Source of the DNA: Haloplanus sp. CK5-1
Lineage (GTDB): Archaea > Halobacteriota > Halobacteria > Halobacteriales > Haloferacaceae
Length of the DNA stretch: 64,000 nt
Assembly: GCF_037201915.1 (NCBI RefSeq)
Contig: NZ_CP147505.1
Coordinates: 992,001 to 1,056,000 of the forward strand
Reading direction: 5' to 3'
Part shown: piece by piece, positions 1 through 64,000 of the stretch
Layout of the letters: every line of letters starts with the position of its first letter
How positions within the stretch are numbered: position 1 is the stretch's first letter
Position numbers and translations under genes: made by a program
The notes under the pieces: generated by a model
Seen by the model: only the letters and a program-made list of their open reading frames with translations
Database searches by the model: none
What the model was told of the DNA's origin: nothing

Positions 1-628
1 CGGGCTGTACGGGTGGGTCTACCACGCGTTTGTCTCCGAATTCTGGTCGAGCGACGCCGACGAGACGAGTTCGTCCGCACTCCGTTGGGGAATGATCGCC
101 TTCCTCGGCTCCGAACTCGCGACGTTCGGTGCGGTGTTCACGTACTACTTCTTCATCCGTGCGGGGACGTGGCCGCCGGGCGAACTCCCCCACCTGACGG
201 GATCGCTCGTCATCATCAACACGGTGATCTTGGTCGCGTCGAGTCTCACCCTCCACTGGGCGCACGTCGCCATCCGGAACAACGACCGCCGCAAGTTCCT
301 GATCGGACTGCTCGCGACGCTCCTGCTCGGTGTCGTCTTCATTGGGGGTCAGGTATACGAGTACTACGAGTTCATCGTCCACTCGCAGTTCACGGTCACC
401 TCGGGCTTTTTCGGCTCGGCGTTCTTCGGGTTGACCGGGCTGCACGGTCTCCACGTCTCGCTCGGCGGCGTCCTCCTCGCCATCGTCACGGTCAGGGCGC
501 TCGCGGGGCAGTACTCCGCCGACCGACACGTCTCGGTCAGCACCGTCTCGATGTACTGGCACTTCGTCGACGTGGTGTGGATCTTCCTCGTCGTCATCCT
601 CTACCTCGGTGCCTCGCTCGGGGCGTAA
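1..628 (+). CDS. Heme-copper (cytochrome c type) oxidase subunit III, 5' end missing
   Basis: This frame is open to the left edge, so the N-terminus lies outside the window; about 208 residues remain. It is a membrane subunit of the terminal respiratory oxidase, packing against the catalytic subunit. Visible family features are a first helix after WGMIAFLGSELATF, hydrophobic helices around SLVIINTVILVASSLTLHWAH and FLIGLLATLLLGVVFIGGQVYEY (split here by charged residues), then GFFGSAFFGLTGLHGLHVSLGG, and the end motif YWHFVDVVWIFLVVILYL, which is diagnostic for subunit III. Five transmembrane helices are visible in this piece. The remaining oxidase genes would be expected upstream. The family call is secure; the exact oxidase type cannot be decided without subunits I and II. 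Confidence 0.93.
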   Translation, partial: GLYGWVYHAFVSEFWSSDADETSSSALRWGMIAFLGSELATFGAVFTYYFFIRAGTWPPGELPHLTGSLVIINTVILVASSLTLHWAHVAIRNNDRRKFLIGLLATLLLGVVFIGGQVYEYYEFIVHSQFTVTSGFFGSAFFGLTGLHGLHVSLGGVLLAIVTVRALAGQYSADRHVSVSTVSMYWHFVDVVWIFLVVILYLGASLGA

Positions 629-681
629 CCGTCCCCCGGCGTCGCCGTAGATTTATGTAGGTTCACGCGGCAGACGTGGAC

Positions 682-909
682 ATGGAGGATTTCGAGCAGC
701 TCGTATCGTCGCTCACGCCCAGAGAAGAGAACGACGAGATCAAACTCTACCAGAACACCGTCTCCGTCGCCTGTCCCGTCTGTGAGGACCCGTTCGACGA
801 CCTCGTGGTCTGCAAGAACGAGGCGACCAGCCTCGAACAGATCGAACCGCTGGACATCTGCGTCACCATCCACGACGGCAGTCCGCTCCTGTTCACGCAC
901 AAGCACTGA
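682..909 (+). CDS. Small conserved haloarchaeal Cys-motif protein (DUF7385-like)
   Basis: A 75-residue acidic protein with one CPVC pair near residue 33, a third Cys in VVCKNE, a fourth in LDICVTIHD, and a C-terminal LLFTHKH. The four Cys plus His residues suggest a small zinc-binding fold. I chose ATG 682 rather than GTG 676 because an AT-rich box (gatttatgtag, about 650-660) lies at the distance typical of a leaderless haloarchaeal transcript. From memory, similar proteins are labelled DUF7385 or 'flagella cluster protein' in haloarchaeal annotations; nothing in this context supports a flagellar role. Function is unknown. Confidence 0.7.
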   Translation: MEDFEQLVSSLTPREENDEIKLYQNTVSVACPVCEDPFDDLVVCKNEATSLEQIEPLDICVTIHDGSPLLFTHKH

Positions 910-980
910 GCCCCACACCGCAGTCCTGCGGATTCGGCCCCTCCACAGCACGTAAGCCGCTCGGCCACCGACCGCGTGGT

Positions 981-1211
981 ATGCCACGCGAAGTCACCCA
1001 CACCGCGACCGGGCCGAAGATCATCACCCCCGACGACATCGACGACGACAAAGGCGACGTCGCCGTCTGTCTGTGTGGACTGAGTGCGGCGTACCCGTTC
1101 TGTGACGGCTCGCATCGACGGGCCGAGGGTGAGGACCCGGACGAACGGTACAAGTACGTCGACGGGGAGCGCCGACGGGTGACCGTGGCCTTCGCCGACG
1201 AGGAGGAGTGA
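981..1211 (+). CDS. CDGSH-type iron-sulfur protein
   Basis: A 76-residue protein carrying the CDGSH signature CLCGLSAAYPFCDGSH at about residues 30-45. In this family three Cys and one His coordinate a redox-active [2Fe-2S] cluster; the pattern C-x-C-x(9)-C-x3-H is complete. It has no membrane segment, so it is likely cytoplasmic. The N-terminal half (TGPKIITPDD) is a common lead-in for archaeal members. It stands alone between a small Cys protein and an acidic coiled-coil protein. The redox partner and exact role (electron transfer or cluster transfer) are not visible in the sequence. Confidence 0.88.
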   Translation: MPREVTHTATGPKIITPDDIDDDKGDVAVCLCGLSAAYPFCDGSHRRAEGEDPDERYKYVDGERRRVTVAFADEEE

Positions 1212-1258
1212 GTCCGCCGCCGGAAAGTATTTGCGTCGCTTTCCTCCATATTCACGCG

Positions 1259-3187
1259 ATGGACGGCGAGATTCTCGACGCGGTGACCGAGTGGGGAACC
1301 CGTTCCGTCGGGGACGGCGTCAGTGGGTTGTACACTCTCGCCGACGCGGACTTCTCCGGGGCCGTGACCGACGGGACCGCGTGGGCCTTCTTCCTCAACG
1401 GTCGGGTCGTCGGCGTCTTCGACGGCGACGTCGACGACTTCGAGGACGCCTCGTTGACTGCGTACACGGCCCCCGACATCTCGCTGCCGCTGTTGTACAC
1501 CATGCAGGTGGGTGGTGGCGAAACGCGGGGCCAGTACTACTCGAACGAGACACCGCTGTCCGAGATCGACGACACGCTCTCTACCGGCAACTTCGTCGGC
1601 TACGTCGAACTCTCGGAGAACGTGCTCTCGGGGGACTACTACGTCGTCTACTACGGCGGGCGGTCGCTCCCGGTCGCCTTCGTCGGCAACGAACCCCGGC
1701 TCCTCACCGGCGACGAGGCGTTCGACCGCGCGGCCGACGAGGTCGGTATCTACTCCGTCGTCGACGCGGACGTGACGGTCGTCGACCTGCCCGACCGTCC
1801 CGATCCGGTCGACGAGGGGACTGGAACGGCGGTCGCGGCGGGAGCGGTAGACTCCGAAGATAGCGACGGGACGGTCGTCGAGGGCGCGGCGGGAGACGAC
1901 GAGGAGACGGTCGAGGAGGGGACGACCGATCGGTCGCCGTCGAACGCCGGCACTGGTGACGACGCCGGCGGTGGAGTGAGCACCGATACGGTCGCGGACG
2001 ACGACCGGGCCGACGCTCCCGGCGACGGGACGGTGTCCGAGAGCCCGGACGTGGACCTCGAACCGGCCGTGGAGGCCTCGACGGACGCTTCCGAGACGGC
2101 CTCGACGGAGCCCGACGTGACCGACGCCGACGATTCGGCCGTCACGGAATCGACCGCGAGCGGGACGCCAGCGGTACCGACCGACGTCGGGGCGGCGGGA
2201 GAGACCGAGACCGAATCGGATGTCGGTAGCGACACACCGGATGCCTCGACGGCGGGCGCGTCGGTCCCCGACCACGACGCGTCCGACGAGGTCGACCGTC
2301 TCCGTCACGAACTCGCCGACGTCCGGGACACACTCGCGGAAACGGCGTCCGAACGCGACGAGTACCGCGAGGAGGTCGAGCGACTTCGCGACCGGATCGA
2401 GCGCTTGGAGGCGGGGAGGACGGAGACGGATCCGGACAGCGGGACGGAACGGACGCTCGCGCCCGAGGAGGCGATCGCAGGGACGAACCTCTTCGTCAGA
2501 TACGAGGACAAGTCCGGTGCGACGGTCGAGCGCGCCGCGGCGGGCCGCGTTCCCCCGGAGGAGTTGCGTGCCAACCTCCGGATCGAATACCACACCGAGT
2601 TCGAGACGGCGGACGTTCGGGTCGACGGTCGGCCGTTCGAAGCGTTCCTCCGCGGGACGGTCGAACACCGGTTCACCGAGTGGCTGTTGACCGAGTTACT
2701 CTACGAGATCCGACGGGTCGACGCCGGATCCGGCGTGTCGAAACTGTACGAGGCGGTCGAACGGATCGACCGGATCGACCTTGACGGCGAGGTGGCCGTC
2801 GATACCTCCGAGTCCGACGCTGATGCCGATGCCGAGGGGACGGCCGTATCCTTCGACGTGGTGTGCCGGGACAAGATGGGCGATCCGCTGTTCGTCGCCG
2901 ACTTCTCGGACTCCCGCGATCCGACGCGGGCGCCGACGATCGAGTCGATCCTGGACGGGGCGACGTCGGTCGGTCGGTCAACGCCGTCGCTCGCGGCGGC
3001 GGCCGTCGTGACGACGAGTTTCTTCGATGCCGACGCGATGGAGGCCGCGGTCGACGCAACCAGAGGTGGGTTGTTCAGTCGGAGTTCGCGACGGAGTTAC
3101 GTGAAGATCTCACGCAAACACGGGTTTCACCTGTGTCTGATCGAGGCGCGAGACGAGGACTTCTTCCTGACAGTTCCGGATCTCTAA
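1259..3187 (+). CDS. Large acidic haloarchaeal protein with coiled coil and C-terminal domain, function unknown
   Basis: A 642-residue protein in three parts. Residues about 1-180 form a conserved-looking globular domain (start MDGEILDAVTEWGTRSV). About 190-350 is a low-complexity Asp/Glu/Ser/Thr/Ala linker. A heptad-rich coiled coil follows (VDRLRHELADVRDTLAETAS onward), and then a C-terminal domain rich in hydrophobic and acidic residues, ending HLCLIEARDEDFFLTVPDL. There is no signal peptide or membrane segment. ATG 1259 is preferred over the in-frame GTG 1208 because a TATA-like gaaagtattt lies about 30 nt upstream. I recall haloarchaeal relatives carrying a DUF7527 label but cannot verify this. 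The tripartite layout suggests a scaffold or DNA/chromosome-associated protein; that is inference only. Its stop codon overlaps the convergent downstream gene by 4 nt. Confidence 0.7.
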   Translation: MDGEILDAVTEWGTRSVGDGVSGLYTLADADFSGAVTDGTAWAFFLNGRVVGVFDGDVDDFEDASLTAYTAPDISLPLLYTMQVGGGETRGQYYSNETPLSEIDDTLSTGNFVGYVELSENVLSGDYYVVYYGGRSLPVAFVGNEPRLLTGDEAFDRAADEVGIYSVVDADVTVVDLPDRPDPVDEGTGTAVAAGAVDSEDSDGTVVEGAAGDDEETVEEGTTDRSPSNAGTGDDAGGGVSTDTVADDDRADAPGDGTVSESPDVDLEPAVEASTDASETASTEPDVTDADDSAVTESTASGTPAVPTDVGAAGETETESDVGSDTPDASTAGASVPDHDASDEVDRLRHELADVRDTLAETASERDEYREEVERLRDRIERLEAGRTETDPDSGTERTLAPEEAIAGTNLFVRYEDKSGATVERAAAGRVPPEELRANLRIEYHTEFETADVRVDGRPFEAFLRGTVEHRFTEWLLTELLYEIRRVDAGSGVSKLYEAVERIDRIDLDGEVAVDTSESDADADAEGTAVSFDVVCRDKMGDPLFVADFSDSRDPTRAPTIESILDGATSVGRSTPSLAAAAVVTTSFFDADAMEAAVDATRGGLFSRSSRRSYVKISRKHGFHLCLIEARDEDFFLTVPDL

Positions 3188-3489
3188 CTCTGGATCTCGG
3201 CGGTCTCTTCGATCTTCATCGAGTCGAGTTTCTCGACGATGGAGTCGATCTTCTCGTCGAGTTCGTCGACGAAATCCGCGGTGTCCTCGGTAGTGATCGC
3301 ACCCTGGCTCGACGGTTCGATGAGGTTTTCCTCCTCGAGGACGCGGAGAGAGTACCGGACCTTGTGGTGAGGGTATCCCGTCTCGTTGGACATCTTCACG
3401 ATACCGATCGGTTCGTTCCCGATGACCATCTTCAGCACCTGAAGATGTCGTTCCAGCATATCGACTTCTTTCTCGAGCCTGTCTATCAT
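3184..3489 (-). CDS. Small winged-helix transcriptional regulator with coiled-coil ends
   Basis: A 101-residue protein. Residues about 1-20 (IDRLEKEVDMLERHLQVLK) are heptad-like. A winged helix-turn-helix follows (IGIVKMSNETGYPHHKVRYSLRVLEEENLIEPS), and a C-terminal amphipathic helix ends the protein. This is the common haloarchaeal HTH architecture that probably dimerises through its helices. A TATA-like stretch (ttttaaaagtt in the top-strand sequence near 3513-3525) lies about 26 nt upstream of the ATG, fitting a leaderless transcript. It is transcribed divergently from purA and convergently with the preceding large gene, sharing 4 nt at the stop codons. The target genes are unknown. Confidence 0.8.
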   Translation of the reverse strand: MIDRLEKEVDMLERHLQVLKMVIGNEPIGIVKMSNETGYPHHKVRYSLRVLEEENLIEPSSQGAITTEDTADFVDELDEKIDSIVEKLDSMKIEETAEIQS

Positions 3490-3735
3490 GACACTTGTTA
3501 ACTTGTCGTTGCGGGTTTTAAAAGTTGCTGTGAGTGTCGGCGATCGAAAACCGGCGTTTGATAGTCGGAATGGGAGAGGTTAACGCTTCGGGTCGGCGTC
3601 GAAGTTGCGGGAAACCGCTCCGATACCGTCGCATCGGGCGTTTCGCGCCGTGTGTGTCCGTGATCACGGGGGGTCGCCGGAGTGATGGGCGTATCGTAAT
3701 CGGTTTAGCGAGTCGGACGAAACGCACGGTCGGAT

Positions 3736-5067
3736 ATGACTGTCACCATCGTCGGATCCCAGCTCGGAGACGAGGGCAAGGGTGCCCTCGTCGACCTGTG
3801 GGGTGGGAACGCCGACATCGTGGTCCGGTATCAGGGCGGGGACAACGCCGGCCACACCGTCGTCGAGAGTGGTGAGGAGTACAAACTCTCCCTGGTTCCG
3901 AGCGGGGCCGTTCGCGGAAAGATCGGCGTCCTCGGCAACGGCTGTGTCGTCAACCCGCGGACGCTGTTCGACGAACTCGACGCCCTCCGTGACCGTGGGC
4001 TCGACCCCGACGTCCGCGTCGCGCGCCGCGCCCACGTCATCATGCCGTACCACCGCGTCCTCGACGGCATCGAGGAGGAGGCGAAAAGCGACGACGACCT
4101 GGAGGCCGGGACCACGGGCCGCGGGATCGGCCCGACCTACGAGGACAAGGTCGGTCGCCGCGGGATCCGGATCGGCGACCTGCTCGATCCCGACGTGTTG
4201 TGGGACCGCTTGGAGTACGTCGTCCCACAGAAGCGCGCGGTCGTTGAGGACGTCTTCGGCATGGAGGCCGGCGAGGAGTTCGACGTCGACGCGCTCCACG
4301 AGGAGTTCGCGGCCATCGGCCGCCGCCTCGACGAGGAAGGGATGACCGTCAACGCGGGCGACTTCCTCGGCGATAAACTCGACGCGGGCGAGAACCTGCT
4401 GTTCGAGGGCGCGCAGGGCACCTCTATCGACATCGACCACGGCATCTACCCCTACGTCACGTCCTCGAACCCGACTGCCGGCGGCGCGTCGACGGGCACC
4501 GGCGTCGGGCCGACGGTCGTCGGACAGGGAGAGGTCGTCGGCATCGTGAAGGCCTACCTCTCGCGGGTCGGCACCGGCCCCCTGCCGACCGAACTCGACG
4601 GCGACGACGAGGACCTGGCCGACTACATCCGCGAGAAGGGCGGCGAGTTCGGCACGGTCACGGGTCGGCCGCGCCGCATCGGTTGGCTCGACGTGCCCAT
4701 GTTGCGCCACGCCGCCCGCGTGAGCGGCTTCACCGGCATCGCGGTCAACCACCTCGACGTCCTCGCCGGGATGGACGAGGTGAAGGTCGGCGACGCCTAC
4801 GAACTCGACGGCGAGCGCTTGGAGACGATGCCCGCGACGACCGAGCGGTGGGCCGACTGCGAGCCGATCCTGAAGGAGTTCGAGCCGTGGCCCGAGGTGG
4901 ACTGGGCTGCCGTCGCCGACGACGGCTACGACGCGCTCCCCGCGGCCGCACGAACCTACCTCGACTACCTGAGTTCGGAGGTCGGCGCACCCATCTACGC
5001 CGTCGGCGTCGGCCCGGACCGCGCCGAGACGGTCGAACTCGTCGACCCCTTCGAGCGGGACGCGTAG
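3736..5067 (+). CDS. purA: Adenylosuccinate synthetase
   Basis: A 443-residue enzyme joining IMP and aspartate with GTP hydrolysis to make adenylosuccinate, the first committed step from IMP to AMP. The N-terminal GSQLGDEGKG holds the catalytic Asp (D12) and P-loop; GDNAGHTV supplies the catalytic His (H40). TTGRGIGPTYEDK, LLFEGAQGTSIDIDHGIYPYVTSS and TGRPRRIGW are further family signatures. Length and domain order are those of full-length PurA. A TATA-like cggtttagcg about 26 nt upstream supports ATG 3736. It appears monocistronic, followed 54 nt later by a small membrane-protein gene with its own promoter-like box. Confidence 0.97.
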   Translation: MTVTIVGSQLGDEGKGALVDLWGGNADIVVRYQGGDNAGHTVVESGEEYKLSLVPSGAVRGKIGVLGNGCVVNPRTLFDELDALRDRGLDPDVRVARRAHVIMPYHRVLDGIEEEAKSDDDLEAGTTGRGIGPTYEDKVGRRGIRIGDLLDPDVLWDRLEYVVPQKRAVVEDVFGMEAGEEFDVDALHEEFAAIGRRLDEEGMTVNAGDFLGDKLDAGENLLFEGAQGTSIDIDHGIYPYVTSSNPTAGGASTGTGVGPTVVGQGEVVGIVKAYLSRVGTGPLPTELDGDDEDLADYIREKGGEFGTVTGRPRRIGWLDVPMLRHAARVSGFTGIAVNHLDVLAGMDEVKVGDAYELDGERLETMPATTERWADCEPILKEFEPWPEVDWAAVADDGYDALPAAARTYLDYLSSEVGAPIYAVGVGPDRAETVELVDPFERDA

Positions 5068-5121
5068 GCCGCCCCGCGACGACGCGGTGCGTTTTTGTTC
5101 GTCCCGGCACTGACTCCCGAC

Positions 5122-5466
5122 GTGCACCGCTCGATCCGCTACGCCGTCGCCCTCCTCGTCGGCATCGGACTCGCCGCCATCGCTGGCGTCGTCTCCGATA
5201 CGCACGGTCTCTCGTTGCTCTCCGTCGCAGTCGTCTACAGCGCCACCACCGCCCTCGTACTCGCCCACCGGGGCACCTGGGCCGACCTGTCGAGTCGAAC
5301 GACGGAGTCGTCACGGAAACTCGGAGCCGTCGGCGGCGGCGTCGGCGCCTTCGCGGGGTCGACGCTGCTACAGGTGTCCATCCCGGTCGGCGTGACCGGA
5401 CTCGGGTTGTATCTGTTCGGCATGGCCGTGACCGTCGCGGACGTGTCGCCGGTCGCCGACGGCTGA
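5122..5466 (+). CDS. Small haloarchaeal membrane protein, unknown function
   Basis: A 114-residue protein with four hydrophobic segments: YAVALLVGIGLAAIAGVV, LLSVAVVYSATTALVLA, AVGGGVGAFAGSTLL and VTGLGLYLFGMAVTVA. I chose GTG 5122 because a T-rich box (gtttttgttc, about 5091-5100) sits about 26 nt upstream, as expected for a leaderless gene; a TTG at 5095 falls inside that box. It lies between purA and a zinc-finger gene and has no recognisable motif. Confidence 0.6.
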   Translation: MHRSIRYAVALLVGIGLAAIAGVVSDTHGLSLLSVAVVYSATTALVLAHRGTWADLSSRTTESSRKLGAVGGGVGAFAGSTLLQVSIPVGVTGLGLYLFGMAVTVADVSPVADG

Positions 5467-5529
5467 CACCGCCGGTGTCCGGTTCGTCGCCGGGGTAATC
5501 TTTTACCGTCGGATCGCCGACGTACACAC

Positions 5530-5670
5530 ATGGTGACCACGACCGAGCGGGACGGCATGACGTGGTACGAGTGCGAGACCTGCGGTATGCTGTTCGACGC
5601 CGAGGAGGACGCGGCCCAACACGAGGATCACTGCGACGGCGACGAAGCCGACCCGTCCTACCTCCAGTAG
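5530..5670 (+). CDS. 46-residue zinc-finger protein (DUF7128-like)
   Basis: This is a very small ORF with a clear C2H2/C2HC zinc-finger pattern: YECETCGMLF, then H and C within AAQHEDHC (C-x2-C-x12-H-x3-C, with one more possible His). A TATA-like taatctttta at about 5496-5505 lies the right distance upstream for leaderless transcription from ATG 5530, and the gene ends 2 nt before the stop of the convergent neighbour. From memory this matches the widespread haloarchaeal DUF7128 microproteins. Haloarchaea carry many such one-finger proteins of mostly unknown role. Confidence 0.8.
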   Translation: MVTTTERDGMTWYECETCGMLFDAEEDAAQHEDHCDGDEADPSYLQ

Positions 5671-5672
5671 CC

Positions 5673-6101
5673 TCACTCCTCGACCAGTTCGTACGACTGT
5701 TCGCCCCAGTCGTCCTCGACGAACACGAACACGCGGCCCCGAACCACCGACGGTTCGGCCTCGATCCGGCACCGCATCCCGTCCGGCGTGGCGACGGTGA
5801 CGCCGGGGAAGAGTTCCTCGGCCTCGCCGCCGTCGAGGACGATCCGTCCCACACCCGTCGAATCTAGGATGTCGTCGTGGGTCTTCCGGTCGTTGACGTA
5901 GATCATCACGCCCTCGGTCCCTTCCGAGTCGGTGACGAGGACGTGTACTTCTTTTCCGGGACCGGTCGTGAGCGTCTCGCCCGCCGTCTCGGGCACGCCG
6001 CGGTAGAACGTCGTCCGTCCGTCGAGATACTCGACTTCCACCCCGCCGTCGAGGAGGTCAACGGAGAGGGTGCTGGGCGCGACGTCGTTGCGGATGGTCA
6101 T
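5673..6101 (-). CDS. DUF5796-like conserved haloarchaeal protein
   Basis: A 142-residue soluble, acidic, mostly beta-strand-like protein (VEVEYLDGRTTFYRGVPE, EVHVLVTDSEGTEGVMIYVN, FPGVTVATPDGMRCRIEAEP, GRVFVFVEDDWGEQSYELVEE). I recognise the overall pattern as the haloarchaeal DUF5796 family from memory. It has no cysteine cluster, signal peptide or membrane segment. It is convergent with the small zinc-finger gene, with only 2 nt between stop codons. Function is unknown. Confidence 0.75.
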   Translation of the reverse strand: MTIRNDVAPSTLSVDLLDGGVEVEYLDGRTTFYRGVPETAGETLTTGPGKEVHVLVTDSEGTEGVMIYVNDRKTHDDILDSTGVGRIVLDGGEAEELFPGVTVATPDGMRCRIEAEPSVVRGRVFVFVEDDWGEQSYELVEE

Positions 6102-6152
6102 ACGCCCGTTACCGTCCGCCCGGGCAAAAACGTCGCGTCACGGGACGGACTT

Positions 6153-6296
6153 ATGACCGAGCCGTCCCTCCTCGGCGGTGTGTTCCGATCGGACGACTCC
6201 GTGTGGCGTGTGGCCGCGACGACTGGGCTGGTGTATCTGCTCGCACTCGGTGGCCTGTTCGTTCTGCTGTTCCTGGTGCCGTACCTGCTGTGTTGA
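6153..6296 (+). CDS. 47-residue single-span membrane protein
   Basis: This is a short ORF starting at ATG 6153, divergent from the DUF5796-like gene. The N-terminal half is polar (EPSLLGGVFRSDDSVW); the C-terminal half is one long hydrophobic helix (GLVYLLALGGLFVLLFLVPYLL) ending in Cys. The start lies about 25 nt downstream of a weak box, and the gene ends 18 nt before the convergent panA stop. The composition supports translation, but I cannot name a family. Confidence 0.55.
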   Translation: MTEPSLLGGVFRSDDSVWRVAATTGLVYLLALGGLFVLLFLVPYLLC

Positions 6297-6314
6297 AACA
6301 GACGGGCGTGGCGC

Positions 6315-7529
6315 TTACGCGAACGCCGGCGACGTGCCGTGGTCGGTCGATTCGGCGCTGATCTTCTCCCACGCAGACACGAAGTCGTCCATGTAGATTT
6401 CGGTCCGGTCGTCGCGGATAGCGAACATCCCGGCCTCGGTGCAGACCGCCTTGATGTCGGCTCCCGAAGCGTCGTCGGCCATGTCGGCCAGTTCGTCGAA
6501 ATCTACGTCGTCGGCGACGTTCATGTCCCGGGTGTGGATCTTGAAGATGATCTCGCGCCCCTCCTCGTCGGGCTTGGGCACCTCGATGAGGCGGTCGAAC
6601 CGGCCGGGTCGGAGGATGGCGGGATCGAGCATGTCGAAGCGGTTGGTCGCGGCGATGATGCGGACCTCGCCCCGTTCCTCGAAGCCGTCCATCTCGGAGA
6701 GGAGTTGCATCATCGTCCGCTGGACCTCGGCGTCGCCCGAGGTCTTCGAATCCGTTCGCTTCGACGCGATGGCGTCGATTTCGTCGATGAACAGGACGGC
6801 CGGCTCGTTCTCGCGGGCCACCTCGAAGAGGTCGCGGACGAGTTTCGCACCCTCGCCGATGAACTTGTGGACGAGTTCCGATCCGGCCATCTTGATGAAG
6901 GTAGCGTCGGTCTGGTTGGCGACGGCCTTCGCGAGCATCGTCTTGCCCGTCCCCGGTGGGCCGTGCAGGAGGACGCCCGACGGCGGGTCGATGCCGACGT
7001 CCTCGAACATCCCGGGGCGTTCGAGAGGCATCTCGACCGTCTCGCGGACTTCCTTCATCTGCGCTTCGAGGCCGCCGATGTCCTCGTAGCGCACGTCCGG
7101 GCTGTGGTCGACCTGCATCACGCGGGCCCGAACGTCCGTCTCCTTGTCGAGGCGCTTGACGACCGAGAGGGAGTTGTTCACCGCGACCCGCGCGTCGGGT
7201 TCGAGGTCGGATCGCATCTCGTCAGTGACCTCCGTCACCGCCTCTTGGTTGTTGCCGTGCTGTTTGATGATGACGCCCTCGTCGGTCATCTCTTGGACCG
7301 TCGCGACGAACAGCGGCGACTGCTTGAGCTTCTTGTTCTCGTGGGTGAGCCGTTCGAGTTTCTGCTGGTACTTGTTGTTCTCGGCGTTGGCGTCCAGCAA
7401 CTTGTCCCGCATCTCCTCGTTTTGTCCCTCCAACACGTCGAGGCGCTCGCGGAGCGCTTCGATCTTCTCCTGTTGAGACGCCGCCTCCTCGTCGTAGGGG
7501 AGGTCGACCTCGTCCACAGTATCGGTCAT
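6315..7529 (-). CDS. panA: Proteasome-activating nucleotidase (PAN AAA+ ATPase)
   Basis: A 404-residue hexameric ATPase that unfolds substrates and feeds them to the 20S proteasome. Residues about 15-68 form the N-terminal coiled coil, followed by an OB domain. Walker A GPPGTGKT is at 190-197, Walker B LFIDEID near 246-252, then the sensor region IIAATNRFDMLDPAILRPGRFDR and the lid helix SGADIKAVCTEAGMFAIR. The C-terminus is ...AFA, so the canonical hydrophobic-Tyr-X proteasome-docking tail appears as Ala-Phe-Ala; I remember Haloferax PanA ending similarly. A TATA-like box lies around 7550-7557, with a perfect palindrome between it and the start codon (listed separately). Confidence 0.97.
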   Translation of the reverse strand: MTDTVDEVDLPYDEEAASQQEKIEALRERLDVLEGQNEEMRDKLLDANAENNKYQQKLERLTHENKKLKQSPLFVATVQEMTDEGVIIKQHGNNQEAVTEVTDEMRSDLEPDARVAVNNSLSVVKRLDKETDVRARVMQVDHSPDVRYEDIGGLEAQMKEVRETVEMPLERPGMFEDVGIDPPSGVLLHGPPGTGKTMLAKAVANQTDATFIKMAGSELVHKFIGEGAKLVRDLFEVARENEPAVLFIDEIDAIASKRTDSKTSGDAEVQRTMMQLLSEMDGFEERGEVRIIAATNRFDMLDPAILRPGRFDRLIEVPKPDEEGREIIFKIHTRDMNVADDVDFDELADMADDASGADIKAVCTEAGMFAIRDDRTEIYMDDFVSAWEKISAESTDHGTSPAFA

Positions 7530-7530
7530 T

Positions 7531-7546
7531 GCGCGTTTTAACGCGC
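7531..7546. promoter_or_regulatory. Perfect palindrome at the panA transcription start region
   Basis: GCGCGTT-TT-AACGCGC is a 7+7 bp inverted repeat. It begins 1 nt upstream of the panA ATG (7527-7529 on the minus strand) and lies between that start and the TATA-like cttatgag box (about 7550-7557, minus strand). In a leaderless gene this is where transcription would begin, so it could be an operator; alternatively it could form a short hairpin at the mRNA 5' end. The repeat is visible in the sequence; the function is inferred. Confidence 0.5.
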
Positions 7547-7688
7547 AGACTCATAAGAGACTTCGGGTGCGTGCGGTCTTCGCCGCCAGCCGTCCCCGCT
7601 CGACCCGTGGCGACCGACGATATATAACTCGTGAAAATATCTGGAGATAGCAAATATTATCACACTGTATGCCCGAGCGAAACACGAC

Positions 7689-7949
7689 ATGAGCACGACC
7701 GAGGACGTTCCACGCGACGCCGCATCGGATCGGTGGGCCGACGTGCGCGATTTGCCGCCCAGCGCGAAACTCGTCGCGAAGGTGCTCGACTACAACGAGA
7801 CGTTGAGCCAGAGTCAACTCGCCGACGAGACGTTGTTACCGCCGCGGACGGTCCGATACGCCTTGAGCCGACTCGAAGACGCCGACGTGGTCGAGACACG
7901 GATTTCGTTTTCCGATGCCCGAAAGCGGCTCTACTCGCTGAAGATTTAA
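7689..7949 (+). CDS. Small winged-helix (MarR/TrmB-like) regulator
   Basis: An 86-residue protein: a 20-residue acidic N-terminus, then DLPPSAKLVAKVLDYNETLS and the helix-turn-helix SQLADETLLPPRTVRYALSRL, with a short wing DARKRLYSLKI at the C-terminus. There is no ligand domain. A close paralogue lies at 59238-59510 (about 45 of 67 aligned residues identical by eye). An AT-rich region (aatattatcac, about 7652-7663) supplies the likely TATA box. It is divergent from panA and directly upstream of the mre11-rad50 cluster, though this may be conserved neighbourhood rather than regulation. The target is unknown. Confidence 0.85.
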   Translation: MSTTEDVPRDAASDRWADVRDLPPSAKLVAKVLDYNETLSQSQLADETLLPPRTVRYALSRLEDADVVETRISFSDARKRLYSLKI

Positions 7950-7975
7950 CACCGAGAGGGCACCTATCCGGCCCC

Positions 7976-8287
7976 GTGACCGACGACGTCCGCGCGGCGC
8001 TTCGTGCGCTCGCGACCGACGGGTGTGTCGACGGCGACGGCGGGCCAGCGGCCGTCGTCGACGAGGCCGAGACGGCTTGTGGCGACGCCCGCGACGCCGC
8101 GGCCTTCCTCGTGGACGGCGGCCTCGACCGACTGCGCGCGGCGGTCGACCGTGCTGACTCGGAGACGGCGCGTCGAGGACGGCGCACGCTCGACGACCTC
8201 CGTCGGTTTCGGCTGGCCGTCGCGGACCACTTTCGCTCCGGTCGCGGAACGGTTTTGAGTCCCGGCGAGAAACGATCGGAGCGATGA
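7976..8287 (+). CDS. Conserved small protein upstream of mre11, unknown function
   Basis: A 103-residue, mostly helical, Arg/Asp-rich protein. The GTG start at 7976 is the first reasonable in-frame start after the preceding gene; upstream in-frame sequence overlaps that gene. Its stop shares ATGA with the mre11 ATG, so the two are probably translationally coupled and cotranscribed with rad50. Helices such as RTLDDLRRFRLAVADHFRSG are visible but no catalytic motif. The fixed position suggests a role tied to the Mre11-Rad50 complex; this rests on context only. Confidence 0.65.
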   Translation: MTDDVRAALRALATDGCVDGDGGPAAVVDEAETACGDARDAAAFLVDGGLDRLRAAVDRADSETARRGRRTLDDLRRFRLAVADHFRSGRGTVLSPGEKRSER

Positions 8288-9564
8288 CTCGGGTGATCCA
8301 CACCGGCGACACCCACGTCGGCTACCGACAGTACCACTCGCCGGACCGCCGGCAGGACTTCCTCGACGCGTTCGAGGCGGTGATCGACGACGCCGTGGAC
8401 GCGGACGTCGACAGCGAGGGGCCGGACGCCCCTCTGGCCAACGGCGGAGCCGTTGACGCGGTGGTCCACGCCGGCGACCTGTTCCACGACCGCCGGCCCG
8501 ACCTCCCCGATCTGCTCGGGGTGCTCTCTGCGCTTCGGGACCTCTCGGCCGCCGGCGTGCCCTTTCTGGCCGTCGTCGGCAACCACGAGGCGACCCGCGG
8601 GAGCCAGTGGCTCGATCTGTTCTCCGACCTCGGTCTGGCGACGCGACTGGACGACACCCCGACCGTCGTCGGCGACACGGCCTTCTACGGTCTCGATCAC
8701 GTCCCCCGGTCCCGGCGCGACGACCTCGACTACGACTTCGTCCCCCACGACGCCGACACCGCCGCCCTCGTCGCCCACGGTCTGTTCACCCCGTTTCCCC
8801 ACGCCGACTGGGATACGGAGACGGTACTCGAGGAGGCGACCGTCGACTTCGACGCCGTGTTGCTCGGCGACAATCACGTCCCCGACCGTGCCGAAATCGA
8901 GGGGACGTGGGTGACCTACTGCGGGTCGACTGAGCGCGCAAGCGCGGACGAACGCGACGCGCGTGGGTACAACCTCGTCGAGTTCGGGCCCGACGCCGGC
9001 GGCGACGCGACCGTCGACATCCGGCGGCGGTCGCTGGATACGCGCCCGTTCGTCTTCGTCGACGTGGAACTCTCCCCCGGCGAGGGCGTCGACCGCGTCC
9101 GCGAACAGGTCCGTCAACACGACCTCTCGGAGGCGGTGGTCGTGGTGACCATCACCGGCGACGGCGACCCCGTCGCCCCAGCGACCGTCGAGGAGGCCGC
9201 GGTCGAGGACGGTGCGCTGATCGCGCGCGTCACCGACCACCGGGCGGTCGGCGGCGACGCGACGGCCGCCGCCCCCGACGTGGACTTCGCCGACCCGGAC
9301 GCCGCCGTCCGGGAACGACTCCGCGGGATGGAACTCTCCTCGCTCGGTCGTCGCCTCGACGAGACGGTCCGCGACGACGCGGTGGCCGACTCGAACGTCC
9401 GCGACCGGGTCGCCGAGTTCGTCGCCGACGCCGACCCGGTGGCGGTGGTCAACGACGAAGTCGACGAGGCCGACGGTGACTCGTCCAGTGATGCGGACGA
9501 CGAGACACCGGACGCCAACGCGGACGACCCCGAGGACCAGGTGTCGATGGAGGACTTCCTGTGA
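8284..9564 (+). CDS. mre11: DNA double-strand break repair nuclease Mre11
   Basis: A 426-residue metallophosphoesterase that, with Rad50, tethers and resects broken DNA ends. The phosphodiesterase motifs are in order: HTGDTHVG (D9, H11), AGDLFHD (D65, H68), VVGNHEA (N100, H101), AHGLFTPF and LLGDNHVPD, with a capping domain after about residue 270. The C-terminal tail (from about 385) is strongly acidic and ends [10 protein letters not shown], a likely Rad50-contacting or disordered region. ATGA overlap upstream and GTGA overlap with rad50 downstream indicate one coupled operon. Confidence 0.96.
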
Positions 9565-12227
9565 AGTTCGATCGGATCCGGCTGCGGAACTTCCGGCCGT
9601 ACGCCGACGCGGACCTCGATCTACGGGACGGCGTGACCGTGATCCACGGCCTCAACGGGAGCGGGAAGTCGTCGCTCTTGGAGGCGTGCTTCTTCGCGCT
9701 GTACGGGTCGACGGCGCTCGATGGCACCCTCGACGAAGTTATCTCCAACGGCGAGGAGGAGGCCGAAATCGACCTGTGGTTCACCCACGCGGACGGCGAC
9801 TACCACGTCCACCGCCGCCTCCGGACGTCCGGCGACCGGACGACGACCGCCGACTGCGTCCTCGAGGGACCTGACGTGGCGGTCGAGGGCGCGCGCGACG
9901 TGCGGGCGTTCGTCGCCGACCTCCTCCGGATGGACGCCGAGGCGTTCGTCAACTGCGCGTACGTCCGACAGGGAGAGGTGAACCAACTCATCAACGCCTC
10001 GCCCGAGCAGCGACAGGACGTGATCGACGACCTCCTGCAGTTGGGGCGGCTGGAGGAGTACCGCGAACGCGCCGCAGACGCCCGCCTCGGCGTCGAGGAC
10101 GTCCGCTCGGAGAAGCGGGGCGAACTCCGGAAGGTGGAGTCACAGATCGAGGCCAGAGAGGAGAAGGGTCTCTACGCGGCGCTCGACGAACTGGAGGGCC
10201 ACCTCGCGGACGTCGACGAGCGGATCGAACACTACGAGCGCCAGCGGCAGAAGGCCGAGCGGACGAAAACCGAGGCCGAGGCGGTCCTCGAGGAGTACGA
10301 GGCAAAGCGGGCGGACCTCGACGCCGTCGAGGACGACATCGCGGAGTTGGAGACGACGATCCGGGAGGCCGAGAGCGAGCGCGAGGACCACCGCGAGGCG
10401 GTCCGCGAGGTGCGCGAGCGGATCGTGGAGTTGGAGACCGAACTCGAGACGCGTCTCGACGCGACGGAGTTGGACGAGGCGACCAGCGACGCCGTCGAGG
10501 CGCGTCGGGAGGAACTGGCCGAACGCGAGGAAGAGGTCCGGGACGCCCAGTCCGAGGCGAACGCGTCGGCGACGGCCCTGCGAAACCAGGCGGAGAACCT
10601 GGCGGCGAAGGCCGACGACCTGGCCGACCGCGCCGACGAAGCCGACGCGCGGGCTGTGGACCGTCGCGAGGCGGCGACGGAGCGCGAGGACGCCGCGGCG
10701 GAGCGGGAAGCCATCGTCGAGAACCTCGACGCGGAGGCGGCGGACCTCGAAGGCGAGTTCGACGACGCCCCCGTCGACCGCGGCGAGGCGGCTGACCGAC
10801 GGGACGAGTTGCGCGAGCGCCGTGGCGAGACCCGCGAACGGGTCGCGGAGCTTGAAGCCACGCTGTCGTCGGCCCGCGACCGGGTCGACGAGGCCGAGGA
10901 CCTGCTCGACGCCGGCAAGTGCCCCGAGTGTGGACAGCCAGTCGAGGACTCCCCACACGCCGACCGGATCGAGGAGTACCGCGAGCGGGTCGACGGCGTG
11001 GAGTCCGACTTGGCCGACACCCGCGAGCGGGCGGCCGACCTCGACGACCGGATCGAAGCGCTCGACGCCCTCGTCGAGGCCGAGGACCGATTAGCCGACA
11101 TCGACGCCGAGCGCGACCGCCTCGAGGAACTGGCGGCGGCGGACCGTGAAGCGGCCGCCGACTTCCGTGACGACGCCGAGGAGGCCGGCACGGAGGCCGC
11201 CGACCTCCGTGAGCGGGCGGCGGAGACTCGTGAGGTCGCCGCCGAGAAGCGTGCGGAGGCGGCCGACGCCGAGGAGCGTGTCGAGGACCTGACAGCGGAG
11301 CTCGACGCAATCGAGGACCGTCGGGACCGCCTCGATGCGATCGAAGAGCGACTCGACCGGATCGACGACTGCGAGGCGACGATCGAGCGCCGCAGCGAGA
11401 GCGCCGAACGGATCGCGGAGACGAACGAGGAGCGTCGCGACCGACTCGCCGAACTGCGGGAGCGCCGCGACGACCTCCGCGAGGCGGTCGACGACGACGC
11501 GGTCGAGGCAGCCCGCACGAACAAGGAGAACGCCGCGTCGTACCTCGAAGACGTCGGCGAGAAACTCGACGAACTGTCCGACCGGCGCGACGAACTGCAG
11601 GCGAAGACCGGGGGTGTGCGAAGCGAGATCGACGCGCTCGAGAGGCTTCGGGACGAACGCGACGAGTTGGCCGACCGCGTCGCCGCCCTCGACGACCTCC
11701 ACGAGGAGTGTTCGCAGTTGGAGGCCACTTACGGCGACCTACGGGCGGAACTGCGCCAGCGCAACGTCGAAACCCTCGAACGTCTACTGAACGAGACGTT
11801 CGACCTGATCTACGGCAACGACGCCTACGCCCACCTCCGGCTGGACGGCGACTACGAACTCTCGGTCGTCCAGAAGGACGGCAGCGAACTCGACCCTGCA
11901 CAGCTCTCGGGCGGCGAGCGCGCCCTGTTCAACCTCAGCCTTCGGTGTGCGATCTACCGTCTGCTGGCCGAGGGAATCGACGGTGCGGCCCCGATGCCGC
12001 CGCTCATCCTCGACGAACCCACCGTCTTCCTCGATGCCGGCCACGTCTCCCGACTGGTCGACCTCGTCGAGGAGATGCGCGACTTGGGTGTGGCACAGAT
12101 CGTCATCGTCAGCCACGACGAGAAACTCGTCGGCGCGGCCGACGACCTCGTCCGTGTCGAGAAGGACCCGCGGACGAACCGCTCGACGGTGTCCCGGTCC
12201 CGGCCGGCGACCGTCGCCGAGGAGTGA
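9561..12227 (+). CDS. rad50: DNA double-strand break repair ATPase Rad50
   Basis: An 888-residue SMC-like ATPase. Walker A (GLNGSGKSS, about 30-38) and a Q-loop region open the protein. Two long coiled-coil arms flank the zinc hook CPECGQ (Cys454, Cys457), through which two Rad50 molecules dimerise. The signature motif [10 protein letters not shown] is at 782-791 and Walker [13 protein letters not shown] at 814-825, followed by the H-loop [10 protein letters not shown]. The GTG start overlaps the mre11 stop (GTGA), so Mre11 and Rad50 are coupled. Its stop codon directly abuts the stop of the convergent downstream gene with no intergenic base. Confidence 0.97.
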
Positions 12228-12650
12228 TCACTCACGCAGCAGCGACACTGCCTCCCGCGTCGTCTCGGTGGCGTCGTAGCCCCGCTCCCCCGCGACGCGC
12301 GCCTCGGCGATCAGCCCGGCGGCCCGACACTCCGCGAGCAGTCCGTGCAGGTCGCTCTCACAGAGGTCGTACGCCTCCAAGAGCGTCCGCACGGCGAGCG
12401 GTCCCCGATCGGCGAGTTCGACCAGCAGGCCGAGTGCCTGTTCGTCGGGGGTCGCGGTGAGGAGCCGTCGAACCGACGCCGGCACCGCACCGGCCGCGGT
12501 CACGAGCGGCGACGCCTCGTCGTCGACGGTCAACGCGTCGTTCGGCAGGTAGCGTTCGCTCCCGGTTTCGGGGTCCCGGACGAGACTCGACTCCGACGAC
12601 TGCTTCACGAGCAGGAACGTCCTCCCATCGTCGTCCCGGACGGTTCGCAT
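12228..12650 (-). CDS. Winged-helix-type conserved haloarchaeal protein (DUF7346-like)
   Basis: A 140-residue protein. The N-terminus (MRTVRDDDGRTFLLVKQSSE) is strand-rich and resembles a small beta domain carrying 'DPETGSERYL'. The C-terminal half is helical with a helix-turn-helix pattern (ALGLLVELADRGPLAVRTLL, ESDLHGLLAECRAAGLI). ATG 12650 is the first plausible start; the frame is open further upstream but only as a shadow of the next gene. It sits immediately downstream of rad50 on the opposite strand. I recall this DUF number only tentatively. Confidence 0.65.
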   Translation of the reverse strand: MRTVRDDDGRTFLLVKQSSESSLVRDPETGSERYLPNDALTVDDEASPLVTAAGAVPASVRRLLTATPDEQALGLLVELADRGPLAVRTLLEAYDLCESDLHGLLAECRAAGLIAEARVAGERGYDATETTREAVSLLRE

Positions 12651-12675
12651 GGTCGACGGGTGGTGTGGGGCGGAG

Positions 12676-13053
12676 TTAGGCGTTCCGCTCGTCGGCCCCG
12701 TCGTCATCGGGACCGGTCGCTTCGCCCTCCTCGCCGTGGCGCGTCTCGAACGCGCGGTAGTGTTGGTAGACGCGGACGCCCGCGACGGCTCCGACGGCAA
12801 CCGCGGCGAGGCCGAGGGTCCACTGGCCGCGGAAGTACACGAGCATGGGTCCGAGGGCGAAGCCGAACACCGCGACGTTCGCCAGTAGAACGCTCCGCCA
12901 GAACGTCTCCATGATCTCGGGGTCGACGTCCGTCTCGTCGGTGTCGGGCGTGGGGATCCGCGGCAGGTCCTGCTCGGGGTCGCCCCAGCGGGACTCCGGG
13001 TCGACTTCGGGGTCCGGTTGCTCGGGTTCGTCCGGCCACGGATCGAGCGGCAC
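12676..13053 (-). CDS. Two-helix haloarchaeal membrane protein
   Basis: A 125-residue protein with a Pro/Asp/Glu-rich N-terminal 55 residues (PDEPEQPDPEVDPESRWGD), then two transmembrane helices (SVLLANVAVFGFALGPMLVYF and LGLAAVAVGAVAGVRVYQHY) and an acidic C-terminal tail. Both ends are probably cytoplasmic. GTG 13053 is chosen because a T-rich box (minus strand cctttttgcc) lies about 27 nt upstream. It lies 25 nt upstream of the DUF7346-like gene and may be cotranscribed with it. Function is unknown. Confidence 0.65.
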   Translation of the reverse strand: MPLDPWPDEPEQPDPEVDPESRWGDPEQDLPRIPTPDTDETDVDPEIMETFWRSVLLANVAVFGFALGPMLVYFRGQWTLGLAAVAVGAVAGVRVYQHYRAFETRHGEEGEATGPDDDGADERNA

Positions 13054-13098
13054 GCTGAGAGCGTGCGAGCGCGGCGGCAAAAGGGTTCGGTTGCGGCC

Positions 13099-13278
13099 TT
13101 ACGCGTACTCGTGGACGGACACCGCCCTCGACGACTCCACCCACGCGAGGGGGTTCTCCGCGTCGTAGAGTACCGTCCCATCCTCGACTTCGTACGCCTC
13201 GACGGTGTCGGTCCCGTCGTGATCCGGACGTCGGTCGTCAGCACTGTCCCACCTGCCTTCGTCGACGTGGTCGGACAT
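13099..13278 (-). CDS. 59-residue DUF7331-like small haloarchaeal protein
   Basis: A 59-residue acidic protein: MSDHVDEGRWDSADDRRPD followed by the conserved segment VEAYEVEDGTVLYDAENPLAWVESSRAVSV. I recognise the 'VEAYEV.DG.VLYD.ENPLAW' pattern from haloarchaeal DUF7331 microproteins. ATG 13278 was chosen over GTG 13305. A TATA-like element (minus strand gacatatacc, near 13308-13316) lies upstream. It is divergent from polB. Role unknown. Confidence 0.7.
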   Translation of the reverse strand: MSDHVDEGRWDSADDRRPDHDGTDTVEAYEVEDGTVLYDAENPLAWVESSRAVSVHEYA

Positions 13279-13385
13279 CGTCACGGAGATTTGGTAGGGA
13301 ATCACATGGTATATGTCTTTTCGTCGTGGCAGACGTTCCGTCCCGAGTGGCTGGGTTTTTACCGGGAAGCCCCGAAGGGGTCGGC

Positions 13386-16300
13386 ATGACTCAGACCGAA
13401 CTCACCGGGTCTTGGGGCACGACGGACGCCGAGAGACCCGACGCTGAGGCGGTCGCCGTCGCCGGTGACGCGGGGCAGTCGGTCGCGGAAGTCGTCGACG
13501 CGGCGGACCTGAAATTTCCGGACCCCGAGGGGACGGTCGACCTCTCGGTCACGCAGGTGGACTACACCGTCGAGGGAGGGGGTGCCGAGGAGTACCCCGT
13601 CGTCCACCTGTTCGGCCGACGGGCGGACGGCACGGCCGAACACGTCCGGGTGCTCGGGTTCGAACCCTACTTCTACGCACCGACGGCGAGTCTCGACGAC
13701 GACGACCTCGACCGCGACGTGATCACGCGCACCGAGACGGGGTACGAGAGCATCCGCGGCGAACCGCTGACGAAGATCTGCACGCGGACGCCCCGCGACG
13801 TGGGGCAGATCCGCGACGAGTTCGACCACTTCGAGGCGGACATCCTCTTTCCCAACCGACTGCTGATCGACAAGGACATCGGCGGCGGCGTTCGGGTCCC
13901 GGTCCGGCGACTGGAGAGTGGTCCGATTCAGGTCCCACACGACGAACTGGCCGCGGTCGGTCCGCCCGAGGCCGACCTCAGGGTGAACACCTTCGACATC
14001 GAGGTCGACGACCGCTCGGGCTTCCCCGAGGAGGGTGAGGAGACGGTCGTCTGTCTCACCAGCCACGACTCCTACCGCGACGAGTACCTCGCGTGGCTCT
14101 ACGAGGCCCCCGACGGCGACGGGGCGGTATCCGATGGCCTCGACTACGACGCCCTGAGCGACGGGATGGACGTCGACGTCCGGTCGTTCCCGACCGAAGC
14201 GGCGATGCTCGATGCCTTCCTCTCCTACGTCGAGGAGACCGACCCCGACGTACTGACGGGGTGGAACTTCGAGGACTTCGACGCTCCGTATCTCATCGAC
14301 CGACTGGAGACCGTCGGCGCGCGCCCGGACGTAGACGCCGATCTGAACCCCGAGCGTCTGTCGCGGATCGACGAGGTGTGGCGGAGTGACTGGGGCGGCC
14401 CCACGGTGAAGGGACGGGTCGTCTTCGACCTCCTGTACGCCTACAAACGCACCCAGTTCACCGAACTGGAGTCGTACCGCCTCGACGCGGTTGGCGAACA
14501 GGAACTCGGCGCGGGCAAGGAACGCTACACCGGCGACATCGGCGACCTGTGGGAGGATGACCCCGAGCGCCTGTTGGAGTACAACCTCCGGGACGTGGAA
14601 CTCTGTGTCGAACTCGACCGCAAGCGCGATATCATCTCTTTCTGGGACGAGGTGCGGACGTTCGTCGGCTGTAAGTTGGAGGACGCCCCTACGCCGGGCG
14701 ACGCCGTGGACGTGTACGTCCTACACAAGGTCCACGGGGACTTCGCCCTCCCCTCGAAGGGGCGGGCCGACGCCGAGGACTACGAGGGCGGCGCGGTGTT
14801 CGACCCCATCACGGGTATCAAGGAGAACGTCAGCGTCCTCGACCTGAAGAGCCTGTACCCCATGTGCATGGTCACCATCAACGCCTCCCCGGAGACGAAA
14901 GTCGACCCCGAGGACTACGACGGCGACACCTACCACGCCCCCAACGGGACCCACTTCCGGAAGGAGCCGGACGGCGTCATCCGGGAGATGGTCGACGAGT
15001 TGCTGGAGGAGCGCGAACAGAAGAAAGCCGAGCGCAACGACCACGCCCCCGACAGTCAGGCCTACGAGCAGTACGACCGGCAGCAGCAAGCTGTCAAGGT
15101 AATCATGAACTGTTTCACGTCCGACACCGACGTGTTGACGCCCGACGGTGTCAGAAATATCCGGGACCTCGCGGTCGGCGACGACGTGTACTCGATCGAC
15201 CCCGAAGCGATGAGTCTGGAGGTGAAACCGGTAACCGAGACCCACGCGTATCCGGACTACCGCGGCGATCTCGTCGACATCGAGACGAGTAAGATCGACT
15301 TCAGCGTCACGCCCAACCATCGGATGCTCGTCCGGAAGGACGACACCAACGGTGTCTCGTGGGACGACTTCCGGTTCGTCGAGGCCGGCGACCTGACCGA
15401 GTCGTCACACTACGAACTGCCACACGGCTGGGACGCCCCCGACGGTGAACGAGTTGACACCGTCGATCTGACCGAACTCCTCGACGGCGACTACGAGGTG
15501 TGGGCGAACAACGAGGTTCACGGACACACGCTCGCTGCCGAATTCGGCTGGTATCCGGACAAGATGGAAAAACAGGGCAGCGACGGGACGGGATACGTCC
15601 TCTCGGCCGCGCAGTTCGACGACCACCGAGAGTATCTGGACGACCACTGCTCCGAGTTCTACGTCCACGCCGAGCGTGGTCGGAAGTGGATACCCCGATT
15701 CTACGACGGCGACGACTTCCTCGAACTGTTGGCGTGGTACACCACCGAAGGATCGGTGTACACGTCCGAAGACAAACAGTTCGACGACGCGTTCCGCGGG
15801 TCGGCCACGACGGTGAACATCGCACAGGACGTCGTCGCCGACGGCGGTGACGTGGACGAGCACACCGCAATCGGCGAACTCCTCGATCGGATGGGGTTCG
15901 ACCACTACGCCGACGAGCGAGGATACCAGTTCACCTCCCGACTTCTCGGGCGATGGCTCGAAGAAGCGTGTGGCGAGAACAGTTTCGAGAAGCGGATTCC
16001 GGAGTTCGTGTTCGAGGCGAGCGCAGAACAAAAAGAGCGATTCCTCGACACGCTGATCGCCGGCGACGGCGACCGGCAGGTGAACAGTTGGCGGTACTCC
16101 ACGGCGAGCGAACGACTACGTGACGACGTGCTCCGCCTGTGTGCTCACCTCGGCCTGACCGCGAACTACAACCGCGATGGCGACACGTGGCGCATCTACT
16201 GCACCGAGAACGCCACGAACAGTTTCCGGATGCACCGCTCGGGCGGTCGAAGCACCGCCGCCGACGGCGCGTACTGTGTCACCGTCGCGGACAACAACAC

Positions 16301-17375
16301 GCTCCTCGCGGGTCGGAACGGTACATTCCAGTTCGTCGGCAACTCTCTGTACGGCGTTCTGGGATGGGACCGGTTCCGTCTCTACGACCGGGAGATGGGC
16401 GCGGCCGTCACCGCCACCGGCCGCGACGTCATCGAACACACCCAGTCCGCCGCCAACGACGTGGGGTACGAGGTGGCTTACGGCGACACCGATTCAGTCA
16501 TGTTAGAAATCGGAGAGGGAACCGTCGCCGACGAGGTCCCCGACGAGGTACGGGAGGCCCACCCCGACGCCGACGAGGCGGACCTCCGGCGCATCGCCGG
16601 GGCCATCGAGACGGGCTACGAACTCGAGGAGAGCATCAACGACTCCTACGACGCCTTCGCCCGCGAGGAGTTGAACGCCCACGAACACCGCTTCCAGATC
16701 GAGTTCGAGAAGCTCTACCGGCGGTTCTTCCAGGCGGGCAAGAAGAAGCGCTACGCCGGCCACATCGTCTGGAAGGAGGGAAAACACGTCGACGACATCG
16801 ACATCACGGGCTTCGAGTACAAGCGCTCTGACATCGCGCCGATCACCAAGGAGGTTCAGCGACGGGTCATCGAGATGATCGTCACCGGCGACGACGTCGA
16901 CGACATCGAGGAGTACGTCCACGACGTGATCGCCGACTTCGAGGCAGGGAACGTCGATTTAGACGACGTGGGTATCCCCGGCGGGATCGGCAAGCGACTC
17001 ACGGCCTACGACACAGACACGGCACAGGTCCGGGGCGCGAAGTATTCCAACCACCTCCTCGGGACGAACTTCCAGCGGGGGAGCAAGCCAAAGCGCCTCT
17101 ACCTGAAGAAGGTCCATCCCGAATTCTTCCGGCGATTGGAGGCCGAGGAGGAGTTCGATCCACAGACCGACGACCTCTACGCGTCGTTCAAGCGCGACCC
17201 CGACGTGATCTGTTTCGAGTACGCCGACCAGATCCCCGAGGCGTTCGAGATCGACTGGGACAAGATGCTGGAGAAGACGCTCAAGGGACCGATCGAGCGG
17301 ATCATCGAGGCACTCGGCCTCTCGTGGGACGAGGTGAAAAGCGGCCAGCGACAGACCGGACTCGGCCAATTCTGA
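13386..17375 (+). CDS. polB: Family-B DNA-directed DNA polymerase with an intein
   Basis: A 1329-residue precursor; about 918 residues remain after intein removal, normal for haloarchaeal PolB. It is the replicative family-B polymerase with 3'-5' proofreading. Exo I is NTFDIEVD (D204, E206), Exo II GWNFEDFDAPYL, Exo III YNLRDVELC. Polymerase motif A is DLKSLYPMCM (D486). Motif B is KVIMN (K571-N575) and continues as SLYG only after the intein. Motif C is YGDTDS (D1034, D1036). ATG 13386 is used because tgggtttttacc lies about 26 nt upstream. The acidic Glu-rich residues after motif C are typical of halophiles. It is divergent from a small DUF7331-like gene and followed by a terminator-like hairpin. 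Confidence 0.97.
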   Translation: MTQTELTGSWGTTDAERPDAEAVAVAGDAGQSVAEVVDAADLKFPDPEGTVDLSVTQVDYTVEGGGAEEYPVVHLFGRRADGTAEHVRVLGFEPYFYAPTASLDDDDLDRDVITRTETGYESIRGEPLTKICTRTPRDVGQIRDEFDHFEADILFPNRLLIDKDIGGGVRVPVRRLESGPIQVPHDELAAVGPPEADLRVNTFDIEVDDRSGFPEEGEETVVCLTSHDSYRDEYLAWLYEAPDGDGAVSDGLDYDALSDGMDVDVRSFPTEAAMLDAFLSYVEETDPDVLTGWNFEDFDAPYLIDRLETVGARPDVDADLNPERLSRIDEVWRSDWGGPTVKGRVVFDLLYAYKRTQFTELESYRLDAVGEQELGAGKERYTGDIGDLWEDDPERLLEYNLRDVELCVELDRKRDIISFWDEVRTFVGCKLEDAPTPGDAVDVYVLHKVHGDFALPSKGRADAEDYEGGAVFDPITGIKENVSVLDLKSLYPMCMVTINASPETKVDPEDYDGDTYHAPNGTHFRKEPDGVIREMVDELLEEREQKKAERNDHAPDSQAYEQYDRQQQAVKVIMNCFTSDTDVLTPDGVRNIRDLAVGDDVYSIDPEAMSLEVKPVTETHAYPDYRGDLVDIETSKIDFSVTPNHRMLVRKDDTNGVSWDDFRFVEAGDLTESSHYELPHGWDAPDGERVDTVDLTELLDGDYEVWANNEVHGHTLAAEFGWYPDKMEKQGSDGTGYVLSAAQFDDHREYLDDHCSEFYVHAERGRKWIPRFYDGDDFLELLAWYTTEGSVYTSEDKQFDDAFRGSATTVNIAQDVVADGGDVDEHTAIGELLDRMGFDHYADERGYQFTSRLLGRWLEEACGENSFEKRIPEFVFEASAEQKERFLDTLIAGDGDRQVNSWRYSTASERLRDDVLRLCAHLGLTANYNRDGDTWRIYCTENATNSFRMHRSGGRSTAADGAYCVTVADNNTLLAGRNGTFQFVGNSLYGVLGWDRFRLYDREMGAAVTATGRDVIEHTQSAANDVGYEVAYGDTDSVMLEIGEGTVADEVPDEVREAHPDADEADLRRIAGAIETGYELEESINDSYDAFAREELNAHEHRFQIEFEKLYRRFFQAGKKKRYAGHIVWKEGKHVDDIDITGFEYKRSDIAPITKEVQRRVIEMIVTGDDVDDIEEYVHDVIADFEAGNVDLDDVGIPGGIGKRLTAYDTDTAQVRGAKYSNHLLGTNFQRGSKPKRLYLKKVHPEFFRRLEAEEEFDPQTDDLYASFKRDPDVICFEYADQIPEAFEIDWDKMLEKTLKGPIERIIEALGLSWDEVKSGQRQTGLGQF
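15111..16343 (+). mobile_element. Intein with LAGLIDADG homing-endonuclease domain inside polB
   Basis: A 411-residue in-frame insertion between N575 and the SLYG of polymerase motif B, an active-site location typical of inteins. Splicing block A starts with the nucleophile Cys576 (CFTSDTDVLTPDG). Block B is VTPNHRMLV with the T-x-x-H motif. The two LAGLIDADG motifs appear as LLAWYTTEGS (about residues 781-789) and DTLIAGDGD (about 888-896). The end region reads NNTLLAGRNGTFQFVGN and is followed by +1 Ser. The last residue is Asn as required, but the penultimate residue is Gly rather than the usual His. Boundaries are inferred from restoring KVIMN-SLYG. Confidence 0.93.
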
Positions 17376-17391
17376 GCCGGCTCTTCCGGCT
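17375..17391 (+). terminator. Hairpin at the polB stop codon
   Basis: AGCCGG-CTCTT-CCGGCT forms a perfect 6-bp stem with a 5-nt loop, starting on the last base of the polB stop codon. It is followed by AT-rich sequence and a short T run (ccttttcg) around 17402-17409. Position and shape fit a transcription terminator or a 3'-end stabilising hairpin. Archaeal terminators usually depend mainly on the T run, so the hairpin's role is uncertain. Confidence 0.45.
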
Positions 17392-17479
17392 GTGAAAATA
17401 TTCCTTTTCGATACGGAAACTCGAAGGGGGAGAATGCGTAAGCATTATGCGTGTTACACTCCACCCGTACCATAGGGAA

Positions 17480-18397
17480 ATGGCAACACTACAGATCAAC
17501 AACCTTCACGCGGAAGTCGCAGAAGAGGACGGCGAAACAATCCTCCGTGGCGTCGATCTCGAGGTCGATTCGGGCGAGATTCACGCCCTGATGGGCCCCA
17601 ACGGATCGGGTAAGTCGACCACCGCGAAGGTGATCGCCGGTCACCCGGCCTACGAGGTCACCGACGGCGAGATCACCCTCGTCCTCGACGACGAGGACCT
17701 CGACGACATCGACGGGGAGGAACCCGACGAAAAGCGGACGTGGAACCTCCTCGAACTCGAACCCAACGAGCGCGCGGCACTCGGCATCTTCCTCGGTTTC
17801 CAGTATCCGGCCGAGATCGAGGGTGTCACCATGACGAACTTCCTCCGACAGGCGCTCAACGCCAAACACGAGGAGCGCGAGGAGCTGTTCGAGGAGGAGG
17901 AAGAGGAGGCCGACGCCGACGAGGACGACGCCGGCTACGACACCTCCCCGATGGAGGGTGACGTCGACGACGGCGAGATCGGCGTCGCCGAGTTCCAGCA
18001 ACTGTTGAAAGAGAAGATGGAGCTGCTGGACATGGACGAGAAGTTCGCCCAGCGCTACCTCAACGCCGGGTTCTCCGGCGGCGAGAAGAAACAGAACGAG
18101 GTGCTGCAGGCGGCGATCCTCGAGCCCTCGATCGCGGTGCTCGACGAGATCGACTCCGGCCTCGACATCGACCGGCTGCAGGACGTCTCCGAGGGGATCA
18201 ACGCCCTCCGCGACGAACAGGGCACGGGTGTTCTCCAGATCACCCACTACCAGCGCATCCTCGACTACGTCGAACCGGACCACGTTCACGTCATGATCGA
18301 TGGCGAGATCGCGAAAAGCGGCGGTGCGGAACTGGCCGAGAAGCTCGAGGACGAAGGTTACGACTGGGTCCGCGAGCAGGTCTACGAGGCGGCGTAA
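17480..18397 (+). CDS. sufC: Fe-S cluster assembly ATPase SufC
   Basis: A 305-residue cytoplasmic ABC-type ATPase that drives the SufBCD scaffold. Walker A is GPNGSGKST, the Q-loop region GFQYPAEIEGVTM, the signature NAGFSGGEKKQNE, Walker B IAVLDEIDSGLD, and the H-loop ITHYQRILDYV. Compared with bacterial SufC (about 250 residues) there is an acidic insertion (EEREELFEEEEEEADAD and following) in the helical region, a haloarchaeal trait. ATG 17480 is chosen over the in-frame ATG 17447 because only from 17480 does the protein begin with the family-typical start. It heads sufC-sufB-sufD. Confidence 0.96.
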   Translation: MATLQINNLHAEVAEEDGETILRGVDLEVDSGEIHALMGPNGSGKSTTAKVIAGHPAYEVTDGEITLVLDDEDLDDIDGEEPDEKRTWNLLELEPNERAALGIFLGFQYPAEIEGVTMTNFLRQALNAKHEEREELFEEEEEEADADEDDAGYDTSPMEGDVDDGEIGVAEFQQLLKEKMELLDMDEKFAQRYLNAGFSGGEKKQNEVLQAAILEPSIAVLDEIDSGLDIDRLQDVSEGINALRDEQGTGVLQITHYQRILDYVEPDHVHVMIDGEIAKSGGAELAEKLEDEGYDWVREQVYEAA

Positions 18398-18449
18398 CGT
18401 GAATAGTTTACGCACAAGCATATAAGCAAACAGGATTAACAACATACGT

Positions 18450-19877
18450 ATGAGCTCGAACGAGGATCTCAAAGACACCAACACCGAAGCGCGATTCGAA
18501 TTCAAGAAAAAGGAGCGCTCCTCCTTCCAGGCGGAGAAGGGCCTCACCGAGGAGACGATCCGCGTCATCTCGGAGGACAAGGGCGAACCGGAGTGGATGC
18601 TGAAGCGGCGTCTCCGCGCACTGGAGCACTTCCAGGAGATGCCGATGCCCACGGACTGGCCTGGCCAGCCCGACCTGAGTGAGGTCGACGTCGACGAAAT
18701 CGTCCCGTACATCCGGCCCGACGTCGAGACACGCGAGAGCGTCGACGACTGGACGGACCTGCCGGACGACATCAAGGACACCTTCGACAAACTGGGTATC
18801 CCCGAGGCCGAGAAGAACGCCCTCTCGGGTGTCGGCGCGCAGTACGAGTCCGAGGTCGTCTACCAGAACATGCAGGAGCAGTGGGAGGAGAAGGGCGTCA
18901 TCTTCTGCAACATGGACGAGGCCGTCCGAGAGCACGAGGACCTCGTCCGCGAGCACTTCATGACGAAGTGCGTCCCCCCGAGCGACAACAAGTTCGCGGC
19001 GCTCCACGGCGCCATCTGGTCCGGTGGGTCGTTCGTCTACGTCCCGGAGGACACCGTCGTCGAGATGCCCGTGCAGGCGTACTTCCGGATGAACTCAGAG
19101 GGGATGGGTCAGTTCGAGCACACGCTCATCATCGCCGAGGAGGGGTCGGAGGTTCACTACATCGAGGGCTGTTCGGCCCCGAAGTACTCCGCGTTCAACC
19201 TCCACTCCGGCGGCGTCGAGGTGTTCGTCGGTGAGGACGCACACGTCCAGTACTCTACGGTCCAGAACTGGTCGAAGAACACCTACAACCTGAACACGAA
19301 GCGTGCGCTCGTCGAGGCCGACGGGCGCATGGAGTGGATCTCCGGCTCCATGGGGTCGAAGGCGACGATGCTCTACCCCGCCTCGATCCTCAAGGGTCGG
19401 GGCGCGTCGGACAACCACATCACCATCGCCTTCGCGGGCGAGGGTCAGAACATCGACACCGGGGCGAAGGTGTACCACAACGCCCCGGAGACGAAGTCGA
19501 CCATCGAGTCCAAGTCCATCTCGAAGGACGGTGGCCGCACCAACTACAGAGGACTGGTCCACATCGCGGACGGCGCGTCGGACTCCTCGACCGCCGTCGA
19601 GTGTGACGCGCTGATGTTCGACAACGAGTCCACGTCGGACACCATGCCGTACATGGAGATCAACGAGTCGAAAGTCGACGTGGCCCACGAGGCGACCGTC
19701 GGGAAGATCGGCGACGAGGACATCTTCTACCTCCAGAGCCGTGGCCTCGACGACGACGACGCAAAGCAGATGATCGTCTCGGGCTTCATCGAACCGCTCA
19801 CCGAGGAACTGCCTATCGAGTACGCGGTCGAACTCAACCGTCTCGTCGAACTCGAGATGGAGGGGAGCCTCGGATAA
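18450..19877 (+). CDS. sufB: Fe-S cluster scaffold protein SufB
   Basis: A 475-residue core subunit of the SufBC2D scaffold on which nascent Fe-S clusters form. Family features include the N-terminal segment EEWMLKRRLRALEHFQ-like (here EPEWMLKRRLRALEHF), PPSDNKFAALHGAIWSGGSF, YIEGCSAPKYS with a conserved Cys, the beta-helix core (WSKNTYNLNTKRALVEADG) and DIFYLQSRGLDDDDAKQMIV near the end. It lies 52 nt after sufC; an AT-rich sequence (agtttacgcac..tataagc) between them may give a second promoter. It ends 2 nt before sufD. Confidence 0.97.
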   Translation: MSSNEDLKDTNTEARFEFKKKERSSFQAEKGLTEETIRVISEDKGEPEWMLKRRLRALEHFQEMPMPTDWPGQPDLSEVDVDEIVPYIRPDVETRESVDDWTDLPDDIKDTFDKLGIPEAEKNALSGVGAQYESEVVYQNMQEQWEEKGVIFCNMDEAVREHEDLVREHFMTKCVPPSDNKFAALHGAIWSGGSFVYVPEDTVVEMPVQAYFRMNSEGMGQFEHTLIIAEEGSEVHYIEGCSAPKYSAFNLHSGGVEVFVGEDAHVQYSTVQNWSKNTYNLNTKRALVEADGRMEWISGSMGSKATMLYPASILKGRGASDNHITIAFAGEGQNIDTGAKVYHNAPETKSTIESKSISKDGGRTNYRGLVHIADGASDSSTAVECDALMFDNESTSDTMPYMEINESKVDVAHEATVGKIGDEDIFYLQSRGLDDDDAKQMIVSGFIEPLTEELPIEYAVELNRLVELEMEGSLG

Positions 19878-19879
19878 CC

Positions 19880-21094
19880 ATGAGTGCGCAGGTACCAGCC
19901 GACCTCTCGGAAGCGACGGTCCACCAGATCGCGGAGCGCCGCGACGAGCCGGACTGGCTCCGCGAGACGCGGCTCAAGGCGCTCAAGGCGATGGATCGCC
20001 TGGAGATGCCCGACGTCATCAACACGCCCGGACGTCGGTGGACCGACCTCGACCAACTCGACTTCGGCGAACTGGCCGACCCGCTCAACCAGTCCGACGA
20101 CACCGAACGCGTCACGGACGAGGGCGTCGAGGTGCTGTCGTTCACCGAGGCGATGGTGGAGTACCCGGAGCTCCTCGAGGAGAACTTCGGCTCCGTCATC
20201 GACCCGGAGACGAACTACCTGACCGCGCTGTCGGTCGCGCTGTTCACGACGGGCACCTTCGTCTACGTCCCCGAGGGCGTCGACGCCGAGGACGTGACCA
20301 TCCGGACGGACATGAACTCGCGGTCGCTGTTCAGCCACACGCTCGTCGTCACCGAGGACTCGTCGTCGGTGACGATCCTCGAGCGGATCGACACCGGCGA
20401 CGAGGCCGTCGAGGGCGAGCGCTACTACAGCAACCTCGTCGAGGTCGACGCGGGCGAGAACAGTTACGTCCAGTACGGGTCGCTCCAGACGCTCGATCGG
20501 GACACGTACAACGTCACGCTCAAGCGCGGCGACGCCGACGTGTACGCGACGATCGACTGGATCGAGGGCAACCTCGGCTCCCGGCTTACCCGCTCGGACA
20601 TCGAGACGGAGCTCAACGGCGACAGCTCCGAGAGCCAGATCGTCGGGGCCTTCTTCGCCCACGAGGACCAGCACTTCGACGTGAACGCGCGAGTGTGGCA
20701 CGAGGCCGAACACACCACGGCCGACCTGGTCACGCGGGGCGTCCTCGACGACACGGCGCGCTCGGTGTACGAGGGTGTCCAAGACGTCGGCCGTGACGCC
20801 TGGGACACCAACTCCTACCAGCGGGAGAACACGCTTATGCTGAGCGACGACAGCGAGGCCGACGCCTCGCCGAAGCTCATCATCAACAACCACGACACCG
20901 AGGCGTCCCACTCTGCGACGGTCGGACAGGTCGACCAGGAGGACCTGCTGTACCTGACCTCCCGATCCATCTCCGAGCGCGACGCCCGGAACATGCTCGT
21001 TGAGGGCTTCTTCGTCCCCGTCTTCGAGGAGATCGCGGTCGACGAACTCCGAGAGGACCTCCAGTCCCGGATCAGGGCCCGCCTGCGCGAGTAG
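19880..21094 (+). CDS. sufD: Fe-S cluster assembly protein SufD
   Basis: A 404-residue partner of SufB in the SufBCD scaffold; it shares the right-handed beta-helix fold. Visible are the N-terminal PDWLRETRLKALKAMDRLEM, the core TFVYVPEGVDAEDVTIRTDM and TVLERIDTGDEA-like segments, and the C-terminal DLLYLTSRSISERDARNMLV, parallel to that of SufB, followed by the conserved FEEIAVDELREDL. It starts 2 nt after sufB, so the two are cotranslated. The iron-related genes downstream extend the theme. Confidence 0.95.
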   Translation: MSAQVPADLSEATVHQIAERRDEPDWLRETRLKALKAMDRLEMPDVINTPGRRWTDLDQLDFGELADPLNQSDDTERVTDEGVEVLSFTEAMVEYPELLEENFGSVIDPETNYLTALSVALFTTGTFVYVPEGVDAEDVTIRTDMNSRSLFSHTLVVTEDSSSVTILERIDTGDEAVEGERYYSNLVEVDAGENSYVQYGSLQTLDRDTYNVTLKRGDADVYATIDWIEGNLGSRLTRSDIETELNGDSSESQIVGAFFAHEDQHFDVNARVWHEAEHTTADLVTRGVLDDTARSVYEGVQDVGRDAWDTNSYQRENTLMLSDDSEADASPKLIINNHDTEASHSATVGQVDQEDLLYLTSRSISERDARNMLVEGFFVPVFEEIAVDELREDLQSRIRARLRE

Positions 21095-21168
21095 TTCCGA
21101 GGACTGGAACTGGACCGCTCGACGGGCACAGGGAACGCCTTAAGTTCCCCTCGCCCCGAACACGTCGT

Positions 21169-21222
21169 ATGACCGTCCCGGCCACACGCGTCGTCGTCCG
21201 GAGGTGGCACGCACCGCCATGA
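21169..21222 (+). CDS. 17-codon leader ORF overlapping the ferritin-like gene
   Basis: ATG 21169 lies about 28 nt after a TATA-like cttaagttcc (about 21138-21147), just where a leaderless transcript would start. It encodes 17 residues (MTVPATRVVVRRWHAPP). Its TGA stop overlaps the ATG of the next gene as ATGA. The main gene is in another frame and has no start codon at the transcription start. This arrangement suggests termination-reinitiation control. A sequencing or true frameshift in this short stretch is the main alternative. Confidence 0.4.
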   Translation: MTVPATRVVVRRWHAPP

Positions 21223-21722
21223 GCGTCAGCCACCGGGTCGGCTCCGACCACCAACTCGCCCGCCTGCTCCAGATCGGTATCGTCTTGGAGGAAGTGGTCG
21301 AGGCCCGCGCCCACCACCACTACCAGTCGCTCGACACGGAGGCGGAGGCTGCGACGCTCGACCCCGAAATCGAAGCCCTGCTCGCCGGTGCCGCCGAGGA
21401 GTCGGCCGTCCACCGCGAGCGGTTGGAAGAGTTGATCGCCGACCTCGACGCCGAGAGCGTCCCGTTCGAGGACATCGAGCGACTCGTCGAGGCACAGTAC
21501 GGACAGACCAAGCCCGACGACTTCGACGGCGTCCTCTACGATCAGCTCTGCAACGAGGAGACGGCGTACAAGTTCTACGACGATCTGGTAGCGGCGATCG
21601 AGGCCAGCGACGCGCGATTCTCGATCGACCGCGACCGGGTCCTCGACACCCTGCGATCCATCCGCGAGGAGGAGGCCGAGGGGGTCGAAGAGGTGACGAC
21701 CATCATGGAGGAACGCGACTAG
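21219..21722 (+). CDS. Ferritin-like / rubrerythrin-like helical protein
   Basis: A 167-residue, all-helical protein. Helices carry acidic/His pairs reminiscent of di-iron four-helix bundles: LEEVVEARAHHHYQ, AAEESAVHRERLEELI, RLVEAQYGQ and CNEETAYKFYDDLVAAI. It lies between sufD and a DtxR-type metalloregulator gene that starts 2 nt after its stop, so a role in iron storage or detoxification fits. The assignment rests on helix pattern and context; the usual ExxH spacing is not exact (E-x-x-x-H). ATG 21219 overlaps the stop of a short leader ORF; GTG 21204 is an alternative start. Confidence 0.6.
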   Translation: MSVSHRVGSDHQLARLLQIGIVLEEVVEARAHHHYQSLDTEAEAATLDPEIEALLAGAAEESAVHRERLEELIADLDAESVPFEDIERLVEAQYGQTKPDDFDGVLYDQLCNEETAYKFYDDLVAAIEASDARFSIDRDRVLDTLRSIREEEAEGVEEVTTIMEERD

Positions 21723-21724
21723 CG

Positions 21725-22159
21725 ATGAACACGGCAGACCAGTACCTCAAGGCGATCTACCTGATTCAGGAGATGGAAGACGGTCCCGCGTCGACCGGGA
21801 CGCTTGCGGACATGCTCGACGTGAGTCCCGCGAGCGCCAACGAGATGATCGGCAAACTCGAGGGCCGCGGCCTCGCCGACCACGAGAAGTACAAGGGTGT
21901 TCGCCTCACCGACGAGGGCATCGCCCGCGCTCGGGACGCGCTACAGACGTACTGCATCATCGAGCGGTTCCTCGCGAACGTCCTCGACGTGGAGGATTTC
22001 CGTGCCGAGGCTCGCGATCTCGAAGCCGTCATCGACGACACAGTGGCCGAGCGCCTCGATACGATCATCGACCGCAACCCCAACTGTCCGGACTGTTTCG
22101 ACGCCGAAAGCGACGCCTGCCGGGAACTCGAAGTCGAGTGTGAGCGGCCGGCGGACTGA
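21725..22159 (+). CDS. sirR: DtxR/MntR-family metal-dependent regulator (SirR-like)
   Basis: A 144-residue regulator. The winged HTH is typical of the family (ADQYLKAIYLIQEMEDGPAS, TLADMLDVSPASANEMIGKL, RLTDEGIARA). The metal-binding and dimerisation helix follows (CIIERFLANVLDVEDF, AVIDDTVAERLDTII). The C-terminus has a short Cys-bearing tail (NPNCPDCFD). Such proteins repress metal uptake or control iron genes with Fe2+/Mn2+ as corepressor. It starts 2 nt after the ferritin-like gene and ends the suf-linked cluster, consistent with iron-responsive control of Fe-S assembly. A symbol of idr would also be defensible. Confidence 0.87.
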   Translation: MNTADQYLKAIYLIQEMEDGPASTGTLADMLDVSPASANEMIGKLEGRGLADHEKYKGVRLTDEGIARARDALQTYCIIERFLANVLDVEDFRAEARDLEAVIDDTVAERLDTIIDRNPNCPDCFDAESDACRELEVECERPAD

Positions 22160-22217
22160 TCGCGAACGGCCGGATTTATATCTCGTGCGCGTCGAGTGAC
22201 GACCGAAGTGCCGATGC

Positions 22218-22290
22218 AGTCCCGTGGTGTAGTGGCCAATCATCTGGGCCTTTGGAGCCCAGGACGGCGGTTCGAATCCGCCCGGGACTA
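22218..22290 (+). tRNA. tRNA-Gln (anticodon TTG)
   Basis: A 73-nt cloverleaf without encoded CCA. Acceptor stem AGTCCCG pairs with CGGGACT and the discriminator is A. The anticodon stem TGGGC/GCCCA encloses the loop CTTTGGA with anticodon TTG. T arm is GGCGG-TTCGAAT-CCGCC. No intron is needed. A TATA-like ggatttatat lies about 35-45 nt upstream, and a short T run (actttt) follows the gene. Confidence 0.95.
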
Positions 22291-22493
22291 TACTTTTCAA
22301 AGAACGAATCTAAGGAATAAATAACCGACTCTGGATTCGACGCAGTGCACGGAACGTAGGGAGGCGACCGTGATCAGAATCGACGCGACCGTTTCCAGTC
22401 TATGTGACAGTCTCGTCCCCTGTTACGTCCGTCCCTTTCTCACAAAAATTCCCGAACGTTTATATGAGATGCTTGGGCGTGTATCTACGTACC

Positions 22494-23900
22494 ATGTCAG
22501 CGTCTCGCAGCCCAATACAAGCGTTCGGCCAAGGGATGGCCAACTGGTCGGAGAAGTGGATCCCGAACCCGTTCCTGTTCGCTGTACTGCTCACGATCAT
22601 CGCGTACATCGCGGCGAACGTCGCGACACCAGACGGTCCGATCGAAAACGTCCGGAACTGGTACGGCGGGTTCTGGACGCTACTGACGTTCGCGATGCAG
22701 ATGGTGCTCATCCTCGTGACCGGATACGCCGTCGCGGACTCCGATTTGGTCAGTAACTACCTCGACAAGCTCGCCGCGTGGCCGGACAACAACTCGCAGG
22801 CGGCGGCCCTCACCGGCGTCGTCGGCATGTTCGGCGGCTACTTCCACTGGGGCGTCGGCCTCATCGTCGGGGCGATTTTCGCCATCTTCGTCGCCCGCGC
22901 CGGCTACAAGCGCGGGAAGACGTTCCACTACCCCATCCTCTGTGCGGCCGGCTACACGAGTCAGGTCATCTGGCACGTCGGTCCCTCGACGAGTGCGGGA
23001 TTGCTCTCCGCGACGGAGGATCACCCCTTCGTCGACACCATCGGCGTCGTCCCGCTCTCGGAGTCGGTGTTCACCGTGTACGCCCTCGGCATCGCCGTCC
23101 TCGTCCTGATCACGGTCACCATCACGCTGTACTTCCTCGCTCCAGAAGAGGAGAACGCGACCGGCATCGAGGACTACGCGCCCAGCCTCCTCGACGCCGA
23201 CATCGAAGCGCTCTCGGAGCCGACCGACCCCGAACCCCAGACCGACGGCGGCGTCGAGCAGGCCACGCCCGCGGATCGGATCAACGACAGTCGGCTCATC
23301 GCGTACCTCCTCGCCCTCGGGATGCTCGTATACATCGTCGACTACCTCGCACAGGTCGGCACCATCGGCGAGGCGCTCGACCTGAACCTGTTCAACTTCA
23401 TCTTCATCACGCTCGGCCTGTTCCTCCACAAGACGCCGCGGGCGTACATGGAGGCGATCCGCGACGCCACCGAAGGTGCGGCGGGCATCATCCTCCAGTT
23501 CCCGTTCTACGCCGGCATCCTCGGCATCATCAGTGGCTCCGGCCTGTCCGACCTCATCGCCGAAGCGCTCCTCGACATCGCGACGCCCGCCACCTTCCCC
23601 GTCATCGCGTGGCTGCTGGGCGGCGTTATGAACCTGTTCGTCCCGAGTGGCGGTGGTGAGTGGGGGATCATCGGCGGCATCATCGGCGGCACGGCCGTCG
23701 AACTCGGCGTTCCGCCGGGCAAGGCCATCATCGCCTACGGCACCGGCGACATGTGGACCAACATGTTCCAGCCGTTCTGGGCCATCCCGCTACTCGGCCT
23801 GACGAAGGTCCGGGCCCGGGACATCCTCGGCTACACGATGATCATCATGATCGTGCTGACGCCGGTGTTCGGGCTCGGACTGTACTTCCTGCCGTACTGA
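22494..23900 (+). CDS. AtoE-type short-chain fatty acid transporter
   Basis: A 468-residue polytopic membrane protein with about 11-12 hydrophobic helices. Its opening (FGQGMANWSEKWIPNPFLFAV), FGGYFHWGVGLIVGAIFAI, HVGPSTSAGLL, NLFVPSGGGEWGIIGGI and YGTGDMWTNMFQPFWAIPLLG are hallmarks of the AtoE short-chain fatty acid transporter family. It probably takes up acetoacetate, butyrate or similar carboxylates. A hydrophilic acidic loop lies around residues 220-262. Start ATG 22494 has a TATA-like gtttatatga about 31 nt upstream. It ends at a perfect hairpin shared with the convergent SDR gene. Substrate is inferred only from the family. Confidence 0.9.
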   Translation: MSASRSPIQAFGQGMANWSEKWIPNPFLFAVLLTIIAYIAANVATPDGPIENVRNWYGGFWTLLTFAMQMVLILVTGYAVADSDLVSNYLDKLAAWPDNNSQAAALTGVVGMFGGYFHWGVGLIVGAIFAIFVARAGYKRGKTFHYPILCAAGYTSQVIWHVGPSTSAGLLSATEDHPFVDTIGVVPLSESVFTVYALGIAVLVLITVTITLYFLAPEEENATGIEDYAPSLLDADIEALSEPTDPEPQTDGGVEQATPADRINDSRLIAYLLALGMLVYIVDYLAQVGTIGEALDLNLFNFIFITLGLFLHKTPRAYMEAIRDATEGAAGIILQFPFYAGILGIISGSGLSDLIAEALLDIATPATFPVIAWLLGGVMNLFVPSGGGEWGIIGGIIGGTAVELGVPPGKAIIAYGTGDMWTNMFQPFWAIPLLGLTKVRARDILGYTMIIMIVLTPVFGLGLYFLPY

Positions 23901-23914
23901 ATCGCCCGCGTTCC

Positions 23915-23934
23915 GCGAGGGATCGGTCCCTCGC
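23915..23934. terminator. Bidirectional terminator-like hairpin
   Basis: GCGAGGGA-TCGG-TCCCTCGC is a perfect 8-bp stem with a 4-nt loop. It occupies most of the 39-nt gap between two convergent stop codons (transporter at 23900, SDR at 23940). Symmetric placement fits a hairpin terminating both transcripts or protecting both 3' ends. There is no long T run on either strand. Confidence 0.55.
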
Positions 23935-23939
23935 TCCCG

Positions 23940-24716
23940 TCAGTACCAGACGCTCCCGGCCGTGACGTTGATGTCCTGACCGGTGACGTGTCGCGCCTTC
24001 TCGCTCGCGAGATACGCGACCATGTTCGCGACGTCCTCCGGATCGACGAGGTCGCCGAGTGCGGCGTCGTCGGTGAACACGCGGCGCTTGGCCTCCTCGT
24101 AGGGGACGTCGAGTTCCGCGGCCTGTTCCTCGATCACGTCCCGGATGCGGGGCCCCTTCGTCGCACCGGGACACACCGCGTTCGCGGTGACGCCGTCGTC
24201 GCCGAGTTCGAACGCGAGCGTCCGCGTGAATCCGATGACGGCCATCTTCGAGGCGGTGTACGGCGTGCGGTTCTCCAGCGGTCGCTTCCCGCTGATCGAG
24301 GAGATGTTGACGACGCGGCCGGCGTCGCTCGCCCGGAGGTGATCGACTGCGTGTTTGGTCGTCCGGAACATCCCGGTGACGTTGACGTCCATCGTCGACT
24401 CCCACTCCGCGACGGTCACGTCTTCGACGGGTGCAGTCGGCCCGGCGATGCCGGCGTTGTTGACGAGGATATCCAACCCCTCGAACGCCTCGACCGTCTC
24501 CTCGATCGACGACCGGACGGAGTCCTCGTCGGTGACGTCCGTCCGGACGGGAAGCGCCCCCTCGCCGATGGCGTCGGCCGTCTCTCGGATCCCGTCGCCC
24601 CGGGCGGCGACGGCGACGCTCGCTCCGTCGGCGGCGAGCGTGAGCGCGATTTCGCGCCCGATACCCTGGCTGCCGCCGGTGACGAAGGCGGTTCGATCCT
24701 CCAGTGGCTCACTCAT
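23940..24716 (-). CDS. Short-chain dehydrogenase/reductase (SDR)
   Basis: A 258-residue NAD(P)-dependent oxidoreductase. The Rossmann motif TGGSQGIG is at about residues 13-20, NNAG follows near 90, and the active site is Ser in NISSISGK plus YTASK (Tyr-x3-Lys). The tail GQDINVTAGSVWY closes a classical SDR. ATG 24716 lies inside the end of the upstream HisD-like gene (8-nt overlap), so the two are cotranscribed and coupled. With its partner it probably oxidises the same polyol or diol or a product of it. Substrate cannot be read from the sequence. Confidence 0.88.
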   Translation of the reverse strand: MSEPLEDRTAFVTGGSQGIGREIALTLAADGASVAVAARGDGIRETADAIGEGALPVRTDVTDEDSVRSSIEETVEAFEGLDILVNNAGIAGPTAPVEDVTVAEWESTMDVNVTGMFRTTKHAVDHLRASDAGRVVNISSISGKRPLENRTPYTASKMAVIGFTRTLAFELGDDGVTANAVCPGATKGPRIRDVIEEQAAELDVPYEEAKRRVFTDDAALGDLVDPEDVANMVAYLASEKARHVTGQDINVTAGSVWY

Positions 24717-25983
24717 CGCGCAGGCGGGCCTCCGCGGAGAGTTGGTGGCCGTGTGTTCCCTCCAGTTCACAGATGCGGGCGGCCCACTCCGCAACCTCCG
24801 CCGCGCCCTCGGCGGTCGCCTCCTGGTGGGTGAGCGTCTTCAGGTACGTCCCCACCCAGATGCCGCCGCTGTAGCGGGACACCTCGAGCGTCGGGAGGCT
24901 GTGGTTGGTACCGACCGCCTTGTCCCCGAACACGACCGGGGAGTGTTCGCCGATGAACAGCGACCCGTAGTTCCGGAGGCCGTCGACGAGGTCGCGGGGC
25001 GAGTCGACCATCAACTGGAGGTGTTCCATGGCGTACTCGTTAGCCGCCTCGACGGCCGTCTCGCGGTCCGGAACGATCAGGACTTCGCCGTTCTCCGCCC
25101 ACGACTCGCGGGCGACCTCCTCGGTGCGGAGCCCCGGCAACTGGTCGTCGACGGCCTCCATCACGGCCCGGGCGTGGTCCTCGTCGAGGTCGATCAGGAC
25201 GGGACGCGAGTTCGGGTCGTGTTCGGCCTGTGCGAGTAGATCCGTTGCGACGAGGCCGGGGTCGACGGTGTCGTCGGCGACGATCAGCACCTCGGTCGGC
25301 CCGGCGAGGAAGTCGATCCCGACGTGGCCGTACACCTGTCGCTTGGCCTCCGTCGTGAACACGTTTCCGGGGCCGGCGATCTTGTCGACGCTCGGGATCG
25401 TCTCGGTGCCGTAGGCCATCCCCCCGATGGCCTGTGCGCCGCCCGCGACGTACACCTCGTCGGCTCCCGCGCTGTCCATCGCGTACAGTTGTGCGGACTG
25501 GATGGTGCCGTCGGACTGTGGCGGCGCACAGGCGACGACGCGGTCGACCCCGGCGATCGTCGCGGGGACGATCGACATCGCGGGTGCGGCGACCAGCGGG
25601 TGGCGACCCCCGGGGACGTAGACGCCCGCGGTCTCGATCGGAACGATCCGCTGTCCGAGGTAGACACCGTCCTGGAACTCCTTCTCGAAGGACTGGATGT
25701 GATCGCGCTGTTCCTCGTGGAACCGCCGGACGTTGGCGATGGTGTGGTCGATCGTCTCGCGTTCGTCCTCGGTGAGGTCCTCCCGGGCCGCCTCGATCTC
25801 GGCCTCCGAGACGCGGAGATCCTCCCGGTCGACCTCGTCCCACCGCCGTGTGAACTTCCGGATCGCGTCGTCGCCGTCCGCCCGTACGTCCGAGAGGACG
25901 TCGTGGACCGCGTCGGTCACGTCCTGTGGGATCTCGAGCGAGACGTCCGCCGCTTCCTTGAGATACGTCCCATCGGGATGCAT
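24709..25983 (-). CDS. HisD-superfamily dehydrogenase, likely sulfopropanediol-dehydrogenase-like rather than histidine biosynthetic
   Basis: A 424-residue Zn2+/NAD+-dependent four-electron dehydrogenase. Superfamily marks: VYVPGGRHPLVAAPAM, DKIAGPGNVFTTEAKRQVYG, GIDFLAGPTEVLIVAD, AMEHLQ (Glu-His), GTNHSLPT and the C-terminal GHQLS. Histidinol dehydrogenases usually have VPGG-x-A-x-YPSS, GPEHLE and GDYxAGxNHVLPT. This protein has VPGGRHPL, GDKAVGTNHSLPT and RYSGGIWVGTYLKTLTHQ, which I associate with HpsN-type 2,3-dihydroxypropane-1-sulfonate 3-dehydrogenases. No other his gene is nearby and an SDR gene overlaps its 3' end. A TATA-like box (minus strand ttttatacg) lies about 25 nt upstream of ATG 25983. 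An automatic hisD label is possible but I doubt it. Confidence 0.8.
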   Translation of the reverse strand: MHPDGTYLKEAADVSLEIPQDVTDAVHDVLSDVRADGDDAIRKFTRRWDEVDREDLRVSEAEIEAAREDLTEDERETIDHTIANVRRFHEEQRDHIQSFEKEFQDGVYLGQRIVPIETAGVYVPGGRHPLVAAPAMSIVPATIAGVDRVVACAPPQSDGTIQSAQLYAMDSAGADEVYVAGGAQAIGGMAYGTETIPSVDKIAGPGNVFTTEAKRQVYGHVGIDFLAGPTEVLIVADDTVDPGLVATDLLAQAEHDPNSRPVLIDLDEDHARAVMEAVDDQLPGLRTEEVARESWAENGEVLIVPDRETAVEAANEYAMEHLQLMVDSPRDLVDGLRNYGSLFIGEHSPVVFGDKAVGTNHSLPTLEVSRYSGGIWVGTYLKTLTHQEATAEGAAEVAEWAARICELEGTHGHQLSAEARLRDE

Positions 25984-26170
25984 ACATCGTGCTTCCCCTC
26001 GAGCGTATAAAAGACTGCGTTCGGCACGCCACCGACCGGGACCACCCGGATTGATCGCCGTCCCGACGAGACGGCGGGGAACGGAACGGAACGGATACAC
26101 GGCGTCCGTTCGACGGAGCGCCGGTTTCCTCCACCCACCTATATCACTGCCTCGCACGTACCACCGCACG

Positions 26171-26722
26171 ATGGCTCCCTACGAGGCCTTCGACGAGGAC
26201 GTGGAGGTCCACGGTCGGACGGTTCTGGCCGTCGTCGACGACGCACTCGCCCGCTTCTCGGAGACGTACCGGGAGACGGCCCGCGACGCCCTCGCGGCCA
26301 ACGGTATCGACGACCCGTCGACCGAGGAGTGGTATCCACAACAGGCCTGGCTCGACACCTTCGAGACCATCGCCGACGACCTCGAACCGCACATTCTGGA
26401 TCGTCTGGGCGAACAGATCCCCGACGTCGCGGCGTGGCCGTCGGCCCCGTCGACCGTCGCCGACGGACTCCGGTCCATCGACGACGCCTACCGCGACAAC
26501 CATCGCGGCGGCGACATCGGACACTACGAGGTCGAGGCGACCGGCGACCGTACGGCGACGGTGACCTGTCTGACACCCTACCCCTGCGAGTTCGACCGGG
26601 GGCTGGTTCGTGCCGTTGCCCGCCGGTACGCGCCCGTGGAGTCGTTCGTCTTCGTCGAGGAGCGTGGGGACCAGTGCCGGCGGGACGGCGACGACGTCTG
26701 TATCTACACCGTCTCGTGGTGA
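26171..26722 (+). CDS. Uncharacterised haloarchaeal protein with C-terminal Cys motif
   Basis: A 183-residue acidic soluble protein. The N-terminal about 95 residues are helical (VLAVVDDALARFSETYRETA, WLDTFETIADDLEPHILDRL). The C-terminal part is strand-rich and ends TCLTPYPCEFDRGLVRAVAR...QCRRDGDDVCIYTVSW. The final 'C..DGD..C.Y.V' pattern resembles small-molecule-binding V4R/heme-NO-binding-like domains, but this is only a pattern similarity. A TATA-like cacctatatcac lies about 27 nt upstream of ATG 26171. It abuts the convergent GbsR-like gene with no gap, and is divergent from the HisD-like gene. Confidence 0.7.
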   Translation: MAPYEAFDEDVEVHGRTVLAVVDDALARFSETYRETARDALAANGIDDPSTEEWYPQQAWLDTFETIADDLEPHILDRLGEQIPDVAAWPSAPSTVADGLRSIDDAYRDNHRGGDIGHYEVEATGDRTATVTCLTPYPCEFDRGLVRAVARRYAPVESFVFVEERGDQCRRDGDDVCIYTVSW

Positions 26723-27283
26723 TCACTCCCCGTCCTCGTACTGCTCGATGGCCTCGATCAGTTCCGCGGCCGAGTGTCGGGTCGCCAGCTCGAGGAGCGT
26801 CTCGACGTCGTCGTACGTTCGGGATAGTCGCCGGATGCGGTCGTACTCGGCCGTGCCCGGTTCGACGCCCGCCGCGTCCAGTCGGGACAGCGCTCGATCG
26901 AGGGTGCGCCGCGTCGTCGCCATCTCGCGGGCGACGTACTGCTGAAAGACGTTCTGGACGACGTACCAGAGATCAGTCGCGGCCTCGAACTGCACCCGCC
27001 GCCCGCCGCCGCCGGACGACCGACGACGGATCAGTCCGACGCGCGTGAGCGTGCGGGTCACGTTGCTGATGGTCGATTTCGCGTACCCCGTCTCCTCGAC
27101 CAGTTCCGGAATCGAAAGGGGTTCGATCGCGAAGTAGAGGACCCCGTACACCCGTCCCGCGCTCCGACTCAACCCGTACACCTCGACCGACCGCTCTATC
27201 GACTCGATCACCTCCTCTCGGACCGCCTCGCGGTCGGCGTCGGTCATCGTCGGTCCCCGCTCTCCGCCCGGTCGAGCCACCAT
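26723..27283 (-). CDS. GbsR/MarR-family winged-helix regulator
   Basis: A 186-residue regulator. The DNA-binding segment reads YGLSRSAGRVYGVLYFAIEP, LSIPELVEETGYAKSTISNVTRTLTRVGLIRR, then a Gly-rich wing (SSGGGGRRVQFE), a pattern typical of GbsR-like proteins that in bacteria control glycine-betaine genes. The C-terminal half is a long helical dimerisation or ligand region. ATG 27283 is preferred over ATG 27247 because a TATA-like element (minus strand tttaatactt, near 27310-27320) lies about 28-30 nt upstream. A 22-bp palindrome lies just upstream of that box and may be its own operator. The regulated genes are not identifiable here. Confidence 0.83.
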   Translation of the reverse strand: MVARPGGERGPTMTDADREAVREEVIESIERSVEVYGLSRSAGRVYGVLYFAIEPLSIPELVEETGYAKSTISNVTRTLTRVGLIRRRSSGGGGRRVQFEAATDLWYVVQNVFQQYVAREMATTRRTLDRALSRLDAAGVEPGTAEYDRIRRLSRTYDDVETLLELATRHSAAELIEAIEQYEDGE

Positions 27284-27333
27284 CCTGTCACGTCCGCACC
27301 GACGGAGCGTAAGTATTAAATTGTTTGGTCTGT

Positions 27334-27355
27334 TTGTTTGGTTTGAGCCGAACAA
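27334..27355. promoter_or_regulatory. Imperfect palindrome upstream of the GbsR-like gene
   Basis: TTGTTTGG-N6-CCGAACAA is an 8+8 bp inverted repeat with one mismatch. It lies immediately upstream of the AT-rich promoter box of the GbsR-like gene and 100 nt before the divergent small membrane-protein gene. Position suggests an autoregulatory or divergent operator. Function is inferred. Confidence 0.4.
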
Positions 27356-27453
27356 GCGAAACGAACCGCTCGCCCTCGGCTCTCCCCCTGACGCTCCGAC
27401 GGTTCGCGCGTCGGTCTCGATCCGACACACCGGACTGTCTCCCTCCACGAACC

Positions 27454-27648
27454 ATGTCATACCACACGCTCCGCACTCGTCCACGCTGTGAACGCTTGGC
27501 CGACCGGTCGGTGAATGATCCGGTCGCCGTCGGCCTTCCGGTCACCCTCCTCCTCGCCCTCGTCCACCCCTTCTGGACGCTCGCGGCCCTACTCGCCCTC
27601 GCTGGCGGCTACTGGCTGTCCGTCGGTCGTCGACCGGACTCGTCGTAA
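27454..27648 (+). CDS. 64-residue small membrane protein
   Basis: A short ORF with a polar, Arg-rich N-terminus (SYHTLRTRPRCERLADRSVN) and one or two hydrophobic segments (VAVGLPVTLLLALVHPFWTL, LAALLALAGGYWLSVG). It is divergent from the GbsR-like gene. A weak point is the lack of a clear TATA box at the leaderless distance from ATG 27454. A run of six T residues follows at 27670-27675. No family recognised. Confidence 0.5.
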   Translation: MSYHTLRTRPRCERLADRSVNDPVAVGLPVTLLLALVHPFWTLAALLALAGGYWLSVGRRPDSS

Positions 27649-27680
27649 CGCCTAATAGTCGAACACCCCTTTTTTCGGTA

Positions 27681-27725
27681 ATGACTGACTCACGAACGCA
27701 ATGGAGGTGGGAGTGTGGGGATTGA
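27681..27725 (+). CDS. 14-residue out-of-frame leader ORF before the HD gene
   Basis: ATG 27681 sits about 26 nt downstream of a TATA-like cctaatag (27651-27658), where a leaderless transcript would begin. It encodes 14 residues and stops at 27723-27725, overlapping the GTG start of the HD-domain gene in a different frame. Ribosomes starting at the 5' end would pass over the Shine-Dalgarno of the main gene. It may modulate its translation or may be a chance ATG. Confidence 0.3.
   Translation: MTDSRTQWRWECGD
27703..27709 (+). promoter_or_regulatory. Strong Shine-Dalgarno (GGAGGTG) setting the HD-gene start
   Basis: GGAGGTG is a full match to the archaeal anti-Shine-Dalgarno. It lies 5 nt before GTG 27715, which decides that start codon; the nearby ATGs at 27681 and 27701 are out of frame. 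A clear ribosome-binding site is unusual in this window, where most genes look leaderless or are coupled by overlap. Confidence 0.7.
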
Positions 27726-28392
27726 GATCAAGGAGTCCGCCGTCTCGGACGAGGCGTTCGAGGAGATGAAGGGGTTCGTCTCGGACTACCTCGCGGCCAG
27801 CGTCGAGGCCGAAGAGGACGGCGGCCGGATGCGGTGGTACCCGTGGCACAGCGCCGAGTACCGCTTCAACCACACGCTGAACGTGGTCGACTTGGCGACC
27901 GAGATCGCGGACCGCGAGGGCGCCGACGTCGACGTCGTCCGCGTCGCGGCGCTGTTTCACGACATCGCGAAACTCGAGGCGGCCCAAGAGCGCCACGCGG
28001 ACGAGGGTGCGCGCGTCGCCCGCGAGTATCTCGACACGCGCGGCGACTACCCCCAGTCGTTCGTCGAGCAGGTGACCCAGTCGGTTCGCGACCACTCGTA
28101 CCAGGGTCCCCTCGACGACGTGTCGATGGAGACGCAGTGTCTCATCGAGGCCGACGTCCTCGACAAGGTGGGGGCCAACGGTGCGGTGTTGATGCTCCTG
28201 CGGATGGGGTACGAGTCCCGCACCCACATGGACGCAAACGAGATGGTCGAACGCGTCGTCGAACGCGGCCACGACGCCGCCGACCGGGTCCAGAGCGACG
28301 CGGCCGAGAGCATCGCTCATCAGCGACTGAAGCGTGTCGTCTGGTTCCGGGAGTGGCTCGAAGAGGAAGTGCCGGGTATGGACCCGGTGTAA
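27715..28392 (+). CDS. HD-domain metal-dependent phosphohydrolase
   Basis: A 225-residue protein. HD-superfamily metal ligands are present: His in YRFNHTLNVVDLA, the HD pair in AALFHDIAKLE, His in SVRDHSYQG and Asp in IEADVLDKVGANG. Such enzymes hydrolyse phosphomonoesters or phosphodiesters, often nucleotides; the substrate here is unknown. The GTG start at 27715 is fixed by a strong Shine-Dalgarno. It is convergent with gltB, whose stop codon lies 1 nt away. Confidence 0.85.
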   Translation: MGIEIKESAVSDEAFEEMKGFVSDYLAASVEAEEDGGRMRWYPWHSAEYRFNHTLNVVDLATEIADREGADVDVVRVAALFHDIAKLEAAQERHADEGARVAREYLDTRGDYPQSFVEQVTQSVRDHSYQGPLDDVSMETQCLIEADVLDKVGANGAVLMLLRMGYESRTHMDANEMVERVVERGHDAADRVQSDAAESIAHQRLKRVVWFREWLEEEVPGMDPV

Positions 28393-28393
28393 G

Positions 28394-32923
<4,530 letters not shown>

Positions 32924-33031
32924 AGGCGGCTTACCACGCACCCCCTTATCAGCCTGTTCCTGATATCGTAACAGTTCATTAGTCACATACAAGGTAATAT
33001 ATACCATACTAGGAGTGCGGGGAAACCGACC

Positions 33032-33111
33032 CCCCGGCCGATCCGGGGAATCGTACGGATTATTGTAAGTTATCACCGGTGAGTCGCCGGACCGCCTTGG
33101 CGACCCACCGG
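33032..33111. other. Two hairpins between proS and gltB
   Basis: The 210-nt gap between the proS stop and gltB start (both minus strand) holds two inverted repeats. CCCCGG-5 nt-CCGGGG is at 33032-33048. A longer one at 33076-33111 has outer arms CCGGTG/CACCGG and inner arms GTCGCC/GGCGAC, with one mismatch and a 10-nt loop. They lie 23 nt or more after the proS stop codon and upstream of the gltB promoter region. They may end proS transcription; a regulatory role for gltB is possible but not shown. Confidence 0.5.
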
Positions 33112-33133
33112 CAAACAGTTACAACAAACCGTA

Positions 33134-34600
33134 TCAGTACGACCGTGCGAAGTAGGCCGTCTCGACTGCGTCGTCGTCACAGAGGGCGCAGGTCTCGCCC
33201 TCGTGGATCGTCTCCCCGGAGTCCTCGAAGGGGACCATGACGATTTCGGCGGCCATCTGGTCTTTGACTTTCGCCTCGCAGCCCTCGTCGCCACACCACG
33301 GAGTCTTCACGTAGCCGCCGTGTTGCCCGAGGGTGCCCAGGACGTCCGCCCGGTCCGACGCCTCCCGGACGTTCGCTTCGAGGTTCTCCTCGGCGGCGGC
33401 GTACAGTTTGGCGTACACCTCGTCGAAACTCCCCTCGACGGCGTCGACGATGTCCGAGCGATCGGCCTCGACCGACTCGCCGTCCGGTCGGTGGACGAGC
33501 GTCGCCGCCGACTCCTCTACCTCGTTCGGGCCGACCTCGATACGGACGGGGACGCCCTTCAGTTCCCACTCGTTGAACTTGAACCCCGGATTGTGCTCGT
33601 CGCGGTCGTCGAGTTCGACGCGGATTCCGGCCTCGCGCAGGTCGTCGGCGATACCCTCGGCGTAGTCGAGGACGTCCTCCTTGGTCTCTTTCTGCCAGAT
33701 CGGGACGATTGCGACCTGTTCGGGGGCCATCGTCGGTGGCAACACGAGTCCCTGATCGTCGCTGTGGGTCATGATGAGCGCGCCGAGTGCCCGCCAGGAG
33801 ACCCCCCACGAAGTGGTGTGGGCCACCCGCTCGTCCTCGTCCTCGTCGGTGAACGTGATGTCGAACGCCTCGGCGAAACTCCGCCCGAGGTGGTGGCTGG
33901 TCGCGCCTTGGACGGACTTGCCGTCGGGCATCAGCGCCTCCACCGTCGTCGTGGTGTCCGCGCCGGGGAACTTGTCGTGTTCCGGCTTCTTCCCGCGGAG
34001 CACCGGCATCGCGAGGACGTCTTCGTACAGGTCCTCGTACTGGTCGAGACGGGTCATCGTCTCCGCCCACGCGTCCTCGTCGCTCGCGTGTGCGGTGTGG
34101 CCCTCCTGCCAGAGGAACTCCTTGGTCCGGAAGAACGGCTTCGTCTCCGTCGCCTCCCACCGGATCACGCTACACCACTGGTTGATCCGCATCGGCAGGT
34201 CGCGGTGACTCCGGATCCACCGGCTCAGATACGGCGCGATGATGCTCTCGCTGGTCGGCCGGACCGCGAGTCGCTCCTCCAGTTCGTCGTAACCGCCCTG
34301 CGTGACCCACGCCACCTCGGGGTCGAACCCCTCGACCACGTCCTTCTCGCGTTCGAGGTACGACTCCGGGATGAGCATCGGGAAGTAGGCGTTCCGGACG
34401 CCGGTCGCTTTGAACCGGTCGTCGAGTTCGTCTTGGATCCGTTCCCAGAGCGCGTACCCGCGCGGGCGCGTGATGATGAACCCGCTCATGCCTTCCGGCG
34501 CGTAGTTCGCCAGTTTCGCCTTCCGGACGACTTCGGCGTACCACTCGCCCGTGCTGTGTTCTTTCGACTCGGTGATCCCGAGTTCCTGATCGTCGCTCAT
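33134..34600 (-). CDS. proS: Prolyl-tRNA synthetase (archaeal/eukaryotic type)
   Basis: A 488-residue class-II synthetase charging tRNA-Pro. Motif 2 (QWCSVIRWEATETKPFFRTKEFLWQEGHTAHA) and motif 3 are recognisable, with TSESIIAPYLSRWIRSHRDLP before them. GRSFAEAFDITF and TTSWGVSWRALGALIMTHSD belong to the active-site region. The anticodon-binding domain follows, and the C-terminal zinc domain carries CGDEGC and CALC, marking the archaeal form without the bacterial editing insertion. A TATA-like box (minus strand cgttttaagc) lies about 28 nt upstream of ATG 34600. Confidence 0.97.
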   Translation of the reverse strand: MSDDQELGITESKEHSTGEWYAEVVRKAKLANYAPEGMSGFIITRPRGYALWERIQDELDDRFKATGVRNAYFPMLIPESYLEREKDVVEGFDPEVAWVTQGGYDELEERLAVRPTSESIIAPYLSRWIRSHRDLPMRINQWCSVIRWEATETKPFFRTKEFLWQEGHTAHASDEDAWAETMTRLDQYEDLYEDVLAMPVLRGKKPEHDKFPGADTTTTVEALMPDGKSVQGATSHHLGRSFAEAFDITFTDEDEDERVAHTTSWGVSWRALGALIMTHSDDQGLVLPPTMAPEQVAIVPIWQKETKEDVLDYAEGIADDLREAGIRVELDDRDEHNPGFKFNEWELKGVPVRIEVGPNEVEESAATLVHRPDGESVEADRSDIVDAVEGSFDEVYAKLYAAAEENLEANVREASDRADVLGTLGQHGGYVKTPWCGDEGCEAKVKDQMAAEIVMVPFEDSGETIHEGETCALCDDDAVETAYFARSY

Positions 34601-34643
34601 TACCCGAAGGTACGCGAGACGTGGCTTAAAACGTGCGAAGCGC

Positions 34644-35408
34644 CTACGTCGAGTCCTTACACTCCTCGGCGTACGCGTCGGCCAACCGTGTCGGCTCCGG
34701 GAGTTTGTAGCCGTCACACAGGCGTTCGATCAGTCCGACGGCCGTCTCCGCGTCGACCCGGTGGCCCGGGCTCACGTACAGCGGGTTGATGACCGGGTTC
34801 GAGTCGTACTGCCGGGACTGGTAGGCGTAGCCGAGGACGGTCCCCTCGGGGGCGTCCACGGACTCGTCGGCCCGAACCGGCGCGCGCCACCCCTCGGGGT
34901 TCCCGTCCGTCTCGCCGTCGGCCCGTCCACAGAGGAGGCTCTTGGCGACGCCGACGCTCGGCACGTCGAGGACGACGCCCAGATGCGTCGCGAGGCCCGC
35001 CTGTCGGTAGTGGATGCGCCCGCTCCCGTCGAAGACGACGAGGTCCGGCGTCGCCTCCAGTTCTTCGAACGCCGCGAGGATCGGCCCACCCTCCCGAAAG
35101 GAGAGCAATCCGGGAACGTACGGAATCGAGAGGTCGGTCACGGCGTGGGCGCGTTCGACCACGTCGCCCCCGCGAAGGCATACGACGGCGCTGACCGCCC
35201 GTCCGTCGAGGAAGGCCTGATCGACCCCGGCGACGAGGGGGCGGTCGTCGCCGCCGAGCGTCGCGTCGGCGGACAGCGAGACGGCCGCCGGATCGACCCC
35301 CAGGTCGTCGTCGAACCGGGCAGCGTCGGCTACCTCGCGCTGCAGTGCCTCCATCTCCGCGCGGGAGTCCGAGGAGTCGGGGACGAACTCGGGGCAAGCG
35401 GGGATCAC
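34644..35408 (-). CDS. nfi: Endonuclease V (deoxyinosine 3' endonuclease)
   Basis: A 254-residue repair nuclease that nicks near deoxyinosine in DNA. Conserved family blocks are present: VAGVDQAF with the first catalytic Asp, PYVPGLLSFREG, LVVFDGSGRIHYRQAGLATHLG with Asp and the HxRxxGxAxHLG block, and GVAKSLLCG. The frame is open further, but GTG 35408 is preferred because it lies just 4 nt after the rhomboid gene's stop. The two genes appear to form one operon. Confidence 0.92.
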   Translation of the reverse strand: MIPACPEFVPDSSDSRAEMEALQREVADAARFDDDLGVDPAAVSLSADATLGGDDRPLVAGVDQAFLDGRAVSAVVCLRGGDVVERAHAVTDLSIPYVPGLLSFREGGPILAAFEELEATPDLVVFDGSGRIHYRQAGLATHLGVVLDVPSVGVAKSLLCGRADGETDGNPEGWRAPVRADESVDAPEGTVLGYAYQSRQYDSNPVINPLYVSPGHRVDAETAVGLIERLCDGYKLPEPTRLADAYAEECKDST

Positions 35409-35412
35409 GTGG

Positions 35413-36360
35413 TCACCGACGTCCGGGACCGCCGGGACCACCCGGTCCACCGGGACCCCGGCCGCCTCCGAAGGTGAGTCGGTCGGGCACCCGCCGCCGG
35501 CCCTCGACCCGCTTGCCGTAGGCCAGTCCGATCACGAGTCCGATCAGGTGCGCGAGGTGGGCGACGTTGCCCTGCCCCACCGACGCCGCCGACTGCGGCG
35601 AGAGGAAAAAGAGCACGGAGATGAGCGAGAACCCCGCCGTGAACAGCCACAGCGGTACCGGGATGATGAAGTAGAGGTAGATCCGCAGCCCGGGGTTGAG
35701 AACCGTGAGCACGCCGAGAACGGCGAAGATGGCGCCGCTGGCCCCGACGACGCTCACGACGCCAGAGGGCCCCAGACTGCCGAGCGCGATGCTGGCCCCG
35801 ACGAAACCCAACCCGGCCAGCGCGCCGGTCACTATGAAGAGGGTGGCGAAACGTCTGGACCCGACGTGGCGTTCGACCAGCGGGCCGAAGAAGTACAGCA
35901 CGATGCTGTTGCCGGCGATGTGGTAGAGGCCGCCGTGGGCAAAAATCGAGGTGAGCCACGTCCAGACGAAAAACAGGCGATCCGACCGCAGGACGAACAG
36001 CGCCGACATGACCTCCCGGCCGAACAGGGCACCGACCAGCAACTGCAGCGCGAACGTGATCCACATGAGCCCCAGAAACAGGTACGCCACGTTGCCACGG
36101 AAGTAGGCGAGGAGACCGCCCGTGCCGGTCACTCGGTCGAGGTTCGGTAGAGACGACGACAGTCCCCCATCGCTCCCGCCCTCGTCGCGGACGCTGTCGT
36201 CGAAGCCGCTGTCGAATACCCCGTCCGGATCGTTCCACTCGTTCAGCCCGGGACAGTCGTGGTTCTCCGGGAGGCGGTGTTCGGCACAGAACGTCTCGCC
36301 GCAGCGTCGACACTGATACGGCAAGTCCTCGTGACTGCCGCACTCGTCGCACTGAGCCAT
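35413..36360 (-). CDS. Rhomboid-family intramembrane serine protease with N-terminal AN1-type zinc finger
   Basis: A 315-residue protein. Residues about 4-36 form an AN1-like zinc finger (CDECGSHEDLPYQCRRC, then GETFCAEHRLPENHDC). A polar linker leads to six or seven membrane helices. Rhomboid signatures are AHGGLYHIAGNSIV, the catalytic Ser in VVGASGAIFAVLG and the catalytic His in VAHLAHLIGLVIG. The C-terminus is Gly/Pro-rich. The zinc finger would face the cytoplasm. It precedes endonuclease V in an operon with a 4-nt gap. The natural substrate is unknown. Confidence 0.94.
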   Translation of the reverse strand: MAQCDECGSHEDLPYQCRRCGETFCAEHRLPENHDCPGLNEWNDPDGVFDSGFDDSVRDEGGSDGGLSSSLPNLDRVTGTGGLLAYFRGNVAYLFLGLMWITFALQLLVGALFGREVMSALFVLRSDRLFFVWTWLTSIFAHGGLYHIAGNSIVLYFFGPLVERHVGSRRFATLFIVTGALAGLGFVGASIALGSLGPSGVVSVVGASGAIFAVLGVLTVLNPGLRIYLYFIIPVPLWLFTAGFSLISVLFFLSPQSAASVGQGNVAHLAHLIGLVIGLAYGKRVEGRRRVPDRLTFGGGRGPGGPGGPGGPGRR

Positions 36361-36419
36361 TGGTGACTCCTAACGGAGGCCCGATTAAAAAGGGGTCGCT
36401 CGTCCGTCGCTCCCGCAGG

Positions 36420-36953
36420 TTAGGCGAACGTCTCGTCGTAGAGGTCGATTGCGTGTTCGATGGCGTCTTTGGCGGCCGCCTTGTCCTCCCAGCCCAGCGT
36501 CTCGACTTCCTTGCCCTCCTCCAAGTTCTTGTACGTCGCGAAGAACTCGTCGATCTCGTCGAGGGTCTGTTGGGGGATGTCGTCGAGGTCGTCGAGGTGG
36601 TCGAACCGCGGGTCCTCGGTCGGGACGGCGATGACCTTGTCGTCCTGTTCGCCGTCGTCGTCCATCTTCATCATCGCGATGGGTCGCGCCTCGACGATAC
36701 AACCGGGGAACGTCGCGTCCTCGACGAGGACGAGGACGTCGAAGGGATCCTCGTCGTCGTAGTACGTCCGCGGGATGAAGCCGTAGTCGCTCGGGTAGTG
36801 GACGTTGCTGTGGAGGACGCGGTCGAGGACGACGCCGGGGACGTCCTTGTCGTACTCGTACTTGTTCCGTTCGCCCTTGAGACACTCGACGACGGCGGTG
36901 ATCGTCTCGGGCGGGTTCGGACCGGGCTCGAGGTCTTCCCACAGATTCACCAT
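36420..36953 (-). CDS. ppa: Inorganic pyrophosphatase (family I, soluble)
   Basis: A 177-residue enzyme hydrolysing pyrophosphate, which pulls biosynthetic reactions forward. Active-site segments are NKYEYDKDVPG, HYPSDYGFIPRTYYDDEDPFDVLVLV with the D-x-D-P-x-D metal ligands, and DDKVIAVPTEDPRFDHLDDL. The length is that of the family. ATG 36953 is used because a TATA-like element (minus strand ggactatttgg) lies about 26-30 nt upstream. It is divergent from the PadR regulator gene, separated by a 309-nt gap. Confidence 0.97.
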   Translation of the reverse strand: MVNLWEDLEPGPNPPETITAVVECLKGERNKYEYDKDVPGVVLDRVLHSNVHYPSDYGFIPRTYYDDEDPFDVLVLVEDATFPGCIVEARPIAMMKMDDDGEQDDKVIAVPTEDPRFDHLDDLDDIPQQTLDEIDEFFATYKNLEEGKEVETLGWEDKAAAKDAIEHAIDLYDETFA

Positions 36954-37262
36954 GCCGATACGTCGGCAGAAGTGCCAAATAGTCCTTTCGGGACGAATCA
37001 CGCCAACACGAATGAAAAAGTACATGAACGGCCGACTCGGAGTTCCGGTGACGGTGCTGGCGGGGTTACAGCGCCACCCCGCACGCTTGACACCACTCGG
37101 ACGCCGTGGCGACGACTCGCCGTCGTCATTCCGGCCCCGAACCAGTCTCGGCAGAAACATGTTCGGGGTCGGTAAAATACGATTCTGCAGTTATACGGCC
37201 GAAACGCGCCGTTAACGAGCGAGTTGAGAAGCGTTAAATATCCCGATGACATGTCTGTACGT
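36954..37262. other. Intergenic region between ppa and padR-like gene
   Basis: This 309-nt gap separates two divergent genes. Its left end holds the ppa promoter-like box (about 36973-36989) and its right end the padR promoter-like gttaaatatcc (about 37233-37243). Between them I see no convincing gene. A 67-codon frame from about 37011 lacks the acidic composition of the neighbours and I do not accept it. AT-rich patches lie around 37165-37215. Confidence 0.5.
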
Positions 37263-37622
37263 ATGTCAGAGGCACAAACTGTCAGTAGCGGCTCCGGTAT
37301 CGTTCGCGACCTCACTGCGTTTCAGCACAACATCCTGGTCATCCTCTCGGAAGAACCCATGTACGGACTGGCGATCAAACGCCAACTCGAGGAGTATTAC
37401 GGGACCGAAGTGAACCACGGCCGCCTCTACCCCAACCTCGACGACCTCGTCGAGATGGATCTGGTCGACAAGAGCGAACTCGACAAGCGGACGAACCAGT
37501 ACGAACTGACCGAGAAGGGCAACGAAGCAGTGCTCGGTCGTCTCGAGTGGGTCCTCTCGAAGTTCGTCACCGACGACGACCGGGCCGATTCGGTCCGCGC
37601 CCTCGTCGACGCGCAGCACTAG
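37263..37622 (+). CDS. PadR-family transcriptional regulator
   Basis: A 119-residue winged-helix protein. PadR marks are DLTAFQHNILVILSEEPMYG, LAIKRQLEEYYGTEVNHGRL, YPNLDDLVEMDLVDKSEL and TNQYELTEKGNEAV. There is only a short C-terminal helix, as in the PadR-s2 type. ATG 37263 lies about 26 nt after a TATA-like gttaaatatcc; ATG 37251 is less well placed. Its stop shares the tetranucleotide CTAG with the stop of the convergent rnhA-operon gene. Confidence 0.9.
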   Translation: MSEAQTVSSGSGIVRDLTAFQHNILVILSEEPMYGLAIKRQLEEYYGTEVNHGRLYPNLDDLVEMDLVDKSELDKRTNQYELTEKGNEAVLGRLEWVLSKFVTDDDRADSVRALVDAQH

Positions 37623-38167
37623 CGTTCGGGCATCGCCGTTTCCGTCACTGCGAAGACGTGCTCCAGCGACCGCTCCACCACGGCGCACTGTTCGTCGCTG
37701 GGCCACGCGTTCCGCGGGTAGTACTCCGTCAGGAACTCCCGTAACTCCGCCGCCGTCGCCGTCTCGACCCCTCGGGCGTAGTGGTTCCCCATGAAGTCGG
37801 CGAACGCCCGCGCGTTCGCGGCGTGGACCTCGCCCGCCCGCTCGCGCACCTCCTCGACGACGGCGGCGTTGTGGTCCTCGACCGACTCCCACTCCTCGGG
37901 GTCGCCGCTCCCCGACAGCGGGATTTCGACCGCCCGGTCGGTGTCCTCGATGCTGTCCATCCGCGCCGTGTCGCCGTCGAGCCACTCCGTGGGGTAGAGG
38001 ACGAGGGTGTCGTCGGCCTCTCGGAGTCGGGCGGTGAACCCGTGTTCGGCCAGCCGCTCGTCCCGGTCGCGTTCGTACGCCGCTGCCTCGGTATCGTCGG
38101 TCGCCCGTCGGGCCAGACGGGTGAGCCGTTCGGCTTCCTCCCGGACGTCTCGTGGCAGTTCAGACAT
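37619..38167 (-). CDS. RnhA-operon protein (conserved haloarchaeal)
   Basis: A 182-residue acidic helical protein (LPRDVREEAERLTRLARRAT, HNAAVVEEVRERAGEVHAAN, EFLTEYYPRNAWPSDEQCAV). Its ATG lies within the last 8 nt of rnhA, so it is coupled to the RNase H gene. I remember this family being called 'rnhA operon protein' in haloarchaeal annotations. No catalytic motif is visible. Its stop overlaps that of padR (CTAG). Confidence 0.8.
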   Translation of the reverse strand: MSELPRDVREEAERLTRLARRATDDTEAAAYERDRDERLAEHGFTARLREADDTLVLYPTEWLDGDTARMDSIEDTDRAVEIPLSGSGDPEEWESVEDHNAAVVEEVRERAGEVHAANARAFADFMGNHYARGVETATAAELREFLTEYYPRNAWPSDEQCAVVERSLEHVFAVTETAMPER

Positions 38168-38753
38168 CGTCGAGCGCCTCGTTCGCCAGTCCGTCGGCGC
38201 GGTCGTTTATCTCTCTCGGGACGTGCTCCAGCGACCAGCGGTCGAACGTGTCGAGGAGTTCCCGGGCCCGGACCCGTCGCTCTCGGAGTCCCGGGTCGTT
38301 CGTGTCCCACTCACCCCGGACCTGCTTGACGATCAGTTCCGAGTCGCCGCGCACGTCGACCTCGTCAAATCCGTGGTCCCGAGCGACTTCCAGCGCTCGC
38401 ACCAGTGCCTCGTACTCCGCGCGGTTGTTCGTCGTCTCACCGATCGCCCCGCTTCCCTCGTCGACGATGCCGTCCCCGGAGACGATCACCCACCCGACGG
38501 CGGCGGGACCGGGGTTACCACGGCTCGCCCCGTCGAAGTAGACGTGTGCCCTGCCGCTCGAATCCGCCAGGAGCGCGGTCAAGTCGGTCGGTTTGGCCCC
38601 TTGAACGACGACGCTGTCGTCGTAGGCGACCGCGACCGCGTCGCCACGCTCCGCGCGCCACCGCTCGTGGTCCGTGTTCCCCGCTTCGACGGCGACGCCG
38701 GCCTCTTCCAACCGCCGTCGCGCCGTGTCGGGATCGCAGTCGATGGTCGGCAT
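38160..38753 (-). CDS. rnhA: Ribonuclease H type I
   Basis: A 197-residue enzyme degrading RNA in RNA:DNA hybrids. The C-terminal about 130 residues form the RNase HI fold with the four acidic catalytic residues: Asp in YFDGASRGNPG, Glu in NNRAEYEALV, Asp in VRGDSELIVKQ and Asp in NDRADGLANEAL. The N-terminal about 65 residues (PTIDCDPDTARRRLEEAGVA and beyond) are an extra domain common in haloarchaeal members. ATG 38753 is chosen as the first start after the shadow region. Its stop overlaps the downstream gene by 8 nt. Confidence 0.94.
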   Translation of the reverse strand: MPTIDCDPDTARRRLEEAGVAVEAGNTDHERWRAERGDAVAVAYDDSVVVQGAKPTDLTALLADSSGRAHVYFDGASRGNPGPAAVGWVIVSGDGIVDEGSGAIGETTNNRAEYEALVRALEVARDHGFDEVDVRGDSELIVKQVRGEWDTNDPGLRERRVRARELLDTFDRWSLEHVPREINDRADGLANEALDDV

Positions 38754-38826
38754 CGACGGTCCTTCGTGGGACCGACTCAAAAGGCGGTCGTTCCGCGGAC
38801 GTGGCACCGGCGCGGCCCGCCGGTCG

Positions 38827-39348
38827 TCACTCGATGGTGATCGTCGCCGTCGTCGTCTCCCGATCGTTCACTCGGAGGTCGACCTCGTACTCTCCGGGTT
38901 CCGAGGGGTTGTCGACCGCCGGGTAGCCGAGGACGATCACGTCGCCCTCCTGGAGCGTGTGGCCGGTGTCGAGTGTCACGTCGAAGGAGTAGGCGTTGTT
39001 GTTGACGCCGCTGACGTGGGTCTCGTCGAACCGTCGGTCGATCTCCCCGTCCCCGTCGGTGTCGACGCCGAGGGTGATGGCCTCGTGTCCGGCCGAATCG
39101 ACGGTGAAGTCCTCACGGGGGTAGGTCGCCCCGACCGCCGTCCACTCGGTCCCGGCCAGATCCTCGCCCACCTCGATCCGGAGCGTCTGGTTGACGTCCG
39201 TCGCGTCCGGGGCGTCGTCCTCGACGGCGACCCCTTCGTCGGGGGTCGACGCGTCTCCACCGTCGCCGGATCCGCCGCCCGGGACCGCCGAACACCCGGC
39301 GAGTGCGACCATCGCAACCAGTACGACCGCGAGTGCAGTTCGTCTCAC
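38827..39348 (-). CDS. Predicted secreted lipoprotein
   Basis: A 173-residue exported protein. The signal peptide RTALAVVLVAMVALAGC ends in a lipobox (ALAGC), so Cys18-19 is the probable lipid anchor. A Gly/Ser/Asp linker follows, then a beta-rich domain (TLRIEVGEDLAGTEWTAVGA, DDTDGDGEIDRRF-type Asp-rich loop, GEYEVDLRVNDRETTTATIT). The DTDGDGEID stretch resembles a calcium-binding loop. The start is GTG 39348. Function is unknown. Confidence 0.8.
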   Translation of the reverse strand: MRRTALAVVLVAMVALAGCSAVPGGGSGDGGDASTPDEGVAVEDDAPDATDVNQTLRIEVGEDLAGTEWTAVGATYPREDFTVDSAGHEAITLGVDTDGDGEIDRRFDETHVSGVNNNAYSFDVTLDTGHTLQEGDVIVLGYPAVDNPSEPGEYEVDLRVNDRETTTATITIE

Positions 39349-39490
39349 GCCCCCATCTGTGTTCGCTCGCCCGATACCTCTGTCGGACTCCGGTGGGCCA
39401 CAAAACGTGTGTCGGCCGACGGGCCGCCTCCTCGTCGGCCTCTTTCGGCAGTACAGTTAAGTATCACCAAAGTACGACTATAAAAACGCG

Positions 39491-40456
39491 ATGACACGGC
39501 CCACCCGCCAGCGGGACGACCGGACGCGATGGCAGGGCGAGGACGAGACGGAGGCCGACGGGGACGTCGACCTCGACGACCTCGACCCGGAGGACCTCGT
39601 CAGGACGGCCGACGGCGAACTGATACACGAGGAGACCGGGCTCATCATCGAGGAAGAGCAGATCGACCCCGGCCCGGAGTGGCGGGCGTTCAACCACAAG
39701 GAACGACAGGAGAAATCGCGGGTCGGGGCCCCGACGACCCAGACGATGCACGACAAGGGGTTGACGACGACCATCGACTGGAAGGACAAGGACGCGTACG
39801 GGCGGTCGCTCTCCTCGGAGAAACGCTCCCAGATGCACCGGCTGCGCAAGTGGCAGGAGCGCATCCGGACGAAGGACGCGGGCGAGCGGAACCTGCAGTT
39901 CGCGCTGAGCGAGATCGATCGGATGGCCTCCGCGCTCGGCGTCCCCCGATCGGTGCGGGAGGTCGCCTCGGTGATCTACCGGCGCGCGCTCAACGAGGAC
40001 CTCATCCGCGGCCGCTCGATCGAGGGCGTCGCCACCGCCGCCCTCTACGCCGCCTGTCGGAAGGAGGGCATCCCCCGATCGCTGGAGGAGATCTCCGAGG
40101 TGTCGCGGGTCGAACGCAAGGAGATCGGCCGGACCTACCGCTACATCTCCCAGGAACTCGGCTTGGAGATGAAGCCCGTCGACCCGAAGAAGTACGTCCC
40201 CCGGTTCTGTTCGGAACTCGAACTCAGCGAGGAGGTTCAGGCCAAGGCCAACGATATCATCGAAACCACCTCGGAGAAGGGCTTGCTGTCGGGGAAGTCG
40301 CCGACCGGGTTCGCGGCGGCGGCCATCTACGCGGCCTCCCTGCTCTGTAACGAGAAGAAGACCCAGCGCGAGGTGGCCGACGTCGCCCAGGTGACCGAGG
40401 TCACCATCCGCAACCGCTACCAAGAGCAGATCGAGGCGATGGGCATCCACAGCTAG
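39491..40456 (+). CDS. tfb: Transcription initiation factor TFB lacking zinc-ribbon cysteines
   Basis: A 321-residue TFIIB homologue that bridges TBP-DNA and RNA polymerase. The B-reader/linker region ([35 protein letters not shown]) and both cyclin repeats ([20 protein letters not shown] through [29 protein letters not shown] through [14 protein letters not shown]) are intact, with DNA-recognition helix [12 protein letters not shown]-like at the end. The N-terminal zinc ribbon is degenerate: where typical TFBs have CPEC and ELICEDCGL, this has LDDLDPEDL and [14 protein letters not shown]-like gttaagtatc lies about 30 nt upstream of ATG 39491; a second tataaaaa ends just before the start. Confidence 0.93.
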
Positions 40457-40460
40457 CACG

Positions 40461-40485
40461 ACAGGTTCAAATCCCGTCCGGCGGT
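40461..40485 (+). other. tRNA 3'-half-like fragment (T arm plus acceptor strand)
   Basis: Between tfb and nreA the sequence ACAGG-TTCAAAT-CCCGT forms a T-arm-like hairpin with one mismatch and a perfect T-loop consensus, followed by CCGGCGG, like the 3' acceptor strand. There is no upstream D or anticodon arm, since tfb coding sequence ends 4 nt before. It may be a tRNA 3'-end remnant, such as an attachment-site relic, or a chance match. Confidence 0.35.
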
Positions 40486-40494
40486 ATCGCCCGT

Positions 40495-41745
40495 ATGCGC
40501 CTCGACGAGTTCGTCGACATCGAGGCCAACGAACGCGCCGAGCGACGCCGCCTCGCGAAGGAGAAGTCCTACGATATCCTTGACCACGTGGAGTCCGTCG
40601 CCGACCGCGTCGAGCGGACGGTGTCTGGCGATTCGATCGTCGGCAGCGTCTCGCCCTCCATCTTCGTCGGGCGGTCGAGCTACCCGGAGGTGTCGACGGG
40701 TATCCTCTCGCCGGTCGGCAACGAAGGGTCGGCCGCCGACTTCGTCACCAGCGGCGCGTGGTACGACGACGGTGTCGACTTAGAGGAGGTGTTCCGCCGC
40801 CGGACGAGTCTGCTGAACGCCCGCCGGTCGTCGACGGTCGACGTCTCGGAGACGTGGGACGGTTTCGTCGGCGTCGGTCGCGAGGTGGCCATCGCCGACC
40901 GCCCGGTCGACGTGGAACTCGGGCTCGGCGGTGACCCCCGCGTCGACTTCGACGCCGACGGTGCCTCGCCGCCGACCGGTCCGCGCGCCCCCGCGGAGTC
41001 GGCGTCGCTCGGCGAGAACCCCCACGTCCCGAGACCGATCAAGAAGACCCTCGAGGACGACGACTGGCGCGCGGAGGGGGCGATCACCTATCTCTACCGT
41101 CGTGGGTTCGACGTGTACGACGTGAACACGATCCTCTCGGCCGGCGCGCTCGGCCGGGGTGAGAACCGCCGCCTCGTCCCGACGCGGTGGTCGATCACCG
41201 CCGTCGACGACACCGTCGGACAGTACCTCCGTGGCTCGTTGCGCGACGCCCCGAGCGTCGACGGCGTGGAGATCCACCGCAACGAGTTCCTCGGCAACGC
41301 CTACTGGGTCATCCTCGCGCCGGGACAGTGGGAGTACGAACTCGTCGAACTCAAGGCACCGGGGAGCGTCTGGAACCCGGACCCCGAGGCGGGCATGTGG
41401 CTCGCGGCCGACCGCGAGGGGTACGAGGGTCGGACCGGCTACGTCGAGGAGACGGCCGGCGCGTACCACGCCGCGCGGCTGGGCGTCCTCGAACACCTGG
41501 AGGATCGGGGTCGGCAGGCGAAGTGTCTCGTCCTCCGGCACGTCTCCGACGACTACTGGGGACCCGCGGGCGTCTGGCAGGTCCGCGAAGGCGTCCGCAA
41601 CGCCTTCGACGACGACCACGCCACCGCCGAGACGCTCGCCGAGGCGGTCCGGGGTGTCGTCGACTACCTCCCCACCTCGCTGTCGGCGCTCCGGCGGAAA
41701 TCGGCGATGGTCGCCGGCCTGCAGACGACGCTCTCGGAGTTCTAG
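40495..41745 (+). CDS. nreA: DNA repair protein NreA
   Basis: A 416-residue archaeal DNA repair protein of the Nre family, linked in Haloferax to resistance to mitomycin-type damage. Recognised segments are SVSPSIFVGRSSYPEVSTGI with the GNEGS region, HVPRPIKKTLEDDDWRAEGA, YVEETAGAYHAARLGVLEHL, and a C-terminal PCNA-interacting motif QTTLSEF (consensus Q-x-x-L-x-x-F). No N-terminal zinc finger is present. It starts 38 nt after tfb, with a tRNA-like fragment in the gap. Confidence 0.92.
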   Translation: MRLDEFVDIEANERAERRRLAKEKSYDILDHVESVADRVERTVSGDSIVGSVSPSIFVGRSSYPEVSTGILSPVGNEGSAADFVTSGAWYDDGVDLEEVFRRRTSLLNARRSSTVDVSETWDGFVGVGREVAIADRPVDVELGLGGDPRVDFDADGASPPTGPRAPAESASLGENPHVPRPIKKTLEDDDWRAEGAITYLYRRGFDVYDVNTILSAGALGRGENRRLVPTRWSITAVDDTVGQYLRGSLRDAPSVDGVEIHRNEFLGNAYWVILAPGQWEYELVELKAPGSVWNPDPEAGMWLAADREGYEGRTGYVEETAGAYHAARLGVLEHLEDRGRQAKCLVLRHVSDDYWGPAGVWQVREGVRNAFDDDHATAETLAEAVRGVVDYLPTSLSALRRKSAMVAGLQTTLSEF

Positions 41746-41905
41746 AGCGCCGCGAACGCGGGCCCCAGTGGGGGTCACGGTCCGCGTCGACCGTCTCGTC
41801 GAACGGGCCGGACGGTGAGAACGCCACGAGACGCCGACGCCCGAGCCCACGAAGCCGGCAGACGGCGAGGAAAGCGTTTAATTAGTACTGTCGGTATCGT
41901 GTGTC

Positions 41906-43669
41906 ATGGCTCTGGATCGCATTCTCGCCGTCGGCGACGGCGTCGCGGATGCGCTTCCCTCCTCGGTCGACCCAGTCGTCGTCGGAACCGCGGCCGACGC
42001 CCGCCGCCACCTCGACGCGAACGCCGACGCTATCGACGGCGTCGTCACCGCGTACGACCTCCCCGACGGCGACGGACTCGGTCTCCTCGAGTGGATCCGG
42101 GTCGATCGTCCCGACCTCCCCGTCGTCCTCTATCCCGAACACGGGAGCGAGCGTATCGCGAGTGAGGCCGTCGCCGCGGGCGTCACCGACTACGTGCCAC
42201 GGTCCGCGGACGTCGACCTCGGCGAGCGACTCCGAGAAGCCGTCCGGACGCGACCGGACACGGCTGCGGCGAGGCGGTTCCGGCAACTGCGGCGGGCCTT
42301 CCCCGACGTGGGCTTTCTCGTCGACGCTGACGGGCGATGTCTGGAGATGTTCGCCGGCCCCGACACGCCCGACTCCCTCCCCGACGACCCGGAGCGGATC
42401 GGGGGGAGCCGACACGAGGCGGTCCTGCCCGAATCGGTCGCGGACACCATCTGGGCCGCCATCGACTGCGCGATCGAGACGGGAGCGGTCCGGTCGGTCG
42501 AGTACCGACTCCCGGACCGGGGCGACGAGGAGTGGTTCGAGGCGCGCGTCGCCCCCGTGGACGCGGAGACGGCCGTCGTGGTCACTCGACGGATCACCGA
42601 CCGAAAGCTCGCTCGGCGCGACCTCCGGCGCAAGCGCGCCCACCTCTCGCAGGCCCAAGAGATCGCCTCCTTCGGGAGTTGGTACCGGGACTTCGAGGCG
42701 GACACACTCTGGTGGTCCGAGACGGTGTACGACATCTTCGGGTGCTCGCCCGACGACACGCCCACACACGACCTGTTCCTGTCGTCGGTCCATCCAGCCG
42801 ACCGGGAGCGCGTTCGACGGCGGTGGGACGCCGCTATCGAGGGCGAACCGTACGACGTCGAACACCGCGTCTGCGTCGACGGCGAGGTCCAATGGGTCCG
42901 CGAAGTCGCCGAGATCACCTTCGACGACGGCCGGCCCGTCGAGGCTGTCGGCGTCGTCAACGACATCACCGACCGCAAGGCGTACGAGCGCCGACTGGAA
43001 TCCCACAACGAGCGTCTCGACGTCCTCCAGCGTATCGCCCGCCACGACATCAGAAACCGAATGAACGTCGTCCTCGGCTGCGCGGCGGATCTGCGTCGCA
43101 CGATCGGCTCCGGCGACTCGGACCGGGAGGCGCTGCTCGACTGCATCGACGACGCCGCACAGCGACTCCTCGACATCGGTCGACAGCTCCGCGACGCCGA
43201 GCGGATCGTCGCGGGCGACGCCGACCGCCGACCGATCGACGTGGCGTCGCTCGCGACGGACCTCGTCACCGAGTTCGCCGCCGACAACCCCGACTGCGAG
43301 TGGTTCGTGGCGGTCCCCGATTCGCTCCGGGCGTGGGCGACCGCCTCACTCCCCCTCGCGATCACGAACGTCCTCGAGAACGCGGTCGAACACGCGGACG
43401 CGACACGTCCCCGTATCGCGGTCGTCGTCGACGACTGCGGGGGTCACGTCGAACTCCGCGTCGTCGACGACGGTCCCGGCATCCCCGAGGTGGAACGTGA
43501 TATCCTCGTCGGCGAGCGGGAACGCTCACAGGTCGTCCACCCCAGCGGGCTCGGCCTGTGGCTCACGCGCTGGATCGTCGGCAACTCGGGCGGGAGACTC
43601 GACCTCGCCGACGGACGCAGGGGTGGCACCGTCGTCACCGTCCGACTCGACCCAGTCGTCGAGGACTGA
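41906..43669 (+). CDS. PAS-domain sensor histidine kinase with degenerate receiver
   Basis: A 587-residue soluble sensor kinase. Residues about 1-115 resemble a receiver domain, but the usual phospho-Asp position reads VVTAYDLPDGDG, with Ala where D is expected, and the end reads DYVPRS with no conserved Lys. PAS-like regions follow (about 125-230 and 240-370; FGSWYRDFEADTLWWSETVY, HPADRERVRRRW). The H-box is RIARHDIRNRMNVVLG, the N-box ITNVLENAVEHAD, the G-boxes VVDDGPGIP and PSGLGLWLTRWIV. No membrane segment is present. A TATA-like tttaattagt lies about 25-30 nt upstream. No cognate regulator is adjacent; the signal is unknown. Confidence 0.9.
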   Translation: MALDRILAVGDGVADALPSSVDPVVVGTAADARRHLDANADAIDGVVTAYDLPDGDGLGLLEWIRVDRPDLPVVLYPEHGSERIASEAVAAGVTDYVPRSADVDLGERLREAVRTRPDTAAARRFRQLRRAFPDVGFLVDADGRCLEMFAGPDTPDSLPDDPERIGGSRHEAVLPESVADTIWAAIDCAIETGAVRSVEYRLPDRGDEEWFEARVAPVDAETAVVVTRRITDRKLARRDLRRKRAHLSQAQEIASFGSWYRDFEADTLWWSETVYDIFGCSPDDTPTHDLFLSSVHPADRERVRRRWDAAIEGEPYDVEHRVCVDGEVQWVREVAEITFDDGRPVEAVGVVNDITDRKAYERRLESHNERLDVLQRIARHDIRNRMNVVLGCAADLRRTIGSGDSDREALLDCIDDAAQRLLDIGRQLRDAERIVAGDADRRPIDVASLATDLVTEFAADNPDCEWFVAVPDSLRAWATASLPLAITNVLENAVEHADATRPRIAVVVDDCGGHVELRVVDDGPGIPEVERDILVGERERSQVVHPSGLGLWLTRWIVGNSGGRLDLADGRRGGTVVTVRLDPVVED

Positions 43670-43675
43670 CTCCGA

Positions 43676-44344
43676 TCACACCGGGAGCGGGAGCCACGAC
43701 AGCCACCTGACGACCACCGGCGTCGGGATCAGCGGCGGGTGGAGCACCAGCCAGTCGAGCAGTGCGAGGCCGGCTCCGTGGGCCACCACCGACGGGAGGA
43801 TGGACTCGCTGTGGTAGTCGACAGCCCCGAAGAGCACGTCGGTCGGCGCGGACAGGAGCAGTTCGACGGGTGGCTTGTGGACGTGGTGGGCCGCGTAGAC
43901 GACGGGACTGATGAAGACGCTCTTCGGCCCGAGTTCGCGGATGCCGACACAGAGCAACCCACGGTAGTACACCTCGGCGGCCGCGGCGACGACGAACTGG
44001 GCGACTGCGTGGGGGAGGAAGGCGGTCAGTGTCGTGTCGGTCGCCCACATCGGGTAGTACGCTCGGATCGTCGGCAGCGACGACCCGACGACGTAGAAGG
44101 GGGTGACGAACAGCGCGAGCACGACGGTGTTCCTGATGGTTCGGCGGTCGACCCGCCACCCCAGGTCACGACCGTGGACGAGAGCCAGTGCGACGGGCAC
44201 ACAGACGAAGACGACCACGTCGCGGACGAGGCGAGCGCCGAGGCTCGTCGGGGGGACGGCCCAGAGCGACCAGACGACAGCTACGACGAGTCCGGCGAGC
44301 AGCGAGCGCTGGACCCAGGTGAGTGGGAGCCGACGGGGTGACAC
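43676..44344 (-). CDS. CPBP-family intramembrane glutamic protease
   Basis: A 222-residue polytopic protein with about six helices. Motif 1 of the CAAX/Abi family appears as AAAEVYYRGLL (Glu-x3-Arg), with a conserved Phe/His block FISPVVYAAHHVHK and a third motif SVVAHGAGLALLD. The GTG start at 44344 lies 1 nt after the stop of the DUF5789-like gene, so the two form an operon. Substrates of archaeal members are mostly unknown. Confidence 0.82.
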   Translation of the reverse strand: MSPRRLPLTWVQRSLLAGLVVAVVWSLWAVPPTSLGARLVRDVVVFVCVPVALALVHGRDLGWRVDRRTIRNTVVLALFVTPFYVVGSSLPTIRAYYPMWATDTTLTAFLPHAVAQFVVAAAAEVYYRGLLCVGIRELGPKSVFISPVVYAAHHVHKPPVELLLSAPTDVLFGAVDYHSESILPSVVAHGAGLALLDWLVLHPPLIPTPVVVRWLSWLPLPV

Positions 44345-44345
44345 C

Positions 44346-44639
44346 TCACTCCTCGGCCGTGGCGACCGAGCCGGTGCCGATCACCGACCGGACCGCCGAG
44401 AGGAACGTCTGTCGCGTGTCGAAGTACGTCTCGTCGACCTCGCCGAGCACCGAGTCGATCGTCCGCGGGCCGTCGGGCGTCCGGATCGTCGCGTCGCCCT
44501 CCTTCTCCCGCACGGCGCTCGCTTCCTGTGGCCAGGTGAGCCGCGAGGCCACTCGTGCGAGGGGTGCGCCCTCGACGGGGTCTCCCTCGCCCAGTTCGAC
44601 CGTGGGCTCCGCCTCGGCGTCGTCCGCGTCGTCAGCCAT
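44346..44639 (-). CDS. DUF5789-like conserved haloarchaeal protein
   Basis: A 97-residue acidic protein. Its core (LGEGDPVEGAPLARVASRLT, REKEGDATIRTPDGPRTIDS, VLGEVDETYFDTRQTFLSAV) matches the DUF5789 pattern as I remember it. ATG 44639 is used; the GTG/ATG further upstream lies only 3 codons away. It is the first gene of an operon with the CPBP protease. Function is unknown. Confidence 0.8.
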   Translation of the reverse strand: MADDADDAEAEPTVELGEGDPVEGAPLARVASRLTWPQEASAVREKEGDATIRTPDGPRTIDSVLGEVDETYFDTRQTFLSAVRSVIGTGSVATAEE

Positions 44640-44749
44640 GCGCGCCACTACTGTTGCCCCCGGGTTAATCCCTTCGGACCGGCCGATCGCCCCGCCGTCA
44701 CACGCCCGTCTGACGTAGCGTTTTGTGGATGGGTGGCGTAGGGGAGGAC

Positions 44750-45700
44750 ATGACCAGTCTCGGGGAGGTCTACCACGGGGACGACCGGAGCGGCCCGAGT
44801 CTCCGGCAGATCTACGCGGGCGGGAGTCTCTTTCTCGTCGGCATCACGCTCGTCGTCGCGGGTATCGTCGTCGCCACGACGGACGTGTTGCTCGGTGGCG
44901 GAATCAGCTTGTTCGATGTCCGCGAGTACGGCGGTATCCTCGCCGGCCTCGGAGTGCCGGCCGTCTTCCTCGGCATTTCGGCCGTGTTGCCGGCCAAGCG
45001 ATCGACCCGCGCCGCAGCGGGGATCGGTGCCAGCGTCGCCATCCTCGGCGTCGCGCTCTTCGCCCACGCCTACCCCTGCCGGTGGTCGGGTGCGAACTGC
45101 GCGCCCGGCATGGTCGACCTGACCCTGCCGACCGTCGGCATCTACTTCCTGGGCGCGCTCACCACCTTCTGGTGTCTGTTCGTCGGTATCGCCAACTTCA
45201 AGACACGAAACGATCCCGGCGGCACCGTCACCATGGAGGTCACCCGACAGGGCGAGACGAAGGTGATCGAAGTCGACCGATCGGCTGCGAGTGGGAGCGT
45301 CGGTCTCGGTGGCGGGACCGCCACACCGACGGGAACCGTCAGCACGCAGGTGAGCGACGGCGGTGCGGACGACGACGACGACATCCGCGAAGTCGCGTCG
45401 GTCACCGGAACCGACGCCTCCGCCGGTGACGACACCGATCCCACGGCGCCGCCGTCCGGTCCGAGCGGGCCGCCGTCGCCGTCCACCTCCCGGTCGTCCG
45501 CAGGGTCTGAGGCCGCCGGCGACGACTCGTGGACCTCGACGACCGCGACCGAGACGTCCACCGACACCTCCGACCGCTACTGTGGCAACTGCGACCACTT
45601 CGAGTACGTCCGGACCGAGCGCGGTATCCAGCCCTACTGTGGCTTCCACGACGGCGTGATGGCCGACATGGACGCCTGCGATGACTGGAGCGGCCGCTGA
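44750..45700 (+). CDS. Four-helix membrane protein with cytoplasmic Cys-rich tail (DUF7139-like)
   Basis: A 316-residue protein. Four membrane helices (LFLVGITLVVAGIVVATTDV, GILAGLGVPAVFLGISAVL, AAGIGASVAILGVALFAHA, GIYFLGALTTFWCLFVGIA) are followed by a short beta domain (TVTMEVTRQGETKVIEV), a Ser/Thr/Asp-rich linker of about 110 residues, and a C-terminal metal-binding motif: YCGNCDHFEYVR...PYCGFHDGVMADMDACDDW. The paired Cys could bind zinc or an Fe-S cluster. GGGGAGG lies just before ATG 44750 and gcgttttgtg about 26 nt upstream. Function is unknown. Confidence 0.75.
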   Translation: MTSLGEVYHGDDRSGPSLRQIYAGGSLFLVGITLVVAGIVVATTDVLLGGGISLFDVREYGGILAGLGVPAVFLGISAVLPAKRSTRAAAGIGASVAILGVALFAHAYPCRWSGANCAPGMVDLTLPTVGIYFLGALTTFWCLFVGIANFKTRNDPGGTVTMEVTRQGETKVIEVDRSAASGSVGLGGGTATPTGTVSTQVSDGGADDDDDIREVASVTGTDASAGDDTDPTAPPSGPSGPPSPSTSRSSAGSEAAGDDSWTSTTATETSTDTSDRYCGNCDHFEYVRTERGIQPYCGFHDGVMADMDACDDWSGR

Positions 45701-45752
45701 CTAGAGACACACACCAGACGACGTATAACCAGTCGTCGGCTACGATCAACCG

Positions 45753-47672
45753 ATGCGATCGACCGACACGCGACGGTGGCAGTTCGTTACGGTTGCGTGC
45801 GTGGCGTTCCTGCTCGTCGCGTCCGTCGGATCGTTCGTCGTCGACCTCGGATCGGCTCGTCCCGATCCGGTGGCGTACGACGAGACGGTGAAACTTGGCC
45901 TCTCGGCGGAGGTCGAACAGACGGCCGAGCACGCCGGGGCGTCGATTCCCCGAGTCGAGGTGTTCTACTCGCAGTACGAGTACGTGGTCGGCTACACCGG
46001 CGTCGGGCAGGCCATCGCGGCGCTCGACGACCCCGGCCGGGAACGACAGTTCGGCTACCCCCTCGCCGTCTACGCGTCGGACTACGCCGGGCGCTCGCCA
46101 CGCTGTGTGGGTGGCACGCTCGTCACGGCGACGAACCCCGACTGGGCACCGGTGACCGAGATGCGGTTCGTGATCGGGAGCGACGCCCGGGTCGCCGGCG
46201 ATCAGGTGGTCGTTCCGTTCTCGTCGTCGTCCGACGCGGCCGACTTCGCCGCGGACTGTGGCGGACGGATCGTCGACTGGGACGGCCTCCGCCGAGACCC
46301 GCCGTCGGTGACCGGAGCAACCGACGTGGCGTCCGCGGTCGACGACCGACGGGACGCCGCGGACCGACGGACTGCGACGGCGCGAAGGCTCCTCGACCGC
46401 GAGGTGTCGGTCGTCGTCGGACGCGACGCGCCGACGATTCGGGCTGCGGTCCGTACGGCACCACCCGACACGACCGTCGTCGTCCCGCCCGGAACCTACG
46501 CGGAACGCGTCGTGGTGAACCGATCGATCACGCTCCGAGGCGAGGGGGCGACGCTCTCCGGTGGCGGGAACGGGACTGTCGTCGACGTCCGCGCGGACGA
46601 CGTGGCCGTCACCGGCTTCACGATTCGGGGTGTCGGTAACGCGACCCGCTCGGCCGACGGGAGCGGCGACGGGAGCGGCGACTGGGACGCACAGATCCAG
46701 CGTGGCTACGGCGGCGGCGACGCCGGCGTCGTCGCGAGGAACGTCTCGGGGGTGTACGTTCGGAACGTGACCGTCCACACGCCGGCAAACGGCGTGTTGC
46801 TCCGACGGACTCCGGGTACGGTCGTCGAGGGAGTGGCCGTGAACGGGACGGCGGAGTGGGCTGACGGCTTCATGGGCGTCATCGCGATGAACGCGCCCGT
46901 CGTGGTGCAGGACTCGGTGATCGATGGGGGTCGCGACGGCGTCTACCTCCACCGTGCGGGCGGCACCGTCGTCCGGAACAACACGTTCCGCGGACAGCGC
47001 TTCGGCGTCCACCTCATGTACACCTCCGACACGCTGGTCGCGGACAACGTGGCCCGTGGCCAGGTGTCGAGTGGCCTGGTGGTGATGACCCGCCCGTCCG
47101 GGAACGCCATCGTCGGCAACGACGTGCGCCACGCCAACGGCGGTATCTTCGTCGGCGGCGCGCACAGTTACGTCGCGGACAACGTGGTCGCCGACACCGA
47201 CAGGGGCCTCGTCTCGTATGCCACACAGACGACGTTCGAGCACAACGTCCTCTACGGCAACGGCGTCGGCTTCGCCGTCTCGACGGTCGTGCCGTCGAAC
47301 CGGGTCGTCGACAACGATTTCGTGGCGAACGACCGACACGCCACCGCCGGCGCGGGTGCACTCCGGTTGTTCACCCACGAGGGGCGTGGCAACTACTGGG
47401 AGGGGGCCTACGACCCGACACCCGGCGACGGACCGACGCTCGACCGGGCGTACGCGCCGACTGATCCGATCGACCGCCGACTCCACCGAACCGACGCGGC
47501 GGTGACGCTTCGCTCCGCCCCGACCGTCCGGGCGATCCGGTCGTTCCGCGGGACTACGCCCGGTTTCCGCCGGGGGAGCATCGTCGACACCGCACCGCTC
47601 GCCCGTCCGGCGAACCCGGCGACCCTCGCTCGTGTCCGTAACGAAACCGGGACGGGGGGTGACCGATCGTGA
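45753..47672 (+). CDS. nosD: NosD, N2O reductase maturation protein, with N-terminal NosL-like domain
   Basis: A 639-residue exported protein. An N-terminal hydrophobic segment (VTVACVAFLLVASVGSFVV) acts as signal or anchor. Residues about 60-185 resemble NosL (SQYEYVVGYTGVG, FGYPLAVYASDYAG, VVVPFSSSSDAADFAADCGG) but lack its copper CxxC-G-M motif. From about 220 on is the right-handed beta-helix of NosD/CASH type (APTIRAAVRTAPPDTTVVVP, NRSITLRGEGATLSGGGNG, many N/D-x-V-x-G-N turns). NosD works with the NosFY transporter in supplying sulfur for the CuZ centre of nitrous-oxide reductase. It overlaps nosF (GTGA) at the 3' end. Confidence 0.92.
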   Translation: MRSTDTRRWQFVTVACVAFLLVASVGSFVVDLGSARPDPVAYDETVKLGLSAEVEQTAEHAGASIPRVEVFYSQYEYVVGYTGVGQAIAALDDPGRERQFGYPLAVYASDYAGRSPRCVGGTLVTATNPDWAPVTEMRFVIGSDARVAGDQVVVPFSSSSDAADFAADCGGRIVDWDGLRRDPPSVTGATDVASAVDDRRDAADRRTATARRLLDREVSVVVGRDAPTIRAAVRTAPPDTTVVVPPGTYAERVVVNRSITLRGEGATLSGGGNGTVVDVRADDVAVTGFTIRGVGNATRSADGSGDGSGDWDAQIQRGYGGGDAGVVARNVSGVYVRNVTVHTPANGVLLRRTPGTVVEGVAVNGTAEWADGFMGVIAMNAPVVVQDSVIDGGRDGVYLHRAGGTVVRNNTFRGQRFGVHLMYTSDTLVADNVARGQVSSGLVVMTRPSGNAIVGNDVRHANGGIFVGGAHSYVADNVVADTDRGLVSYATQTTFEHNVLYGNGVGFAVSTVVPSNRVVDNDFVANDRHATAGAGALRLFTHEGRGNYWEGAYDPTPGDGPTLDRAYAPTDPIDRRLHRTDAAVTLRSAPTVRAIRSFRGTTPGFRRGSIVDTAPLARPANPATLARVRNETGTGGDRS

Positions 47673-48394
47673 CCGGCAAGACGTTTCTCCGCGTGACGGA
47701 CGTGACCCGGCGCTTCGGCGACGTGACCGCGCTCTCGGACGTCTCGGTCGACGTCGCGCGGGGAGAGGTCGTCGCGCTCGTCGGGCCGAACGGCTCCGGG
47801 AAGACGACGCTGCTGCGCGTGCTCGCGGGGTTGCTCGATCCGACCGAGGGCGCCGTCGGGTACGAAGGACCGTCGGCGGTCCGTCCCATCGGCTACCTGC
47901 CACAGGAACCGACGTTCCGCCCCGGGTTCACCGCGCTGGAGACCGCGCGGTTCTACGCCCGTCTCGTCGGCGCCGATCCGGTCGCCCTGCTGGACCGGGT
48001 CGGCCTCGAGGCCGTCGCGGACCGCCGGGTCGAAGCGCTGTCGGGCGGGATGACGAGGTTGCTCGGCATCGCACAGGCGCTGACGGGCGATCCGCCCGTC
48101 CTCGCCCTCGACGAACCCGCGAGCGGTCTCGACCCGTCGATGAGCCGACTGGTGTTCGACGTCGTCGAGACGCTCGGCGACGAGGGCCACGCCGTCGTCG
48201 TCACGTCGCACGACCTCCCGTTGGTCGAGCGATCGGCCGACCGGGTCGTCGTCCTCGATCGGGGGGCCGTCGTCGCGACTGGGACCCCGGCCGAACTCCG
48301 CGACCGGACCGGCGACTCGCTTCAGGACGCGTTCGCCTCGTTGGTCGGTGACGAGGACGGGATCACGGCGGTCCGAACTGAGGGGTCGGAGTGA
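47669..48394 (+). CDS. nosF: NosF, ABC transporter ATPase for N2O reductase maturation
   Basis: A 241-residue ABC ATPase. Walker A is GPNGSGKTT, Q-loop YLPQEPTFRPGF, signature LSGGMTRLLGIAQ, Walker B VLALDEPASGLD, H-loop VVVTSHDLPL. It powers the NosDFY complex at the membrane. GTG 47669 overlaps the nosD stop, and its own stop overlaps the nosY GTG, giving a fully coupled nosDFY operon. No nosZ is within the window. Confidence 0.94.
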   Translation: MTGKTFLRVTDVTRRFGDVTALSDVSVDVARGEVVALVGPNGSGKTTLLRVLAGLLDPTEGAVGYEGPSAVRPIGYLPQEPTFRPGFTALETARFYARLVGADPVALLDRVGLEAVADRRVEALSGGMTRLLGIAQALTGDPPVLALDEPASGLDPSMSRLVFDVVETLGDEGHAVVVTSHDLPLVERSADRVVVLDRGAVVATGTPAELRDRTGDSLQDAFASLVGDEDGITAVRTEGSE

Positions 48395-49209
48395 CGGGGG
48401 CGCTCGACGCGTTCTGGACGGTGTTCGTCCGGGAGGTCCGTGCGGCGTCGCGAACCCGAACCTACGCGTTGCTGGCGCTGGCGGTTACAGCCGTCGTCTT
48501 CGGCGTCGCCCGCGGGGGCAGTGGGCCGGCGGCCGGCTACGTTCCGACGGTGGTCGACCTCCTGCTCGTGGTCGAACTGCTCGTACCCGCCGTCGCCTTC
48601 GCCGTCGGGTACCGGGCCGTCAGCGACGACGCCGAACGGGGACGGCTCGAGGTACTCGACACTTATCCGCTTCCCGCGCCGTCCTACGTCGGCGGGGTGT
48701 ACGCCGGCCGGGCCGTCGTCCTGTTGGCTATCGTCTCGGCACCCCTCGCACTACTCGGACTCCACGTCGCGACGACGGCCGCCCCCGAGACGTCCGTCTT
48801 CGCCACCCACCGCGGCGTCGACTCGCCGATCCTGTTCGTCCGGTTCCTGGTTCTGACGGCCGCCTTCGCCCTCGTCTCGCTCGCGGCCGCCGTCGCGCTC
48901 TCGGCGCTCGCCGGCTCCCGGAGCCGAGCCATCGTTCTCGCCCTCGTGGGCCTCCTCGTGGTGATGGTCGGGGCCGACATCGCCGTCGTCGGCGCGCTGA
49001 TCGGCGGCGTCGGACCCGACCTCGACGCCCTCCTCGCTCTCTCGCCGACGAGCGCCTACCGTGGGCTGGTGTTCGAGTCGGTGCTGTACGTGGCGTTCGC
49101 CGACCGAAGCGCATTCGTCTCGGTTCCGGTCGCGACGGCGAGCCTCGTCGTCTGGTGGCTCGGATCGCTGTTCGTCGCTACTTTGGGCGTCCACACCCGG
49201 ACGGGCTGA
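48391..49209 (+). CDS. nosY: NosY, ABC permease for N2O reductase maturation
   Basis: A 272-residue membrane protein with six hydrophobic helices. It starts VFVREVRAASRTRTYALLAL, as in ABC-2 permeases of NosY type. The cytoplasmic segment AFAVGYRAVSDDAERGRLEV, followed by the PLPAPSYVGGVYAGRAVVLL helix, is characteristic. It is the membrane partner of NosF and NosD. The GTG start overlaps the nosF stop. It is convergent with the regulator gene 21 nt away. Confidence 0.92.
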   Translation: MTGALDAFWTVFVREVRAASRTRTYALLALAVTAVVFGVARGGSGPAAGYVPTVVDLLLVVELLVPAVAFAVGYRAVSDDAERGRLEVLDTYPLPAPSYVGGVYAGRAVVLLAIVSAPLALLGLHVATTAAPETSVFATHRGVDSPILFVRFLVLTAAFALVSLAAAVALSALAGSRSRAIVLALVGLLVVMVGADIAVVGALIGGVGPDLDALLALSPTSAYRGLVFESVLYVAFADRSAFVSVPVATASLVVWWLGSLFVATLGVHTRTG

Positions 49210-49229
49210 GCCGACGCCACCCGCGCCGC

Positions 49230-49760
49230 TCACTCCGTCGTCCCACCGTCGTCGTGGAGGCCGGTGTCGACGAGCCGCATGAACCGGTCGACGAGGCGGT
49301 CCGCGAGCGACGGCGTGACCGTCCGGAGTAACTCGAGGGTCTCCTCCGGGCGCGTGAGCCCCACCTCGACCTGCCCGCGGTCGCCGTAGGATCGCTCGAC
49401 GATGTCGGCGTCCTCTAGCGTGTCGACGTGCCACGAGACGGTGCTCCGTGCGATGTCGAGACGCTCCGCCAGCGTCGACGCCGACAGGTCGCCGTTCTCG
49501 AGCAACTCCGTCACGAGTTCGCGCGCCGTCTCGCGCCGGTATAGCGAAACCACCCGACGCTCCCACGCGTCGTACTCGGTGTCGAAGTAGTGGGTACGTC
49601 CCCGAATCCGCTCGGCGACGACGTCGTCGCGCCGCGCCAGACGGTGTAGGTGGTACTGGGCCTGTCCGGTCGCGATGTCGAGATTCCTGACGAGTTCGTT
49701 GAAGTGGACCCCCGGATTCGTCCGGACGTGGTCGCGGATCTGACGTCGCATCTCGCTCAT
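49230..49760 (-). CDS. Tandem winged-helix regulator beside the nos genes
   Basis: A 176-residue protein with two winged HTH domains in sequence: MRRQIRDHVRTNPGVHFNEL, VRNLDIATGQAQYHLHRLAR, and later ELVTELLENGDLSASTLAER, LDIARSTVSWHVDTLEDADI. The C-terminus is helical (ETLELLRTVTPSLADRLVDR). Similar double-HTH ArsR/MarR-like proteins are frequent in haloarchaea. Its place between nosDFY and nosL suggests it controls denitrification genes; no oxygen or NO sensor cysteines are seen, so the signal is unknown. The start is ATG 49760. Confidence 0.83.
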   Translation of the reverse strand: MSEMRRQIRDHVRTNPGVHFNELVRNLDIATGQAQYHLHRLARRDDVVAERIRGRTHYFDTEYDAWERRVVSLYRRETARELVTELLENGDLSASTLAERLDIARSTVSWHVDTLEDADIVERSYGDRGQVEVGLTRPEETLELLRTVTPSLADRLVDRFMRLVDTGLHDDGGTTE

Positions 49761-49821
49761 ACGAGGATGTAGCGCCGTAGTGACCGATCGTCTACCGCCG
49801 ATTCCCAGCTACTGGGAACGA

Positions 49822-50385
49822 CTACCCCCGCGCGACGAGTTCCCGAGAGATGGACTCCGCCTCGATGATCTCGCCACCGTACGTCGACGCGAACGCCTCC
49901 GCCGCGTCCGACTCGCCGAACGGTACGATAGCCGGTCCCATCGCTCCCTCGACGTCCGTGCCGGCCACCACGTCCAAGTCCTCGGTGACGGTGAACGGCT
50001 CCGCGGTCAGGTGTGCCGACAGGACGCGGGTGTCGCCCTCCTCCCGGACCGAGTAGTCGACGGTCGCGTAGTCGGTCAGGTAGGTCACCTGTGGCGTCCA
50101 GCCCCGATCGGCCCTCGCGAACCGGTGTCTGAAGGTACAGATCGTACTGCAAAAGCGGGCGGGCGGGTCGTGTCCGTCCGGCTCGTTCTCCCGGTAGTAG
50201 GTCTGTCCCACCGGTCCGGGCTGGCGGTCGATCACCATCCCACACTGGTCACAGCTTCCGCCGTCGGTCAACGAGATCGGGTCTGGATCTTCGGTCGAGC
50301 CCGCACAGCCGGCGAGCGCGATGGCGGCCGACGCCCCGACGACGACGCGACGGCGGGTCGTGACGAACTGCCGACGATCGGTCAT
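49822..50385 (-). CDS. nosL: NosL copper chaperone lipoprotein
   Basis: A 187-residue exported lipoprotein. The N-terminus has a twin-arginine-like RRRVVVGASAAIALAGC with lipobox Cys. The copper site CDQCGMVI is near residue 45-50, and NosL-fold segments follow (PARFCSTICTFRHRFARADR, VTYLTDYATVDYSV, GPAIVPFGESDAAEAFASTY, GGEIIEAESIS). NosL delivers Cu(I) to nitrous-oxide reductase outside the membrane. It is on the strand opposite nosDFY. ATG 50385 is selected; the frame is open further upstream without features. Confidence 0.93.
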   Translation of the reverse strand: MTDRRQFVTTRRRVVVGASAAIALAGCAGSTEDPDPISLTDGGSCDQCGMVIDRQPGPVGQTYYRENEPDGHDPPARFCSTICTFRHRFARADRGWTPQVTYLTDYATVDYSVREEGDTRVLSAHLTAEPFTVTEDLDVVAGTDVEGAMGPAIVPFGESDAAEAFASTYGGEIIEAESISRELVARG

Positions 50386-50442
50386 ACGTGTCGTTGTGCG
50401 GCACGCGACAAATCGTTCGTGGTGTACCCGTCGAAACACCGA

Positions 50443-50766
50443 TCACGCCGTCGTGTCGACGCCGTCGGTGACGACGTACGCGGCCGTCAGGATCACGACG
50501 GCGATGGCGAAGTCGGAGAGATGCTCGACGAGGTGGTGAGCGACCATAGGGACCGCTCCGAGGACGGTTCCGATCCCGACCAGTGACCGAACGACGAGGA
50601 GTCCGATAGCTCCCGCCAACAGCGTGTACGACCGCGATCCACGGCGTCTGGCCGCGACGACCGCGACGCCGAACAGCGCCACCGTTCCGGCCGTCGCGAG
50701 AGCGAGGACGACGAGCAACACGAGCGCTTCCCCGGTACCCAGCCAGTTTCCCATCGGAAGGGGCAT
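50443..50766 (-). CDS. Small three-helix haloarchaeal membrane protein
   Basis: A 107-residue protein with three hydrophobic helices (ALVLLVVLALATAGTVALFG, YTLLAGAIGLLVVRSLVGIG, LSDFAIAVVILTAAYVVTDG) and HH in MVAHHLVEHL between the last two. The His residues could bind metal, but this is speculative. ATG 50766 is chosen since a TATA-like element (minus strand acatattgaac, near 50792-50802) lies at leaderless distance. It is next to nosL on the same strand and may belong to the nos region. Confidence 0.6.
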   Translation of the reverse strand: MPLPMGNWLGTGEALVLLVVLALATAGTVALFGVAVVAARRRGSRSYTLLAGAIGLLVVRSLVGIGTVLGAVPMVAHHLVEHLSDFAIAVVILTAAYVVTDGVDTTA

Positions 50767-50843
50767 CCCGGTTCGTCCCTGTCTCCTCGTCCGTTCAATA
50801 TGTTGTGGCTCGGACCCACCCGGTGCCGGCCCCCGACGGTCGG

Positions 50844-51293
50844 TCACGGGAGCCGTCGCGCCACGTCGTCCCAGTGGCTCCCGATCCAGAACTCGGTTCC
50901 ACACCGCTCACACCGCCAGACCCTCGTCTCGGACGGGTCGGGGGCGTGATCGGGCGTCTCGGCCGTCGGATCGACCCGCTCCAGACGGCCGTTACAGCGG
51001 CCACACCGTCGTGGCCGGTCCGGGAGCGAGAGCCGAACGCCGGCCGCCCGGAGTTCCTCACACTGCGCCTCGACGTCCCGCGCCGTGAGGCGGATCGCCC
51101 CCTCGGTTCGGGCCGCGAGGTCCGCGTCGCGCGTGACGAGCGTCCGCCCCTCCCGGTCGGCCAGGGCGCGGACGGCGTCGTCGGCCTCGACGCCGCGGTC
51201 GAGCGCGTAGGCGGCGTCGTGACCACACATCCGGAGGTACGTCGCCAGTGTCCCGAGCATCGCGTCGAGGAGGAACCGCTCCCGGTCGGTCAT
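50844..51293 (-). CDS. Mut7-C RNase-domain (PIN-like) zinc-ribbon protein
   Basis: A 149-residue protein. The N-terminal PIN-like Mut7-C domain is recognisable by FLLDAMLGTLATYLRMCGHD, the DADLAAR block and LVTRDADLAARTE acidic residues. The C-terminal zinc ribbon holds CGRCNG and CERCGTEFW (two CxxC pairs). Such proteins are predicted ribonucleases. Its ATG overlaps the polX stop (ATGA), making it the last gene of a four-gene coupled operon. Biological substrate is unknown. Confidence 0.88.
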   Translation of the reverse strand: MTDRERFLLDAMLGTLATYLRMCGHDAAYALDRGVEADDAVRALADREGRTLVTRDADLAARTEGAIRLTARDVEAQCEELRAAGVRLSLPDRPRRCGRCNGRLERVDPTAETPDHAPDPSETRVWRCERCGTEFWIGSHWDDVARRLP

Positions 51294-53038
51294 CCGAGGA
51301 ACGACTGCAGCGCCCCCAGCGAGCGCGCGTTGACCACGTCGGCGGCTTCGGCCCACCCGCGACGCGCCGTGTGGACGCCGTAGCGCCGGAAGTCGAGTTC
51401 GTCGACGCTGTGGGCGTCGGTGTCGACGGCGATCGGTGCCCCGGCCTCGACCGCCACCCGGACCGCCTCGTCGTTCAGGTCGAGCCGGTGGGGGTTGGCG
51501 TTGACCTCGAGTGCGGTCCCCGCGTCGGCGGCGGCGGCCGCGAGGCGGTCGAGGTCCGGATCGAGTCCCGGTCGGTCGTTGATCAGTCGGCCGGTCGGGT
51601 GGCCGAGCACGTCCGTCTCGGGGTGTTCGACCGCGGCGACGAGGCGGTCGGTCGCAATCTCCCGATCCTGGCCGAGGCCGCTGTGTGGCGACGCGATCAC
51701 GATGTCGAGCGCGGCGAGGAGGTCGTCGTCGACGGAGAGGTCGCCCTCCGCGTCGACGTTGGCTTCGACACCGTGGAACACCGTGATGTCGGCGTCGGCG
51801 GCGGCCGCCTCGACCGCGTCCACCTGCTCGCGGAGCCGTTCGTCGTCGAGGCCGACGCCGCCGACCATCCCCGGGCCGGTGGCGTGGTCGGTGACCGCGA
51901 GGTAGTCGTCGCCCCGTTCGGCCGCCGCCGCGATCATCGTCTCGACCGACTCGGTCCCGTCGGACCACTCGGTGTGCGTGTGGAGGTCCCCCCGAAGGTC
52001 CGACTCGACCAGAGGATCGGGGAGTCGCCCCTCACGGGCGGCTTCGAGTTCACCTCGGTCCTCGCGCAGTTCCGGCGGGATCACGGGCAGGTCGAGGGCG
52101 TCGTACAGGTCGGCCTCCCGCTCTCCCCCGAGACGGCGACCGGCACGCTGGTCGGCGTCCGTCCCGTCGACCTCGCTCACGTCGAAGACGCCGTACTCGT
52201 TGATCTTCAGGTCGCGCTCGATGGCCAGGTTGCGGAGGTGGACGTTGTGAGCCTTGCTCCCCGTGAAGTACTGGAGGGCCGCGCCGAACTCGTCGGGGAC
52301 GACGACCCGGCAGTCGACCCGCATCCCCCGGGCGCGGACGCTCGCCTTCGTCGTCCCCGACTCGATGGTGTCGTCGACGGCCTCCCAGTCGAGGAAGGCG
52401 TCGACGGCCGCGGCCGCGTCGTCGCTCGCCACCAGTACGTCCACGTCGCCGATCGTCTCGCGCCACCGCCGGAGCGACCCGGCGACCTCGACGCGCGCGA
52501 CGGGGTCGGCGTCGCCGAGGTGGTCGAGGAGGACCTCCGCGACGGGACGGGTGTCGCCCAGCCGCTCTCGCTCCCGTGCCTGCCGCGCGAAGGCGACGTT
52601 CTCGAGGATGTTCGACTCGGTCGTCTCGCCGAACCCGGAGACCTCCCGAATCTCGCCGTCGCGGGCGGCCGCCTCCAGTTCGTCCAGCGTAGTGATCCCG
52701 AGTGCCTCGTACAGGCTCCCGACGGTCTTCGGGCCGACGCCCTCGACGCTCGTCAGCGCCGCCATGTCGACCGGAAGCTCCTCGCGGAGCTCCGCCAACT
52801 CTTCGATCTCCCCCGTCTCGACGTACTCGACGATCTTGGCCGCGAGCGCGTCGCCGACGCCGTCGATCCCCTCGACGGCTTCTTTCCCCTCGGCGACCAG
52901 TTCCTCGACCGGTGTCGGGTGGTCGCGGACGTTCTCGGCGGCGCGACGGTAACTGCGCGGTTTGTACTCGACGCCCGTCGCCGCCAGCAGGTCGGCCATC
53001 TCCTCGAACCGGGTGGCCACCTCGTCGTTGCGGTTCAC
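51290..53038 (-). CDS. polX: Family-X DNA polymerase with PHP domain
   Basis: A 582-residue repair polymerase. An N-terminal 8-kDa helix-hairpin-helix domain (YKPRSYRRAAENVRDHPTPV, GIDGVGDALAAKIVEYVETG, SVEGVGPKTVGSLYEALGI) is followed by the nucleotidyltransferase fold with VEVAGSLRRWRETIGDVDVL (G-S and D-x-D) and the third Asp in RVDCRVV. The C-terminal PHP domain carries metal ligands: DLHTHTEWSDG, TDHATGPGM, GVEANV, SPHSGL and DTDAHS. PHP-containing PolX enzymes combine gap filling with 3'-5' nuclease activity in base-excision repair. Overlaps on both sides (GTGA with DUF5788, ATGA with Mut7-C) show coupling. Confidence 0.96.
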   Translation of the reverse strand: MNRNDEVATRFEEMADLLAATGVEYKPRSYRRAAENVRDHPTPVEELVAEGKEAVEGIDGVGDALAAKIVEYVETGEIEELAELREELPVDMAALTSVEGVGPKTVGSLYEALGITTLDELEAAARDGEIREVSGFGETTESNILENVAFARQARERERLGDTRPVAEVLLDHLGDADPVARVEVAGSLRRWRETIGDVDVLVASDDAAAAVDAFLDWEAVDDTIESGTTKASVRARGMRVDCRVVVPDEFGAALQYFTGSKAHNVHLRNLAIERDLKINEYGVFDVSEVDGTDADQRAGRRLGGEREADLYDALDLPVIPPELREDRGELEAAREGRLPDPLVESDLRGDLHTHTEWSDGTESVETMIAAAAERGDDYLAVTDHATGPGMVGGVGLDDERLREQVDAVEAAAADADITVFHGVEANVDAEGDLSVDDDLLAALDIVIASPHSGLGQDREIATDRLVAAVEHPETDVLGHPTGRLINDRPGLDPDLDRLAAAAADAGTALEVNANPHRLDLNDEAVRVAVEAGAPIAVDTDAHSVDELDFRRYGVHTARRGWAEAADVVNARSLGALQSFLG

Positions 53039-53478
53039 GTCCGCCCCCGCGTGTTGTGGCTCGTGTCGTCGTGGCCAAGCGCCTTCCGGAGGAACTTCAT
53101 CCAGCGCTTGCGGTCTGCGGCCTCCTGTGCCTCGGCCTCGCGTTCGAGGTCGGTGGCGTCCAACCCTTCGAGGGCGTCGAGTGCGCGGTCGATGCCGATG
53201 ATGCTCTCGGCCAACCGCTCGCCTTCGTCGAAACTCACCGCCCCCTCCTCGATGCGTTCGAGCCGCTGGATGCGCTCGCGCCGGAGGTTCCGCTTCGCCC
53301 GCTCGACTCGGTCACGCTCGCCCGGCGGCACCGTCTCGCGGCGCTTGATCTCGAAGACGAACTCCTGGAGGTCCACCTCCTCCCCCTGGACCGCGATGGT
53401 CTCGGGGATCTCTGCCCCCACCGTCGCGGCCTCGCGCTCGACGCGTTCGAGGAGTTGTTTGCGCTCGAACTCTTTCAC
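53035..53478 (-). CDS. DUF5788-like conserved haloarchaeal protein
   Basis: A 147-residue, highly charged helical protein (KEFERKQLLERVEREAATVG, RDRVERAKRNLRRERIQRLE). The pattern EVDLQEFVFEIKRRETVPPG matches DUF5788 from memory. The GTG start overlaps the stop of the DUF21 gene; its stop overlaps the polX start. Its consistent linkage to polX hints at a DNA-related role, with no direct evidence. Confidence 0.8.
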   Translation of the reverse strand: MKEFERKQLLERVEREAATVGAEIPETIAVQGEEVDLQEFVFEIKRRETVPPGERDRVERAKRNLRRERIQRLERIEEGAVSFDEGERLAESIIGIDRALDALEGLDATDLEREAEAQEAADRKRWMKFLRKALGHDDTSHNTRGRT

Positions 53479-54005
53479 GACTCCCCGTTGGCGGGCAGCT
53501 CACTTCGCTCCTTCGCCGTCTCGGTGTACGGCTCCTCTATGTCCGGGTCGCCGCCGAGCGCGCTTCCGGCCTGTCGCGTGACGAGGTCGAAGACCGCGAC
53601 CACCGGAAAGAGGACGCGCTCGACGGGTCGGATCGGCCGGGCCGTCCGGAGCGACCACGCTTCGGCGTTGCCGAGACCGTACGACTTCGGCAGGATCTCG
53701 CCGAAGACGAGGACGACGCTGCTGGCGACGACGGTCGTCAGGAGGACGGCGGTGCCCTCGGCGAAGTGGTTCGCGAAGAGGACCGCGAGGATGCTGGAGA
53801 TGGCGACGTTGACGACGTTGTTACCGACGAGCAGCGTCACCAGCAGGCGGTGGGGATCCTCGCGGAGGTCGGCGACGATGCTCGCACGCCCGTCGCCGGC
53901 GGCCACGCGGCCGTCGAGCCACTCCGTCGAGAGCGAGAAGACCGCGATTTCGGTACTGGAGAAGAAGGCACTCGCCACCAGGAGCCCGACCAGTACGACG
54001 CTCAC
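53475..54005 (-). CDS. DUF21 (CNNM-type) membrane protein
   Basis: A 176-residue membrane protein with the DUF21/CNNM fold: helices VVLVGLLVASAFFSSTEIAV, LLVTLLVGNNVVNVAISSIL and AVLLTTVVASSVVLVFGEIL, with the family hallmarks FFSSTEIA and FGEILPKSYGL. CBS and CorC domains are absent. CNNM proteins handle Mg2+ or other divalent cations. The start is uncertain: no ATG is in frame; GTG 54005 is the best choice, though a GGAGGGG at about 54034-54040 is rather far upstream. It heads the operon DUF21 - DUF5788 - polX - Mut7-C and is divergent from the AglD-like gene. Confidence 0.8.
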   Translation of the reverse strand: MSVVLVGLLVASAFFSSTEIAVFSLSTEWLDGRVAAGDGRASIVADLREDPHRLLVTLLVGNNVVNVAISSILAVLFANHFAEGTAVLLTTVVASSVVLVFGEILPKSYGLGNAEAWSLRTARPIRPVERVLFPVVAVFDLVTRQAGSALGGDPDIEEPYTETAKERSELPANGES

Positions 54006-54114
54006 GGCCGTCGAATCCAGCGCGTTCGTGTGATCCCCTCCTCGCGGGTGCCCGAAAAATCCGGCGTGGGTCGAGACGGAACGTTCTTGAATACGGCCAG
54101 ACCATTCCCGGCAA

Positions 54115-55962
54115 ATGGATCGTCCCGGCGCTGGCACCGGGTCCGGCGGCGTCGAGGTGAGCGTCGTCCTCCCCGCGTACAACGAGGCCGACACCATCGA
54201 GTCGACGGTGCGGACGACGCTGTCGGCCCTCGGCGAGTTCCTCCCTCCCGGCACCTTCGAGGTGCTCGTCGCCGAGGACGGCTGTGAGGACCGGACGCCG
54301 GCCATCGCCGACCGCCTCGCCGCCGCCGACGACCGGGTGCGTCACGTCCACAGCGACGAGCGCCTGGGCCGTGGCGGCGCGCTCGAACGCGCCTTCTCGA
54401 CCGCCCGCGGCGACACGCTCGTCTACTTCGACACCGACCTCGCGACGGACATGCGCCACCTCGAGGAACTGATCGAGCGGGTTCGCTCCGGCGACGCCGA
54501 CGTCGCCACGGGGTCGCGCTGGCTCCCCGGCGAGGTGGCGGACCGCCCGGCCAAGCGGGGCGTCCCCTCCCGCGTGTACAACCGACTCGTGCGCCTCTTC
54601 TTGCGCTCCTCCCTTCGGGACCACCAGTGTGGGTTCAAGGCGCTGAGCCGCGAGGCGTTCGACCGCCTCCACGACGACGTCGAGGACGACCACTGGTTCT
54701 GGGACACCGAACTCCTGATCCGCGCCCAGCGAGCGGGACTGACCGTCGCGGAGTTCCCCGTTGAGTGGGAGCCGAAAGGCGACACGAAGGTGGATTTGGT
54801 GCGTGACGTGTTCGGGATGGGGAGTCAGATACTGCGGCTGTGGTGGCAGGTGTCGGTGAGTCCCCGGATCACCCGGCGGGTGAGCGTCGGCGCGGGGGCG
54901 CTCCTGACCGTCCTCGCGCTCGCCCTGATGACGGTGTATCTCGACCCGCAGGCCGTCCTTCGGGAACTGGAGAGCGCCGACCGCGGTCTGGTCGCCGTCG
55001 CCGCGCTCGTCTACCTCTGTTCGTGGCCGCTGCGGGGTGCGCGCTACCGCGACATCCTCGACGAACTCGGCTACCGCGAACGCCTCGGCTTCCTCACGGG
55101 TGCGGTGTTCATCAGTCAGACCGGGAACCTCGTCTTTCCCGCACGGGCGGGCGACGCCGTCCGGGCGTACGTCGTGAAGGCGCGGCGGTCGATCCCCTAT
55201 CCGACGGGCTTTGCCTCGCTCGCCGTCGAGCGCGTCTTCGACCTCCTGACGATCACCGTCCTCGGCGCGACGGTGCTCGTCGGCTTCGTCGTCACGGGGT
55301 CGACCGACCAGGTGGTGTCGGCCGTCTCCGGCGGCGTCCCCGGCGTCGACCCGCGGAGCGCCCGGGTCGCGCTCACCGTCGCGGCCGGCGTCGCGGTCGC
55401 GGCCGTCGTCGCCCTCGCCGTCATCGTCGCCAGCGCGCGCCGCGAGGGGAACCTGATCCGCCGGTCGCTGGCCCGCGTGAGCACTGACTCCTACGCCGAC
55501 TACGTCGCGGGGATCCTCGAACGCTTCGTCGTCGACGTCCAGACGGTGGCCGCCGACCGCACCGCGTTCGCTCGCATCGGCGCGAACAGCCTCGCCATCT
55601 GGGGACTGGACGTGGTGACGGCGATCATCGTCCTTGCGGCGTTCGACGTGGGGTTGGCGCTCCCGACGCTCGTCGCCGTCGGCTTCTTCGCCGTGAGCGT
55701 CGGCAACCTCGCGAAGGTGTTGCCCCTCTCTCCCGGCGGAATCGGCCTCTACGAGGCCGCCTTCACCCTCCTGGTCTCCGGGTTGACGCCGGTGGCCGGC
55801 CCGACGGCCTTCGGCGCGGCCGTCCTCGACCACGCGGTGAAGAACCTCATCACCGTCGCCGGCGGCGTCGTCTCGATGCTCGCGCTCAACGTCTCCCTGA
55901 CCGCCGCCGTCGACGAGACGGGCGAGGCCGAGCCGCCCGATCCGGGGCCGGATTCGGACTAG
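54115..55962 (+). CDS. aglD: AglD-like glycosyltransferase with C-terminal flippase-like membrane domain
   Basis: A 615-residue protein. Residues about 14-240 are a GT-A family 2 domain (VSVVLPAYNEADTIESTVRT, DTLVYFDTDLATDMRHLEEL with the D-x-D, ATGSRWLPG, FKALSREAFDRL, HWFWDTELLIRAQRAGLTVA), as in dolichyl-phosphate sugar synthases. From about 250 on are 8 or 9 membrane helices with the LPG-synthase/UPF0104 pattern (NLVFPARAGDAVRAYVVKAR, LPLSPGGIGLYEAAFTLLVS). In Haloferax AglD has this architecture and charges dolichol phosphate with the final mannose of the S-layer N-glycan. The symbol follows this and the remembered gene order. Its stop shares CTAG with the convergent BtuF-like gene. Confidence 0.85.
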   Translation: MDRPGAGTGSGGVEVSVVLPAYNEADTIESTVRTTLSALGEFLPPGTFEVLVAEDGCEDRTPAIADRLAAADDRVRHVHSDERLGRGGALERAFSTARGDTLVYFDTDLATDMRHLEELIERVRSGDADVATGSRWLPGEVADRPAKRGVPSRVYNRLVRLFLRSSLRDHQCGFKALSREAFDRLHDDVEDDHWFWDTELLIRAQRAGLTVAEFPVEWEPKGDTKVDLVRDVFGMGSQILRLWWQVSVSPRITRRVSVGAGALLTVLALALMTVYLDPQAVLRELESADRGLVAVAALVYLCSWPLRGARYRDILDELGYRERLGFLTGAVFISQTGNLVFPARAGDAVRAYVVKARRSIPYPTGFASLAVERVFDLLTITVLGATVLVGFVVTGSTDQVVSAVSGGVPGVDPRSARVALTVAAGVAVAAVVALAVIVASARREGNLIRRSLARVSTDSYADYVAGILERFVVDVQTVAADRTAFARIGANSLAIWGLDVVTAIIVLAAFDVGLALPTLVAVGFFAVSVGNLAKVLPLSPGGIGLYEAAFTLLVSGLTPVAGPTAFGAAVLDHAVKNLITVAGGVVSMLALNVSLTAAVDETGEAEPPDPGPDSD

Positions 55963-56702
55963 TGAAGCAGGTCGGCGAGGCGCTCGACCCCGTCGATCAG
56001 GGTCGGGCTCGGCTGGTTCAGAAGCGAGTCGTCGACGACGTGGACCGTCGGGTCGGCGGCCCACTCCCGGTCGGCGATCGTCGCTGGGTCGACACGCTCG
56101 CCGTGCCCACAGACGTGGAGGACCGCGTGGTCGGGGTCCGCGGCCGCCACCTCACTCCCGTCGACCGGCCGCGAGCGCTCGCCCGGATCGACGAACGGGT
56201 AGCGCCCGCCGGCAGTGGCGACGGCTTCGGGCACCCAGTTGCCGGCGGCCATCGGCGGATCGGACCACTCCTCGCAGTAGATGGTCGGACGGTCGTCCTC
56301 GGGTACGCGCTCCCGGACGCGACGGAGTCGGTTCCGACTCCGCTCGGCCAAGCGCTCCCCCGCGTCCGGGCAGCCGACCGCCCGCCCGAGGGCGGCGAAG
56401 CCCTCGATCACCGAGTCGAGCGTGTCGGCCGTCGTGTGGTGGACCGCGATCCCTCGGTCGCGGACGGCGTCGCGGACCTCCGCCTGTAGGGCGTCGCCGG
56501 TACAGACCAGGTCGGGATCGAGGTCGTCCAGGCGGTCGAGGTCGGGGTCGAGCCACCCGCCGAGCACCGTCGGATCGCCCGCGTCGTCGAGTTCGCCCCG
56601 ACAGTGGGCCGTGACACCGACGAGGCGGTCGGCGACGCCGAGTTCCCGTAACGTGACGGTGGCGGCCGGTTCGAGCGAGACGATCCGGGCGGGGTCGGGC
56701 AT
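55959..56702 (-). CDS. BtuF-like periplasmic-binding-type protein (cobalamin/iron ABC family)
   Basis: A 247-residue protein of the BtuF/FepB substrate-binding fold: RIVSLEPAATVTLRELGVAD, RLVGVTAHCRG, DLDRLDDLDPDLVCTGDALQ, TADTLDSVIEGFAALGRAVG, and the second lobe PTIYCEEWSDPPMAAGNWVP. No signal peptide or lipobox is visible from ATG 56702, which is odd for a binding protein and suggests a cytoplasmic or salvage role. No ABC permease genes lie nearby. The sequence upstream of the start is the 28-bp repeat array. Confidence 0.8.
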   Translation of the reverse strand: MPDPARIVSLEPAATVTLRELGVADRLVGVTAHCRGELDDAGDPTVLGGWLDPDLDRLDDLDPDLVCTGDALQAEVRDAVRDRGIAVHHTTADTLDSVIEGFAALGRAVGCPDAGERLAERSRNRLRRVRERVPEDDRPTIYCEEWSDPPMAAGNWVPEAVATAGGRYPFVDPGERSRPVDGSEVAAADPDHAVLHVCGHGERVDPATIADREWAADPTVHVVDDSLLNQPSPTLIDGVERLADLLH

Positions 56703-56731
56703 GGTCGTCCCCACGCCCCCGACGGACAAGT

Positions 56732-56895
56732 AGGTCGGGGCGACGGCCCGACGAAAAGCAGGTCGGGGCGACGGCCCGACGAAAAGCAGGTCGGGGCGAC
56801 GGCCCGACGAAAAGCAGGTCGGGGCGACGGCCCGACGAAAAGCAGGTCGGGGCGACGGCCCGACGAAAAGCAGGTCGGGGCGACGGCCCGACGAA
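56732..56895. repeat. Tandem array of 28-bp hairpin repeats (five full, one partial)
   Basis: Five identical 28-bp units run from 56732 to 56871, followed by a sixth copy matching for about 24 bp. Each unit contains the inverted repeat GTCGGG-7 nt-CCCGAC plus an AAAAGC tail, so the array can form six equal hairpins. Units are joined directly with no spacers. 28 is not a multiple of 3, so it is not a coding repeat. The array fills the gap between the divergent BtuF-like and CTAG-methylase genes, 30 nt from the first start codon. Confidence 0.95.
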
Positions 56896-56957
56896 CGAGC
56901 GGACCGAGGAATCGGGAATCGACACCGATACTTGCCGTCGGTGGGCAGGTGCGTGCG

Positions 56958-58028
56958 ATGCGGACCTCTCACGACCTCCACGTCGGCGACGCTGCCGACA
57001 TGGACGCCGTCGCGGACGAGTCGGTCCACCTCGTCGTCACCTCGCCACCGTACCCGATGATCGACCTCTGGGACGACCTCTTTACGGCCCGCGACCCGGA
57101 CGTTCGTGCGGCTCTGGAGGCGGGCGACGGCGACGCCGCGTTCGAACTGATGCACGCCCAACTCGACGACGTGTGGGCCGAGATCGACCGCGTCCTCGCT
57201 CCCGGTGGCATCGTCTGTGTCAACGTCGGCGACGCGACCCGCTCCATCGGCGGCGAGTTCCAGCAGTTCCCCAACCACGCCCGCATCGTCGACGCCCTTC
57301 GCGCACAGGGGTTGACGCCCCTCCCCGACGTGCTCTGGCGCAAGCCGACCAACAGCCTCACGAAGTTCATGGGGTCGGGGACGCTCCCACCGAACGCCTA
57401 CGTCACGCTCGAACACGAGTACGTCCTCCTCTTCCGGAAGGGCGACACCCGGTCGTTTCCGCCGGGCGACGACCGGCGCTACGAGAGCGCCTTCTTCTGG
57501 GAGGAGCGCAACCGGTGGTTCTCCGACCTGTGGGAGATGCGCGGCGAGTCACAGGGCCTCGACGACTCGGCCCACGAGGAGCGTCGCGACCGCTCGGCCG
57601 CCTTCCCGCTCGAACTCCCGCTTCGTCTGATCCGCATGTTCTCGGTACGGGGCGACCGGATACTCGATCCCTTCGCGGGGACGGGGACGACGGCGCTCGC
57701 GGCGATGCACGCCGCCCGGAACTCCGTGGGATACGACCTCGACGGCGACCTGTTCGCCACCCTCGACGACCGGGTTGCGGACCTGCCCTCGGCGTCCCGA
57801 CGGCGGGTCGCCGCTCGCCTCGACCGCCACCGCGAGGCCATGACCGACCGCGACGGCGACTACCCGGCCGAACACTACGACTTCGACGTGGTGACCGAGC
57901 GAGAGCGGCGCATCCGCTTCTACGCCGTCGCGTCGGTCACGACGCGGGAGGCGGGGCGGGCGTACGTTCTCGATCACGTCCCAGTCGACGGGACCGATTT
58001 AACTCCCCCCTCCGAAGATGGGGTATGA
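56958..58028 (+). CDS. zim: N4-cytosine/N6-adenine-type DNA methyltransferase, Zim-like (CTAG)
   Basis: A 356-residue enzyme. The catalytic motif IV is VVTSPPYPMIDLWDD (TSPPY) near residues 28-34, and the S-adenosylmethionine motif I is ILDPFAGTGTTALAAMHA near 230, so the order is that of beta-class m4C/m6A methylases. No restriction endonuclease gene is nearby, making it an orphan. In haloarchaea the conserved orphan methylase at this position, before aroD, is Zim, which methylates CTAG; I base this on remembered synteny plus TSPPY. ATG 56958 is chosen with tacttgcc upstream; GTG 56949 is possible. Its stop overlaps aroD (ATGA). Confidence 0.85.
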   Translation: MRTSHDLHVGDAADMDAVADESVHLVVTSPPYPMIDLWDDLFTARDPDVRAALEAGDGDAAFELMHAQLDDVWAEIDRVLAPGGIVCVNVGDATRSIGGEFQQFPNHARIVDALRAQGLTPLPDVLWRKPTNSLTKFMGSGTLPPNAYVTLEHEYVLLFRKGDTRSFPPGDDRRYESAFFWEERNRWFSDLWEMRGESQGLDDSAHEERRDRSAAFPLELPLRLIRMFSVRGDRILDPFAGTGTTALAAMHAARNSVGYDLDGDLFATLDDRVADLPSASRRRVAARLDRHREAMTDRDGDYPAEHYDFDVVTERERRIRFYAVASVTTREAGRAYVLDHVPVDGTDLTPPSEDGV

Positions 58029-58723
58029 ACTTCGACTCGTTCGTCCTCGCGGCGGCGACGGCCGACCTCGGCGACGAACCGGCGGCCCGACCCCACGCCG
58101 ACGCCGTCGAGTTCCGGATGGACCTCGCGACCGATCCGCTGGCGGCCCTCGACGACTACGACGGCGACTTGCCGATCATCGCCACCAACCGTGACCCCGC
58201 GGAGGGCGGCGAGGCGGCCGACGACGAGGCCGACCGCCTCGCCGTCGTCGAGGCGGCGAGCGCCGTCGACGCGGTGGGGGCGGTCGATATCGAACTGTCG
58301 AGCCTCCGTGCGTCCGTGGGTGCGGACACCGCGGTGACCGCCCGCGACCACGGCGCGAGCGTCGTCGCGTCGGTCCACGACTTCGAGGGGACGCCCGCCG
58401 AATCCCGACTGACCGACCTGCTCGCAGCCGCCGCCGACTACGGCGACGTGGGCAAACTGGCGGTGACGGCGACCGACCGGGGTGACGCCCTCGCGCTCCT
58501 CTCCGCGACGCACGCGGCGACGGTGCGGGGTGACCGCGTGGCGACGATGGCGATGGGCGAGGCCGGTCGGCACACGCGGGCGGTCGCCCCGTGCTACGGG
58601 TCGAAGATCGGATACGCGCCCGTGGATCCGGCGGAGGCGACCGCACCGGGACAGTACGACTTGGCGACACTCGCCGACTTGCTCGACCGTCTCGGTGCCC
58701 GCCAGCGGACGACCGACCGATAG
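58025..58723 (+). CDS. aroD: 3-dehydroquinate dehydratase, type I
   Basis: A 232-residue enzyme of the shikimate pathway, dehydrating 3-dehydroquinate through a Schiff base. Active-site features are DAVEFRMDLA with the Glu-x-Arg, the His of VVASVHDFEGT, the Schiff-base Lys of DVGKLAVTATD, and SKIGYAPVDPAEATAPGQY near the C-terminus. ATG 58025 overlaps the stop of the zim-like gene, so they are cotranslated. Confidence 0.94.
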   Translation: MNFDSFVLAAATADLGDEPAARPHADAVEFRMDLATDPLAALDDYDGDLPIIATNRDPAEGGEAADDEADRLAVVEAASAVDAVGAVDIELSSLRASVGADTAVTARDHGASVVASVHDFEGTPAESRLTDLLAAAADYGDVGKLAVTATDRGDALALLSATHAATVRGDRVATMAMGEAGRHTRAVAPCYGSKIGYAPVDPAEATAPGQYDLATLADLLDRLGARQRTTDR

Positions 58724-58756
58724 GGTATAAACGCGTGGCGTACACACCTCGGCGGC

Positions 58757-59185
58757 ATGGTCGACTCGGACCGACGGGCGCTCGTCGCCGTCGCGGCGAG
58801 TGCCGTCGGCGCGCTGTTCGGTGTCGCGGGGTTGGGACACGCGTATCTCCGCGAGTGGGCCCGCGCGTTCGCGTGGTTCACGTTCGTCCTCGGGACGGGT
58901 CTTCTCCTGATCGCGGCGTTCACCGATCCGACGACGGTGACACTGGAGACGCTCCCGCTCCGGGTGACCCTTCCGCTTGCCGCCCTGCTCTTGGTCCACA
59001 CCCTCGACGCCTACTACGTCGCTCGCCGGCCCCCGGCGTCCGGGTCCGCGGCGCCCTCGGCGGCCACGGACGGCCCGACCGTCGACTGCCCGTCGTGTGG
59101 CCGTGAACTGGATCCGGAGCTATCCTTCTGCCCGTGGTGTGCCGGTCCCCGGACCCCCGACGACGACGCCGACAGCCCGGAGTGA
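58757..59185 (+). CDS. Three-helix membrane protein with C-terminal zinc ribbon
   Basis: A 142-residue protein. Three helices (LVAVAASAVGALFGVAGLGH, AFAWFTFVLGTGLLLIAAFT, LPLAALLLVHTLDAYYVARR) are followed by a Ser/Ala linker and a zinc ribbon (VDCPSCGRELDPELSFCPWC, two CxxC pairs). The first helix with GLGHAYLREW resembles the TM2/GYF-adjacent pattern of DUF7575-type haloarchaeal proteins. TATA-like gggtataaac lies about 30 nt upstream of ATG 58757. Function is unknown. Confidence 0.78.
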   Translation: MVDSDRRALVAVAASAVGALFGVAGLGHAYLREWARAFAWFTFVLGTGLLLIAAFTDPTTVTLETLPLRVTLPLAALLLVHTLDAYYVARRPPASGSAAPSAATDGPTVDCPSCGRELDPELSFCPWCAGPRTPDDDADSPE

Positions 59186-59204
59186 CCGCTTACGGAAGTG
59201 CAAA

Positions 59205-59240
59205 GAGAAGGCTCCGCCTTTCAGGGCGGGGAGGATGTCA
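59205..59240. mobile_element. IS200/IS605-type right-end-like remnant
   Basis: A GGCTCCGCC-TTTCAG-GGCGGGGAGGATGTCA stretch (here split; 59210-59240) resembles the conserved hairpin-plus-GGAGGATGTCA ends found after TnpB genes in haloarchaeal IS200/IS605 elements, the region that also gives the 3' scaffold of TnpB-associated guide RNAs. The stem is CTCCGCC/GGCGGGG with G-T pairs. No tnpA or tnpB remains nearby. It overlaps the stop codon of the winged-helix gene by 3 nt. The match is from memory. Confidence 0.45.
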
Positions 59241-59510
59241 AGTCCGCAGGAAGTAGACCTGTTTCCGCGCGTCCTTGAAACTGTAGCGCGATCCGACGAT
59301 GTCGGACTCCTCGAGCCGATTCAGCGCGTAGCGAACCGTCCGATCGGGGAGCAGCGACTCCTCGGCCAGTTGTCCCTGCGAGAGCGGTGACTCGCCTTCC
59401 AGAACCTTCGCGACGAGTTTCGCGCTCGGCGGCAAGTCGCGCAGCCGATCGCGGTATTCGGTGGTGGTCAGTTCCTCGTCGCCGACGGAATCCGTCGCTG
59501 TGGTGCTCAT
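59238..59510 (-). CDS. Small winged-helix regulator, paralogue of the gene at 7689
   Basis: A 90-residue protein: a polar N-terminus, then RDRLRDLPPSAKLVAKVLEG, the HTH QLAEESLLPDRTVRYALNRL and the wing FKDARKQVYFLRT. About two thirds of the aligned residues match the regulator at 7689-7949. An inverted repeat (59511-59536) lies directly upstream of its ATG and the TATA-like box (minus strand ctttacc, about 59533-59541) overlaps its far arm. It is divergent from the methyltransferase gene. Target unknown. Confidence 0.85.
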   Translation of the reverse strand: MSTTATDSVGDEELTTTEYRDRLRDLPPSAKLVAKVLEGESPLSQGQLAEESLLPDRTVRYALNRLEESDIVGSRYSFKDARKQVYFLRT

Positions 59511-59536
59511 ACCGCTACGTTTCCGGGGGTAGTGGT
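59511..59536. promoter_or_regulatory. Inverted repeat between promoter and start of the winged-helix gene
   Basis: ACCGCTAC-10 nt-GTAGTGGT is an 8+8 bp inverted repeat with one mismatch. It begins at the base next to the ATG of the minus-strand regulator and reaches its TATA-like box, a position where a bound protein would block transcription. Autoregulation is the simplest inference; the paralogue at 7689 shows no similar repeat. Confidence 0.4.
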
Positions 59537-59662
59537 AAAGGTTGTCTCCATACGTGTGGTAACACAGTAGATTCCTTATATGCCATTAATGACAAGGAGG
59601 GCCGAGGCGGTGGCGACGCAGTATCCAGTACGATTTTAACTTCGGGCCGAGAGGCACGTAGC

Positions 59663-60367
59663 GTGAAAGGAGAGGAGTGGTATCAGGCCGACGAGGTCGC
59701 CCAGGAGTACGACGCCAAGCGGTTTTCGCGTGGTGGGCGTCTCATCGACCGCCGGGAGAAACGGGCCGTCCTCGAAGCTCTGAACCCCGTCGAGGACTGC
59801 GACGTCCTCGAGATTGCCTGTGGGACCGGGCGGTTCACCGTCATGCTGGCGGAACGCGGGGCCGACATCGTCGGACTGGACATCTCCTCGGCGATGCTGT
59901 CGCAGGGTCGCGAGAAGGCCCGCTCCGCCGGTGTCCGCGACCACATCGAGTTCCTCCGTGGCGACGCCGCCCGACTCCCCTTCCCCGACGACCACTTCGA
60001 CACCGTGTTCGCGATGCGCTTTTTCCACCTCGCGGACACGCCGGCGAAGTTCCTCGCGGAGATGTCCCGCGTCTCGAAAGGACAGGTCTTCTTCGATACG
60101 TTCAACGATCGGAGTACGCGCGTCCTCTACAACTGGCTGCTCCCGATGGGGTCCCGGCTCTACGGCCGGGCGGAGGTCGAACGCCTCATCGACGGAGCGG
60201 GACTGACGCTCACCGACGCCGGCCACGATTTCGTCCTCCCCTACGGGTTCTACCGCAAGATCCCCAACCGACTGGCGGGGGCGTTCCGGAACGCCGACAC
60301 CACGGTCGGTGGGACGCCACTGGGTGACGCCCTCGCCTCCGTGTCGTACTGGTGTGCGGAGGTCTGA
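59663..60367 (+). CDS. Class I SAM-dependent methyltransferase
   Basis: A 234-residue enzyme of the UbiE/methyltransferase-11 type. Motif I is VLEIACGTGRFTVMLAERGA, followed by IVGLDISSAMLSQGREKAR, the acidic motif II FLRGDAARLPFPDDHFDTVF and FAMRFFHLADTPAKFLAEMS. GTG 59663 lies about 26 nt downstream of a TATA-like gattttaact, as in other leaderless genes here; in-frame sequence further upstream overlaps the divergent promoter. It is followed by a glycosyltransferase gene, so a lipid or glycan substrate is possible; not determined. Confidence 0.85.
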   Translation: MKGEEWYQADEVAQEYDAKRFSRGGRLIDRREKRAVLEALNPVEDCDVLEIACGTGRFTVMLAERGADIVGLDISSAMLSQGREKARSAGVRDHIEFLRGDAARLPFPDDHFDTVFAMRFFHLADTPAKFLAEMSRVSKGQVFFDTFNDRSTRVLYNWLLPMGSRLYGRAEVERLIDGAGLTLTDAGHDFVLPYGFYRKIPNRLAGAFRNADTTVGGTPLGDALASVSYWCAEV

Positions 60368-60427
60368 GACGCGGATAGGGAACTGTCGAGTGGGAATCGT
60401 TATGGTGACGGAGTCGGTTGTTCGGGT

Positions 60428-61327
60428 ATGGACCTCTCGGTAGTGATACCGACCCTCAACGGTCGGGACCGGCTCGCCGCCAGCCTCGACGCGCTGGCCG
60501 TGCACGTCCCGGACGCGGAGGTCGTCGTCGTCAACGGGCCGTCCACCGACGGCACTACCGGGATGCTTCGTGACCGCGACGACGTGGACGTACTGGTCGA
60601 GGTGTCGGCTCGGACGGGGACCGTCGCACGCAACGCCGGACTGGAAGCCGCGACCGGGGACGCGGTGGCGATCCTCCGCTACGACCTCGTCGTCGAACCG
60701 TCGTGGCTCGACGGCGTGGAGGACGGGTTGGCGGAGGCGTCGGTCGTCACTGGCCCCACCCACCGCACGCTCGACGGCGGTATGACGACCGAGGAGTCCG
60801 AACGGCGGACGGTCGGCTCCCGGGAGGTAACCTACTTCAACGGCGGCAACGTGGTCTTTCGGCGACCGGTACTCGACGCCCTCGACGGCTTCGACGAGTA
60901 CTTGGAGACCGGCGGCGGCCGCGACGCCGCACACCGCCTCGCCGGCCTCGGCTACGGCGTCGCCTGGCGCTCCGAGATGGGGGTGCGACAGGAGTACTCC
61001 GCCGACGGCGGCGTCGCCATCGACGACCGCGGCGGCGAGTTCCGATCGCTCGCCTACCGACTGGTGAAAAACTACGGGGTGCGGCCGGCGGCCACCGGGA
61101 CAGCCCGGCGCGCGGTCCGGGACGCCGTCGCCGCCGGGCGCGAGGTGATTCGCGGTGACCTCGACCTAACCGAGTGGTTCGCGACCGGGCGGGCCGTCGT
61201 CGGGGGCGTCGTCCGCGGGGCCGTCGACGGCGCGGCCGCCAGGCTACGGGATCGATCACCCGCACACAACCCCCACGGTGTCTCCGACCGTGCGGACCGG
61301 GCGGTCACGCGCTACGACTGGCGCTGA
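60428..61327 (+). CDS. Family 2 glycosyltransferase
   Basis: A 299-residue protein. The N-terminal GT-A fold is clear: DLSVVIPTLNGRDRLAASLD, AEVVVVNGPSTDGT, SARTGTVARNAGLEAATGDA, VAILRYDLVVEPSWLDGVED and YFNGGNVVFRRPVLDALDGF. The acceptor region VAWRSEMGVRQEYS fits rhamnosyl-like GT2 members. No membrane helix is present. A TATA-like atcgttatgg lies about 25-30 nt upstream of ATG 60428. Donor and acceptor are unknown; surface glycan synthesis is likely given the AglD-like gene 5 kb away. Confidence 0.87.
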   Translation: MDLSVVIPTLNGRDRLAASLDALAVHVPDAEVVVVNGPSTDGTTGMLRDRDDVDVLVEVSARTGTVARNAGLEAATGDAVAILRYDLVVEPSWLDGVEDGLAEASVVTGPTHRTLDGGMTTEESERRTVGSREVTYFNGGNVVFRRPVLDALDGFDEYLETGGGRDAAHRLAGLGYGVAWRSEMGVRQEYSADGGVAIDDRGGEFRSLAYRLVKNYGVRPAATGTARRAVRDAVAAGREVIRGDLDLTEWFATGRAVVGGVVRGAVDGAAARLRDRSPAHNPHGVSDRADRAVTRYDWR

Positions 61328-61345
61328 CCGACGTGGTCGCGACAC

Positions 61346-62125
61346 TCACTCGATATCGAGGCCGAGGCACACGGCGTCGCCGACGTCGAGTCCGAACCGT
61401 TCGTCGCCGCGGCCGTCGTTGACGTCACACTCGACGTAGCCGTGGCTCCCGACGGTGACGAGTGCCTCGCCGGGGCGGACGGCCGCGAACGTCTCCCCGA
61501 CGGGCACCCGGTCGCCGTCGACCCGGACCGTCCCGCGGCCGTCGAGGACCGTCCCGGGAACGTTCGTGACGACGTTGCCGAAGTCGTCGACTGCGAGCAC
61601 CTCCCCCGTCGCCCTGTCGCCGTCGACGCGTGCCTCGGGCAACCGGAGGTCGACACTCGGATCGGCCGGAGTCAGGCGGTCGAGGGCGTCGAGTGTGTCC
61701 GGGTCGCCGGCTTCGACCGCGTCGTGGACCGCCGCCGCGAGCGGCGCGAACACGTCTCGGCCGTGGAAGGTGGTCGAGGCGGGGTCGCCGGGGTCGGCGT
61801 GGAACCAGTCGATCGCCCCGTCGTCGCCCGCGACCCGCCGCGCCGCGGGGCACAGGAGGCCGTTGTCCGGCCCGACGAACGCGTGGCCGGCCGCCGTCCC
61901 GACGAGGACGTCTCGGTCGGTGCCGACGCCGGGATCGACGACCGCGAGGTGGGTCGCCGGTGGGAACGTGGGCCAGACCTCGCGGAGCCAGAACGCCGAC
62001 TCGCGGATCCCCCCGCGGGGGAGGTCGTGGCTCACGTCCACGAGACGGGCATCGCTCCGGCGCAGCACGACGCCCTTCATCGCGGCCGGGTACGGCGAGC
62101 CGAAATCGGAGGCGAGAGTGATCAT
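61346..62125 (-). CDS. S-adenosylmethionine hydrolase (DUF62 / chlorinase-fluorinase superfamily)
   Basis: A 259-residue enzyme. The family opens with ITLASDFGSPYPAAMKGVVL, then LVDVSHDLPRGGIRESAFWL, THLAVVDPGVGTDRDVLVG, FVGPDNGLL and the C-terminal beta barrel with VDDFGNVVTNVPG and GSHGYVECDVN. Archaeal members hydrolyse SAM to adenosine and methionine rather than halogenating it; the halide-specific loop is not evident. Its ATG overlaps the nadM stop (ATGA), so the two are coupled. Confidence 0.9.
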   Translation of the reverse strand: MITLASDFGSPYPAAMKGVVLRRSDARLVDVSHDLPRGGIRESAFWLREVWPTFPPATHLAVVDPGVGTDRDVLVGTAAGHAFVGPDNGLLCPAARRVAGDDGAIDWFHADPGDPASTTFHGRDVFAPLAAAVHDAVEAGDPDTLDALDRLTPADPSVDLRLPEARVDGDRATGEVLAVDDFGNVVTNVPGTVLDGRGTVRVDGDRVPVGETFAAVRPGEALVTVGSHGYVECDVNDGRGDERFGLDVGDAVCLGLDIE

Positions 62126-62634
62126 CCGTTGGTGTCGGTCTCGCTCACGCGCTGGATTCGCTCGATGCCACCGACCTCCTCGATGACGCCCACGACCGGT
62201 TCGGGGACGAGATGTCGCCACTCGCCGCCGTCGATCATCCGATCGCGGAGTTCCGATCCTTCGAGCACGTCGCGGTTGTACATGGGCGACTGGCGGACTT
62301 CCACGTCCGCCTCCTCGAACAACTGGATGACGAGCGGGTTGTTGGAGTACGCCACGTCGAAGGCGGGGGACATGCTCCGGACGTGGCTCACCCAGACGGA
62401 GTTCCGGTCGAGATCCTCGATCGGCACGACGTACGTCGTGAGGTCGAACTCGGCGACGGCCTTCGTCACCATCATCACGCGTTCGCCGGCGGTGAACGGG
62501 TTGCGTCTGGAGTGGGAGTGGCCGGCACTCCCGATGCCGAGGACGAGTTCGTCCACTTCGGTGACGATCTCCTCGACCATCTGGTGGTGGCCGTCGTGAT
62601 ACGGCTGGAACCGGCCGATGTAGAACCCCCGCAT
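62122..62634 (-). CDS. nadM: Nicotinamide-nucleotide adenylyltransferase (NadM)
   Basis: A 170-residue archaeal NMN adenylyltransferase making NAD+ from NMN and ATP. The nucleotidyltransferase signature GFYIGRFQPYHDGHH (GRFQPxHxGH) starts the protein, followed by GIGSAGHSHSRRNPFTAGER and the second motif near VRQSPMYNRDVLEGSELRDR (ISSSxIR-like region). A TATA-like gattttataaatg (minus strand, about 62659-62671) is 25-30 nt upstream of ATG 62634. It is divergent from lonB. Confidence 0.95.
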   Translation of the reverse strand: MRGFYIGRFQPYHDGHHQMVEEIVTEVDELVLGIGSAGHSHSRRNPFTAGERVMMVTKAVAEFDLTTYVVPIEDLDRNSVWVSHVRSMSPAFDVAYSNNPLVIQLFEEADVEVRQSPMYNRDVLEGSELRDRMIDGGEWRHLVPEPVVGVIEEVGGIERIQRVSETDTNG

Positions 62635-62808
62635 GGTCTCAGTGTCGACGTACGTGCGCGCATTTATAAAATCGACGAGTCGGACTCCCCACCGAATTAC
62701 GACGATAGAACCGCCTCAAACTCCCATACTGCTGGCTCGACGGAACGCTGCGTGGGGAGAAAGTATATCAGTTGCGCACCCTTCAGTCAGAGCAACGATA
62801 CCGTTCTA

Positions 62809-64000
62809 TGAACGACGACACGAACACGGACGAGCGTCTCGCCGATGGCGAGGAACGCAGTTCCTCGGACAGTCGGCCGGAGGCCGACGACAGCGAGGAG
62901 CAACGCTCCTCTGGCAACCGGACACAGTCCGGTGACAGCGAGGGCCCACAGTCCGGCGACGACAGGGAATCGGAGATCCCTGGGGAAGCCGGTAACGGCA
63001 CCGAGCGGGTCGACGACCCGCCCGCCGACGATCCGGACGGGATCGACGAGTGGGGTGACGAGGTTCCCACCCCGTCCGGTCCGGATTCGGACGACGAGTC
63101 GGACGAGGAGCGGTCCATCGACGACCTCGGGAGCGACGTCGAAATCGACGCCGAGATCGACGAGGACGCCGAGGACGACCTCCTCGGCGGCCTTCGGATC
63201 GACTCGACGGCCGAGATCGAAGTACCCGACCGCCTCGTCGATCAGGTGATCGGGCAGGAACACGCCCGCGACGTGGTGATGAAGGCGGCCAAGCAGCGCC
63301 GCCACGTCATGATGATCGGCTCGCCCGGGACGGGCAAGTCGATGCTCGCGAAGGCGATGAGCGAACTCCTCCCCAAGGAGGAACTGCAGGACGTTCTCGT
63401 CTACCACAACCCCGACGACGGCAACGAGCCGAAAGTGCGGACGGTCCCCTCGGGCAAGGGCGATCAGATCGTCGAGGCCCACAAGGAGGAGGCGCGCAAG
63501 CGAAACCAGATGCGCTCTTTCTTGATGTGGATCATCATCGCCATCGTGCTCGGCTACTCCCTGATCATCGCCGGGAACATTCTGCTGGGCATCCTCGCGG
63601 CCGGGATCATCTACCTCGCGTTTCGCTACGGCTCCCGTGGCTCGGACGCGATGATTCCGAACCTCATCGTCAACACCGCCGAACAGCAGACCGCGCCGTT
63701 CGAGGACGCCACCGGTGCTCACGCGGGCGCGCTCCTGGGCGACGTCCGCCACGACCCCTTCCAGTCCGGCGGCATGGAGACGCCGAGCCACGACCGCGTC
63801 GAACCCGGTGCCATCCACAAGGCCAACAAGGGCGTGCTGTTCGTTGACGAGATCAACACGCTCGACGTCCGCTCCCAGCAGCATCTCATGACCGCGATCC
63901 AGGAAGGCGAGTTCGGCATCACGGGCCAGTCCGAGCGCTCCTCGGGCGCGATGGTCCAGACCGAACCCGTCCCCTGTGACTTCGTCATGATCGCCGCGGG
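62809..64000 (+). CDS. lonB: Membrane-anchored Lon protease LonB, 3' end beyond the window
   Basis: The frame runs open from ATG 62809 to the right edge, giving the first about 397 residues. Residues 1-125 are an extremely acidic Ser/Asp/Glu-rich extension typical of haloarchaeal LonB. Walker A is MIGSPGTGKSMLAKAM near residue 170-180. Two adjacent membrane helices (FLMWIIIAIVLGYSLIIAGN, ILLGILAAGIIYLAFRYGSR) sit inside the AAA+ domain, as only in archaeal LonB. Walker B is GVLFVDEINTL. The Ser-Lys protease domain must follow outside the window. LonB is essential for membrane-linked protein turnover in Haloferax. It is divergent from nadM. Confidence 0.96.

Follow-up and report, generated by a model that had tools for sequence, protein, structure and literature searches.

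A lineage-restricted intergenic minisatellite, probably amplified from a core promoter segment, upstream of a BtuF-like gene in Haloplanus sp. CK5-1

Related Systems

Intergenic minisatellites, or VNTRs, of prokaryotes consist of near-identical units of tens of base pairs that follow each other head to tail between genes, with a copy number that depends on the lineage. Two other known arrangements place similar elements side by side: tandem duplications of core promoters, which yield multiple TATA-like elements, and iterons or operator arrays, in which dyads are regularly spaced. In Haloferax volcanii, leaderless transcripts make up 72% of those that encode proteins, and for haloarchaea TTWT and CGAAA have been put forward as TATA box and BRE motifs, respectively (PMC4983044). 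Deletion work has also assigned CTAG methylation in H. volcanii to HVO_0794 (PMC5867850, PMC6471742). Among the papers searched, nothing relevant turned up on tandem repeats of Haloplanus or on VNTR promoters of archaea.

The window analysed here, a 64-kb stretch of the genome of Haloplanus sp. CK5-1, contains an array of 28-bp units between divergent genes for a BtuF-like protein and a DNA methylase. The array shares with VNTRs its near-identical tandem units, its intergenic location and a copy number that differs between related lineages, and it differs from them in that the unit seems to be derived from the adjacent core promoter and encloses a strong dyad. As in tandem core-promoter duplications, an element centred near -27 is repeated, being predicted in every copy of the closest relative and, in the window, in the left-most one; unlike in such duplications, the interior copies here have diverged from the native element, and any activity of the extra copies is putative. 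The regular spacing of the dyads recalls iterons and operator arrays, but neither a replication gene nor a regulator gene was recognised at the locus, and the site was not found in the rest of the genome. The units are contiguous and their linkers identical, without the unique spacers of a CRISPR array.

Architecture and Extent of the Array

The array at 56732-56895 consists of five identical 28-bp units, AGGTCGGGGCGACGGCCCGACGAAAAGC, followed by 24 bp of a sixth (164 = 5 x 28 + 24). This arrangement, with no spacers between the units, had been described in the original prediction and was confirmed by sequence check and by TRF, which delimited the repeat at 56718-56895 (period 28, 6.3 copies, 98% match, score 333). 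The sequence GTCGGGGCGACGGCCCGACG occurs six times, at 56734, 56762, 56790, 56818, 56846, and 56874. Counted from 56734, there are five identical units, GTCGGGGCGACGGCCCGACGAAAAGCAG, at 56734-56873 and a partial sixth, GTCGGGGCGACGGCCCGACGAA, at 56874-56895. It is the strongest tandem array of the window, the TRF runner-up there scoring 73. Across 464 kb of this genome, made up of the window and 400 kb of sampled stretches, only one array, with 65-bp units, scored higher; a chance origin is excluded.

Each unit had been said to contain GTCGGG-N7-CCCGAC. The motif is present, although it is one of two possible registers, given that the sequences between these hairpins, CCCGAC-N9-GTCGGG, are inverted repeats too. 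The extent also proved larger than first proposed. A diverged left-most copy, found as the same block in the closest relative, lies at 56712-56741, where CCCCGAC and GTCGGGG enclose the AT linker GGACAAGTAG, with the TATA-like element of the BtuF-like gene. A further decayed copy is possible on the right, at 56896-56916, where 11 of 23 positions are identical to the last unit of the relative (shuffle p 0.035), a match that is suggestive only.

Other tandem repeats were noticed in these genomes. The 65-bp repeat of Haloplanus sp. CK5-1 (L060:13201-13690; G000:C1:653201-653690) comprises 7.5 perfect copies, the first of which starts within the 3' end of a tRNA-Gly (CCC) gene, and one or two diverged copies of it occur in some congeners. 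A perfect tandem repeat of 39 bp with 3.7 copies (L068:5628-5770) has a period that is a multiple of three and is possibly coding. Outside Haloplanus, a 30-bp unit repeated 2.5 times in another haloarchaeal genus (L037:2295-2368) includes the promoter-like -27 element of the next gene, and a 32-bp array of 3.2 copies and unrelated sequence lies upstream of the BtuF-like gene in another genus (L027:2303-2405). Short tandem expansions beside genes thus recur in these archaea, as the arrays of L037 and L027 and the 65-bp tRNA array illustrate, which makes the 28-bp array less special.

The Flanking Genes and Their Predicted Promoters

To the left, on the minus strand, lies the gene of the BtuF-like protein (55962-56702; Peripla_BP_2, about 247 aa), with a predicted leaderless start at ATG 56702. 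The protein matches Pfam PF01497 (E 3.9e-22); among NCBIfam models it scores above the cut-off of TroA_like and far below that of BtuF. Its binding domain begins at the very N-terminus, with no obvious signal peptide, and homologues were found in 57 of 60 relatives. The distance from ATG 56702 to the array is 30 nt, in agreement with the earlier statement that the array brings the left start codon within this distance. An N-terminal extension of the protein through the array, for which the frame is open to 57416, was considered and rejected: the region is missing from congeners, and the unit length, 28, is not divisible by three.

An AT-rich, TATA-like element, TACTTGTCC, occupies 56724-56732 on the minus strand, within the left-most diverged repeat copy; its centre lies at about -27 relative to the start codon of the BtuF-like gene. 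The position of the element is conserved genus-wide: in the alignment of the nine congeners with a placeable start, AT content is 63% at -29 to -23, compared with 13-29% at neighbouring positions.

To the right, on the plus strand, a gene at 56958-58028 encodes an N6_N4_Mtase DNA methylase (PF01555, E 1.5e-33) with an SPPY motif. Its domain, this motif and its wide presence (49 of 60 relatives) suggest that it is probably a conserved haloarchaeal orphan CTAG methylase of the HVO_0794 group, a specificity that would follow from the literature on relatives (PMC5867850, PMC6471742). The predicted core promoter element of the methylase, CGACACCGATACTTGCC, is located at 56920-56936, about -38 to -22 from ATG 56958, and is near-invariant in all 12 Haloplanus genomes; it is outside the array, to the right of which the nearly invariant sequence CGACACCGATAC begins at 56920. 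Since this element lies about -27 from ATG 56958 in 12 of 12 congeners, that codon is a better start than GTG 56949. The leaderless starts of both genes are predicted from position.

Distribution in Haloplanus and Beyond

The BtuF-like gene and the methylase gene are adjacent and divergent in 12 of 12 Haloplanus genomes, one per species. The array occurs in two of them, that of the window and that of its closest relative, the MAG LUM.53 (L011, genome G004), with 6.3 copies of 28 bp in the former and 2.9 copies of 29 bp in the latter. The ten other congeners have no copy; they keep both genes, separated by a short spacer without repeat. All three linkers in LUM.53 equal the native element, TACTTATCC, while the five homogenised linkers of the window genome read GCTTTTC on the minus strand, unlike the native TACTTGTCC. 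These differences between the sister species in copy number and linker homogenisation, together with the lack of an array in ten congeners, support the proposed recent expansion or homogenisation.

The left-most copies of the two genomes differ at 1 of 37 positions (p ~1e-4) and the 21-bp dyad core at 0 of 21 (p ~0.001 at the four-fold rate), the four-fold sites differing by 0.265 in the BtuF-like gene and by 0.305 in the methylase gene; the test is a rough one, comparing two genomes of GC-rich DNA over a block picked after looking. Conservation of the dyad core above the neutral expectation is a hint that the core is under selection and not purely neutral.

A genome search for the 28-bp unit, suggested earlier, found no further copy with three or fewer mismatches in the 3.24-Mb genome, and the 21-mer core with up to two mismatches was likewise confined in this genome to the array locus. 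An exact 21-mer match was also obtained in LUM.53, and elsewhere in Haloplanus the unit is present only as single inexact sites. The sole exact match of the 21-mer outside the genus, in Jannaschia rubra, was taken as chance. A mobile or dispersed element was dropped as a candidate, there being no other genomic copies and none in viral contigs. No Rfam match was obtained up to E 1 within 56600-57050. Another palindrome, GTCGGGCTGAAAGAGCCCGAC, has four copies in the genome (G000:C1:98535, 1532413, 2029903, and 3009910).

Origin of the Array and Alternative Explanations

The left-most copy holds the -27 element, which recurs in every LUM.53 copy, and this makes an amplification of the core promoter on the BtuF side the most likely source of the array. 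In full, we regard the array as a lineage-restricted minisatellite of the intergenic region that arose by tandem duplication of the core-promoter segment of the BtuF-like gene, and hold this to be probable by a clear but not overwhelming measure. The duplicated segment would comprise the AT-rich -27 element and the flanking CCCGAC/GTCGGG dyad. Duplication would have started in the common ancestor of the window species and the LUM.53 lineage, each lineage then undergoing separate amplification and homogenisation, presumably through slippage during replication or through unequal recombination among the units. The recurrence of short tandem expansions noted above, with the L037 and tRNA-Gly cases, favours this history too. 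The possible decayed copy at the right end would fit, if weakly, with older outer units. The ancestral single-copy state is itself a reconstruction, because the other congeners lack the dyad. Two further observations run against the promoter-derived origin: the homogenised linkers of the window genome differ from the native element, and the dyad is conserved beyond neutral expectation.

This conservation is central to another explanation, in which a regulator of the BtuF-like gene binds each dyad and the multiple copies are kept by selection. Across both species every copy has the same dyad core (0/21), against a divergence of 26-30% at four-fold sites, and the -27 element of the BtuF-like gene lies between the arms of the dyad. 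However, with no close site elsewhere in the genome at the mismatch limits given above, there is no sign of a regulon, ten congeners keep both genes without the array, and the comparison involves two species whose GC-rich DNA may just change slowly. An operator array is thus distinctly less probable than a promoter-derived minisatellite, at perhaps one chance in a handful. The protein-binding iterons of the original prediction fare similarly, being possible given the conserved core and weakened by the lack of other genomic sites.

It had also been proposed that the array is a phase-variable spacer whose copy number changes promoter geometry, acting as a switch of one or both genes. Perfect tandem copies in unequal number in sister species are what such a switch would show, and each unit of 28 bp would rotate sites farther upstream by some 240 degrees around the helix. 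Both predicted core promoters are nevertheless outside the variable units, so that copy number cannot alter the TATA-to-start spacing of either gene as predicted, and a phase-variable switch appears improbable.

A still smaller likelihood attaches to a structured RNA or a series of terminators, in which each unit would give, on the minus strand, a hairpin followed by CTGCTTTTCG. Five terminator-like matches were counted where 0.3 are expected, and the array folds well beyond shuffled sequences (z -9.3 as single-stranded DNA). The five matches are, however, all one repeated unit, and strong folding is expected of repeated dyads. Moreover, the LUM.53 linker, CTACTTATCC, has no T run, and both genes have their predicted leaderless starts downstream of the array, which also weakens the earlier idea of a structured 5' RNA. 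With the linker not conserved and Rfam negative, terminator or RNA structure was discarded as the main role.

Regulation of, or by, the neighbouring CTAG methylase, favoured by adjacency alone, is very hard to credit because 56700-56960 contains no CTAG and the methylase promoter is conserved in the ten congeners without the array, and an assembly artefact, to which nothing beyond the perfect identity of the copies points, is just as implausible given that an independent MAG carries a related but distinct array in the same place.

Significance

The array is most likely a local repeat of an ordinary kind, amplified recently, and no new genetic system. Its effect on the BtuF-like gene would most likely be none or mild, exerted through additional upstream TATA-like boxes or operator dyads, and none would be expected on the core promoter of the methylase. 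More speculatively, and with little probability, haloarchaeal core promoters may be duplicable in units of 28-30 bp, which is roughly how far the TATA element lies from the start, yielding multi-box promoters whose copy number tunes strength or regulation; the present array and that of L037 would then be two independent cases.

In two species, the locus illustrates how a promoter segment of an archaeon may become a tandem array, with ten congeners that show the unamplified state. If the extra copies are inactive, it is an ordinary minisatellite; if they are active, it would provide a simple natural test of promoter copy number against expression in archaea.
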